The notes under the pieces: generated by a model
What the model saw: only the letters and a program-made list of their open reading frames with translations
Database searches by the model: none
Told to the model about the DNA's origin: nothing
Shown here: positions 1-43,237 of the stretch, in pieces
Position numbering within the stretch: position 1 is the stretch's first letter
Layout: the number at the start of each line of letters is the position of its first letter
Assembly (NCBI GenBank): GCA_020200315.1
Contig: JAIVIZ010000012.1
Location: 1 to 43,237 of the forward strand
Source: Sphingomonadales bacterium
GTDB taxonomy: Bacteria; Pseudomonadota; Alphaproteobacteria; Sphingomonadales; Sphingomonadaceae
DNA length: 43,237 nucleotides
Reading direction: 5' to 3'
Program-made: the position numbers and the translations under genes

Positions 1-102
1 TTCCAAGGCGGTCCAGAACATCGGTTCGAGGCTGATCGACGTCTGGTGTCCGGCGATCGTGACCGAGCGCTTGACCGGCGGATGATAGGCAGTTCCAGAC
101 AC
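1..102 (-). CDS. Ribbon-helix-helix domain protein (partial, C-terminus off window)
   Basis: This is the first 34 codons of a protein that runs off the left edge. The start is GTG at 102, two bases past the phaB stop. After a short leader it reads KRSVTIAGHQTSISLEP followed by a W-containing helix, which matches the N-terminus of the small alphaproteobacterial ribbon-helix-helix family (RHH_4 type). That fold forms DNA-binding dimers. The position directly behind phaB suggests cotranscription with the chain upstream. There is no obvious separate ribosome binding site, so translational coupling to phaB is likely. Its target is unknown. Confidence 0.7.
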   Translation of the reverse strand, partial: MSGTAYHPPVKRSVTIAGHQTSISLEPMFWTALE

Positions 103-103
103 C

Positions 104-826
104 TCAGTACATATGCTGGCCGCCGTTGATCGACAAAGTGGAGCCCGTAACGAACCCCGCATTTTCGTCCACCAGAAATACGACTCCGCGGGCAATCTCT
201 TCCGCCTTGCCCAGCCGATTTACCGGTATCCGCGCGACGATCTTGGCGAGCACATCCTCCGGCACCGCGGCGACCATGTCGGTGTCGATGTAGCCCGGTG
301 CGATGGCATTGACGGTGACGTTGTTGCGTGCGCCCTCCTGCGCCAGCGCCTTGGTGAAGCCGTGGATGCCCGACTTGGCGGCGGCATAGTTGACCTGGCC
401 GTACTGGCCGGCCTGGCCGTTGATCGAGCCGATGTTGACGATGCGGCCATAGCCGCGGGCCTGCATGCCTTCGAAGACGGCCTTGGCCATGTTGAAGCAG
501 CCGCCGAGGTTCGTGTCGATCACCTGCTGCCACTTGTCATGGTCCATCCGCTTCATCGTCGTGTCGCGTGTGATGCCGGCGTTGTTGACGAGGACGTCCA
601 CCGGGCCGAGGTCGTCTTCGACCTGCTTCACGCCGTCCATGCACGCCTGATGGTCGGCGACGTCCCATTTATAGGCGCGAATACCGGTGCGGTCGGTGAA
701 TTCACGGGCGCGGTCGTCGTTGCCGGCGTAGGTCGCGGCCACGGTCATGCCCTTGTCCTTCAAGGCGATGCTGATGGCTTCGCCGATCCCGCGCGTTCCG
801 CCGGTGACGATTGCGACTCTGGCCAT
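104..826 (-). CDS. phaB: Acetoacetyl-CoA reductase (SDR family)
   Basis: Predicted NADPH-dependent acetoacetyl-CoA reductase, which makes (R)-3-hydroxybutyryl-CoA for polyhydroxyalkanoate synthesis in the cytoplasm. The 240 residues are normal for PhaB. The Rossmann motif TGGTRGIG is at residues 8-15, NNAG at 81-84, and the catalytic Ser134, Tyr147 and Lys151 are present. The C-terminus carries the expected GFVTGSTLSINGG block. An AGGAGAG ribosome binding site precedes the ATG. It follows hemH by 24 bases on the same strand and is probably in the same transcript. Close relatives include FabG (3-oxoacyl-ACP reductase). The phaB assignment rests on length and the SINGQAGQYGQ context. Confidence 0.85.
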   Translation of the reverse strand: MARVAIVTGGTRGIGEAISIALKDKGMTVAATYAGNDDRAREFTDRTGIRAYKWDVADHQACMDGVKQVEDDLGPVDVLVNNAGITRDTTMKRMDHDKWQQVIDTNLGGCFNMAKAVFEGMQARGYGRIVNIGSINGQAGQYGQVNYAAAKSGIHGFTKALAQEGARNNVTVNAIAPGYIDTDMVAAVPEDVLAKIVARIPVNRLGKAEEIARGVVFLVDENAGFVTGSTLSINGGQHMY

Positions 827-850
827 GTCTCTCTCCTGTTTTCAAAAAGG

Positions 851-1858
851 CTAGGCGGCGGGCCACCATCCGGCAAGCTCGCGCCGGGCGAGTGCTTCGA
901 GGAGGTCCATGCCGGCATCACCGTCGTTGAGGCAATCGAGCAGAGCGAACGACGTTCCGCCGGCAGCCAGAAAAGTGTCGCGGCCGCAAAGCCCGAGTTC
1001 CTCGATCGTTTCGAGACAGTCGGCGGAGAAGCCCGGGGCGGCGATCGCAAGCCGCTTTACCGCGCGTCCGGGTAGCGCGGCGAGAGTGACATCGGTGGCC
1101 GGCTCAAGCCATTTGGCACGGCCGAAGCGCGACTGAAACGCGACTTCGACCGGTAACGAAAGGCGCTCGGCCACGAGCCTGGCGGTCTTTCGGCAGTGGC
1201 AATGGTAGGGATCGCCAAGCTGCAGCGTACGCTCCGGCATGCCGTGAAAGCTCAGCAGCAGCGCATCGGGCGTGAAATCGAGCGCCACAACTTGTCGTTC
1301 CAAATCGGTTACGAGCGCTTTTATGTAGAGCGGATCGTCGTAATAGGGCGGAAGCGTGCGCAGCGCGGGCTGCCAGCGGCGGGCTGCAAGTGCCGCGAAC
1401 AGCGCGTCGTTGGCGCTCGCCGTGGTCGCGCCGCTGTACTGGGGGTAGAGGGGCGCCGCGAGTATTCGCGTGCAGCCCGCGGCGATGAGTTTGTCGAGCG
1501 CGCCGGCGATTCCTGGATTGCCGTAGCGCATCGCGTAGTCGACGAGCACGCCGCTACCGAGGCAGCGCTGCAACGCCTTTGCCTGGCGCGCGGTAATCGC
1601 AGCGAGCGGCGAACCTTCCTCCGTCCACACCTGCCGATAGGCGTGCGCGCTCTTTTTCGGGCGCGTGCGGAGGACCGCGCCGTGGAGGATCGGCCGCCAG
1701 ATCCAGCGTGGAATCTCGATCACGCGCGGGTCGGTCAGGAATTGAGCGAGGTAGCGGCGGACGGCGGCGGGCTCCGGCGCATCGGGCGTGCCGAGGTTGA
1801 TGAGGAGCAGGCCGATCTTTGGGGCGTGAACTGCCGGGTGGTCGATTGGGCGATCCAT
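851..1858 (-). CDS. hemH: Ferrochelatase
   Basis: Inserts Fe(II) into protoporphyrin IX, the last step of protoheme synthesis. The 335-residue protein starts LLLINLGTPDAPEPAAVRRY, the ferrochelatase N-terminal signature. It continues with QVWTEEGSPL, the YAMRYGNP and PLYPQYS blocks, and LSFHGMPERTLQLGDPYHCHC, which contains the metal-site histidine (SFHG). The C-terminal block reads APGFSADCLETIEELG. The ATG at 1858 overlaps the stop of the upstream molybdoenzyme gene by one base (TGATG), so I chose it over longer upstream possibilities. Length and motifs are complete. The link to the molybdoenzyme gene looks positional rather than functional. Confidence 0.95.
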   Translation of the reverse strand: MDRPIDHPAVHAPKIGLLLINLGTPDAPEPAAVRRYLAQFLTDPRVIEIPRWIWRPILHGAVLRTRPKKSAHAYRQVWTEEGSPLAAITARQAKALQRCLGSGVLVDYAMRYGNPGIAGALDKLIAAGCTRILAAPLYPQYSGATTASANDALFAALAARRWQPALRTLPPYYDDPLYIKALVTDLERQVVALDFTPDALLLSFHGMPERTLQLGDPYHCHCRKTARLVAERLSLPVEVAFQSRFGRAKWLEPATDVTLAALPGRAVKRLAIAAPGFSADCLETIEELGLCGRDTFLAAGGTSFALLDCLNDGDAGMDLLEALARRELAGWWPAA

Positions 1859-4029
1859 CAGGCAGATCTCAGATCGAACGGAAGGGTGCGCAGCCGCCGG
1901 CCCGGCCCGGCGGCCAAAGCATTGGCCAGTGAGGCGGCAAGCACGGTCGAGGCAAGGCCGGAGACGCCGCCGGGCGCATCGGTGGAGGGGATGAGCTCGA
2001 CCTCGATCTTCGGCGTAGCGGCAAGGCGGTTGAGTCCGAGGCTGCGCAGCGGACGGGAGCGGGGCATGGCGGCGAGGATTTCGGGCGCGGGAATCGTCGC
2101 CTGCTGCAGTGCGGAGAGAAGGCCGCCCTCGATCTGCTGGCGAACGAGGTCCGGATTGACGACGCGCCCGCAATCGACCGCGGCGACGAGTCGGTCGACG
2201 ACGATGCGCTGGTCCGGGCCGATGTGGGCCTGGGCGAGCAGGCCGATGTGGGAACCGAAGGCACTGGCGCAGGCGATGCCCATCGTGCTGCCCGACCCGC
2301 CGCCGTCCCACTGGCCGATGGCGCAGGCGGTCATGATCGCCTTGGCGAGGCGGACGTTGCCGCCGAGCATGCCGATGCGGAAGGCGAGCGGCTCGGCGCC
2401 GAGCGCGCGCGCGACCTCGTCGATGAAGCTTTCCGTGACGAAGCCGGCGAGCGACGGGAATCCGCCGCGCAGATAGCCGGTGCGGGTGAGCGGCGGCGCG
2501 TCGATCCGATCAATGCGGATGGCGGGGATGCCGTAGGGCGGGATTGCACCGCTGACGTCGCTGACCGGCGTCGACGTGCTCGCAAGGCGGGCGAGTGCGC
2601 CTTCGAGGCCGGGGCTGGTGACGATCCGCGCGTTCCACGCGGCGATGGTCCCTCCTCCCGGTGCCGGCAGGGCCGCGAGCCGCGCGACGAGCGGCGGGCG
2701 GAGGCGGTCATGGTTAGTGCCGGCCGAAGCGGGGATGGTGAGCTGCACAGGGCGGCCCACTCGCCTGGCAAGCGAGACCGCGATCGGGACGGCATCGGCC
2801 TCCAGCGCGCGGCCGGAATCGCTGCCGACCGCCATCGGGTATAAGACGACCTGTCCGAGCGGGAGCTTCGCTTCGGCGGCGGCTGCGGCGCGGGCGAATT
2901 CGCTCGCCTGGCTCGGGGCCCACACTTCGAGCCGGTCGCCGGTGAAGCGCGCGGTGGCGCACAGCGGCTCAAGCCCGAAATGCTGGCCCGGAGCAATGCT
3001 GTAATTGGCGACCAGAGGACGCGTGTTGGCGACCGCCGAGGCATAGTCACCGCGTTCGAAGGCCGTGGCGGCTTCGCCGGCATCGAGCGCGCGATTGAGC
3101 TGGGCGGCGATGGCCGGCGAGTCCGCGCCGCCGGGGCCGGTGAAGCGCGGGCTGGCAATGGCGAGCGCGCGCTCGGCAGCGGTCCAGGTGTCACCGATCG
3201 CCGCGAGCCAACGGTCGGTGACGACAAGGTCGCGCACGCCCGGCACGCGCCGTGCCGGTGCGTTCGCAAAGCCGGTCAGGCGCCCTCCGGGGGGCGCCAT
3301 CCGCAGCGATGCGAAGACCATTCCGGGGAGGCGGATATCCGCCGCGAAGCGGAGCGAGCCATCGCTCTTCGGCGGCAGGTCTAGCCGCGGCAGCGGCTGG
3401 CCGGCGAGCTTGCCCGTTCCGGCTGCCCGTAGCGTCACGACCTCGGGAGCGCGCTTGCCTGCGGCATCCCCGGCGAGCGCGCCGAAGCCGAGCCGCTTGC
3501 TTTCGTGGATGACGTCGCCATCGGCCGTGTCGCATTCGGCTGCCGGTACATTCCATTTCTCTGCAGCAGCAGCGATCAGCATCACGCGCGCCATTGCGGC
3601 CGCCGTGCGCAGCGGCGCTTCGAAAGCGCGGATGCTGGTCGATCCCGCCGTGACGCGCAGCCGGGCGCGGGTTTCCCGCACCGTCCAGGGCTTGAGTCCG
3701 GGAATGTCGATCAATGGGTTGGCATAGAGCGGCGAGGAGGGCGCGGGCTCGACCGCCATCTGCTCCCACCGGGCGCCGAGCTCGTCGGCGACGATCTGGG
3801 CAAGGCCGGTCCAGATCCCCTGTCCCGTCTCCGCCTGCGGAACGGCAAGCGTGATGCGACCGCTCGACGCCACCTTCAGGAACGGGCCGAGCACGGCTTC
3901 CCTGTCGCGCGCCCGCAGGCCGCCGCCGACAACGCGCGGCCAGGCGGCGAGCGCGACCACGAGACCAACGCCGAGTCCTCCGCCAATGAACAAAGTGCGG
4001 CGATCGATGTCAGGCGAGCGGAACTTCAC
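1858..4029 (-). CDS. Xanthine dehydrogenase-family molybdopterin-binding subunit (IorB-like)
   Basis: Large Mo-cofactor-binding subunit of the isoquinoline 1-oxidoreductase/aldehyde oxidase group, 723 residues. The N-terminus has a twin-arginine-like stretch (DRRTLFIGG) and a hydrophobic segment, suggesting Tat export or membrane anchoring of a folded cofactor protein. The [18 protein letters not shown] block near residues 65-85 and the [19 protein letters not shown] block are typical of IorB-like proteins. The C-terminal [19 protein letters not shown] block also fits. No [2Fe-2S] small subunit gene lies in the window, so the partner must be elsewhere or absent. The substrate cannot be told from sequence. 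The gene starts 9 bases after the acyl ligase stop and is coupled to hemH by a one-base overlap. Confidence 0.85.
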
Positions 4030-4038
4030 AGGACGGCT

Positions 4039-5703
4039 TCAATGGGCGAACTGGTTCCGCAGGGCAACGCGGTCGATCTTTCCGGTGCCGAGCCGCGGCA
4101 GGCTTTCCTCAGAGAAGACGATCCGCGCCGGCACCTTGAAGGCAGCGAGGCGAGGGGCCAAGAAAGCACGCAGTTCCGGCTCGTTCAGCCGCGCTCCGGG
4201 CTCCACATGGACGACGGCCACCGGCACTTCGCCGAGCCGCTCGTCGGGCGCACCGAACACCGAGGCTTCGTCGATCGCCGGGCAATCGTAGAGCGCCGCC
4301 TCGACTTCGGCGCAGGCGATATTCTCGCCACCGCGGATGATGATGTCCTTCTTGCGGTCGACGATGAACAAATAGCCGTCCTCGTCGAGGTAGCCGATGT
4401 CACCGGTGCGAAAGAACCGATCGGCGGTGAAGGCGGCAGCGGTGGCAGCGGGGTTGTTCCAGTAGCCGTCAATGTTCGCTGCCGAGCGAATGGCGATTTC
4501 ACCCCGGCTGTTCGGCGGCAGCGCGCGATCGTCGTCGCCGAGGATCCCCACTTCGACGAACGGCTTCTGCGCGCGGCCGGTGGAGGCGGGCTTGTCGGCA
4601 TAATTGCTCCAGAAGTTGGAGCAGCCGACGGCATTGGTTTCGGTGAGACCGTAGCCAAGCGCCGGTTGGGCATTGGGAAAATCGTGCTGGAGGCGCTTGA
4701 CGTGGCTGATGGGACGGGGCGCGCCGCCGGCCGTGATATCCGTCAGGGACGAGAGGTCGTATTTGTCGCGATCCGGATGGTTCATGAGTTCGAGGCTCAT
4801 CGTCGGAACGCCGACGAAATAGGTGATCTTCTCGGCCTCGATCAATCGCATCGCCTCGACCACGTCCCACTTGGGCATGATCACCATGCCGCGACCGATG
4901 ACGAAGCTGTTGAGCATCAGCGGCACTTCGCCCGTGACATGGAAGAACGGTACGCTGACGAGCGTGCGCGGCGGGTTGGAGGGGAGGCGGTTCTCCTTGG
5001 TCAGCACATTGAGCAGCGTGATCAGGCCGGTCGCGTAGGAATAGACGCCGGTGGTGACAGCGCGGTGGGTGGAGAAGGCCCCTTTCGCTTCGCCGGTCGA
5101 GCCGGAGGTGAAGAGGATCGTGGCGCCGTCCTCGGGCCCGATCTGCGGCAGTGGAGCGGTCGCGGCGCGATCGAGCAGTGGCGCCAATGCGCGATCGAGA
5201 TGCGCGTCGACAGGGAGGGTGATGACGTTCCACTCGCCCGCAGCAGCAGCGATGCGAGCCGCGCGCGGACCATCGGCGAGGATCAGGGCGGGCTCGGTCA
5301 GGCGGAGCGCATGGTCGAGCTCGCCCGGCTGCCACCAGCCGTTGACCAGCGTGGCGATAGCTCCCGCCTTGAGCGCCGCCATGTAGGTGACGATCCAGAC
5401 CGGGCAATTGCGCATGGCGATAGCCACGCGGTCGCCCTTGCCAATGCCGCGTGCCGCAAGCGCGCCGGCAACCCGGTCGGCCGATGCGTTCAGGTCGGCA
5501 TAGGTCAGCCGCTCATCACCCGCGACCACCGCTTCGACGGCGCCGTTCAGCGCGCAGAAGGCGTCGAAGAAGGCGGGCAGCGTCGCCGGGAAATTGGCGG
5601 CGATCGCCCGCCCCTCACCATCACGATCGAGCACGATCCGTCCGCCCGGACCCAACACTTCGGCCAGGGACTCGTCGAACGTCCGGTCGAGCGCGGAAGG
5701 CAT
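4039..5703 (-). CDS. Class I adenylate-forming acyl-CoA synthetase / AMP-dependent ligase
   Basis: A 554-residue ANL-superfamily enzyme that activates a carboxylate as an acyl-adenylate, most likely passing it to CoA. The P-loop-like motif [13 protein letters not shown] lies near residues 190-202. The aromatic [11 protein letters not shown] motif, the [19 protein letters not shown] hinge region and the C-terminal [10 protein letters not shown] lysine motif are all present. An AGGAGAG ribosome binding site precedes the ATG at 5703. It is the first gene of the minus-strand chain ending in phaB, so a role in fatty or aromatic acid degradation or PHA precursor supply is possible. The acyl substrate cannot be inferred. 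It faces lgt across a 66-base divergent gap that must hold both promoters. Confidence 0.88.
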
Positions 5704-5769
5704 TCATCTCTCTCCTTTGCCTTTCAAGGCGGTCACCTTATGAGGCGGCAACGCCGGAGGGGGAAGCCC

Positions 5770-6645
5770 ATGTATGTCGCCGCAAGCCAGGCAATTTCGT
5801 GGACCGACCTGCACTTGTCGCCGGTCGCGCTCGACCTCGGCGTGTTTCAGCTGCGCTGGTACAGCCTGGCCTATCTCGCCGGTATCTTCTCGGGATATTT
5901 CTATCTGCTGAAGCTGATCGCGCAGCCGGGCGCGCCGATGGCGCGGCGACACGCCGACGATTTGGTGTTCTATGCCTCGCTCGGCATCATCCTCGGCGGC
6001 CGGATCGGCTATGTGCTGTTCTACAACATTGGCTATTATCTCGCCAACCCGCTCGACATATTGAAGCTGTGGGACGGTGGCATGAGTTTCCACGGCGGGG
6101 TGATCGGGACCAGCCTCGGCATCCTGTACCTGGCGCGCAAGAACGGGCTCAACTGGCTGCGGCTGCACGACTATGTCGCCTGCTGCGTACCGTTCGGCCT
6201 GTTCTTCGGGCGGCTGGCGAACTTCGTCAACCATGAGCTGTGGGGCGCACCGACCAATGTTACCTGGGCGATCCGCTTCCCGGAGACGATCGCCGGCATG
6301 ACGGTGCTCGGGCCGCCGCGGCATCCAAGCCAGCTGTATGAAGCCGCGCTCGAAGGGCTGCTGCTGTTCGCGATTCTCTGGGCGATGTTCTGGAAGAGTC
6401 CGGCCCGATATCAGCCCGGCAAGCTCGTCGGTGCGTTCATCCTGTTCTACGGCCTTTTCCGATTCGGGCTCGAGTTCATCCGCGAGCCCGACGCGCAGCT
6501 AAGCCGCTTCGCCGAAGTCACCGGCCTGCACATGGGGCAGTGGTTATCGCTGCCGATGATCGTCGGCGGTGTCTACCTGATGATGACCGCCGAGAAGCGA
6601 CGGGTGCGGGTCGAGCCGACGGTGGGAACGGCGAGCGTCGCCTAG
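5770..6645 (+). CDS. lgt: Phosphatidylglycerol-prolipoprotein diacylglyceryl transferase
   Basis: Inner-membrane enzyme that moves diacylglycerol from phosphatidylglycerol to the lipobox cysteine of prolipoproteins, the first lipoprotein maturation step. The 291-residue polytopic protein shows the Lgt blocks in order: [13 protein letters not shown], the [10 protein letters not shown] region, [13 protein letters not shown] with the conserved histidine, and the signature [13 protein letters not shown]. The C-terminal HPSQLYEA and [13 protein letters not shown] blocks follow. A GGAGGGGG ribosome binding site sits six bases before ATG 5770, so I prefer it to the in-frame ATG at 5740, which would add ten basic residues. 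It is followed after four bases by the methyltransferase gene, so they are probably one operon. Confidence 0.95.
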
Positions 6646-6649
6646 CCCG

Positions 6650-7630
6650 GTGAACCGGCTGGCCGAACGGTTGCGCGCGCGGATCGCCGCCGAAGGTCCG
6701 ATCGGCGTCGACGACTATATGGCCGCCGCCAACGCGCATTATTACGCGACGCGCGATCCGCTCGGCGCCGCCGGCGACTTCATCACCGCGCCGGAAATCA
6801 GCCAGATGTTCGGCGAGATGATCGGGGGGGCGCTCGCCGACTGCTGGCTACGGGCCGGCGCGCCAGCCGATGCGGTGTTTGCGGAGCTTGGCCCTGGTCG
6901 CGGGACGCTGGTGGCCGACGCGCTGCGGGTGATGCGTGGCGGCGGGTTCGGCGGAGAGGTTCACCTCATCGAGACCAGCTCCACCCTGCGAGCGGCGCAG
7001 GCGGCGCTTGTGGGCGATGCAACGTGGCACGACAGCATATCGGCCTTGCCCGAACGGCCGCTGCTGCTGGTCGCGAACGAGTTCCTCGATGCGCTACCCG
7101 TGAAGCAGTTCGTCGGCGACGTGGAGCGCAAAGTGACGGTGAATGACGGAGCTTTTGCCTTTTCCGCCGAGGGTGAGATCCAGGAGAAATCGCCGGCGCG
7201 AGAGGCGGCGGTGAGCGACTTGGCGCGCCAGCTCGCCGCGAACGGCGGCGCGGCGCTGATCATCGACTATGGCTATCGTGCGAGCGGGCCGGGGGACACG
7301 TTGCAGGCGGTTCAACGCCACGGCTTTGCCGACGTGCTTGCCGATCCGGGAGAGCAGGACGTAACCGTGCACGTCGACTTCGCGGCGGTGACGCGGGCTG
7401 CGCGCGACGGCGGTGCGGCTGTATCCCCGCTCGTCAGTCAGGGAACGTGGCTGGAGCGGCTCGGCATTTCGGCGCGAGCAATGGCGCTCGCAGCGCGATC
7501 CCCAGCCCGCACGGAAGACATCGCCGCGGCCCGGCGGCGGCTGTGCGACGGCGGGGAGATGGGCGAATTGTTCAAGGTGATCGCGATCCATTCGCCGGCA
7601 TGGCCGGAGCCGGCGGGGTTCCGCACGTGA
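6650..7630 (+). CDS. MidA/NDUFAF7-type SAM-dependent methyltransferase
   Basis: Class I SAM-dependent methyltransferase of the MidA/NDUFAF7 (DUF185) family; the eukaryotic members methylate an arginine of complex I subunit NDUFS2. The 326 residues include the family N-terminal block with YYATRDPLGAAGDFITAPEISQ split by the typical TAPEISQMFGE motif. The SAM-binding AELGPGRGTL motif and VANEFLDALPVKQF follow. A late DYGY and the QGTWLERLGI block complete the family pattern. The GTG start at 6650 lies four bases after the lgt stop. The last four bases overlap the GNAT gene (GTGA). A role in complex I assembly is inference from family knowledge. Confidence 0.88.
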   Translation: MNRLAERLRARIAAEGPIGVDDYMAAANAHYYATRDPLGAAGDFITAPEISQMFGEMIGGALADCWLRAGAPADAVFAELGPGRGTLVADALRVMRGGGFGGEVHLIETSSTLRAAQAALVGDATWHDSISALPERPLLLVANEFLDALPVKQFVGDVERKVTVNDGAFAFSAEGEIQEKSPAREAAVSDLARQLAANGGAALIIDYGYRASGPGDTLQAVQRHGFADVLADPGEQDVTVHVDFAAVTRAARDGGAAVSPLVSQGTWLERLGISARAMALAARSPARTEDIAAARRRLCDGGEMGELFKVIAIHSPAWPEPAGFRT

Positions 7631-8154
7631 GCGCGGTCACCTATCGCGACGCGGCGCCACCGGACGCCGATGCAGTCGCGGACCTATTCGTGCGCTCGTT
7701 TGTCGATACGTTCGGGCACCTTTATCCGCCGCATGATCTGGCCGACTTCCTCGCGACGATAACGGCGGACCGCTTCCGTCAGGACATCGCCGACCCGCGC
7801 TTCACTTTTCACCTCGCCCTCGCAGACAAGCAGCTCGCCGGCTATGTGAAGATCGGCCCGCCCGAGCTTCCGGTCGAGACGCCGCCCGATACGATCGAGC
7901 TCTGCCAGCTCTATTTGCTGAAGGAATGGCACGGGACTGGCATTGCCGCCGCACTGATGGAGTGGGCGATGGCGGAAGCGAGCGCCAAGGGCGCGCGCTA
8001 CATCCAGCTTAGCGTCTATGTCGACAATCACCGCGCCCGGCGCTTCTACGAGCGTTACGGCTTCGCGCCTGTCGGACGCTACGATTTCATGGTCGGCAGT
8101 CACGCGGACGAGGACATCGTCTTGCGCCACCTCGTGCTGCAGGCCGATCGATGA
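7627..8154 (+). CDS. GNAT-family N-acetyltransferase
   Basis: A 175-residue GNAT acetyltransferase. The GTG at 7627 is nested in the stop of the preceding gene (GTGA), indicating translational coupling. The C-terminal half shows the acetyl-CoA-binding region: LYLLKEWHGTGIAAALMEWA is motif A with the Q/R-x-x-G-x-G/A variant WHGTGIA, and VDNHRARRFYERYGF is the motif B tyrosine block. It resembles RimI/spermidine acetyltransferase-type enzymes that modify small amines or protein N-termini, but the substrate cannot be told. It overlaps pgeF by four bases (ATGA), so lgt-midA-GNAT-pgeF reads as one transcript. Confidence 0.88.
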   Translation: MSAVTYRDAAPPDADAVADLFVRSFVDTFGHLYPPHDLADFLATITADRFRQDIADPRFTFHLALADKQLAGYVKIGPPELPVETPPDTIELCQLYLLKEWHGTGIAAALMEWAMAEASAKGARYIQLSVYVDNHRARRFYERYGFAPVGRYDFMVGSHADEDIVLRHLVLQADR

Positions 8155-8915
8155 GCGAGGTCGAGGTCATCCGCGCGCCGTCACTGGCGGGCGCCCCCCA
8201 CGGCTTTCTGGGTCGTCGCGGGGGCGTGTCGCAGGGAGCGATCGCCGGCCTCAACGTCGGCTGGGGCAGCGATGACGATCCTCACGCCGTCGCCGAGAAT
8301 GTGCGGCGCGCGTGCGCGGCGGTGCTTCCGGGGGCGGCGCTGGCGCGGGCCTATCAGATCCATTCGGCAACCGCTGTGGTGGCTGAGGCATGTCCGATGG
8401 AGGCGCGGCCGAAAGCCGACGCGCTGGTCACCGACCGGCCCGGCCTGCTGCTCGGCATCGTCACGGCGGATTGCGCGCCGGTGCTGCTGGCGGACGAGGC
8501 CGCCGGCGTTGTCGGCGCGGCGCACGCGGGATGGCGTGGAGCGATCGACGGAGTGACCGACGCAACGATCACCGCGATGCAAGCTCTTGGCGCCCGTCGC
8601 GAGCGGATCGCAGCCGCGGTCGGCCCGTGCATCGGCCAGGCGAATTACGAGGTTGACGAGACATTCCGCGCGCGCTTCCTTGCGGCCGACGCCGACAACG
8701 ACCGTTTCTTCGTCGAAGGCTTGGCGGGACGACCGCATTTCGATCTGGAAGCTTATGTCGTTGCTCGGCTCGCGGCTGCGGGGGTGCAGCGGATCGAGGC
8801 TTCAGGGCTCGACACCTATGCCGATCCGGCGCGCTTCTTCAGCTATCGGTGTGCGACCCATCGGGACGAGGCGGATTACGGGCGGCAGTTCGCGCTGATC
8901 GGACTGCGCCCCTAG
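8151..8915 (+). CDS. pgeF: Peptidoglycan editing factor (multicopper polyphenol oxidase fold)
   Basis: The PgeF/YfiH family is a purine-nucleosidase-like, laccase-domain (PF02578) protein that in E. coli removes misincorporated L-Ser/Gly from UDP-MurNAc precursors. The 254-residue protein has the family N-terminal GFLGRRGGVSQG block and NVGWGSDDDPHAVAENVRR. The metal ligands are recognisable in TADCAPVLLAD (Cys) and AAHAGWRGA (His), with GPCIGQANYEV completing the active site. The C-terminal SYRCATHRDEADYGRQ motif is intact. It starts with ATG in an ATGA overlap with the GNAT gene. Some homologues act on nucleosides instead, so the substrate is by family. Confidence 0.93.
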   Translation: MSEVEVIRAPSLAGAPHGFLGRRGGVSQGAIAGLNVGWGSDDDPHAVAENVRRACAAVLPGAALARAYQIHSATAVVAEACPMEARPKADALVTDRPGLLLGIVTADCAPVLLADEAAGVVGAAHAGWRGAIDGVTDATITAMQALGARRERIAAAVGPCIGQANYEVDETFRARFLAADADNDRFFVEGLAGRPHFDLEAYVVARLAAAGVQRIEASGLDTYADPARFFSYRCATHRDEADYGRQFALIGLRP

Positions 8916-8961
8916 CGCGTCCAGTGGCGCAGGACTAAGCGGACCGCGACAGGAGAGACCA

Positions 8962-10263
8962 GTGAGCAACGAGACCAGCAGCCGCCGTCCCAAGGCGCCG
9001 AGGACGAGCATCGGCAACCATCAGCTAAGCCCGGCGACGCTGATGATGGGCCACGGTTTCGACCCGGCGCTGTCCGAAGGATCGCTGAAGCCGCCGATCT
9101 TCCTCACCTCCACCTTCGTGTTCGAGAAAGCGGCGGACGGGAAGAAGTTCTTCGAAGGCATTACCGGCAGGCGGCCTGGCGGCGGTGACGGGCTGGTCTA
9201 TTCGCGCTTCAACGGACCGAACCAGGAGATTCTCGAGGATCGGCTGCGGCTGTGGGAGGACGGCGAGGCGGCGTTGAGCTTCTCGAGCGGGATGTCGGCC
9301 ATCGCGACGCTGCTGTTCACCTTCGTCAGGCCGGGCGACGTGATTGTCCACTCCGGGCCGCTCTATGCCGCGACCGAGACGTTCATCGCCAAAATCCTGA
9401 GCCAATTCGGCGTCACCTATGTCGATTTTCCAGCGGGCGCGACGCGCGAGGAGATCGATACGGCGCTGACCAAGGCGAAGGGGCAGACCACGAACGGTGG
9501 ACGCGTCGCTCTGATCTACCTCGAAAGCCCCGCCAATCCGACCAATGCCCTGGTCGACGTCGAGGCGGTCGCGGCCTCGCGAGCGGCGGCGTTCAGCGGG
9601 GGCGACGCGCCGCCGATCGCGATCGACAATACGTTCCTTGGGCCCTTGTGGGCCCGACCGATCGAGCAGGGCGCCGACATTTCGGTCTACAGCCTGACCA
9701 AATATGCCGGCGGGCATAGCGACCTCGTCGCCGGCGGGCTAGTCGGCGACAAGGCACTGCTGGACCGGGTGCGGACGATGCGCAACACGATCGGCACGAT
9801 TTGCGATCCCAACACCGCGTGGATGCTGCTCAGAAGCCTTGAAACGCTGGAGCTCCGGATGAGCCGAGCGGGCGAGAACGCAGTGAAAGTGTGCGACTTC
9901 CTGAAGGATCATCCGAAGGTCGAGAAGGTCGGCTATCTCGGCTTCCTTGATCCAGGGTCGCGCCAAGCCGACATTTTCAGCCGGCATTGCTCCGGCGCGG
10001 GGTCGACCTTTTCGCTATACCTCAAGGGCGGTGAAAAGGAGGCGTTCGCTTTTCTCGACGCGCTCCAGATCGCGCATTTGGCAGTCAGCCTCGGCGGTAC
10101 GGAAACGCTGGCCAGCGCACCGGCCGCGATGACCCATTTGTCGGTGCCCGACGAGCGCAAGGCGGCATTGGGGATCAGCGACAATCTGGTGCGCATATCG
10201 ATCGGGGTGGAAGATGCCGACGACCTCATCGCCGACTTCGCCAATGCGCTGAACGCGGTCTAG
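8962..10263 (+). CDS. Cystathionine gamma-synthase family PLP enzyme
   Basis: A 433-residue PLP-dependent trans-sulfuration enzyme (Cys/Met metabolism family). The Schiff-base lysine is Lys247 in SLTKYAGGHSD. The PLP-phosphate Tyr/Arg block is YSRFNGPNQEILEDRL, the SFSSGMSAI motif and the DNTFLGPLWARP aspartate block follow, and the C-terminal RISIGVEDADDLIADF motif is intact. The family includes cystathionine gamma-synthase, beta- and gamma-lyases and methionine gamma-lyase. Motifs cannot separate these, so no symbol is given. The GTG start has an AGGAGAG site eight bases upstream. The stop codon overlaps the convergent HAD gene by four bases. Confidence 0.88.
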   Translation: MSNETSSRRPKAPRTSIGNHQLSPATLMMGHGFDPALSEGSLKPPIFLTSTFVFEKAADGKKFFEGITGRRPGGGDGLVYSRFNGPNQEILEDRLRLWEDGEAALSFSSGMSAIATLLFTFVRPGDVIVHSGPLYAATETFIAKILSQFGVTYVDFPAGATREEIDTALTKAKGQTTNGGRVALIYLESPANPTNALVDVEAVAASRAAAFSGGDAPPIAIDNTFLGPLWARPIEQGADISVYSLTKYAGGHSDLVAGGLVGDKALLDRVRTMRNTIGTICDPNTAWMLLRSLETLELRMSRAGENAVKVCDFLKDHPKVEKVGYLGFLDPGSRQADIFSRHCSGAGSTFSLYLKGGEKEAFAFLDALQIAHLAVSLGGTETLASAPAAMTHLSVPDERKAALGISDNLVRISIGVEDADDLIADFANALNAV

Positions 10264-10934
10264 CGGGACCAGTCCTCGATCGGCCAGCCCCGTTCCCGCG
10301 CCAGCCGCTTGAGACTGCCGTTCGGGTTCACTGCAACCGGTTCATCGGACCATTCGAATACCGGAGCGTCGGTGCCGTGATCGGAGTAGAAGCGGATGTG
10401 AACCGCTGCCCGGTCGATCTCCTGTTCAGCGAGCCACTCGTCGATCATCCGCTTCTTCGCCGGACCGTAGCAATTGTCGCCGTCGATCCGCGCGACGAGG
10501 CGGCCGTCCGAGCCGCGCACCGAGCGAGTGGCGATCACATCGTCGAACCCGAGCCGCTCGGCGATGGCGTCGACATAAAGAGCGTAGCTCGCCGTGGCGA
10601 TGACCAGCCGGCGCCCCTCCGCCCGGTCGCGCGCGATCGCGCGCGATGCGCCGGGCTGAATGTTGGTCCGCACCATCTTCTCGGCGAACCCCTCAACCAG
10701 CGGCTTCAACTGCTCGTCGCTGAGCGCATAGCCGAGCAGCAGATGCTGATTGATCTCCTTCAACCGGGCGCGGTCGATCGCGCTGGCGCCAAACGCAGCC
10801 ATGGCGCCGAGTGCGGCCGGTGCAAGCGCAAACCGCCATTGCTGCCGCCGGGCCGCGCAATAGAGCAGGAACGGCGTGTAGGTGGCGGCGCGCGTGATCG
10901 TCCGATCCATGTCGTAAATGGCAAGATCGGTCAT
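10260..10934 (-). CDS. HAD-IB family phosphatase
   Basis: A 224-residue haloacid-dehalogenase-superfamily hydrolase of the phosphoserine-phosphatase-like IB subfamily. Motif I is YDMDRT, with nucleophile Asp8 and acid/base Asp10; Arg replaces the more usual Gly/Ser after the second Asp. Motif II is IATASY, and the motif III/IV acidic pair is in YSDHGTDAPVFEW. The helical cap segment lies around residues 20-90. The substrate is unknown. It overlaps the upstream nucleotidyltransferase by four bases (ATGA), so the pair is cotranscribed and may serve one pathway, for example a phosphorylated lipid or sugar-alcohol head group. That link is inference from the pairing only. Confidence 0.85.
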   Translation of the reverse strand: MTDLAIYDMDRTITRAATYTPFLLYCAARRQQWRFALAPAALGAMAAFGASAIDRARLKEINQHLLLGYALSDEQLKPLVEGFAEKMVRTNIQPGASRAIARDRAEGRRLVIATASYALYVDAIAERLGFDDVIATRSVRGSDGRLVARIDGDNCYGPAKKRMIDEWLAEQEIDRAAVHIRFYSDHGTDAPVFEWSDEPVAVNPNGSLKRLARERGWPIEDWSR

Positions 10935-11722
10935 GCGCGGTCCCGAAGCAGGGTTTCAACGAGGGCGAGGTCGGCGGGCTTGTCAACGTCGACGGCGGCG
11001 AGCGGGTCCGTCATTTCGACCGCCATCAGAGTGAGGCCGAGCTTACGGCCGATTGCGCTCAGCGACTGCTCCAGCGTGCGCAGGCGGAGACCGGCTCCGA
11101 GCAGCAATGTCGGGCCGAACGCGGCGAGCATCCGCCAGCCCGTCTTGCGGTCCTGCTCGACGCTCCGCCACAGGGCGACCGCGCTGGCTGCCCGAGGCGA
11201 GGCGAAGGCGAACAGGTTCGCGCCCGAATAGGCGCCCCCGCGAAAGCCGATCCAGGTGCGCTTCGTCTGCGGCAGCCGCGCCATCAGCGTGCGCCGCTCG
11301 ACGATGCCGATGGCGAGGTCGGCGCCGGCCGCCTTCGCGCAGAACTCCTCGATCATCGCCGGGTCGAGCAGAGCGTGGTCGGCGGTCGTGATCAGCAGCG
11401 GGTAGCGGGTCGCCTTGTCGGCCAGAATTGCCTCGATTGTCGCCGCAATCGTCGCGCCCGACTGTTCAATAGCGAGCCGCGGATTGGTGGGCAAAACGTC
11501 GCGGAACGCTTCAGGCGCCTGTGTCAGCACGCGCACTTGCCTGATGTTCGGCGATGCGAGCAGCGCGCGCAACGGACGGACAACCATCGGCTCGTCAGCT
11601 ATCGGAATGAGCGGCTTCAGCGCCACGCCGTTGGCTTCGGCGAAGGGATCGTCGCCCGGACGCGAGCCGGCGAGCAGCAGCGCGGTCCAGCGGTATGGCT
11701 CGGGCGGAGGATCGCTGGACAC
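10931..11722 (-). CDS. MobA-like nucleotidyltransferase family protein
   Basis: A 263-residue NTP-transferase-fold protein (MobA-like, PF12804 type). The N-terminal nucleotide-binding loop is ALLLAGSRPGDDPFAEANGVALKPLIPI, interrupted here for length at the G-V-x-x-K core; the conserved lysine lies in VALKPL. A TADHALLDPAMI block supplies the acidic metal ligand. Such proteins transfer a nucleotidyl group to a phosphorylated acceptor, but which one cannot be read. It is translationally coupled to the HAD phosphatase downstream. It is divergent from the Mla operon across about 90 bases, where both promoters must lie. Confidence 0.82.
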   Translation of the reverse strand: MSSDPPPEPYRWTALLLAGSRPGDDPFAEANGVALKPLIPIADEPMVVRPLRALLASPNIRQVRVLTQAPEAFRDVLPTNPRLAIEQSGATIAATIEAILADKATRYPLLITTADHALLDPAMIEEFCAKAAGADLAIGIVERRTLMARLPQTKRTWIGFRGGAYSGANLFAFASPRAASAVALWRSVEQDRKTGWRMLAAFGPTLLLGAGLRLRTLEQSLSAIGRKLGLTLMAVEMTDPLAAVDVDKPADLALVETLLRDRA

Positions 11723-11815
11723 GGGTCAGCCCCTATACGGAGCCGGTGGTGCTCGAAAAGAGCCAAGCACACCACCCTTGCCGCCATCTTCAATTTCGCG
11801 CACTCTCCGCGGCGC
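11723..11815. promoter_or_regulatory. Divergent promoter region before mlaE
   Basis: A 93-base gap between the divergent nucleotidyltransferase and mlaE genes. It contains the 13-mer TGCCGCCATCTTC at 11779-11791, which recurs exactly upstream of purE (32589-32601), each time shortly after CACCAC. No textbook -35/-10 pair is clear. The 13-mer may be part of a housekeeping promoter or a shared operator; this is a low-confidence observation. Confidence 0.3.
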
Positions 11816-12509
11816 ATGGCCGAGCCCGCCCGTTCTCCTTCTTATGACGACAGGGCGTTCCGATGCACCGGCGCGCTGACCATCGCGCGCGCCGGATCGA
11901 CCCAGCGCGAACTCGATGCGATGCCCGACGGAATGACCATCGACCTGTCGGGTGTTGAGCGCATCGACACCGTGGGCGCATGGCTGATCTATCGCGCGGA
12001 TCACGGTGCGCGAGCTGGGCGTGCTGATGACCGCGATCATGGTCGCCGGCCGGTCGGGGTCGGCGTTCGCGGCGCAGCTCGGCACGATGAAGATTACCGA
12101 GGAAATCGACGCGATGCGCACCATCGGCGTGTCGCCGGTCGAAGCGCTGGTGGTGCCGCGGATGCTGTCGGCGGTGTTGATGATGCCGCTGCTCGGCTTC
12201 TTCTCGATGCTGCTGGCGATCATCGGCGGCGGAATTTTCTGCTGGCTGAGCCTCAAAATTCCGCCGGTCACCTATGCCCAGCGGATTGCGGAAGTGGTGC
12301 CGCTCCACGACCTCTACATCGGCCTGATCAAGGCGCCGGTGTTCGGCTTCATCATCGCCCTGACCGGCTGCTTCCAGGGCATGCTCGTCGCCGGCAATTC
12401 GGAAGACGTCGGGCGACGCACGACCAACGCCGTCGTCCAGTCGATCTTCCTCGTCATCGTCCTCGACGCCGTCTTCGCGGTGTTCTTCAGCTCGATCGGC
12501 TGGACATGA
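11816..12509 (+). pseudogene. mlaE: MlaE-type ABC permease with STAS domain, internally deleted and frameshifted
   Basis: Inner-membrane permease of the Mla phospholipid transport system. Two parts of a normally about 370-residue protein remain. From ATG 11816 about 61 codons encode the N-terminal STAS-like region, ending in DTVGAWLIYRA. From about 11997, in a frame shifted by one, the sequence continues RITVRELGVLMTAIMVAGRSG, the core MlaE signature, and runs intact to GWT and TGA at 12507-12509. The missing middle, roughly 130-150 residues, would hold the first transmembrane helices. A GTG at 12006 could start a 167-residue C-terminal fragment, which would not make a complete permease. The downstream mlaF overlaps the stop by four bases. 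This is either a real loss or an assembly deletion; both flanks read cleanly. Confidence 0.85.
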
Positions 12510-13342
12510 AGCCGGAGAACGTCATCGAGGTGCGCCACCTCAAAAACGCGTTCGGGGATCAGGTCATCCATGACGACCTCAGTTTCGAGGTTCGCCGCGG
12601 CGAGATTTTCGGAGTCGTCGGCGGATCCGGCACCGGCAAGTCGGTGCTGATGCGCTCGATCATCGGCCTGCAGCGACCGCTGTCGGGTGAGATCGAAGTG
12701 CTCGGCGAGAACATGATCGACCGCAGCGAGGACGAGGCGAAAAACATCCGCCGCCGTTGGGGTATCCTGTTCCAGAATGGCGCGCTCTTCTCGACGCTGA
12801 CCGTCGCCGAGAATGTCGAGGTGCCGATCCGCGAGTATTTCCCGTTCATCCAGCCGCCGCTGCTCGATGAGATCGCCGGCTACAAGATCACGATGAGCGG
12901 GCTCGACGAGAGCGCCGGTCCGAAATATCCGGCCGAGCTGTCGGGCGGCATGCGCAAGCGGGCGGGCCTCGCGCGGGCCCTCGCGCTCGATCCCGAGCTG
13001 CTGTTCCTCGACGAGCCGACCGCCGGGCTCGACCCGATCGGCGCCGCGGCGTTCGACGAGTTGATCGCCGCCTTGCAGAAGCAGCTCAACCTCACCGTCT
13101 TTCTGATCACCCACGATCTCGACACGCTCTACGCGATCTGCGACCGGGTGGCAGTACTTGCCGATCACAAGGTGATCGCGGTCGGAACGATTCCGGAACT
13201 ATTGGCTTTGGACCATCCGTGGATTCAAGAGTATTTCAACGGGCCGCGGGGCCGGGCCGCGGCAGGGCACGGGGGCGCGCAAGCCGTGCTGCAGGGCATG
13301 GCGCGGGATCATGGGGGACAGGCCGTTGAGCGGACGTCGTAG
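12506..13342 (+). CDS. mlaF: Mla ABC transporter ATP-binding protein
   Basis: ATPase of the Mla complex, which moves phospholipids between outer and inner membrane to keep lipid asymmetry. The 278-residue protein has Walker A GGSGTGKS at residues 39-46, the Q-loop LFQNGALFSTL typical of MlaF, and the signature LSGGMRKRAGLARAL. Walker B LLFLDEPTAGLDP and the H-loop ITHDLD follow. The C-terminal tail of about 30 residues, rich in Gly/Ala, is longer than needed for the domain. It starts inside the mlaE stop (ATGA). It appears fully intact although its permease partner is broken. Confidence 0.92.
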   Translation: MKPENVIEVRHLKNAFGDQVIHDDLSFEVRRGEIFGVVGGSGTGKSVLMRSIIGLQRPLSGEIEVLGENMIDRSEDEAKNIRRRWGILFQNGALFSTLTVAENVEVPIREYFPFIQPPLLDEIAGYKITMSGLDESAGPKYPAELSGGMRKRAGLARALALDPELLFLDEPTAGLDPIGAAAFDELIAALQKQLNLTVFLITHDLDTLYAICDRVAVLADHKVIAVGTIPELLALDHPWIQEYFNGPRGRAAAGHGGAQAVLQGMARDHGGQAVERTS

Positions 13343-13348
13343 GCACTG

Positions 13349-14302
13349 ATGGAAACGCGATCGAACCACCTGCTGGTCGGGACCATTGTGCTGGTGCTGC
13401 TTGCCGGCGCGCTGCTGTTCACCGTCTGGTTGGCCGGCCTGTCGACCAAGAAGAGCAACTGCTTCGACATCTATTTCGCACAGGGCGTCGGCGGTGTCAG
13501 CAAGGGCACCAGCGTCAACTATTCCGGCGTTCCCGTCGGCGAGGTCGAAAAGATCGCCCTGCTGCCCAACCGGCCTGAGTTCGTGTGGGTGCGGATCAAG
13601 GTGGATAGCGAGGCACCGATTCTTCAGGGCACGACGGCGCAAATCAAGGGCGTTGGGTTCACCGGCGCGAGCGAAGTGTCGCTGGATGGCGCGGTCAAGG
13701 GCGGCAAGCCGATCGATCAGCAGGGGCCGCAAGGTTGTCCGGTAATCCCCTCGGCAACCGGCGGATTGGGCGCGCTGCTCAATTCGGCGCCGGAGCTGCT
13801 CGACCGCATTCAGCGCCTGACCGAGCGGCTGACCGAATTGCTGAGCGACAAGAACCAGAATTCGATCGCCGACATCCTCGAGAATATGGACAAGACCAGC
13901 AAGGTGCTGGCGGCCAAGGCGCCGGATCTCGCGAACGCAATCGGCGACGCGCGGATCGCGGCGCGCGATGCCGGACTGGCGGCGCAGCGCGTCGGCATTC
14001 TCGCGGACAGCACCAATCGGCTGGTTAACGAGCAGGGCAAACCTGCGGCGGAAGATTTGCGCAAGGCGATCGGATCGGTGCAGCGCGCGGCGGACAATCT
14101 CGACGCGGTGGTCGCCGACGCGCGTCCGGGCCTCAACAATTTCACCAAGTCAACGCTGCCGGAGGCAAACCGGCTGGTGCATGACCTCCGCGATCTATCG
14201 AACTCGCTCCAGGGCTTTTCCGAGCGCCTGAACGAACATGGCATCGGCGGAGCGCTCGGACCGCCCAAGCTGCCCGACTACAAGCCTGGAAAGCGACCCT
14301 GA
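13349..14302 (+). CDS. mlaD: MlaD-like MCE domain protein
   Basis: Membrane-anchored MCE-domain protein that forms the periplasmic hexameric ring of the Mla transporter. The 317 residues include one N-terminal transmembrane segment (about residues 7-30), an MCE domain with FDIYFAQGVGGVSKGTSVNYSG split at the G-V-P-V-G-E-V signature (about residues 38-115), and a long helical C-terminal region (about 130-310) rich in Ala, Asp and Asn. The C-terminal length is usual for alphaproteobacterial MlaD. It starts six bases after mlaF and shares one base with the next gene (TGATG). No sign of damage. Confidence 0.9.
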   Translation: METRSNHLLVGTIVLVLLAGALLFTVWLAGLSTKKSNCFDIYFAQGVGGVSKGTSVNYSGVPVGEVEKIALLPNRPEFVWVRIKVDSEAPILQGTTAQIKGVGFTGASEVSLDGAVKGGKPIDQQGPQGCPVIPSATGGLGALLNSAPELLDRIQRLTERLTELLSDKNQNSIADILENMDKTSKVLAAKAPDLANAIGDARIAARDAGLAAQRVGILADSTNRLVNEQGKPAAEDLRKAIGSVQRAADNLDAVVADARPGLNNFTKSTLPEANRLVHDLRDLSNSLQGFSERLNEHGIGGALGPPKLPDYKPGKRP

Positions 14303-14565
14303 TGCGCGCACACCGACTGCTTCTCCCCTTCTCCTTCGCGTTGGCGCGTGAGCTCGACCGGTTCGGGTATGACACAGCAGAAGGCGCTGTCGTGGTGCGC
14401 TATGATGCGGCGCTCGCGGCCACCGCCGGCAACCGCGTCGAGACCCGTCGGTTCGAGGCGCGCGAGCCTTCGGCGGGCGATGCGGCGAGCGTCGGGCCGG
14501 CGCTCAACCGCGCCGCCAATCGAGTCGCTGCCGAAGTTGCGGCTTGGGTCGGCCGCCACGGCTGA
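14302..14565 (+). CDS. ABC-type transport auxiliary lipoprotein, internally deleted
   Basis: An 87-residue open frame that reads as the two ends of a roughly 190-200-residue MCE-operon lipoprotein (ABC_trans_aux, PF03886 type). Residues 1-15 look like the first part of a signal peptide (MRAHRLLLPFSFALA), but the expected lipobox cysteine never comes. From about residue 17 the sequence jumps to the family's C-terminal domain: FGYDTAEGAVVVRYDAAL, then ETRRFEAREP and ALNRAANRVAAEVAAWVG. About 100 residues, including the lipobox, appear missing in frame. As written the product would be neither lipidated nor folded normally. It is the fourth gene of the Mla operon and overlaps the mlaD stop. Confidence 0.75.
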   Translation: MRAHRLLLPFSFALARELDRFGYDTAEGAVVVRYDAALAATAGNRVETRRFEAREPSAGDAASVGPALNRAANRVAAEVAAWVGRHG

Positions 14566-14580
14566 TCGGAGAGGAACGCC

Positions 14581-15981
14581 CTAACGGTTTTTCGGCGGAA
14601 CGGTCGGGACGGGCTGAACCTGCCTGGTCGGACGCGCGGCCGATGACACCGGGCTGGCGGTATCGGTCTTGGTCGCGGCGCTGGTCGCAAGCGCGGCCTC
14701 GGGCGCGGTCGATTTGGGCTTGGGCCGCGGCCGGTCGAGCAGGGCGGCAATCACCACCCCATCACGCTTGTAGACGTCGTCATAGTTGACGATCGTCCCA
14801 TCGAGCGTCGCCGCGGCGGTGAAATAAACGATGTAAGCCGGCAGCGGCTTCACGAAATTGGCCGGTGTCGTCTTCTTGGAAGCGAGCATCTCGCTGACCT
14901 TGGCGTCGTCCCACGCCCCACCGTCTTCGGCGAGCAGCAACCGCGCCAGATCGCCGATGTGGTCGGTCCGAATGCAGCCGTGGCTGAACGCGCGCACCTG
15001 GCTGTTGAAGCGGCTCTTCGCGTTCGTGTCGTGAAGATAGATGGCGTAGGGATTGGGCATCACGAACTTCATCTGCCCGAGCGCATTCGATGGTCCCGGC
15101 GGCTGGCGCCAGCGCTGGACCTGACCCGTTTTCGGGTCCTTGACCGGAACGAATCCGCCCTTGCCCGCGACCTCATGGCTAATGCTGGTCGGCACTTCCC
15201 ACCAAGGGTTGAGAATAACGCCGGTCGCCATCGCCGAAAGCTGTGGAGTCGGCGTCTTGATGGCGCCAGCCACGGCCTTGTGGCGCGACAAGGCGACACC
15301 GTTCTCAACCAAAGTCGCGGTGTAGGCCGGTACGTTGGCGATAATGTAGCGCGTGCCCAGATCACGCGGCAACCAGCGCCACCGGTCCATGTTGAGCCGG
15401 ATGACGTTGGCCACAGCAGCATTGCGCGGCTCCGCAAGAGCGATGCGCAGGGCCCCATATTGCGGATGGGTCGGCAACAGCCCGCGCAGTGCATCCTCGA
15501 CGCGGTGCTGGGCGAGCGCGCCTTCGAGCAGTGCCCGCTGCCGCTCGCTGTCGAGATCCTTGTCGACGACATGCCAGTCGATCCGGTCCTCGCCACGAAC
15601 GTGGCCGAGCGCGAGATCAGAGGAGAGCTTGTTGAAGCTGTCGGTCGCGGTGGAGGCGAGGAGATTGGCATCGCCCGACTGAATCGCGGCGGCGAGCGGA
15701 CCGGGAGCGTAGTCCGCAGGCGCGAGTCCGTCGATGCCGATGCTTTGGATCACCGACAACAGTTCCTGCGCGTCGGCCACCGACCACAGGGGCGGCGGCA
15801 AGACGACGGGGGGAGCAGGCGGCGGGGGCGGCGTCACCAGTGGCGCAGATGGCATCTGCTGAGCGCCGGGCGTCGGCAGCGGAGCGATCGGATCGGCCGG
15901 CCGCTGCGCCAGCGCGATACTTCCGCCGGTGAGCGCGAGGGCGGCCACCATCATCCGCGACGTTGAACGAATCCGCATCAT
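14581..15981 (-). CDS. L,D-transpeptidase, YcbB/LdtD-like
   Basis: Secreted or periplasmic peptidoglycan L,D-transpeptidase, about 466 residues from ATG 15981 (a second ATG follows at 15978). An AAGGGG site precedes. An N-terminal signal peptide ends near ALAQ, followed by a proline-rich linker. The YcbB-type block NMDRWRWLPRDLG precedes the YkuD catalytic domain. The catalytic motif is SHGCIRTDHIGDLA with the active-site Cys, preceded by YLHDTNAKSRF. The last 60 residues are a low-complexity Pro/Thr/Ala tail. It is convergent with the Mla operon. An in-frame extension to 16119 exists but lacks a signal and is not favoured. Confidence 0.88.
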   Translation of the reverse strand: MMRIRSTSRMMVAALALTGGSIALAQRPADPIAPLPTPGAQQMPSAPLVTPPPPPAPPVVLPPPLWSVADAQELLSVIQSIGIDGLAPADYAPGPLAAAIQSGDANLLASTATDSFNKLSSDLALGHVRGEDRIDWHVVDKDLDSERQRALLEGALAQHRVEDALRGLLPTHPQYGALRIALAEPRNAAVANVIRLNMDRWRWLPRDLGTRYIIANVPAYTATLVENGVALSRHKAVAGAIKTPTPQLSAMATGVILNPWWEVPTSISHEVAGKGGFVPVKDPKTGQVQRWRQPPGPSNALGQMKFVMPNPYAIYLHDTNAKSRFNSQVRAFSHGCIRTDHIGDLARLLLAEDGGAWDDAKVSEMLASKKTTPANFVKPLPAYIVYFTAAATLDGTIVNYDDVYKRDGVVIAALLDRPRPKPKSTAPEAALATSAATKTDTASPVSSAARPTRQVQPVPTVPPKNR

Positions 15982-16166
15982 AACCCCTTCATTTCCTTGC
16001 GCAACCCACGGCCGGCGAGCCCGATAAACGAAGCGAGCCTTACACAGGATGAATACTTGGTGCCAGTGTCGACCGAGCAACAGTCGCAACAGGATTCCAG
16101 TCAGCGCGCTGCCAACCAATCCTTAAGGCCCGTCCGATATGGAGGAGGCACGGAGGTAGGGCGGTC

Positions 16167-16466
16167 ATGGAGTTCGGTCTCAGCGGCGGGATGATCCCGC
16201 GCAAGGTCAAGCGGCTGTTCGACGAGCGGCGCGAACCGCGGCTGGAGCCGCAACAGGGCACTGCCGTGCTCGGCTGGCGCCGGCGCGAGGCGCACGTCGC
16301 GCTGTGCAACGTGTCGTCGTTCGGCGCAATGATCCAGTTCGACGAAATTCCGCATATCGGGGAACGCGTTACGCTCCAGTTGATTGACCATGGTGCGATC
16401 GCGGGCCAAGTGCGCTGGGTGCGCGACGGTCATGTCGGCATCAATTTCGCGGCGCCGTTGAAGTAA
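16167..16466 (+). CDS. PilZ domain protein (first of tandem pair)
   Basis: A 99-residue single-domain PilZ-like protein. After a basic N-terminus with an RREPR-type element (DERREPRLEPQ), the beta-barrel shows NVSSFGAMIQFDE, matching the PilZ D/N-x-S-x-x-G motif, and ends VGINFAAPL, a common PilZ C-terminus. If both arginine and D/NxSxxG elements work it could bind cyclic di-GMP; the first motif is not a canonical RxxxR. A GGAGG-containing leader precedes ATG 16167. The next PilZ gene starts five bases after its stop. It may act with the diguanylate cyclase near 32 kb, but no direct link is visible. Confidence 0.8.
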   Translation: MEFGLSGGMIPRKVKRLFDERREPRLEPQQGTAVLGWRRREAHVALCNVSSFGAMIQFDEIPHIGERVTLQLIDHGAIAGQVRWVRDGHVGINFAAPLK

Positions 16467-16471
16467 CGGCG

Positions 16472-16792
16472 ATGGAGATGAGTTTCTCGATGATCAAAGC
16501 CCGGATCGCCGAGGCGACCGAAATTGAAGACCGCCGGCGCGTGCCCCGCGTCGCGATCGATCTGGAGGCGCGGGTCCGGCCGCTGGGCGAAGAAGGTTCC
16601 GAAGCCAAAATCCTCAACATTTCCGAGACCGGCTTCATGGCGGAGACGAGCGACTCCTTTGAGGTCGGTTCGCGCGTATGGCTGATCCTGCCGGGCCGCG
16701 AGCGCGCAAACGCGGTCGTCAAGTGGATCGCGGGCACCAAGATCGGAGCTGAGTTCACTGCTCCGATCCAGCTTGCGGGACTTGAGGCCTAG
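16472..16792 (+). CDS. PilZ domain protein (second of tandem pair)
   Basis: A 106-residue PilZ protein. It shows RRRVPRVAIDLEARVRP, a good RxxxR c-di-GMP motif, then LNISETGFMAETSD (the N-x-S-x-x-G motif) and VVKWIAGTKIGAEFTAPI at the C-terminus. Both c-di-GMP-binding elements are therefore present, more clearly than in the gene before it. Start could be ATG 16472 or 16478; neither has a strong ribosome binding site, and coupling to the upstream PilZ gene is likely. The stop overlaps the convergent arylesterase gene by four bases. Confidence 0.82.
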   Translation: MEMSFSMIKARIAEATEIEDRRRVPRVAIDLEARVRPLGEEGSEAKILNISETGFMAETSDSFEVGSRVWLILPGRERANAVVKWIAGTKIGAEFTAPIQLAGLEA

Positions 16793-17421
16793 GGCTGCTT
16801 TCCGCCGAGAGCGTCAAGCACGCGCGGCAAGATTCCCGTAACGATCCGCTTCACGCCGGCAAAGGTCGGGTGCATCCCGTCCGCCTGCTGCATTTCCGCC
16901 CGGCCAACCACCCCGTCCATGAAGAAGGGATAGAGGCTAGCGCCGTGCGCCCTCGCGAGTTCGGAGAAGATCGCATCGAACCGGGCGCGATAGGCCGGGC
17001 CCAGGTTGGGAGCGGCGCGCATTCCGGCGACAAGCACGCGCAGGTGGCGGCGACTCAATTCCGCAAGCATCGCATTAAGGTTGGCGCGGGTGATCGCCGG
17101 GTCGATTCCGCGCAGCATGTCGTTGGCGCCGAACTCGATGATCACGAGGTCCGGCTTGCGCGGCAGGCCGTCGAGGGTCCAGCCTAGGCGCGCACGGCCG
17201 CCGCTCGTCGTGTCGCCGGTGACGCCGCCATCCGCGACCGTTGCCGCGATCCCGTGTCGGCGAAGCGCGGCCTGAAGTTGGGGCGCGAAACCGAGACCGC
17301 GGTCGAGATTATAGCCCGCCGTCAGGCTGTCCCCGAAGGCGAGGATCAGCGGCCGCGGGGCTGACTTCATCGGAACCGCAGCGACGGCGGAGAGGAGCAG
17401 GACGGCAAGCAGCATACGCAC
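16789..17421 (-). CDS. tesA: Arylesterase / SGNH-family thioesterase I-like
   Basis: Periplasmic SGNH/GDSL esterase of the TesA group, 210 residues with a short N-terminal signal. The nucleophile is Ser32 in FGDSLTAGY. The oxyanion Gly lies in the second block, IEFGANDMLRGIDP supplies the conserved Asn, and DGMHPTFAGV gives the catalytic Asp and His. It is divergent from a YbbA/YbbP-type ABC pair, the same arrangement as tesA-ybbA-ybbP in E. coli, which supports the symbol. The physiological substrate is probably an acyl or lysophospholipid ester, by family. Confidence 0.88.
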   Translation of the reverse strand: MRMLLAVLLLSAVAAVPMKSAPRPLILAFGDSLTAGYNLDRGLGFAPQLQAALRRHGIAATVADGGVTGDTTSGGRARLGWTLDGLPRKPDLVIIEFGANDMLRGIDPAITRANLNAMLAELSRRHLRVLVAGMRAAPNLGPAYRARFDAIFSELARAHGASLYPFFMDGVVGRAEMQQADGMHPTFAGVKRIVTGILPRVLDALGGKQP

Positions 17422-17474
17422 CGCAGCGCCCTAGCCATTGCTGCCTGCGCCCGCCATCCCCACTTGCACGCGCG

Positions 17475-18133
<659 letters not shown>

Positions 18134-18137
<4 letters not shown>

Positions 18138-20605
18138 GCGAGGCGTTGCGGCTCGCCCGGCGCGATCTCGGCGGCGGGCTGGGCGGCTTAGGCCTACTGT
18201 GGCTGTGTCTCGCCATCGCGGTGGCGGCGATTGCCTCCGTTACCAGCCTCGCCTCGTCGATCGACAGCGCCATCGCCGCAAACGGGCGTACTCTGATCGG
18301 CGGCGACCTCGTCGTGCGCTCGGCTCGGCGCGAGGCCAGTGCGGGCGAACTCGCCGCACTTCGCAAGATCGGGCTTGTATCGAAGAGCGTCACCCTGCGG
18401 GCGATGGTGACCGGCCCGCGCCAGGGCACGGCGCTAGCCGAACTCAGCAGCATCGATGCGAATTGGCCACTGGCCGGCGCGCTCGATCTTGCGCCGTTCG
18501 GAACGCGACCGCACGGGCGCGAGGCCGCGATCGGCCGGGAGCTGGCGGAGCGGCTGGGTATCACGCGCGGCAGCAGGGTGCGGATCGGCTATGCCGACCT
18601 CACGGTCTCCGGGATCATCGACAAGATGCCGTCGATGTCCAGCTTCGCCTTCGCGCCGCCGGTGCTGGTCGACGAAGCAGGTCTTGGCGCCACCGGGCTG
18701 GTGCAGCCGGGAAGCCTGACCTCCACCAGCTATCGGCTTATCCTGCCCTCTCGCGTTGACCCTACGACTGCGGGCAAGGCCTTCCAGGCGCGCTTTCCAG
18801 ACGGCGGCTGGTCAATCGCCGATCGCAAGGACGCCGGCAGCGGAACCCGCCGATTCGTCGACCGCGTCGGCGAATTGCTGTTGCTGGTCGCGCTGGCGGC
18901 GCTGGTCATTGGCGGGCTCGGCATCGCGAGCGCTTCGGCTGCGTTCGGCGCATCCCGCCGAACAACTGTCGCGACGCTGAAGCTGCTCGGCGCGGGACGC
19001 GCGACGCTCACCGCGATGCTGGCCTGGGAGGTCGCCTTGATCGCCGTATTGGCCATCATCGTCGGACTGGCGATAGGAGGACTTACCCCGTTGCTGGCCA
19101 GCCAACTGCCCAATCTGCCGATCGCACCCGACCCGGCGCCGCAGTGGCGTGCCTTGGCGGAGGCGGCGGCGTTCGGGGTGCTGGTGACGATCGGGGCCAC
19201 CTGGGGACCGCTGGCGGGAGCGGTCGCGACCCGCCCGGCGGCGCTGCTCCGCGATGAAGCCGGCGAGGAACAGGGCAGACTTCGCTTCATCGTGCCGATG
19301 ATGGCATGGCTCGCAGCCGGTGCCGTTGCAATTGCGGGCGCGACCGATCCGAAGATCGCGGCAGTGGGGATCGGCGCGATTGTGGTGCTCGCATTGCTGT
19401 TCGCCGGGATCGGCCAGCTCATCCGACGATCGGCGCGGGCGCTGCGCCACTGGGGTGGCCCCGTGACCCGGCTCGGCATCGCTGCGCTAGACCGGCCCGG
19501 CGCGGCAACGGTGCGCCTGTCGGTCGCGCTCGGCCTCGGCCTGACACTGCTCGTCGTCCTCGCCGCCGTCACGCAGAGTCTGCTCAGGGAAATCGACGAG
19601 GATGTGTCGGCGCGTGCTCCGGCCCTGTTCCTGTTGGACATTCCAGCGGCGGAAGAGGCGAATTTCCGCGCCATTGCGGGACGGGAGGCGCCGGGTGCCG
19701 AGCTCCGCGTCGTCCCGTCCCTGCGCGGTCCGATCACAGCCCTCAACGGCGTACCCGTCGCCGAGATGAAGTCGATCCCCGAAGGCGCGTGGATCCTGCG
19801 CGGGGACCGCGGTCTGACCTTCCTGCGCGAGCTGCCGCCGGGCAATCGGATCACTGCGGGCCGTTGGTGGCCCGCCGACTATCGCGGGCCGCCGCTGGTC
19901 AGCCTGGATGCCGATGCGGCCAAGGCGCTAAAGCTTAAGATTGGTGACGCGATCACCGTTGCCGTGCTCGGCCGCCCGATCGAGGCGCGGATCGCCTCGC
20001 TACGGGAAATCGACTGGCGCTCGATGGGCTTCAACTTCGCCATCATCTTCGCTCCGGGCGTACTTGAGAGGGCGCCGTTCACGCTGATGGCGACGGTATC
20101 GCCGGCGGCGGGAGAGCGGACCGGCCGGCTGGAACAGGCGCTGACGAAGCAATTGCCGATGGTCAGCGCCATCCGCGTGGCCGAGGTGGTGGCGCAGGTA
20201 CGCGGGTTGCTGGTCGCTCTCGACGGAGCGGTGCGGATTGCGACGGGAGTCACCTTGTTGCTCGGCGTCATCGTCCTTGCCGGGGCAGCGGTCGCGACGC
20301 GGCGGGCGCGGGCGCGCGATCTAGTCCTGCTGAAACTGGTCGGCGCCTCGCGCGGGGCGGTGCTCGGCACGCAATTGGTCGAGTTCGCCGTGCTTGGGAC
20401 CGTGGTGACGCTCGCCGCCGTGGGCGCGGGGCTCGGAGCGGCACGGCTGCTGCTGACGGCCAGTCTCGACATCCCCTTCCGGCCCGACCCGGCGAGCATC
20501 GGCATGCTGGCGTTTTCCGCCATCGCAGTGACCATCGTCGCGACGCTGCTCGCCGTCTTCCCAGCGTTGCAGGCTCGACCTGCCGCTGCACTGCGGGCGC
20601 TCTGA
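18134..20605 (+). CDS. ybbP: FtsX-family ABC transporter permease (YbbP-like)
   Basis: An 823-residue permease with one N-terminal transmembrane helix (about residues 16-36), a periplasmic domain, and two FtsX-type permease modules (transmembrane blocks around residues 245-380 and 690-820) plus helices near 385-500. This two-module layout is that of YbbP rather than the shorter LolC/E proteins. The GTG start at 18134 overlaps ybbA by four bases. No deletion or frameshift is apparent. Its likely partners are YbbA and, by genomic association, the arylesterase opposite. Confidence 0.9.
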
Positions 20606-20683
20606 GCCCAATTCAAAATCGCCAAGTCCATGAAACTTCATAGCGCTTTCGTCGTTGGAAAGCCTCGAAAGGAAGTTTCCCCG

Positions 20684-20941
20684 ATGACGACCATCCCGAG
20701 CCTTAGCGACCTGCGCATGTCGCACGATCCCGCCGGCCGCGGTTATCACGCCGTCTATCGCGAGCATGAGGTCAACCATTGCCCGGGATGCGGACGGACC
20801 CACTGGCTGATCGGACGGATGTCGGCCGAATGCGCTTTCTGCTCAACCGCGCTGCCGCTCGCAGAAGCCAGCATGCGTTCGCACAATTCGCCAGCGGTGA
20901 TCGTTCACCGCAACCGGCAAGCGCCGGCTTGGGCGGCTTGA
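20684..20941 (+). CDS. Small zinc-ribbon protein of unknown function
   Basis: An 85-residue protein with two Cys pairs, CPGC at residues 33-36 and CAFC at 50-53, separated by 13 residues, which should make a zinc ribbon. The motif context HCPGCGRTHWLIGR is followed by AECAFCSTALPL. No DNA-binding helix or membrane segment is seen. I chose ATG 20684 because an AAAGGAAG site lies ten bases upstream; an in-frame extension to 20630 has none. It sits alone between ybbP and the cyclophilin gene, which it meets tail to tail three bases apart. I do not recognise a function. Confidence 0.75.
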   Translation: MTTIPSLSDLRMSHDPAGRGYHAVYREHEVNHCPGCGRTHWLIGRMSAECAFCSTALPLAEASMRSHNSPAVIVHRNRQAPAWAA

Positions 20942-20944
20942 GCG

Positions 20945-21820
20945 CTATCGCTTGACCGGTCTAACGGGGACCGGCGCGTTGCACAGATCCACACCGCCGG
21001 CGGGACGAATGAAGAAGTCGTCCCGCCGGTTGGCGCGTGCGTGAAGATAGGCGGCGAAGGCGGGGCTGGCCGTGTCCATCGCTTCGAACGCCGGGCGTTC
21101 GGCCGGAGCCATGTCCGCAGCGAGCCGGCCCGACTTGATCGGCACGTCGCTCGCTCGTTCCTTGTAAAAACCGAGCGCTTCGGTGCCGCGCGGCAGGCTG
21201 CTCATCGTGTCGATCCCAGCAATGACGCGACCGACAATGGCGATATTGCGATCGAGGTGGCGCGGCGCCTGACCGATCACGGCGTAAAGCTCGCCGCCGG
21301 TGCCGGTGTCCGGCGACAGATCGCGCCCGACGCCCACCATGCCGTAGCAGTGAGTGAGGTTGGCCCGATTGCGATCGACCGCGACAGGCCAGCCGAGCGC
21401 ATAGCCGGTGCGTGGCGCATAAGAGTCGCGCCAGGGGAATGGCCGAAGGGGCAGCCCGGTCAGCGGCCGATCGTATTCGGCCGGCGGCTTGGCGACGATT
21501 CCAGGTGGCAGCGGGCGGTCATCATTATGTCCCCACTGCACGACATAATTGTCCTGCACGCGATAGATCGCCGCTCCGTCCCACCACCCCGCCCGAGCCA
21601 GCTTGCGGATGTTGGCGACGTGAACGGGCGCGAACTCCGGCGCGAGCTGAATGACCGCGCGCGCGCCGGACTTGAAATCGATGATCAGCAAATACTCGGG
21701 CGGGATGACGCGCCACGCCGAGGCAGGGGCGCTGGCGACGATGTCGGTCGGCGTTACGAACTTCGCGGGCGGAGCGGCGCCGAGCAGCGCGATCGAAGCC
21801 AGTGGTATCAATGCGCGCAT
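20945..21820 (-). CDS. Exported cyclophilin-type peptidylprolyl isomerase
   Basis: A 291-residue periplasmic cyclophilin-like PPIase. The start ATG 21820 has a GGGGAAGAG site and opens a signal peptide (ALIPLASIALLGAAPPA). The cyclophilin core includes LAPEFAPVHVANIRKLARAG split by its conserved pattern, YRVQDNYVVQWG, a GMVGVGRD strand and the ELYAVIGQAPRHLDRN block, ending with VGRVIAGIDTMSSLP. Residues replacing the canonical R-F-H active-site set cannot be placed with certainty, so activity is by family. It is divergent from purT across 82 bases. Confidence 0.85.
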   Translation of the reverse strand: MRALIPLASIALLGAAPPAKFVTPTDIVASAPASAWRVIPPEYLLIIDFKSGARAVIQLAPEFAPVHVANIRKLARAGWWDGAAIYRVQDNYVVQWGHNDDRPLPPGIVAKPPAEYDRPLTGLPLRPFPWRDSYAPRTGYALGWPVAVDRNRANLTHCYGMVGVGRDLSPDTGTGGELYAVIGQAPRHLDRNIAIVGRVIAGIDTMSSLPRGTEALGFYKERASDVPIKSGRLAADMAPAERPAFEAMDTASPAFAAYLHARANRRDDFFIRPAGGVDLCNAPVPVRPVKR

Positions 21821-21902
21821 GTCTCTTCCCCGCCGAACGAGCACCAGCTTAAACCACTCGCGCGGGGCTGACGGCAAGGGGAAGCTCGGCTAGGCCGCGC
21901 AA

Positions 21903-23072
21903 ATGTATCTCGCCACCCTGATGCTGCTCGGCTCGGGCGAACTTGGCCGCGAGTTCGCAATCGCCGCGAAACGGCTCGGTTGCCGGATCATTGCCTGCGA
22001 CCGCTACGCGAACGCGCCGGCGATGCAGCTCGCGGATGCGGCCGAAGTCTTTCCGATGCTCCATGGCGATGCCCTGCGCACGGCGGTCGAACGGCATCGC
22101 CCGGACGTCATCGTTCCTGAGATCGAGGCGATCGACACCGACACGCTCGTCGCGCTGGAACAGGAGGGATGGAGGGTTGCGCCGTCGGCCAAGGCGGTGC
22201 GCCTGACGATGAACCGCGACGGCATTCGCGATTTCGCCGCCAAGGAACTCGGCCTGACCACCTCCCGCTACGCGTTCGTGGAGAGTCGCGAGGAGGCGCT
22301 CGCGGCTGCAATCGGCGTCGGTCTGCCATGCGTCGTCAAGCCTGTGATGTCCTCCTCGGGTAAAGGTCAGAGCGTCGCCCGAACCTCGGACGAGCTTGGC
22401 GCAGCCTGGGATTATGCGGTCGCCAACATGCGCGGCGAGCGGGCCCGCGCCATCGTCGAGGAGTTCATCCTCTTCGACAGCGAGATCACGCTGCTGACCG
22501 TCGCAACGCGCGGCGGCGTGAACTTCTGCGCGCCCATCGGGCATCGTCAGGAAATGGGCGACTATCGCGAGAGCTGGCAGCCGGTCGCGATCAGCGATGC
22601 AGTGCTCGCCTCTGCACAGGCGCAGGCGGAGAAGGTGGTTAGCGCGCTCGGCGGGCACGGGCTGTTCGGGGTCGAATTCTTCATCGCCGGCGATCGGGCG
22701 ATCTTCTCCGAACTGAGTCCGAGGCCGCACGACACTGGAATGGTCACCCTGATTGGGCAGGCGCCGAACCAGTTCGAGCTGCACCTTCGCGCCATCCTCG
22801 GGATGCCCATCCCGGCGATTGAGCTTGCCGGAGCCAGCGCATCGGCCGTGATTCTTGCGGGCCGGCAAAGCAGCGACTTCTCCTTCCATGGAGTGGCCGA
22901 GGCGCTGGCGCTTGGCCGCGCTGAAGCGCCGGTCGATCTCCGCTTGTTCTGCAAACCTGAAACCCTGCCCCGGCGCCGCATGGGCGTCGCCCTGGCGCGT
23001 GGGGCTACCGTCGAGGACGCGACCGAGACTGCGGTAGCGGCTGCTCAGCTGGTGCGGATCCGTTACCACTGA
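21903..23072 (+). CDS. purT: Formate-dependent phosphoribosylglycinamide formyltransferase
   Basis: The ATP-grasp enzyme that formylates GAR with formate and ATP in purine synthesis. The 389 residues match PurT along the whole length: LLGSGELGREFAIAAKRLG, the VPEIEAIDTDTL block, VVKPVMSSSGKGQS for ATP binding, and EFILFDSEITLLTV. GHRQEMGDYRESWQP, GVEFFIAGD and SELSPRPHDTGMVT follow. Together with purE and purK near 33 kb this supplies two of the pathway steps. It ends ten bases before an ARG-box-like palindrome, so it is not cotranscribed with argC in a simple way. Confidence 0.95.
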   Translation: MYLATLMLLGSGELGREFAIAAKRLGCRIIACDRYANAPAMQLADAAEVFPMLHGDALRTAVERHRPDVIVPEIEAIDTDTLVALEQEGWRVAPSAKAVRLTMNRDGIRDFAAKELGLTTSRYAFVESREEALAAAIGVGLPCVVKPVMSSSGKGQSVARTSDELGAAWDYAVANMRGERARAIVEEFILFDSEITLLTVATRGGVNFCAPIGHRQEMGDYRESWQPVAISDAVLASAQAQAEKVVSALGGHGLFGVEFFIAGDRAIFSELSPRPHDTGMVTLIGQAPNQFELHLRAILGMPIPAIELAGASASAVILAGRQSSDFSFHGVAEALALGRAEAPVDLRLFCKPETLPRRRMGVALARGATVEDATETAVAAAQLVRIRYH

Positions 23073-23081
23073 AGGCGTTGT

Positions 23082-23110
23082 TTGCATAAGTATGCACAAA
23101 CTCGTATAAA
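23082..23110 (+). promoter_or_regulatory. arg operon promoter with overlapping ARG-box-like operator
   Basis: TGCATAAGTATGCA at 23083-23096 is a perfect 5-4-5 palindrome that fits the ArgR ARG-box pattern TGnATnnnnATnCA. It overlaps a -35-like TTGCAT (23082-23087), which is 17 bases from a -10-like TATAAA (23105-23110). The argC ATG at 23119 is only nine bases from the -10 end, so the transcript would be leaderless or nearly so. An argR gene ends the same operon. ArgR repression by arginine is therefore strongly suggested, but not shown. Confidence 0.75.
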
Positions 23111-23118
23111 CGTGAGTG

Positions 23119-24053
23119 ATGAAGACAGCGATTCTTGGCTCGTCCGGCTATGTCGGGGGCGAGTTGCTCCGGCTGCTGGCGGGGCATTCCGAGATCGAGG
23201 TCATACGCGCGTTCGCCTCGTCGAACGCCGGGGAGCCGTTCGCGCGAGTCCATCCGCATCTGTCCCTGGCCTATGCTGACCGGCGCTTCGATGCCTGGAC
23301 GAGCGGTGCGATCGACGGCTGCGAGCTGATTTTTGCGGCGCTGCCGCACGGGCAGACGCAGAAGCTGGCGGACGAGCTGATCGGGAGCGGCGCGAGGATC
23401 GTCGACCTCGGTGCCGACTTTCGCCTCGATAGTCCGGAGGAGTATGAGCGCTGGTACGGCGAACCGCATGCCCGCCCCGAACTGCTCGAGCGCTTCGTCT
23501 ACGGCCTGCCGGAATTTCATCGCGAGGCGATCGAGGGTGCCCGGTTCGTGGCGGCCCCAGGCTGCTATCCGACCGCGGCGAGCCTCGCGCTGCGTCCCTT
23601 GGTCGATTCCAGGATCGCAAGCCGCGAAGGGCTGATCGTCGATGCGGCTTCCGGAGTCAGCGGGGCCGGGCGCGGCGCCAGGGCCACGACTCATTTCTGC
23701 GGCGTCGACGGGTCGCTTCGGGCCTACGGGCTCCTCAACCACGCCGCGGCATCCTTGCGACCTGCTACGCGCGGGCGACCGGCGCCTGCGATCCGCTCGC
23801 CGTTCTGCGCGAGGCTTATGCCGGCGAGCCGTTCGTTCATGTTGGCGACGCGCCGCCCGAAACCAAATGGGCCAGCGGGTCCAACGCCGCCTTTCTGACC
23901 GCCCGCTACGACGAACGCACGGGAACGATCATGGCGATCGCCGCGATCGACAATCTCGGCAAGGGCGCGGCCGGGCAGATGATCCAGTGCGCCAATCTGA
24001 TGCTCGGCCTCGATGAAACGACGGGCCTGTCGACGTGCGGGGTCTATCCATGA
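23119..24053 (+). pseudogene. argC: N-acetyl-gamma-glutamyl-phosphate reductase, internally deleted and frameshifted
   Basis: Third step of arginine synthesis. From ATG 23119 the frame is a good type-1 ArgC: LGSSGYVGGELLRLL for NADP binding, ALPHGQTQ, VDLGADFRLDSPEEYERWYG split by family pattern, and the catalytic cysteine in APGCYPTAASLAL. At about 23735-23745 the sequence jumps from AYGLLNH to RGILATCYARATG in another frame, then runs intact to the stop at 24051. The lost piece, about 30 residues, normally carries the catalytic histidine of the PHLVPM-like motif. As written the first frame ends at 23898 with unrelated residues. The ArgC would be inactive if the sequence is correct. It is the first gene of argCJBR, with argJ overlapping its stop. 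Confidence 0.85.
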
Positions 24054-25117
24054 GCGTTACCGCGCCGCAGGGCTTTGTCGCCGCCGGGCTCCATGCGGGG
24101 GTCAAGGCGCGCAGACCCGACTTTGCCCTGCTCGTCACCGCCGACGGAAAGCCGGTCCCCTGCGCGGCGGTGTTTACGCAGAACAAGTTCCGCGCGCCGC
24201 CGGTCGAAGCATGCGTCGATCGATTGGCAGCCAGCGGCGGCATGGCGGTCGGCTGCGATCCGGCCCAGATCCTCGTCTGCTCGACGGGGCTGATCGGAAT
24301 CCCGTTGCCGATCGAAAAGCTGGTCGCCGCCAGCCCCTCCCTCGCTGCCACGCGGTCCGCCGACGGCGGGCATGACGCCGCCGCTGCGATCCTCACCACC
24401 GATACACGACCTAAAGAGGCGCTGATCGAAGGAACGGACTTCACCGTCGGCGGCATGGCCAAGGGTTGCGGTATGCTCGCGCCGAACATGGCCACGATGC
24501 TCGCCTTTCTGACGACCGATGCCGAGGTCCCGCGCGACACGCTGCAGGACATCCTCGCGCGCGCCGCCAATGCCAGTTTCAACTGCCTGATCACCGACGG
24601 CGCGACATCGACCAACGACACCGCGATGCTGTTCGCCAGCGGACGGCGCGGACCGCCCGGCGACATGTCGACGTTCGAAGATGCCGTGTTCCAGGTCTGC
24701 GAATCGCTGATGCTGCAGATGGGCCGCGACGCCGAGGGCATGACCAAGCTTGTCACCATCCGGGTCAACGGCGCGGCATCGGACGCCGAGGCGCGCCGCG
24801 TCGCGCGATCGATCGGCAATAACCAGCTGATCAAGTGCAGCTGGTATGGCGCCGATGCCTATTGGGGCCGGCTGCTCGGCGAAGCGGGCGCCTGCGGAGT
24901 CGCGTTCGAGAGCGGCACGGCGTCGGTCAGCTATGGCGGCGTCAAGGTCGCCGATGGCGGGGTCGAGATCGACCATGATTGCGGTGCGGTCGCCCGGCAT
25001 ATGCATGGCGACAGCATCGACATCCTCGTCGACCTCGGCCTGGGCTCGGGCGAAGGGCGCGCGGTGAGCGTCGACCTGGGGCCGGGCTACATCAAAGAGA
25101 ATAGCCTGACCTCATGA
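24050..25117 (+). CDS. argJ: Bifunctional ornithine acetyltransferase/N-acetylglutamate synthase, short N-terminal deletion
   Basis: ArgJ recycles acetyl groups between N-acetylornithine and glutamate. Of the usual about 400 residues, 355 are present. The start is [20 protein letters not shown]. The oxyanion block [12 protein letters not shown], the autocleavage region [16 protein letters not shown] (nucleophile Thr in MATML) and the C-terminal [12 protein letters not shown] are intact. Between LAASGG and VGCDPAQ the conserved VNSGNANA-type segment, about 30-40 residues, is missing in frame. The N-terminus resembles actinobacterial-type ArgJ more than the usual sphingomonad form, which hints at transfer. 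It overlaps argC and argB by four bases each (ATGA). Confidence 0.85.
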
Positions 25118-25977
25118 TGGACCCCAACGACACCGCGCAGTTGCTGATCCAGGCGCTGCCCTACATCCGCCGCTTCACCGGCAAGACCGTGGTGGTGAAG
25201 GTCGGCGGCCTGCCGATGACCGACCCCGTACGGGCGCGGAGCCTCGCCAAGGATGTGCTGCTGCTCCATTCGGTGGGCATTCGCCCAGTGTTGGTCCACG
25301 GCGGAGGACCGCAGATCGACGAGCAGATGCGCCGGGCCGGCAAGCAGCCGGAGTTCCGCGACGGGTTAAGGGTGACCGATGCCGAGACGCTCGACATCGT
25401 GCGCATGGTGCTGGTTGGCAAGATCAACCGCGAACTGGTCAGCGCGCTCAACGCACTCGAGCCGGTGGCGGTTGGCGTCGCGGGCGAGGATGGGCGACTG
25501 CTGGAGACGCAACCGCTCGATCCGCGGCTCGGATTTGTCGGCAAGGTCAGCGAGGTCCGCGCCGGGCTCCTTGAAGCGTTGCTCGACGACGGACTAGTCC
25601 CCATCGTTTCGACCGTCGGCGCCGGCAAGGACGGCCAACCGTACAACATTAACGCCGACGACGCGGCGCGCGCGATCGCGGTGGCGATGGGCGCGGAAAA
25701 GATCATTTACCTGACCGGCGTGCCGGGCCTGCTCGCCGACCCCAGCGATCCGACGAGCCTCGTCCAGCGGCTGAGCCCCGGCGAGGCACGGCGCCGGATC
25801 GCGGATTCGGGCGTCACCGGCGGGATGATTCCCAAGCTCCAGGCCTGCGCCGAGGCGGTCGAGGGCGGGGTTCGCAGCGCCCACATGATCGACGGCCGCG
25901 ACGATCACGGCATCCTCGTCGAATTGTTCACCGACAGCGGCATCGGCACGATGGTGTGCGAGGCGGGCGGCGCGTGA
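25114..25977 (+). CDS. argB: Acetylglutamate kinase
   Basis: Phosphorylates N-acetylglutamate, the step before ArgC. The 287 residues are full length: [13 protein letters not shown] for the phosphate loop (family form usually K-x-G-G-N/x-x-M), [11 protein letters not shown], the [11 protein letters not shown] block, [12 protein letters not shown] and the C-terminal [14 protein letters not shown]. The GG-L-P variant in the first loop is unusual. An N-terminal helix (residues 1-20) like that of arginine-sensitive hexameric kinases is present, so feedback inhibition is plausible. Start ATG 25114 overlaps the argJ stop; the stop overlaps argR. Confidence 0.93.
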
Positions 25978-26435
25978 GCGGCAAGGACCAGCGCCGCCGG
26001 CTGATCGTCGACTGGCTTCGCGAGCAGCGGGTCGCCAGCCAGGAGGAGCTGGTCGCGAGACTGGAACTCGCCGGAATTGCCGCCACCCAGGCAACCGTCT
26101 CGCGCGACCTCGACGAGATCGGCGCGGTGCGGATGAAGCGCGACGGGGCCGTTCGCTATGTGCTGGCGGAGGAAGTGGATGCCGGTGCCGCGGCGCGTCG
26201 CCTCGACCGACTGCTTGCCGAATGGGTGACGGCCATCGTTTCCGCGGGGCCGCTCCTCGTGCTGCGCACGCCGCCCGGCTCGGCCAATCTCGTCGCCAGC
26301 GCGATCGACGTTGCCGATCTGCCGGAGGTTGCGGGAACCATTGCAGGGGACGATACGATCTTCATCGCACTGGCCGACGGGGTTGCGCCAGGCGCGTTCG
26401 CGGCGGTGCTTCGGGAGCGCCGCGCGGCCGGGTAG
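25974..26435 (+). CDS. argR: Arginine repressor
   Basis: A 153-residue hexameric arginine-dependent DNA-binding regulator. The N-terminal winged helix covers residues 1-70, with SQEELVARL and ATQATVSRDLDEIGAVR as recognition region. The C-terminal oligomerisation domain holds the arginine-binding GTIAGDDTIFIAL motif with its paired aspartates. GTG 25974 is nested in the argB stop (GTGA). It is the last gene of argCJBR, whose promoter carries a matching palindrome at 23083-23096, implying autoregulation. ArgR within the biosynthetic operon is usual in actinobacteria and uncommon in alphaproteobacteria, supporting horizontal origin of the block. Confidence 0.92.
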   Translation: MSGKDQRRRLIVDWLREQRVASQEELVARLELAGIAATQATVSRDLDEIGAVRMKRDGAVRYVLAEEVDAGAAARRLDRLLAEWVTAIVSAGPLLVLRTPPGSANLVASAIDVADLPEVAGTIAGDDTIFIALADGVAPGAFAAVLRERRAAG

Positions 26436-26445
26436 GAGAGATGCC

Positions 26446-26850
26446 ATGCACAAGACCATGACAAGCCTGTGCACGATCGCACTGATCGGCGGATGCGGCC
26501 AGTCCTCCGCCCCTGCGCCGCAGCGGACGATCAAGGTCCAGGGCGACGAGCAGCGGCAGCTCGCTTCGGCCAACGAGATGGACCGTTCGATCGCGCTCAA
26601 ACGCGCGATCTACGATGCCGGGAACAGCTGCAAGCGCGTCACCAAAACGGGCTTCGTTACCGACTATAAGAATCTGTCGATGTGGCAGGCGGCGTGCGAC
26701 GACGGCAAGAATTGGGCGGTGTTCATTGCGGCCAACGGCGGCGTCCAGGTGCGCCCCTGCGCCGATCTCAAGGACTTGAAACTGCCCGAGTGCACGCTTG
26801 CGGCAACGAAGGCCGATACGAGAACGGCGGGCACCAGGCCCGCCGCTTAA
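26446..26850 (+). CDS. Predicted lipoprotein of unknown function
   Basis: A 134-residue predicted lipoprotein. ATG 26446 follows an AGGAGAG site eight bases upstream. The signal peptide ends in IGGC, with the lipidation Cys at residue 17 after a hydrophobic run. The mature part has three further Cys (in NSCKRV, QAACDDG and RPCADL, plus one in PECTL) that could pair. The middle resembles small sphingomonad proteins of unknown role. It follows argR by ten bases but differs in character, so it is probably only distally linked. Function not recognised. Confidence 0.75.
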   Translation: MHKTMTSLCTIALIGGCGQSSAPAPQRTIKVQGDEQRQLASANEMDRSIALKRAIYDAGNSCKRVTKTGFVTDYKNLSMWQAACDDGKNWAVFIAANGGVQVRPCADLKDLKLPECTLAATKADTRTAGTRPAA

Positions 26851-26851
26851 C

Positions 26852-27133
26852 CTAATCGCACTTGCGCGTTTCGTTGTAATCGCCGTTCGCGGTCTTCTCC
26901 TTGACCGTCGTGCATTGGCCCTGGCGCACTTCCTCGCGCCAGCTGCCATCGGCGTTGGTCGTGCGATTGCCGCGCGGTACGCGCTTGCCGTCCTTGAGGT
27001 CGTAAGCCCAGCTCTTGGGCGTCGACGCGTTCGCTTGCCCGGCGGCCTGAATCACGAAGGCGCCGGCCTGGCCGGCCATGAGCAGGGCGAGAGCCGCTCC
27101 AACCACCAACTTCGCCTGAACCGACTTCGTCAT
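26852..27133 (-). CDS. Small exported protein of unknown function
   Basis: A 93-residue protein with a clear N-terminal signal peptide (KLVVGAALALLMAGQAGAF). The mature domain is polar and has two Cys (in GQCTTV and at the penultimate position in RKCD) that may form a disulfide. It ends one base beyond the stop of the lipoprotein gene, convergent. A leader of AT-rich character and a GGAGACGTGAG-like site precede ATG 27133. No family recognised. Confidence 0.7.
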   Translation of the reverse strand: MTKSVQAKLVVGAALALLMAGQAGAFVIQAAGQANASTPKSWAYDLKDGKRVPRGNRTTNADGSWREEVRQGQCTTVKEKTANGDYNETRKCD

Positions 27134-27256
27134 CTCACGTCTCCTCGCTTCTTCTTATATAGCTACGGGTGAACGCGCTATGAAGATGAGCCGGGCTCGA
27201 AGTGCGACGAAATGCGGCGGGCTGGCGGTTCTGCCCGTGGACTCTTTAATTAGGGA

Positions 27257-27274
27257 GCTCACCTCAGGGTGAGC
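27257..27274 (-). terminator. Hairpin downstream of rpmJ
   Basis: A perfect 7-bp stem, GCTCACC (27257-27263) and GGTGAGC (27268-27274), with a 4-base loop. It lies 22 bases past the rpmJ stop. On the minus strand it is followed by an A/T-rich TAATTAAAG stretch rather than a clean T-run, so it may be a weak intrinsic terminator. Confidence 0.5.
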
Positions 27275-27295
27275 CTGGGCCGAGCTACCCTGGTT

Positions 27296-27421
27296 TTAGC
27301 CCTGCCTCGCCTTGAAGCGGCGGTTGGTCTTGTTGATGACGTAGGTCCGGCCCCGGCGGCGAATCACCCGGCAATCGCGATGGCGCGACTTCAGCGACTT
27401 CAGGGAATTGCGAATCTTCAT
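27296..27421 (-). CDS. rpmJ: 50S ribosomal protein L36
   Basis: A 41-residue, strongly basic ribosomal protein. It begins [20 protein letters not shown], continues with [21 protein letters not shown] and matches the proteobacterial type-B-like L36 that keeps only one cysteine (Cys17) of the zinc-binding set. It is too short for many gene callers. It stands alone rather than in a ribosomal protein operon, which is typical for alphaproteobacteria. The start is ATG 27421 and the stop TAA at 27296. Confidence 0.95.
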
Positions 27422-27503
27422 GGCCGGGACGCCTGCTCTTCGTGCGGGTTGTAGTGATTGCGGTCGAAACCTGGCGCTCCCCTAGTCCGGGCAACCTTTG
27501 TCG

Positions 27504-28910
27504 TCAAGGAGAGCGGCGGAGCGCCCGGGCTTGCGAGGGTGCGAAGCGATCGCCGAAATAGTCTCCCGCGTACCAGCGCGGCCGCATCGGCGCATCCGCG
27601 AGCGCTCGCGCGATCCGATAATTGAGCATGCCGTACCGCGCCAGCGCTCGCCACTCGATCGGCTGGCCGAGATCGTCTGACGGGCTGTGGTAGGTATGGG
27701 CGAGAAACCGCTTCCATACCGCCTCGCCGCCATTGGCAAAGCCCGTCATCAGCAGGATGGCCGGAACCCCGCGCGACACGAAGCGATAATGATCGGAGCG
27801 CACGAAGATCGATTCCTGCGGCATCGGGTCGGCGGACACGCCGATCCCCATCGATCGGCCTGCTTCCGCGACGCTCTGGGCAACCGTCGAGTGATCGGCA
27901 CCGAAGGCGATGACGTCCGTGAAATTGTACAAGGGCAGCGGCATGTCGAGGTCGACGACGCTGGCGATGGAGCCGATCGGCACCGTCGGATGAGACGCGA
28001 AATAGTCCGCGCCGAGCAGCCCCTTCTCCTCGCCGGTGTTGGCGATGAACAGCACCGATCGGGCGGGCCGTGTGCCGCTGGCGACGAACTCGCGCGCCGC
28101 CTCAAGCATGGTCGCGACCCCCGCGGCATTGTCGAGCGCGCCATTGTAGATCGCGTCCTCGCCTGGCTTCGCATCGCGCTTGACGCCGAGATGATCGAGA
28201 TGCGCCATCAGCACGACGTTCTCCGCCGATCGGGCGGGGTCGGCGCCGGGAAGCCGGCCGATCACTTCGGGACTGGTGAAATCCTCCCACTTGCTGTCCG
28301 CGGTAATGGACAGGCGCGTGGCGAGCGGGAAGCCTCGTGGGCGCGCGACGCCCTTCGCTTGCGCCCGCACCGCGGCAAGGCTGCGGGCGGCGCCGTCGAA
28401 CAGCCGCTCCTGCCACTGAGGAGAGAATGCGAGCCTCGCGCGAAGGCCTTGCGGAACGTTGCCGCTGCGTCCGCTCGAATCGACCCAGTCGACCGCGCTT
28501 CGCCGCGCCATGCCCGCAACGCCGCCGATCCGACCTGGATTGCGCGGGTCGCGTGCGATCTCGACGAAGCCGATCGCACCGTGCCTTGCCGCGCTGTCGT
28601 CCTTGGTCGAGGCGAGGTGCGCGGTGATTTCGCTCGACAGGCCATCGGGCGTGCCGCCGAGTGCGACCACGATCTTTCCCCGCACGTCGAGGCCGCGATA
28701 GTCGTTCAGACCGAGTAGCGGCTCGTGCCCGCGCGAGCCCATGTCGCGGCCCTCCAGCCTGTCGTCGGCGAGAAATTCGACATGCGCGCGCACGGTGTTG
28801 GCGGCGACCGTCTCCTCCGCACTCATTGGCGGTAGCGACGGCGCGACGCCGAGCAGCGCCAGCGCCGTCAGCGGGAGAGCGGCTCGCGCCAGCCTGCGGG
28901 CAAGGATCAA
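27504..28910 (-). CDS. M28 family metallopeptidase, internally deleted
   Basis: Exported zinc aminopeptidase of family M28, 468 residues from TTG 28910, which overlaps the galE stop (TTGA). A signal peptide (LARAALPLTALALLGV) is followed by HVEFLADDRLEGRDMGSRG. All metal ligands are visible: MAHLDHLGV (His), GALDNAAGV (Asp), NTGEEKGLLGADYF (Glu pair), VVDLDMPL (Asp) and HTYHSPSDD (His). At about 28725, SRGHE joins directly to LLGLNDYRGLDVRGK in frame. The roughly 75 residues that normally lie between (the start of the PA-like insert) are missing. Catalysis might survive but folding of the N-terminal part is doubtful. The TTG start is inferred from coupling, not from a ribosome binding site. 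Confidence 0.82.
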   Translation of the reverse strand: MILARRLARAALPLTALALLGVAPSLPPMSAEETVAANTVRAHVEFLADDRLEGRDMGSRGHEPLLGLNDYRGLDVRGKIVVALGGTPDGLSSEITAHLASTKDDSAARHGAIGFVEIARDPRNPGRIGGVAGMARRSAVDWVDSSGRSGNVPQGLRARLAFSPQWQERLFDGAARSLAAVRAQAKGVARPRGFPLATRLSITADSKWEDFTSPEVIGRLPGADPARSAENVVLMAHLDHLGVKRDAKPGEDAIYNGALDNAAGVATMLEAAREFVASGTRPARSVLFIANTGEEKGLLGADYFASHPTVPIGSIASVVDLDMPLPLYNFTDVIAFGADHSTVAQSVAEAGRSMGIGVSADPMPQESIFVRSDHYRFVSRGVPAILLMTGFANGGEAVWKRFLAHTYHSPSDDLGQPIEWRALARYGMLNYRIARALADAPMRPRWYAGDYFGDRFAPSQARALRRSP

Positions 28911-29887
28911 CGAGACTTCCAGTCGATCAGCTTGCGTTCCCACGCCAGGGCGTCGGCGACGATGCCGTGAATATCGGCGTGGCGCGGCGTCCACTCGAGG
29001 GTTTCGACCAGCGTCCGGTTCGAGGCGACAAGTTGGGGCGGATCGCCGGCGCGCCGCTCGCCAAGGCGGCGCGGGATCTTGCGCTGGCACACGTCATCGA
29101 GGGCATCGAGGACTTCGATCACGGAATGACCGGTACCATAACCGCAGTTCAGCAGCAGATTCTCGCGCGGAGCAGCGATCAGCCGCTCGAGCGCGGCGAC
29201 ATGCGCCGCCGCCAGGTCCGACACGTGGATATAATCGCGGATGCAGCTTCCGTCCGGGGTCGGATAGTCGGTTCCGAACACGTCGACATGGTCGCGCTTG
29301 CCGAGCGCCGCCTCGGTCGCGACCTTGATGATGTGGGTCGAGGACTTGCCGATCTGCCCCGAGCGCAGCTGGGGATCGGCGCCGGAAACGTTGAAGTAGC
29401 GCAGCGCGGCATAGTTGAACGGGTGCGCGCGGGCGGCGTCGGCGAGCATCTGCTCGGTCATCCATTTGGACGCGCCGTAGGGGTTGATCGGCAGCTTTGG
29501 GTCCGCTTCGTCGATCGGCAGCCGCTCGGGCGCGCCATAGACGGCCGCGGTCGAGGAAAAGACGAAGTGCGGCACGCCGGCGGCGACCGCCTCGCTCAGC
29601 AACGCGTGGCTGGCGAGCGTGTTGTTGGCATAGTAAGCGAGCGGCTTCTCGACCGACTCCCCGACCTGGATCGATCCGGCGAAATGAAGAATCGCACCGA
29701 TGCCGTGCTCGCGCAGCATATTGGCGACGAGCGGCCGATCCGCGACGTCGCCCCTGATATAGGCAACCGCGTCGGGCACGAGCGCGCGGGTGCCGTTGCT
29801 TTCGTCGTCGATGACCACGACGCGCCATCCCGCATCCAGCAGCGCGAGGACGGTGTGGCTGCCGATGTAGCCGGCACCGCCGGTGGG
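28907..29887 (-). pseudogene. galE: UDP-glucose 4-epimerase lacking its start codon
   Basis: GalE interconverts UDP-glucose and UDP-galactose. The body is normal: TGGAGYIGSHTVLALLDAG for NAD binding, LHFAGSIQVGESV, the catalytic FSSTAAVYG and YGASKWMTEQML (Tyr and Lys of YxxxK), YFNVSGADP and the RDYIHVSDLA block. But the frame is closed by TAG at 29888-29890, two codons before the TGG of the dinucleotide motif, and no start codon lies between. Only about 8-10 N-terminal residues are gone. The first in-frame start (GTG 29818) would remove the nucleotide-binding loop. The sequence upstream reads like another gene's 3' end (RFRLLLR then TAG), suggesting an abrupt junction at about 29887. Confidence 0.8.
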
Positions 29888-30015
29888 CTAACGCAGGAGG
29901 AGCCGGAAACGCCAGCCCCGCTCCGGCATAACGCCGCTTGCCGGTTTACGGGTTCCCTCCCGCGGCGGGGCGCACTATCAGGCGCATCACGTTCGACCCT
30001 TACCGCAGGACCTCC

Positions 30016-31167
30016 ATGACGATCAGCATTTCCAGCGCCTTCGACGCCGGCAACATCCGCGTTCTCAGCACCGACGGCGACACCGCCGAGCTGGAGATCG
30101 TCAACGACCATAATTCCGACTTCTACCAGTGGTTCTCGTTCCGCCTGGCAGGGGCGGGCGGCCGCGAAGTGACGCTGAAGATCACCAACTGCGCCGGATC
30201 GGCCTATCCGCACGGCTGGCCCGATTATCGCGCCTGCATGAGCCTCGATCGCGAGGACTGGACCCGGATCGAAGGCACCAGCTACGCCGACGGCATCCTC
30301 ACCATCCGCTTCACGCCCGAGACCGATCTCGTGTGGTTGGCCTATTTCGCGCCCTATTCGATGGAGCGGCACCACGACCTCATTTCGACTCTGGCCGCGC
30401 TTCCGGACGTCACCTACCGCTCGCTGGGCATGAGCCTCGACGGGCAGGACATCGATTGCCTGACGATCGGCCACGGCAACCTCACCGTCTGGCTCTACGG
30501 CCGCCAGCATCCGGGCGAGACGATGGCCGAATGGTGGATGGAAGGTGCGCTCGAGAAACTGACCGATCCCGACGAGCCGGTCGCGCGCGTGCTCCGGCGC
30601 GAATGCACTTTTCATGTCGTTCCCAACATGAACCCCGATGGATCGCGCCGCGGCCATCTACGCACTAATGCCGCCGGCGTGAACCTCAACCGCGAATGGC
30701 ACGCGCCGTCGGCCGAACGCAGCCCCGAGGTGCTGTGCGTGCGCAACGCGATGGACGAAAGCGGCGTCGACTACGCCATGGACATCCACGGCGACGAGGC
30801 GATTCCGGCCAACTTCCTCGCCGGCTTCGAGGGCATCCCCTCGCTGACCGAGCGTCAGTCCGCGCTGTTCGCCAAATTTTCCGCCACGCTCGAGCGCATC
30901 TCGCCCGATTTCCAGACTCGCCAAGGCTATGAGATTCCCGCCCCCGGGCAGGCCAACATGTCGATGTCGACGACCCAGCTGGCAGAGCGGTTCGGCTGCG
31001 TCTCGATGACTCTGGAAATGCCGTTCAAGGACAATTTCGACCTTCCCGACGAGATGTACGGCTGGAGTCCCGAGCGGTCCAAATATCTCGCGGGCTCCTG
31101 CCTCGACGCGCTCCACGCGATGCTGCCCGACTTCAAGGCAGCTAAGGCGCAGCGCAAACCCGGCTGA
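30016..31167 (+). CDS. M14 family zinc carboxypeptidase (cytosolic carboxypeptidase-like)
   Basis: A 383-residue protein with an N-terminal beta-sandwich domain (about residues 1-130) and an M14 domain, the layout of bacterial relatives of cytosolic carboxypeptidases. The zinc motif is [13 protein letters not shown] (His and Glu). [19 protein letters not shown] and NLNREW carry the substrate-binding Arg/Asn, and MDIHGDE gives the third zinc ligand. No signal peptide is present. The ATG at 30016 has a weak AGGA upstream; in-frame extension to 29938 is not favoured. The stop overlaps gpmA by one base. Substrate unknown. Confidence 0.85.
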
Positions 31168-31853
31168 TGCCAACCCTCGTCCTGCTCCGTCACGGCCAGT
31201 CGCAGTGGAACCTCGAGAATCGCTTTACCGGCTGGTGGGATGTCGATTTAACCGAACAGGGCGAAGCCGAAGCGCGCGCCGCCGGGCGGCTGTTGAAAGA
31301 TGAGGGATTCGATCTCGACCGCTGCTTCACCTCGCTGCAGCGGCGCGCGATCCGTACCCTCAACCTGGTGCTCGACGAGATGGACCGCTCGTGGCTGCCG
31401 GTGACCAAGGCGTGGCAGTTGAACGAGCGCCACTATGGCGGGCTGACCGGCCTCAACAAGGCGGAGACGATCGCCAAGTCCGGCGAGGAGCAGGTCAAGA
31501 TCTGGCGCCGCTCGTTCGACATCCCGCCGCCGCCGCTTGACGATGTCAGCTCCTTCGATGTCGGGCGCGACCGCCGCTACGCCGGCATCCCCGTGCCAAG
31601 GACGGAGAGCCTCAAGGACACGATTGCGCGCGTCCTCCCCTATTTCGAGGAGCATATCGCCCCGGCGCTGGTGGCCGGCGAACGGGTGATCGTCGCCGCG
31701 CACGGCAATTCGCTCCGCGCGCTCGAGAAATATCTGTCCAGGATCCCGGACGAGGAAATTGTCGGGTTGGAAATTCCGACCGGACAGCCGATCGTCTATG
31801 AGCTCGGCGGCGATTTCTCGGTCCGCGAGCGCTATTATTTGAACGAGCGCTAG
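31167..31853 (+). CDS. gpmA: 2,3-bisphosphoglycerate-dependent phosphoglycerate mutase
   Basis: Interconverts 3- and 2-phosphoglycerate in glycolysis. The 228 residues have the histidine-phosphatase motif [10 protein letters not shown] with phospho-His9, [15 protein letters not shown], the [14 protein letters not shown] block, and AHGNSLRAL carrying the second catalytic His. The insertion expected in GpmA relative to shorter phosphatases ([12 protein letters not shown]) is present. It shares one base with the stop of the M14 gene (TGATG). A strong inverted repeat follows the stop. Confidence 0.95.
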
Positions 31854-31862
31854 GCGGAAGAA

Positions 31863-31933
31863 GCTGCTTACGGGACGTCCGACGCAGCAGCAGCCGCTTA
31901 GGGGCGTCCCCCGGACGTCCCTAAGCGGCTGCT
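31863..31933. repeat. REP-like inverted repeat / bidirectional terminator
   Basis: Left arm 31889-31909 and right arm 31913-31933 form a 21-bp stem with one mismatch and a 3-base loop. A third, diverged copy of the unit (GCTGCTTACGGGACGTCC) lies in direct orientation at 31863-31880. The unit consensus is close to GCYGCTTAsGGrrCGTCC. It sits between the convergent gpmA and diguanylate cyclase genes and includes the stop codon of the latter, so it probably terminates transcription from both sides. The repeated unit suggests a REP/BIME-type element. Confidence 0.75.
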
Positions 31934-32487
31934 TTCCCCTGATACATGGCGCGGTCGGCGCGGTTGAGCACCGCATCGGCCGTGTCGCCGACTTCGATCA
32001 TGGTCATGCCGATCGCGATCGACAGCGGTATGGACGTGCCGTCGACGAGGAATTCCTCACCCGCTACCAGCTCGACCAATCGCGCCGCGGTCTCGGCAGC
32101 GCAACTCTCGTCGGCATGATCGAGCAGGATTCCGAATTCGTCTCCCCCGAGGCGCCCGACGCAGTCGCTCTGCCGGACGCCGCCGACCAACAGTGCCGAG
32201 ACGTGGATCAGCGCGCTATCGCCGGCGCAGTGGCCGAAGCTGTCGTTGACCATCTTGAGCCCGTCGAGATCGACGAACAGCACCGCGGCCGGATCGCCGT
32301 AGCGCTCCAGCCTGGCGATGACGAGTTCGAGCTGGCGAAGGAAACCACGGCGGTTGGGCAATGGAACAAGCGAATCGCGGTGGGCGAGGCCGTCGAGCTC
32401 GACGCAGCGGGCTTCGAGCTTGGCGACGAGACCGCGCAGATAGGCGATCTCGGCGTTCACGTCGCGCTCTGACCCCTCGTTCTGCAC
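31921..32487 (-). CDS. GGDEF-domain diguanylate cyclase
   Basis: Makes cyclic di-GMP from two GTP. The 188-residue protein is a short N-terminal coiled coil (about residues 10-30) plus a GGDEF domain. The active motif GGDEF is intact, and a perfect inhibitory I-site (RQSD, five residues ahead) is present. DSLVPLPNRRGF and VDLDGLKMVNDSFGH are the usual N-terminal motifs. No sensor or membrane segment is seen. The start is uncertain: GTG 32487 or GTG 32460, neither with a strong ribosome binding site. The gene's stop lies inside the inverted repeat. The tandem PilZ proteins near 16 kb could respond to its product. Confidence 0.88.
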   Translation of the reverse strand: MQNEGSERDVNAEIAYLRGLVAKLEARCVELDGLAHRDSLVPLPNRRGFLRQLELVIARLERYGDPAAVLFVDLDGLKMVNDSFGHCAGDSALIHVSALLVGGVRQSDCVGRLGGDEFGILLDHADESCAAETAARLVELVAGEEFLVDGTSIPLSIAIGMTMIEVGDTADAVLNRADRAMYQGKAAA

Positions 32488-32639
32488 CCTGTTCTCACTC
32501 CCGTGTCGCGCCCCAGCGAGGCGATAACCATATCGCAGAATAAAACGTCCGCAAACGCAGCTTTCATCCCTGTCCCACATTGCACCACTGCCGCCATCTT
32601 CCTAAGCAGCATCGCTTCCGCGGGAACGGGGCACGGAAT
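32488..32639. promoter_or_regulatory. Divergent promoter region for the cyclase and purEK
   Basis: A 152-base gap. AT-rich stretches (ATAACCATATCGCAGAATAA near 32522-32541) are likely promoter parts. The 13-mer TGCCGCCATCTTC at 32589-32601 is identical to one before mlaE. No riboswitch fold was recognised. Confidence 0.35.
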
Positions 32640-33125
32640 ATGGCGGCAAAGATCGACGTCGGCATTATCATGGGTAGCCGTTCCGACTGGGAGACGATGC
32701 GCCACACCGCCGAAATGCTGGGCGAACTCGGCATCGCTTATGAGAGCCGAGTCGTATCGGCCCATCGCACCCCGAAGCGACTCTATGATTACGCCGGCGG
32801 TGCCGCCGCTCGCGGCCTCAAGATCATTATTGCCGGTGCCGGCGGCGCCGCGCACCTCCCGGGCATGGCGGCATCGATGACCGAGCTGCCGGTGCTCGGG
32901 GTACCGGTTGAGTCGAGCGCGCTGGGCGGCGTCGACAGCCTGTTGTCGATCGTCCAGATGCCCTCTGGCGTGCCCGTCGCGACGCTGGCGATCGGCAAGG
33001 CGGGCGCGATCAACGCCGCGCTGCTCGCCGCGGCGATCCTCGCGCTCGGCGATCCGGCGCTGGCTCAGCGGCTCGCGGCGTGGCGCGCGGCGCAGACCGA
33101 CAGCGTGGATGACTCGCCCGAATGA
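32640..33125 (+). CDS. purE: 5-(carboxyamino)imidazole ribonucleotide mutase
   Basis: Class I PurE moves the carboxylate of N5-CAIR to give CAIR in purine synthesis. The 161 residues include [12 protein letters not shown] for substrate phosphate binding, [14 protein letters not shown] with the catalytic His, [14 protein letters not shown] and [22 protein letters not shown], truncated here as the standard PurE block. The start ATG 32640 has only weak upstream complementarity. The stop overlaps purK by four bases (ATGA), the usual purEK coupling. Confidence 0.95.
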
Positions 33126-34120
33126 CGCTGCCGCCCGGTTCGACGATCGGCATCATCGGCGGCGGCCAACTCGGGCGGATGCTGGCGCTCGCCGCGGCGC
33201 CGCTCGGCTACCGGGTTCATGTCCTCGCCCCTGACGAGACGCCATGCGCCGCCGCCGTGGCCGCCCACTTCACCCGCGCCCGGTTCGACGATGCCGGAGC
33301 GCTCGCCCGATTCGCTTCCGAAGTCGATGTCGTCACCTATGAATTCGAAAACCTGCCCGTGGCGCCGCTCGATGCCTTGGGCGACAAGCTGCGGCCAGGG
33401 ACACGTTCGCTCGCCATCGCGCAGGACCGCGCGGCCGAAAAACGCTTCATCGAAGGTAGCGGAGCGCGCGTCGCGCCGTGGCGCCACGTTAATTCGCTCG
33501 CCGACCTGCGCGATGCCGTGGATGCGCTGGGCCTGCCGATGGTCCTGAAGAGCCAGCGGTTCGGTTACGACGGCAAGGGTCAGGCGTGGGTCCACGCGCC
33601 TTCGGATGCCGAAGCGGCGTGGGACAGCATCGGCCGCCAACCGGCGGTGACCGAAGCGGCGGTCGATTTCATCGGTGAGTTTTCGGTCGAACACGGCATC
33701 CTCCGGCGGTCGGAGGTGCCGGCCACCCTCTCAGGCGTCGATGAAGCCGTCGCGATCGCCAGCCGCCTCGCTGAGTTGCTCGGCCATGTCGGTGTGCTGG
33801 CTGTCGAGTTTTTCGCGACGCCTGACGGTCCGTTGGTCAACGAGATCGCTCCGCGCGTGCACAATAGCGGGCATTGGACGATCGAGGGCGCCGAGACCTC
33901 GCAGTTCGAACAGCATATTCGCGCCATTTGCGGGCTGCCCCTTGGCGCGACGACGCTGACCGGCAATTCGGTGACGATGGACAATCTCATCGGCGAGGAC
34001 ATCGCCGCTTGGCACCGCCTCATCGGCGAGCCCGGCGCACACCTCCATTTTTACGACAAGGGAGAGGCGCGGCCGGGCCGCAAGATGGGTCATGTCACCC
34101 GGGTGAGGCCCCGAGCATAA
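33122..34120 (+). CDS. purK: 5-(carboxyamino)imidazole ribonucleotide synthase, short internal deletion
   Basis: ATP-grasp enzyme that carboxylates AIR to N5-CAIR. Of the usual about 350 residues, 332 are present. [39 protein letters not shown] and VLAVEFFAT are normal, as is [17 protein letters not shown]. At about 33690 DFIGEFSV is followed directly by [12 protein letters not shown]. Homologues have about 20 more residues here (a beta hairpin after EFSV). The loss is in frame. Whether the enzyme would fold is uncertain. It is coupled to purE and ends in a hairpin. Confidence 0.88.
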
Positions 34121-34150
34121 CCTCAGTGTTGCGCAGCAAGGCTGAGGTTA
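34118..34150 (+). terminator. Hairpin at the purK stop
   Basis: TAACCTCAG (34118-34126) pairs with CTGAGGTTA (34142-34150), a 9-bp stem that includes the purK stop codon. An inner TTGC/GCAA stem (34129-34132 with 34136-34139) extends it. There is no T-run after it, so termination may be weak or Rho-assisted; mRNA 3'-end protection is also possible. Confidence 0.5.
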
Positions 34151-34198
34151 TGTCGAAGAGAGGCCGAACGCCGGCCAGCCTCGCAGCGCGAGGACTGA

Positions 34199-34223
34199 CG
34201 TCACGGGATTTACTCCCGTGACG
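34199..34223. repeat. Dispersed palindrome, copy 1
   Basis: A 9-bp perfect stem, CGTCACGGG and CCCGTGACG, with the 7-base loop ATTTACT. The same loop and nearly the same stem recur at 39182-39206 after lepA. It lies between convergent purK and the M16 gene and may act as a bidirectional terminator or be a REP-type element. Confidence 0.7.
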
Positions 34224-34234
34224 GTCGCCCAGTC

Positions 34235-37030
34235 CTACTTCGCCTCCACCACCTCGATCGGCAGGCCGGTCTTTTCGAGCTGCGGCCGGATCTTTGCGGC
34301 GTCGCCGACGACGACCCAGGTGAAGCCCTGCGGAGCGACCGCACCGCGGATCGCCTGATCGAGACTAGCCGCCGTTTGCGCACGGTAGCGAGCCGGCAGC
34401 GTGGCGTAGTAGTTGTCTGGCCGGCCGAGCAGATCGTTACGCATCATCGCCCCGAGGAGTGCGGAAGACGTCTCGAACTGTCCCGGCAGCTCGTTGACGC
34501 TGTTGGCGACGGTCCGTTGAAGTTCCTCGTCGTTGATACCCTTGCTGCCTAGGAAGTCGCCGATGTCGCTGTTGATGGTCGTCAGTGCATCGCCCGTTCG
34601 GTCCATTTGGACAGGCGCGGAGACGGTGTAGGCGACGGCATTGGCGTTGATGTTCGCGGATCCGTTCACACCGTACGACCAGCCCTTGCTCTCGCGGATG
34701 TCCATGTTGAGCCGCGAGAGAAAGTTGCCGCCGAGCACCTCGTTGGCTGTCGTCAGGGGAACCGTGTCGCTGCGGGGGCTGACGGGCAGCAGCTGGCCGC
34801 CAACGATGCTCGCCTGCGGCGCGCCGGGCCGATCAACCAGGAGAATGCGCGAGGCGGGTGGCCGCGGCTGGGGCGCGGCGAAGTTCTTCACACCCTTGGA
34901 CGCCGCAGGTGCGACCCATTGGCCGAGGCGCGCCTCCAGCATCGGCTTCAGCTCGGCCAGGGGCCGATCAGAGACGATGAAGATCTTGGCCGTGTCGGGG
35001 CGCAGCCAGCTTTGTTGGAACCCGACCAGGTCGGCTCGACTCAGCTTGGCGATCGCCGCCGGGTCGCCGCCGGCCGGGCCGCCGTAAGGATGGCTTGAGC
35101 CGTAGATCGCCGCAGGCAAGACCCGCTGCGCAACGCGTGTCGGATCCCGCTGCGTCTGGGCGATGCCGGTCAGCGCCTTGACCCGGATGCGATCCACCTC
35201 TGCGGACGCGAACGCCGGGCGTTGGACGATGTCCGCAAGCAAGTCGAGTGACGGCGCCAGGTTCGGCGTCAGTGCCGACAGGCTCACCGTGGAGCGGTCA
35301 AGCGAATTGCCGGCGCTGATTTCCGCGCCAAGCCGCTCTTCCGCTTCGGCAACCTGCTGCGAGTTGAGCGACGTCGTGCCTTCCTCGAGCAGCCCGACCG
35401 TCATCGCCGCAAGACCGCGCGAATTAACCGGGTCGGCGGCGTTGCCAGCATCAAACGACAGCGCCAGCTGTGTGAGGGGAACTGTGGTGCGCTGCGCATA
35501 GATTACGGCGATGCCGTTCGCGAGCGTCGTGTGCGTGATCGTCGGCCACTGCAGGCCGGCAAGCTGCCCCACCGCCGGCGGCGTGCGGGTCGGCTTCGGG
35601 ATGCTGGCATCGACCTTCGGTGCAGTAGGCTTTGCGACTGCAACGCTCTTCGCCTCGGCATAGGCCTCGCGCTTGCCGGGCGAGAGGGTGATGGTCAGGG
35701 CGGGCCGTGTAAGCCAGCGCTGCATCGCCGCGCGTACGCTGGCCGGAGTCACGGCCGCGTAGGCGGCGAGCGTCTTCTTGTAGAAATCGCTGTTGGCGGC
35801 ATAGGTCTGCCCTTCGGCAAGCGACACGGCCTTGCCGCCGAAGCCACCGACCTGCTCCAGGCCGCGGATGCGCTGCGCAACCTCGCTGGTGACGGCGCGC
35901 TGCACCTCGTCCTTCGTCGGCCCCTGGGCGATGAGTTCGGCGAGGATTGCATCCATCCGCTGGCTCAGCGCTGCGGAACTGGCACCCGGCTTGGCAAAAG
36001 CCTGAAGCGAAACGATGCCGACCCGCTGCAACGCATTGTAGCTGGCGCTGGCGTTGACGGCGACCTTCTCCTCGCGAACTAGGACCTTGTCGAAACGCGA
36101 GCTCGATAGTCCGCCGAGGATGGAAACGCCGACGTCGAGCGACGCCATCTGCGGATCGAGCAGCCCGGGCACCGCCCAGCTGCGGGACACGATCTCCGTT
36201 GCAACATTGTCCTTCATGGCAATCGCCTTTGCGCTCGCAAGCGTCGGCACGACCGCCTGTGCCGGTCGGTTAACGGGCCCCCGCGCGATATCGCCGAAAT
36301 AACGCTCGACCAGCGGCCGGGCTTTCGCCAGCGTCGTATCGCCGGCGATCACCAGCACCGCATTGTTCGGGCCATAGCGATTGCGGAACCATTGCTTGAC
36401 GTCGGCGAGGCTCGCCGCGTCGAGATCCTCCATCGATCCGATCACCGTGTGGTGATAGGGATGGCCTTCAGGAAACAGCGTGCCGAACAGCGCATATTGC
36501 GTGAGGCCGCCCGGGCGGCTGTCATTCTGACGCTTCTCGTTCTGGACAACCCCGCGCTGGTTATCGAGTACGCCCTGGGTCACCGCACCGAGCAGATGGC
36601 CCATGCGGTCGCTTTCCATGAACAGCGCCCGTTCGAGCGCGCCGGCCGGCACCGTCTCGAAATAGTTGGTGCGGTCGTAGGAGGTCGTGCCGTTGTAATC
36701 GGTGGCGCCGACCTGCTGCAAATAGGTGAAATAGTCGCCCGGCAGATCCTCCGAGCCGTTGAACATCAAATGCTCGTAGAGGTGGGCGAAGCCGGTCTTG
36801 GTCGCCGGCTCATCCTTCGATCCGACATTGTACCAGGTGCTGACGGCGACCACCGGCGCCTTGTGGTCCTCATGAACGATGACCGTCAGCCCGTTTGGCA
36901 AACGAAAGGTCGAATGGGGGATCGCGACTTGGCGGACGAGCGTCGAGACCGGCGCCGACGGCGCGGTCGCAGCGAGCGCCGGCACGGACAGCGCGGTGGC
37001 GGCGAGAAGGGCAATGAAATGGCTTCGCAT
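34235..37030 (-). CDS. M16 family zinc protease, two-domain, exported
   Basis: A 931-residue periplasmic M16 (pitrilysin) peptidase. ATG 37030 opens a signal peptide (FIALLAATALSVPALAA). The N-terminal half carries the inverted zinc motif HLYEH at residues 83-87, and the following VVQNEKRQND block supplies the distal glutamate. The second half (from about residue 480) is an inactive M16-like domain, as usual, without HxxEH. The fusion of active and inactive halves in one chain is the common sphingomonad form. No deletion is evident. A longer upstream reading to 37192 would overlap lepA and lacks a signal. Confidence 0.9.
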   Translation of the reverse strand: MRSHFIALLAATALSVPALAATAPSAPVSTLVRQVAIPHSTFRLPNGLTVIVHEDHKAPVVAVSTWYNVGSKDEPATKTGFAHLYEHLMFNGSEDLPGDYFTYLQQVGATDYNGTTSYDRTNYFETVPAGALERALFMESDRMGHLLGAVTQGVLDNQRGVVQNEKRQNDSRPGGLTQYALFGTLFPEGHPYHHTVIGSMEDLDAASLADVKQWFRNRYGPNNAVLVIAGDTTLAKARPLVERYFGDIARGPVNRPAQAVVPTLASAKAIAMKDNVATEIVSRSWAVPGLLDPQMASLDVGVSILGGLSSSRFDKVLVREEKVAVNASASYNALQRVGIVSLQAFAKPGASSAALSQRMDAILAELIAQGPTKDEVQRAVTSEVAQRIRGLEQVGGFGGKAVSLAEGQTYAANSDFYKKTLAAYAAVTPASVRAAMQRWLTRPALTITLSPGKREAYAEAKSVAVAKPTAPKVDASIPKPTRTPPAVGQLAGLQWPTITHTTLANGIAVIYAQRTTVPLTQLALSFDAGNAADPVNSRGLAAMTVGLLEEGTTSLNSQQVAEAEERLGAEISAGNSLDRSTVSLSALTPNLAPSLDLLADIVQRPAFASAEVDRIRVKALTGIAQTQRDPTRVAQRVLPAAIYGSSHPYGGPAGGDPAAIAKLSRADLVGFQQSWLRPDTAKIFIVSDRPLAELKPMLEARLGQWVAPAASKGVKNFAAPQPRPPASRILLVDRPGAPQASIVGGQLLPVSPRSDTVPLTTANEVLGGNFLSRLNMDIRESKGWSYGVNGSANINANAVAYTVSAPVQMDRTGDALTTINSDIGDFLGSKGINDEELQRTVANSVNELPGQFETSSALLGAMMRNDLLGRPDNYYATLPARYRAQTAASLDQAIRGAVAPQGFTWVVVGDAAKIRPQLEKTGLPIEVVEAK

Positions 37031-37173
37031 GGTCGTGAATCCCCCGGATGGCCGAAACGCAAGCCTAAGCGCCTGCCGCAACAAGGCAATCGCTCTTCTC
37101 CACCAGCAGTAGCGCAGGCTCGACGAACGGCGGGACTGACAGGAGCCCAGCGGGCGGCTAGAGGCGGCGCGAC

Positions 37174-39051
37174 ATGACTGACCGCAGCACAATTCGAAAC
37201 TTTTCGATCATCGCGCATATCGACCATGGGAAAAGCACCCTGGCCGACCGGCTGATCCAGCGGACGGGGGGGCTGAGCGAGCGCGAAATGTCGAGCCAAG
37301 TGCTTGATAATATGGACATCGAGAAGGAGCGCGGGATCACCATCAAGGCGCAGACGGTGCGCCTCCAGTGGACCGCCAACGACGGGGCAAACTACACGCT
37401 CAACCTGATGGATACGCCCGGTCACGTCGACTTTGCCTACGAGGTCAGCCGCAGCCTGGCTGCCTGCGAAGGCGCGCTGCTGGTGGTCGACGCGGCGCAG
37501 GGGGTCGAGGCGCAAACGCTCGCCAATGTCTATCAATCGATCGAGCACGACCATGAAATCGTGCCGGTGATCAACAAGATCGACCTGCCGGCCGCGGAAC
37601 CCGAACGGGTCCGGGCCGAAATCGAGGAAATCATCGGCCTCGACGCCAGCGAAGCGGTGCTCGCCAGCGCCAAGAGCGGCATCGGCATCGACGAAGTGCT
37701 GCAGGCAATCGTCGACAAAATCCCTCCGCCCAAGGGCGACGCCCAGGCCCCGCTCAAGGCCATGCTGGTCGATTCCTGGTACGACCCCTACCTCGGCGTC
37801 GTCATCCTCGTCCGCGTCATCGACGGCGTGATGAAGCGCGGCCAGCAGATCAAGTTCATGGCCGCCGGCACGCTCCACCTGGTCGACCGGGTCGGCTGCT
37901 TCCGCCCCAAGATCGAGCAATTGCCCGAGCTCGCCGCCGGCGAAATCGGCTTCATCACCGCGCAGATCAAGGAAGTCGCCGAGACCCGGGTCGGCGACAC
38001 CATCACCGACGCCAAGCGCCCGACCGCGACCGCCCTGCCCGGCTTCAAGCTGGTCCAGCCGGTGGTGTTCTGCGGCCTGTTCCCGGTCGACGCGGCCGAT
38101 TACGAGAAATTGCGCGACAGCCTGTACAAGCTGCGCCTCAATGACGCCTCGTTCAGCTTCGAGGTCGAGAGCAGCGCGGCGCTGGGCTTCGGCTTTCGCT
38201 GCGGGTTCTTGGGGCTGCTCCACCTCGAGATCATCCAGGAGCGGTTGACGCGGGAATACGACCTCGACCTGATCACCACCGCGCCGAGCGTGGTCTATCG
38301 GCTGCACCTCAACCGCTCCAAGCGCGACGAGGCCTCGACCGGATCGGCGCGCACGGTCGCGGGGGACAGCGACAGCGGGCGGGTGATCGAGCTGCACAAC
38401 CCGGCCGACATGCCCGACCCCAACCGGATCGAGCGGATCGAGGAGCCGTGGATCGAGGCGACCATCTATGTCCCCGACGAATATCTCGGATCGGTCCTCA
38501 AGCTGTGCCAGGACCGGCGCGGCATCCACAAGGATCTGACCTATGTCGGCGCCAGCAGCGCGCTGCGCGCCCAGCTCAAATATGAGCTGCCATTGAACGA
38601 GGTGGTGTTCGATTTTTATGACCGGCTGAAGTCGATCAGCAAGGGCTATGCGAGCTTCGACTATCACCCGATCGGGACGCGCGAGGGCGACCTGGTCAAG
38701 ATGAGCATCCTGGTCAATGAGGAGCCGGTCGATGCGCTGAGCATGATCGTCCACCGCGGCACCGCCGAGGCGCGCGGCCGGCAGATGTGCGAGCGGCTGA
38801 AGGAGCTGATCCCGCGGCACTTGTTCAAAATCCCGATCCAGGCGGCGATCGGCGGCAAGGTCATTGCGCGAGAGACGATCAGCGCGATGCGCAAGGACGT
38901 CACCGCGAAGTGCTACGGCGGCGACGCGACGCGCAAGCGCAAGCTGCTCGACAAGCAGAAAAAGGGCAAGGCCAAGATGCGGGAGTATGGCAATGTGTCG
39001 ATCCCGCAGGAGGCGTTCATTGCCGCGCTGCGGATGGGGGATGAGGGATAA
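37174..39051 (+). CDS. lepA: Elongation factor 4 (LepA)
   Basis: Ribosomal GTPase that can back-translocate or remodel ribosomes. The 625-residue protein has P-loop AHIDHGKST, switch [22 protein letters not shown], and NKIDLP. The EF4-specific C-terminal domain ends in [14 protein letters not shown]. It is about 20 residues longer than usual: an extra segment around residues 383-402 ([19 protein letters not shown]) lies before [16 protein letters not shown] diverged copy of its last 190 bases lies downstream at 39816-40004. The gene is divergent from the M16 gene. Confidence 0.95.
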
Positions 39052-39181
39052 GCGCCGAGCGCAGGTGAGCGTTTGAGGCTTGTCAGGTTGGCTTGGATGG
39101 ACAAGCCACCCAAGCGCAAACGGGAGCCAGCGCGAAGAGACGCTACGACCCGGCCGACGTGCGGCGAAGCCGACACGTTCG
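39052..39181. other. Gene-free spacer after lepA
   Basis: About 130 bases between the lepA stop and the second palindrome. It includes a GC-rich GACGTGCGGCGAAGCCGACA stretch that resembles an imperfect hairpin. I see no gene, tRNA or strong terminator. Confidence 0.4.
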
Positions 39182-39206
39182 ACGTCACGGATTTACTCCG
39201 TGACGT
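39182..39206. repeat. Dispersed palindrome, copy 2
   Basis: ACGTCACGG (39182-39190) pairs with CCGTGACGT (39198-39206) around the loop ATTTACT, identical to the loop of copy 1 at 34208-34214. It lies just after the ccdB stop on the minus strand and after lepA on the plus strand. Confidence 0.7.
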
Positions 39207-39221
39207 TGCCCCCTAACCTAG

Positions 39222-39515
39222 TCACACCCCGCCGATCAGGATGTCGATCGCGTCGGTGATCTCGAACGAGCGGTCGGCCAGCGACGTGACCAACCGGCCC
39301 AAATCCCGCGCGCGGACCGCCGACGCCGCGGGTGTCAGCATCACCTTCTCTTCCCCTTCGATCAGGAAAGCGGGCATCAGCCGGGGTGTGGCGGCGCCGG
39401 CTTCGGCGCGGGTCACCAGCGGCACAACGAAGCGCGTGTCGATGTCACGCAGCAGGTCGGACTGACAGTCGAGGACGAGGCCGTCGCCAAGCCGGTGCAC
39501 GCCGAATTGCGCCAT
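39222..39515 (-). CDS. ccdB: CcdB family toxin
   Basis: A 97-residue toxin of the CcdB family (PF01845); F-plasmid CcdB poisons DNA gyrase. VHRLGDGLVLDCQSDLL, RFVVPLVTRAEAG and the C-terminal ITDAIDILIGGV fit the fold, in which the last residues contact gyrase in the F-plasmid protein (there W99-G100-I101; here GGV, so target contact may differ). The ATG 39515 lies four bases after the ccdA stop. The order antitoxin then toxin, on the minus strand, is normal for ccd. Confidence 0.88.
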   Translation of the reverse strand: MAQFGVHRLGDGLVLDCQSDLLRDIDTRFVVPLVTRAEAGAATPRLMPAFLIEGEEKVMLTPAASAVRARDLGRLVTSLADRSFEITDAIDILIGGV

Positions 39516-39519
39516 GCGC

Positions 39520-39780
39520 CTAGAACAAGCGGTACTTGGCGAGTGGCAGCCCGTTCGCTTCCACGTAAGCATTGTAGCTGTCGAGCGCGGCCCGATTCTC
39601 CTCCAGCCAGCGCTCCCCCCGCGCCTTCCGGACGGCCTGTTCCAGCCCGGCGGCCGACGCGACAGAGATGTTCACGCCAAGTCCCTTCGCCTCCTCGACC
39701 AGAGTAGGGTCGAGCGAGATGTTGGTCCGACGTTTGGCCGTGGCCGGAGCATGGCGCGCGGAAGCGGATGCATTCCTCAT
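39520..39780 (-). CDS. ccdA: CcdA family antitoxin
   Basis: An 86-residue antitoxin. The N-terminal half has a ribbon-helix-helix DNA-binding segment (KRRTNISLDPTLVEEAKGLG) and the disordered C-terminus carries the conserved toxin-binding region (RWLEENRAALDSYNAYV, then HGLPLARY-like NGLPLAKYRLF). ATG 39780 is chosen because it lies at the end of a strong promoter; a GTG at 39786 is in the operator. It should repress its own operon together with CcdB. Confidence 0.9.
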   Translation of the reverse strand: MRNASASARHAPATAKRRTNISLDPTLVEEAKGLGVNISVASAAGLEQAVRKARGERWLEENRAALDSYNAYVEANGLPLAKYRLF

Positions 39781-39815
39781 GCGCACGATATATGCGCACC
39801 CGAGCGAGGCTTCAA
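39780..39815 (-). promoter_or_regulatory. ccdAB promoter with TGCGCA operator
   Basis: On the minus strand TTGAAG (39815-39810) and TATATC (39792-39787) are 17 bases apart, a good -35/-10 pair. The ATG begins six bases past the -10, so ccdA mRNA should be leaderless. TGCGCA occurs at 39780-39785 and 39793-39798, flanking the -10, which makes a likely CcdA/B operator. The -35 ends exactly where the lepA remnant starts. Confidence 0.65.
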
Positions 39816-40004
39816 GTCATCCCGTGAGAGACGATCGTGGCGATGCGCAGGGCGTGACGGCGAAATGTTGCGGGGGGACGCGACGCGGAAGCGGAGCTGC
39901 TGGAGAAGCAGAAAAAGGGGAAGGCGAAGATGCGGGAGCATGGGAAGGTCTCGATCCAGCAGGAGGCGTTCATTGCTGCGCTGCGGATGGGGGAAGGCGA
40001 TTAA
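39816..40004 (+). pseudogene. lepA: Degraded duplicate of the lepA 3' end
   Basis: This stretch aligns with the last 192 bases of lepA (38860-39051) at roughly four in five bases by eye, with small indels. In-frame stops occur at the start (codon 4) and further on. Only the last part reads as LepA, ending in [19 protein letters not shown] and then [10 protein letters not shown] with TAA at 40002-40004. The divergence shows it is not a recent tandem copy. It could be the old lepA end displaced by an element that restored the gene on insertion, or the remains of a second lepA. It bounds a 0.8-kb segment with the ccdAB module. Confidence 0.85.
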
Positions 40005-40197
40005 AGGCTCCGTCGGCGCGCCGCGTCGATGGATGTCGCCGGAGGGGGTGAGGACCAGCGGCTGGAAGCAGAGCTGCATTGACGTTCGAAGTCAGGTCCA
40101 GAGACTGACCGAGGCGATTCGGAACTGCTTTACTTCCTATCAGTGCATCATATCGTCCGACTGCTCGGTCACCTCGTGTGCATCCCGGAGGCAAAAG
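40005..40197. other. Gene-free leader of tcmP
   Basis: 193 bases between the lepA remnant and tcmP. The second half is less GC-rich than the chromosome average and ends in a GGAGG site seven bases before ATG 40198. No promoter is convincing and no small gene is seen. Confidence 0.4.
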
Positions 40198-41157
40198 ATG
40201 ACCGATACTGTTGATCCCGCTGAGCATCCGTTCGGCGGTGCATGGACGGAGCTGAAGCTCCGCGCCGTTGCTGACTATCTGGTCTTCTACACAAGGGCAC
40301 TGCAGTGCAGACCATCAGTTCAAACGCCGTTTCAAAAGTGGTACATAGACGCGTTCGCGGGCACCGGTGAGCGGACGGAGGAGCGTACGGCTGGCGGGCT
40401 TTTGGAAGGCGAACCTGACCGACGCGAACGATTTCAACTGGAGGGCTCAGCTCGGCGTGCCCTCAAGGTCGAGCCGTCATTCCAACATTATGTTTTCATA
40501 GAAGCCAGCGAGCGGCGTTTCCGAGCGCTTGAGAAGCTGAGTGGGGAGTATGCTGATAAGGACGTGCGCTGCATGTGCGGCGACGCAAATGCGGAGCTAC
40601 GGAAGTTATTCGCGTCCGCTCCTTGGCCTAGGGGTGGCGCACGAGCGGGCCTTCAGCGGGCGGTCGTGTTCCTCGATCCGTATGGAATGAATGTGCGGTG
40701 GGAAACCTTGAAGCTCTTGGCCGATTCAAAGCGCGCCGACGTCTGGTATCTCTTTCCACTCCATGCCGCGCTCCGCCAACTTGCGCACGAGCATGGGGCG
40801 GTCGACGAGACAAAACGAGCGGCACTCACCGAAGTCTTCGGTACGGCAGACTGGGAAGAAGAGTTCTATCGGGAGGCTCAGGAAGCACGAGACCTATTCG
40901 ACTTGGGCAGATCATCTCGCGAGCGCGTCGCTGATCCTGGCAAGGTCGAATCGTTTGCCCGTCGAAGACTCCAAACGATTTTCACGTTCGTATCGGACCC
41001 CATTCCGCTGCTCGCGCGGCGGGGTTTGCATCAGTTCTCGCTTTTTCTCGCCACTGGCAACGAAAGCCCGCAGGCAATCGATCTCATTAAGCGAGGGGTT
41101 GCAGCTCAGGTGAAGAAATATGGGGGACAGGCATCTCGTCATACGTCTGGCCATTGA
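40198..41157 (+). CDS. tcmP: Three-Cys-motif partner protein TcmP
   Basis: A 319-residue protein of the TcmP family, named for its genomic partnership with three-Cys-motif (Gp37/Gp68-like) proteins. Motifs in order: KLRAVADYLVFYTRAL, WYIDAFAGTG near residues 43-52 (a methyltransferase-like glycine loop), YVFIEAS, and VVFLDPYGMNVRWETL with the family's D-P-Y-G. The fold is probably SAM-methyltransferase-like, but activity is not established. A GGAGG site precedes the ATG. Its 3' end overlaps the convergent DUF5131 gene by 71 bases. Base composition is lower in GC than neighbours. Its function is unknown; defence or DNA/RNA modification is possible. Confidence 0.88.
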   Translation: MTDTVDPAEHPFGGAWTELKLRAVADYLVFYTRALQCRPSVQTPFQKWYIDAFAGTGERTEERTAGGLLEGEPDRRERFQLEGSARRALKVEPSFQHYVFIEASERRFRALEKLSGEYADKDVRCMCGDANAELRKLFASAPWPRGGARAGLQRAVVFLDPYGMNVRWETLKLLADSKRADVWYLFPLHAALRQLAHEHGAVDETKRAALTEVFGTADWEEEFYREAQEARDLFDLGRSSRERVADPGKVESFARRRLQTIFTFVSDPIPLLARRGLHQFSLFLATGNESPQAIDLIKRGVAAQVKKYGGQASRHTSGH

Positions 41158-41869
41158 GCAGTCGCCCAGCAGCCTTCTTGTTTTTGCCACCCCACTGCTT
41201 GAAGAAGAAAGCCGTGCCGTAGGCGCGGCACCGATCTTCAATTTCTTGGATCCAATCGGCGCTTATGGGGCGGGAGCGAGGGCCAGATTCGCCACCCACG
41301 ATTGCCCAGTCAATGTCTGTGAGGTCGACAGCGCCCACTGCGCCAATCAGCGGCTCAAAGGAAATGAACCGGATGAACCCCCGTATGGCTCTTAGCTCGT
41401 CGATCCTGTGAAGCATCGCAGCGTCTTCGACGCTTGTGCCGATCCATACATTCGGGGCCGAACTGAACTCAGGCTTGGACAATAGCTCACGCATCCGATC
41501 AGGACGCTTCGTAAGCACTTGGTACGTATGTTGCGGCGTTCCCGTCATCACCCTCCAAACGCGTGCGATGAACTCGTCCGGCACACCCGGATGAAACAAA
41601 TCCGACATTGAATTGACGAATACCTTCCGTGGCTTCCGCCATTTGTAGGGGGCGCTAAGCGACTTCACATCGAGCGCGATCTTGCCCGTCCATACGGCAC
41701 GACCACCACTCTTACGTGTCAGACCAGCGTATTTCTCACTGCCCATTGCGGCGAGTCGCGCTGCCATCCGCATAGCATAGCAGTTGGAGCAGCCCGCGCT
41801 TTCGATCGTGCAGCCCGCGACCGGATTCCAGGTCACGTCTGTCCATTCGATTTTCGATATCTGGGCCAC
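41087..41869 (-). CDS. DUF5131 / phage Gp37-Gp68 family three-Cys-motif protein
   Basis: A 260-residue protein of the phage Gp37/Gp68 family, related to radical-SAM enzymes. The three cysteines are Cys20, Cys27 and Cys30 in GCTIESAGCSNCYAM (C-x6-C-x2-C), suited to an iron-sulfur cluster. IEWTDVTWNPVAGC, VFVNSMSDLFHPGVP and LTKRPDRM follow, then WIGTSVEDAAML, ISFEPLIG and IVGGESGPRSRPI, all characteristic of the family. GTG 41869 has a GGAGG site. It converges with and overlaps tcmP by 71 bases. The role is not known; the family is found in phages and islands. Confidence 0.9.
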   Translation of the reverse strand: MAQISKIEWTDVTWNPVAGCTIESAGCSNCYAMRMAARLAAMGSEKYAGLTRKSGGRAVWTGKIALDVKSLSAPYKWRKPRKVFVNSMSDLFHPGVPDEFIARVWRVMTGTPQHTYQVLTKRPDRMRELLSKPEFSSAPNVWIGTSVEDAAMLHRIDELRAIRGFIRFISFEPLIGAVGAVDLTDIDWAIVGGESGPRSRPISADWIQEIEDRCRAYGTAFFFKQWGGKNKKAAGRLLNGQTYDEMPVPHISSPELQPLA

Positions 41870-42010
41870 TCTTTCCTCCAGGTCGGCTGACAGAGAATCT
41901 AACAGAATCAGTATTTTAGCAAGCAGTCTGTTAAGTGATTCAGATCACGGTAGAATCTGCGGTCGACGCGTCACCATTGACGGACGCGAGCGCTGAGGTA
42001 GCCCTTGGCC
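41870..42010. promoter_or_regulatory. Divergent control region with two inverted repeats
   Basis: This 141-base, AT-richer gap lies between the divergent DUF5131 and HNH genes. TAACAGA (41900-41906) and TCTGTTA (41927-41933) form a 7-bp inverted repeat with a 20-base spacer. GTGA-N6-TCAC at 41935-41948 has the form of a CRP/FNR-family site and lies just before a TAGAAT -10-like hexamer (41951-41956) facing the HNH gene. ATTTTA at 41913-41918 could be the -10 (TAAAAT) for DUF5131. The sites suggest joint control, but no regulator gene is in the window. Confidence 0.4.
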
Positions 42011-42913
42011 ATGAGCAAAGGCATTTTCCTCTACCGCGAAGACTCCCGCTACGACGACCGCCCTTGGGCCGTGTATCAATTTCCTCGTCCTTACCTCTCC
42101 CGCGCCAACCAGATGGTGGGCGACTGGGTGATTTTCATGGAGCCGGTGAAGGCTGGCCGCAAAGGCTATCATGCGGTCGCGAAGGTGGATCGGATCACGC
42201 CCGATCCGCACAATTCGGGCATGTTCCTCGCCATCATTGATCCAGCGTCATACCTCGACTTCGATCACAATGTGCCGTTCAAGAGTAGCGGCGATTACCC
42301 GGAGCGAAGCGTCCTGAAGGAGGACGGCGGTATGTCCGGGCGGGCACAGTGGGCGGTTCGCCCGATTCCTTTGACCGACTTCAACCGGATCGTCGGGCTT
42401 GGGCTGGACACTCATGACGAGTTGCTGCCGCGGTCCGGCGGCACGGCCTCGTCGGCTGCGGTCGCCGAAGAGCAGGCACCCTATCACTTCGAACAGGACC
42501 GGGTGCAGATGCTGACGCTGCGGACCGTCCGCGATCGGGTGTTCCGGACGCGCATCCTCAAAGCCTATGACCGGCGCTGCGCGTTCACCGGGTTCCAGTT
42601 CATCAATGGGGGCGGTCGTGCGGAAGTGGAAGCCGCTCACATCAAGTCGGTTGAGGCCAAGGGTCCGGACGTGGTGCAGAATGGGCTGGCGCTTTCCGGC
42701 ACCGTGCATTGGATGTTCGATCGCGGCCTGCTGTCCGTCGCTGACGATGCGACGATCCTGCTGTCGAACACCATCAATGACGTGGATGGCGTTCGGAAGA
42801 TATTGAACGCGAGTGGGCGGGCTCGCTTCCCGGAGGCTGAGATCGAGCGGCCCGATGCGCAGTTCCTGCGCTGGCATCGGGAGCAGTGCTTCAAGGGTGT
42901 GGCGCTGGCTTAG
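42011..42913 (+). CDS. HNH endonuclease with unassigned N-terminal domain
   Basis: A 300-residue protein. The C-terminal HNH_2-type domain (PF13391 type) begins near residue 170: RCAFTGFQFING, then His210 (EAAHI), Asn224 (NGLAL) and His233 (VHWMFDRGL). The N-terminal part (about residues 1-135) is compact, with VYQFPRPYLSRA, GDWVIFMEPVK, YHAVAKVDRITPDP and FNRIVGLGL. This looks like a small beta-barrel reader of the PUA/EVE/SRA kind, which is inference. Such fusions often cut modified DNA. I chose ATG 42011; TTG 42005 is closer to a GAGG site. It is divergent from DUF5131. Confidence 0.85.
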   Translation: MSKGIFLYREDSRYDDRPWAVYQFPRPYLSRANQMVGDWVIFMEPVKAGRKGYHAVAKVDRITPDPHNSGMFLAIIDPASYLDFDHNVPFKSSGDYPERSVLKEDGGMSGRAQWAVRPIPLTDFNRIVGLGLDTHDELLPRSGGTASSAAVAEEQAPYHFEQDRVQMLTLRTVRDRVFRTRILKAYDRRCAFTGFQFINGGGRAEVEAAHIKSVEAKGPDVVQNGLALSGTVHWMFDRGLLSVADDATILLSNTINDVDGVRKILNASGRARFPEAEIERPDAQFLRWHREQCFKGVALA

Positions 42914-43058
42914 AAGCGGCCTTTGACCGTGCAGTGCTCGCTCATCCGTCAGGACAATTGGCCAGGAAAGGGCCGCCCCCTACCCCCTCCCGCTCGCGGG
43001 AGGGGGAGATATGCGTCGGCCCCTCCGGGTGGCGGGCTAACGGAGGGTAGAAGGCGGG
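42914..43058. other. Gene-free region with repeat hairpins
   Basis: About 145 bases of GC-rich DNA after the HNH gene. It contains the palindrome at 42983-43006 and otherwise shows no gene. Confidence 0.4.
42983..43006. repeat. Intergenic GC-rich palindrome
   Basis: CCCCCTCCCGC (42983-42993) pairs with GCGGGAGGGGG (42996-43006), an 11-bp stem around two bases. Palindromes of this form are common between genes in sphingomonads and related bacteria, from memory. It lies past the HNH stop, so it may terminate that transcript. Confidence 0.7.
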
Positions 43059-43077
43059 TCCCGGATCAAGTCCGGGA
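43059..43077. repeat. Intergenic palindrome overlapping a stop codon
   Basis: TCCCGGA (43059-43065) and TCCGGGA (43071-43077) form a 7-bp stem around TCAAG. This matches a frequent alphaproteobacterial intergenic repeat by memory. The loop supplies the TGA stop of the partial minus-strand gene. Confidence 0.65.
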
Positions 43078-43237
43078 AGACGAGTGGCGGGGGGGCGGGA
43101 CCAGCGCTAGCCGCTCTTCATAGCGGTATTGCTCTCGCACGGCCTCGCGTTCGCCGTCGGGGAGGTGCGGGCCCCCGCCCGCGTCCGGCATGTCGACGAA
43201 GCTGATCCCTGCGGCGGCGAGGTCGCCGGTGGGGAAG
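43066..43237 (-). CDS. C-terminal part of an unrecognised protein
   Basis: The last 56 codons of a minus-strand gene that enters from the right edge. It reads FPTGDLAAAGISFVDMPDAG, then a Pro/Gly-rich turn, REQYRYEERLALVP and a low-complexity tail PPPRHSSSRT, with the stop TGA inside a palindromic repeat at 43059-43077. The tail beyond LVP looks like readthrough of repeat DNA, so the ancestral stop may have been lost. I do not recognise the family. Confidence 0.5.
   Translation of the reverse strand, partial: FPTGDLAAAGISFVDMPDAGGGPHLPDGEREAVREQYRYEERLALVPPPRHSSSRT

Follow-up and report, generated by a model that had tools for sequence, protein, structure and literature searches.

The window analyzed here, the entire 43,237-nucleotide stretch of DNA, carries four consecutive genes identified by NCBIfam and Pfam profile matches as argC, argJ, argB, and argR (Table 1), which overlap one another by 4 nt (ATGA, ATGA, and GTGA). 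The product of the last gene contains both the N-terminal winged-helix DNA-binding domain (PF01316; 73.8 bits, cut-off of 27) and the C-terminal arginine-binding and oligomerization domain (PF02863; 71.2 bits, cut-off of 25) of an arginine repressor. Because the NCBIfam equivalog cut-off was just missed (TIGR01529, 129.1 bits versus 130.45; the best model, PRK03341, gave 130.5 versus 200), assignment to ArgR rests on these two Pfam domains. G125, D126, and D127 of the protein, the GDD motif of the PF02863 domain, are invariant across five aligned sequences. The gene identities and the terminal position of argR agree with the argCJBR operon of the original prediction; argC, however, is not intact.

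Table 1. Genes and regulatory features of the argCJBR locus (positions are those of the window)
Feature	Position	Strand	Remarks
-35 hexamer TTGCAT	23082..23087	+	Comprises one base and the left ARG-box half
ARG box 1, TGCATAAGTATGCA	23083..23096	.	Predicted ArgR operator; perfect palindrome
Second ARG box position, 20 bp on	23103..23116	.	Degenerate: CGTAT versus TGCAT in most relatives
-10 hexamer TATAAA	23105..23110	+	17-bp spacer; assigned from sequence
argC	23116..24053	+	GTG start by homology, ATG at 23119 possible too; 70-nt deletion at ~23742/23743, where the frame changes
argJ, actinobacterial type	24050..25117	+	~96-nt in-frame deletion at ~24244-24252; just below NCBIfam cut-offs
argB	25114..25977	+	Full length; TIGR00761 positions 1-230 of 231
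argR, arginine repressor	25974..26435	+	DNA-binding and C-terminal domains both present

In the operon as assembled, argB and argR have intact reading frames, argC is frameshifted, and argJ is gapped. The argC sequence matches TIGR01850 positions 1 to 209 in one frame and 238/239 to 345 in another, and its 938 nt fall 70 nt short of the 1,008 nt found in the nearest relative; argJ is missing 32 residues that are present in the compared relatives. If real, both deletions would be inactivating, and this copy would not work. Similar gaps occur on the same contig in purK (~20 aa) and in an M28 peptidase gene (~84 aa), which makes an artefact in this metagenome-assembled contig likelier than decay. 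Genuine deletions would mean that the lineage is losing arginine synthesis and that the operon is a decaying relic, a reading that we regard as possible, though the less probable of the two. Consistent with it are short repeats at both junctions (3- and 8-nt BLAST overlaps), the preservation of frame by the argJ, purK, and peptidase gaps, and a profile search of the assembly that found no second argC or argJ above the cut-off. In addition, the congener G077 lacks ArgR, yielded nothing for ArgJ, and matched the argF model only weakly, so pathway loss does seem to occur in the window's genus. Besides the gaps in unrelated genes of the contig, decay has to contend with the intactness of argB, argR, the box, and the promoter, and with the state of the G000 assembly (202 contigs, 87% complete). 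The original prediction had overlooked the lesions in argC and argJ, as well as the GTG start, the spread of the operon over related genera, and the similar promoter layout in actinobacteria.

The perfect TGCAT-N4-ATGCA palindrome that had been reported over the -35 hexamer of the operon is present there as TGCAT-AAGT-ATGCA, the sole perfect match in a pattern search of the whole window; in 300 first-order Markov simulations of the window, such a site averaged 0.037 per copy. When up to 2 mismatches were allowed, the pattern was not enriched in the window (8 sites seen versus 12.9 expected), so evidential weight falls only on the perfect site and its conservation. A box matrix constructed from the boxes of 16 relatives, with the window's own box left out, scored the site at 22.6, versus 8.0 for the next-best site in the window. 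The promoter reads TTGCAT-17-TATAAA, with the ARG box over its -35. All 17 aligned promoters (window included) have TTGCAT at the -35 position and the first box of a putative actinobacterial-type operator (TGNAT-N4-ATNCA over the promoter, with a second box expected 20 bp away); this comparison omitted L042 (no box), L037 (its contig piece lacks argC, the argC in question being L061), and L072 (a duplicate). An ARG box with at most 1 mismatch, with the promoter spacing also kept, lies at the argC promoter in 16/17 ArgR-bearing relatives, the exception being the divergent L042. With argR inside the operon, this conservation argues for the self-regulation put forward in the original prediction.

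The relatives differ from the window in two details of this promoter. At the -10 place, 14 of 16 relatives have CATA, such that the first base of their hexamer at 17-bp spacing is C and not T, in departure from the TANNNN consensus; an alternative TA-hexamer two bases further would leave 4 nt before the start codon, and the mRNA would still be leaderless. Twenty base pairs beyond the first box, the half-site TGCAT is found in 14/16 relatives, whereas the window has CGTAT. Repression in the window's organism may be weaker because of this degenerate second half-site.

Alignment with relatives places the homologous argC start at GTG 23116, 5 bases past the -10 hexamer. In 15/16 box-bearing relatives, the start codon lies exactly 6 nt past the -10 position (14 scored by script and L071 by eye), and in L035 it lies 9 nt past. 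From this spacing, transcription is predicted to begin less than 6 nt from the start codon (the limit for a leaderless unit being 5 nt), and the argC mRNA is probably leaderless, as had been suggested at the outset. Where the original prediction had the -10 end nine bases before the ATG, the bases intervening before ATG 23119 number 8. An alternative count, which took whichever in-frame start came first beyond the box, was dropped, as it had picked chance start triplets within the promoter. Zymomonas mobilis, which belongs to the same order as the window's organism, offers a point of reference: its sigma-A promoters are given as TTGNNN-17-TANNNN with a commonest discriminator of 6 bp, and 119 of 2,675 TSS-gene pairs are leaderless (PMC7566282). 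Passages of a Caulobacter paper (PMC4287350) offered nothing relevant.

Alternatively, transcription could begin upstream and yield a normal mRNA leader, either with the box as a mere operator below another promoter or by read-through into argC from purT, which lies on the same strand and whose end is 43 nt upstream of the argC GTG. The Z. mobilis study lists 52 leaderless units that have a leadered alternative as well (PMC7566282). We nevertheless consider this arrangement unlikely, since the box-start distance is unchanged at the g54 and g45 loci, where purT was not found in the fetched stretch, and since a four-base Shine-Dalgarno-like word occurs between box and start in only 2 of 17 segments (AGGA immediately 5' of the ATG in L031 and AGGG further upstream in L035).

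Of 298 genomes of the family, 14 had an ArgR that passed the Pfam cut-off, among them 5 of the 6 from the window's genus. The operon-type ArgJ was found in 13 of the 298 (61 to 100% identity), namely, the ArgR genomes minus G040; in the remaining family genomes listed, ArgJ is of a distant, native type (≤44% identity). Among the rows listed from 398 Pseudomonadota, only the window's genome exceeded 46% ArgJ identity. Eight of 385 Alphaproteobacteria passed the ArgR cut-off, and the 7 besides the window's genome, scoring 39 to 52 bits, were left out of the trees. The operons at g54 and g45 include argF, which those of the window's genus lack.

Quick-search trees were built with coverage limits of 0.78 for ArgR, 0.85 for ArgJ and ArgF, and 0.9 for ArgC, ArgB, and ArgG; duplicates (L072 and L149 to L161) were left out, except that L159 was kept for ArgJ and ArgC. 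Each of the sphingomonad operon proteins ArgJ, ArgR, ArgC, and ArgB formed one clade beside or inside mostly Actinomycetota sequences, the ArgC and ArgB trees being without native sphingomonad copies. For ArgJ, the 17 sphingomonad operon rows made up one starred clade in a mostly Actinomycetota set, apart from 17 native rows (a nonrandom choice, being the best-scoring natives). For ArgR, the clade of sphingomonad sequences stood beside, not inside, the Acidimicrobiia (SH-aLRT, 91%), and the nearest nonsphingomonad ArgR proteins among the matches listed were from Actinomycetota, mainly Acidimicrobiia by title; as the outside sample was drawn from the ArgR matches listed, nearer donors could be absent from it. 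Three Acidimicrobiia ArgJ rows (L086, L107, and L123) clustered with the native sphingomonad type, from which it follows that ArgJ has moved more than once. Transfer of the operon from outside the sphingomonads, as originally proposed, is well supported by the distance between the two ArgJ types and by the grouping of the operon proteins with mostly Actinomycetota sequences. The contrary outcome named beforehand, with all four genes placed within the sphingomonads, was not seen for ArgJ, the sole protein with native copies included. An ancestral presence of the operon in sphingomonads, followed by loss from most lineages and without any transfer, is highly improbable: each tree does hold one clade of operon copies, and the operon neighborhood is syntenic across the window's genus, but the native ArgJ of the other family genomes listed is distant, the AU test rejects a single clade of native and operon ArgJ (P = 4.8e-43), and, among the 385 Alphaproteobacteria, an ArgR scoring above 52 bits occurs in the window's genome only.

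The control region probably moved too, given the gene order and box-promoter-start layout shared with Actinomycetota. Among the matches listed, 24 of 75 outside loci have argC-J-B-F-R in order, 16/75 have argC-B-F-R without an ArgJ match, and 15/75 have ArgR alone. At the 42 outside loci with a usable argC start (again among the matches listed), the best box ends 15 to 25 nt before codon 2 in 26 promoters and scores above the controls' 99th percentile in 25. Acidimicrobiia operons of the form argC-J-B-F-R-(G) (e.g., L076, L099, and L106), which have the same order and are among the nearest outside ArgR matches listed, have their argC promoter region covered by an ARG box, with a box-start distance similar to that in sphingomonads; in most, ~2.1 kb separates the starts of argB and argF, with room for a putative argD.

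Genome-wide searches yielded no comparable box at argG or at unlinked argF, only at argC, and the target set of ArgR appears to be one operon. Strict AT-rich boxes numbered 14 in 14 genomes, with 11 at argC promoters and 3 within coding sequence; they are missing in 3/13 ArgR genomes (G000, G274, and G266) because the spacer of the argC box has a G or C there. The pattern TGNAT-N4-ATNCA occurs at 8 sites in the window's genome (1 in the reversed control), and none of the 7 outside the window was, by eye, directly 5' of an arginine biosynthesis gene. A relaxed TGCAT-N4-ATGCA search (1 to 2 mismatches) was abandoned in favor of the AT-rich form and the matrix, having returned 19 to 49 sites per genome versus 2 to 10 in the reversed control; as this excess also appeared in the ArgR-less G077, it is not caused by ArgR.

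A search of the open-access literature, with subscription journals mostly outside its range, found no paper on ArgR in sphingomonads. Judging by its title, the work of Lima and Menck in 2008 (cited in PMC3568101) reportedly describes replacement of an arginine operon in Xanthomonadales through lateral transfer; native arginine genes would likewise have been replaced, in a different lineage. According to PMC5343134, gammaproteobacterial genomes have a mean of 19.7 genes assigned to ArgR, which is described as absent outside Gammaproteobacteria among the genomes studied. The repressor family and box logic are shared with sphingomonads, but those regulons are multigene, in contrast to the apparently single operon of an alphaproteobacterium here. 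PMC3293853 describes Streptomyces argCJBDR operons (S. clavuligerus and S. coelicolor) with argR likewise at the end, and an S. clavuligerus operator with two 18-nt boxes 2 bp apart, a 20-bp step also seen in sphingomonads. Differing from these, the present operon is found in an alphaproteobacterial host and lacks argD and, in the window's genus, argF; S. coelicolor, moreover, has boxes at argG, argH, and arcB as well, against apparently one operon in sphingomonads.

Based on these computations, we consider it very likely that an ArgR-repressed operon of actinobacterial type, together with its repressor gene and promoter-operator, entered an ancestor of the Sphingomicrobium/Allosphingosinicella group and replaced native argJ and probably also native argC and argB. 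Arginine-bound ArgR would occupy the ARG box covering the -35 (in relatives, the second half-site at the -10 as well), shut out RNA polymerase, and so repress argC, argJ, argB, and argR itself; a fall in arginine would open the promoter. Transcription would then start no more than a few bases from the argC start codon, if not exactly at it, giving a leaderless mRNA translated from its 5' end, with translation of argJ, argB, and argR probably coupled through the 4-nt overlaps.

More tentatively, and with somewhat less than even confidence, we suggest that the operon traveled as a portable cassette that passed from an actinobacterium to the alphaproteobacterial ancestor, functioned immediately under arginine control, displaced the native genes, and has kept a single-operon regulon since. 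Such a cassette would combine an operator-overlapping promoter, an mRNA that may do without a host-type ribosome-binding site, downstream genes coupled by short overlaps, and its own repressor, whose sole good target would be the cassette itself.

The enzymes are ordinary; the informative part is the regulatory transfer between phyla, and the Alphaproteobacteria gain a lineage controlled by ArgR. What seems to have passed between phyla as a single unit, taking the place of host genes, is a biosynthetic operon complete with repressor gene and promoter-operator. Since the donor-type promoter layout is still readable in the recipients, it becomes testable whether leaderless promoters aid the survival of transferred regulated operons.

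In the window, argC, argJ, argB, and argR are joined by 4-base overlaps (ATGA, ATGA, and GTGA), and a gap of 43 bp separates purT from the GTG codon of argC. Within this gap lie TTGCAT, a 17-bp spacer, and TATAAA, with a perfect TGCAT-N4-ATGCA palindrome (ARG box), the predicted ArgR operator, overlapping TTGCAT. A window of the same composition is expected to hold 0.037 perfect palindromes by chance. With two mismatches allowed, the pattern occurs in the window at chance level, and weight was therefore placed on the perfect match and its conservation. The window's argC start reads GTG-ATG-AAG, and relatives start M-I-R or similar; in the alignment, GTG stands opposite the relatives' ATG. Five bases separate TATAAA from GTG, and 8 separate it from the following ATG, so either start would leave argC with almost no leader.

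Coordinates of features in and around the arg operon
Feature	Position	Strand	Remark
purT	21903-23072		Upstream neighbor of the arg operon
Palindrome TGCATAAGTATGCA	23083-23096		Overlaps TTGCAT
argC, argJ, argB, argR	23116-26435	+	Between purT and the lipoprotein-like ORF
argC GTG	23116		Opposite relatives' ATG
argC alternative ATG	23119		
Small lipoprotein-like ORF	26446-26850		Downstream neighbor of the arg operon
M28-family peptidase gene	27504-29090		About 84 residues of N-terminal half missing versus two relatives
GalE-like ORF	28907-29818		First profile position matched is 28 of 332; N terminus missing in this frame
purK	33122-34120		About 20 residues missing in ATP-grasp region versus three same-genus copies
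LepA	37174-39051		15-residue insertion absent from three relatives
ORF near contig end	41087-41869	-	Low third-position G+C (0.65); DUF5131-like by eye

The promoter was compared among 17 ArgR-bearing relatives with a known argC start. The box is missing from argC of one of these, the divergent locus L042 (genus g41); the other 16, from the window's genus (g1), g54, g45, and titled MAGs, share both TTGCAT and the box, which is perfect in 12 and carries one mismatch in 4. By script count, the start codon lies exactly 6 bases past the hexamer position in 14 of the 16, and the intervening bases vary. In locus L071, an ATG also lies 6 bases past by eye, the aligned codon being one further on; in locus L035, the distance is 9 bases. 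A TGCAT half-site 20 bp past the first takes in the -10 bases in 14 of the 16, the corresponding window bases being CGTAT, and CATA replaces TA at the 17-bp spacing in 14 of the 16. The relatives' -10 may thus be at the CATA position or two bases on; with either placement, transcription is predicted to begin on the start codon or no more than a few bases from it. Five four-base Shine-Dalgarno-like words were sought in the box-to-start segments (n = 17): locus L031 has AGGA near the start, L035 has AGGG farther upstream, and none was found in the remainder. The window promoter agrees with the sigma-A consensus reported for Zymomonas mobilis, a member of the same order (TTGNNN-17-TANNNN, commonest discriminator 6 bp), in which 119 of 2,675 TSS-gene pairs were leaderless (PMC7566282). 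The 20-bp step between half-sites is shared with the Streptomyces clavuligerus operator, described in PMC3293853 as two 18-nt boxes 2 bp apart.

ArgR exceeded the Pfam cutoff in 14 of 298 family genomes, namely, 5 of 6 from the window's genus, 6 from g54, 2 from g45, and 1 (divergent) from g41. All of these except the g41 genome carry the operon-type ArgJ (13 of 298; 61 to 100% identity to that of L031), and 275 other family genomes have an ArgJ match, with ≤44% identity among the matches listed. Each of 12 relatives has only one ArgJ match, and the native ArgJ therefore seems to have been lost from operon-bearing relatives. Eight of 385 Alphaproteobacteria exceeded the ArgR cutoff, the window's own genome included and the other seven at 39 to 52 bits; among the matches listed for 398 Pseudomonadota, that genome alone exceeded 46% ArgJ identity. 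NCBI places two genera, Sphingomicrobium and Allosphingosinicella, in Sphingomicrobiaceae, and g1 is presumably Sphingomicrobium. The g41 genome (G040) has, at L042, a divergent cluster of argR, argC, and argB (32 to 48% identity to the window's pieces). No ArgJ match was obtained, and its argC lacks an ARG box; the cluster represents either a separate acquisition or an old paralogue. A genome of the window's genus, G077, has no ArgR and no ArgJ match and only weakly matched the ornithine carbamoyltransferase model (100 bits); it is possibly an arginine auxotroph.

The best non-sphingomonad ArgR matches among those listed were from Actinomycetota, mostly Acidimicrobiia by title. Among the 75 outside loci in these listed matches, 52 were Actinomycetota by title; argC-J-B-F-R occurred in order in 24, argC-B-F-R without an ArgJ match in 16, and ArgR alone in 15 (Clostridia and the like), with 20 cut or otherwise arranged. 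The ArgJ tree put 17 sphingomonad operon rows in one starred clade within an almost entirely Actinomycetota set and placed 17 native rows elsewhere, together with three Acidimicrobiia rows; forcing native and operon rows together was rejected (p 4.8e-43). Those three rows (L086, L107, and L123) come from Acidimicrobiia arginine operons; ArgJ has thus moved between lineages more than once. The sphingomonad ArgR clade adjoins, rather than falls within, Acidimicrobiia (91% support), and the ArgC and ArgB trees, which left out native copies, each gave one sphingomonad clade. Operon argF copies from g54 and g45 and unlinked g1 copies formed separate clades. The argG 3' of argR in g54-type loci grouped with two unlinked sphingomonad argG rows and was therefore probably a local addition.

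Both argC and argJ are damaged in this contig relative to the nearest relative, L069. The former is 70 nt shorter (938 versus 1,008 nt) with a changed frame, and the latter lacks 32 codons and scores 336.9, below its NCBIfam cutoffs (351); BLAST pieces at the two junctions overlap by 3 and 8 nt. A search of the assembly found no second argC or argJ, giving only a weak match on contig C189 (50.6 bits; cutoff, 233.6). The lesions may reflect real loss, as three of the four gaps (argC, argJ, purK, and the peptidase gene) are in frame and the congener G077 has neither an ArgR nor an ArgJ match. However, similar lesions occur in unrelated genes of the same contig, and no damage is seen in argB, argR, or the promoter; we therefore somewhat favor an assembly or amplification artifact.

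ArgR targets were sought with a strict box (TGNAT-WWWW-ATNCA) in 14 genomes, 13 with ArgR plus G077. Of 14 sites, 11 were at argC promoters of 10 genomes (two in tandem in G053) and 3 were inside coding sequence; three ArgR genomes (the window's own, G000, plus G274 and G266) had none because their argC-box spacer contains G or C. When 14 argG and 5 argF loci were scanned with a box matrix, no site scored above 9.4, compared to 21 to 34 at argC boxes and a background 95th percentile of 10.7 per 3 kb that still includes three argC boxes. The operon of g54 genomes includes argF, and often argG; for the window's genus, where both genes are located elsewhere, the scan found no box at either. With boxes at argC and none at argG or argF, the regulon looks like a single operon at such box quality. 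The only other perfect palindrome found in the window's own genome (L043:5390-5403, contig C120) overlaps the ATG of a Phd/YefM antitoxin-like ORF (judged by eye), and its spacer is not AT-rich.

The component parts of this system are already known; the sphingomonad setting was absent from the literature searched. Open-access literature on ArgR in Sphingomonadales or Alphaproteobacteria and on arginine operon transfer yielded no report of such an operon, and PMC5343134 describes ArgR as highly conserved across many gammaproteobacterial groups and absent in other classes. The block of argCJB, argF, and argR likely arrived from an actinobacterium, with the window's genus likely losing argF afterwards. 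At 25 of 42 outside argC starts among the matches listed, the upstream box was better than 99% of control pieces, and at 26 of the 42 the best box (18-mer) ended 15 to 25 nt before codon 2, compared to 21 nt in most sphingomonads. The promoter thus probably traveled with the operon, and the box-over-promoter, near-leaderless layout seems older than the transfer. Judging from the ArgR family and this layout, ArgR carrying arginine would sit over the -35, extending to the -10 in relatives, and thereby shut off its own operon.
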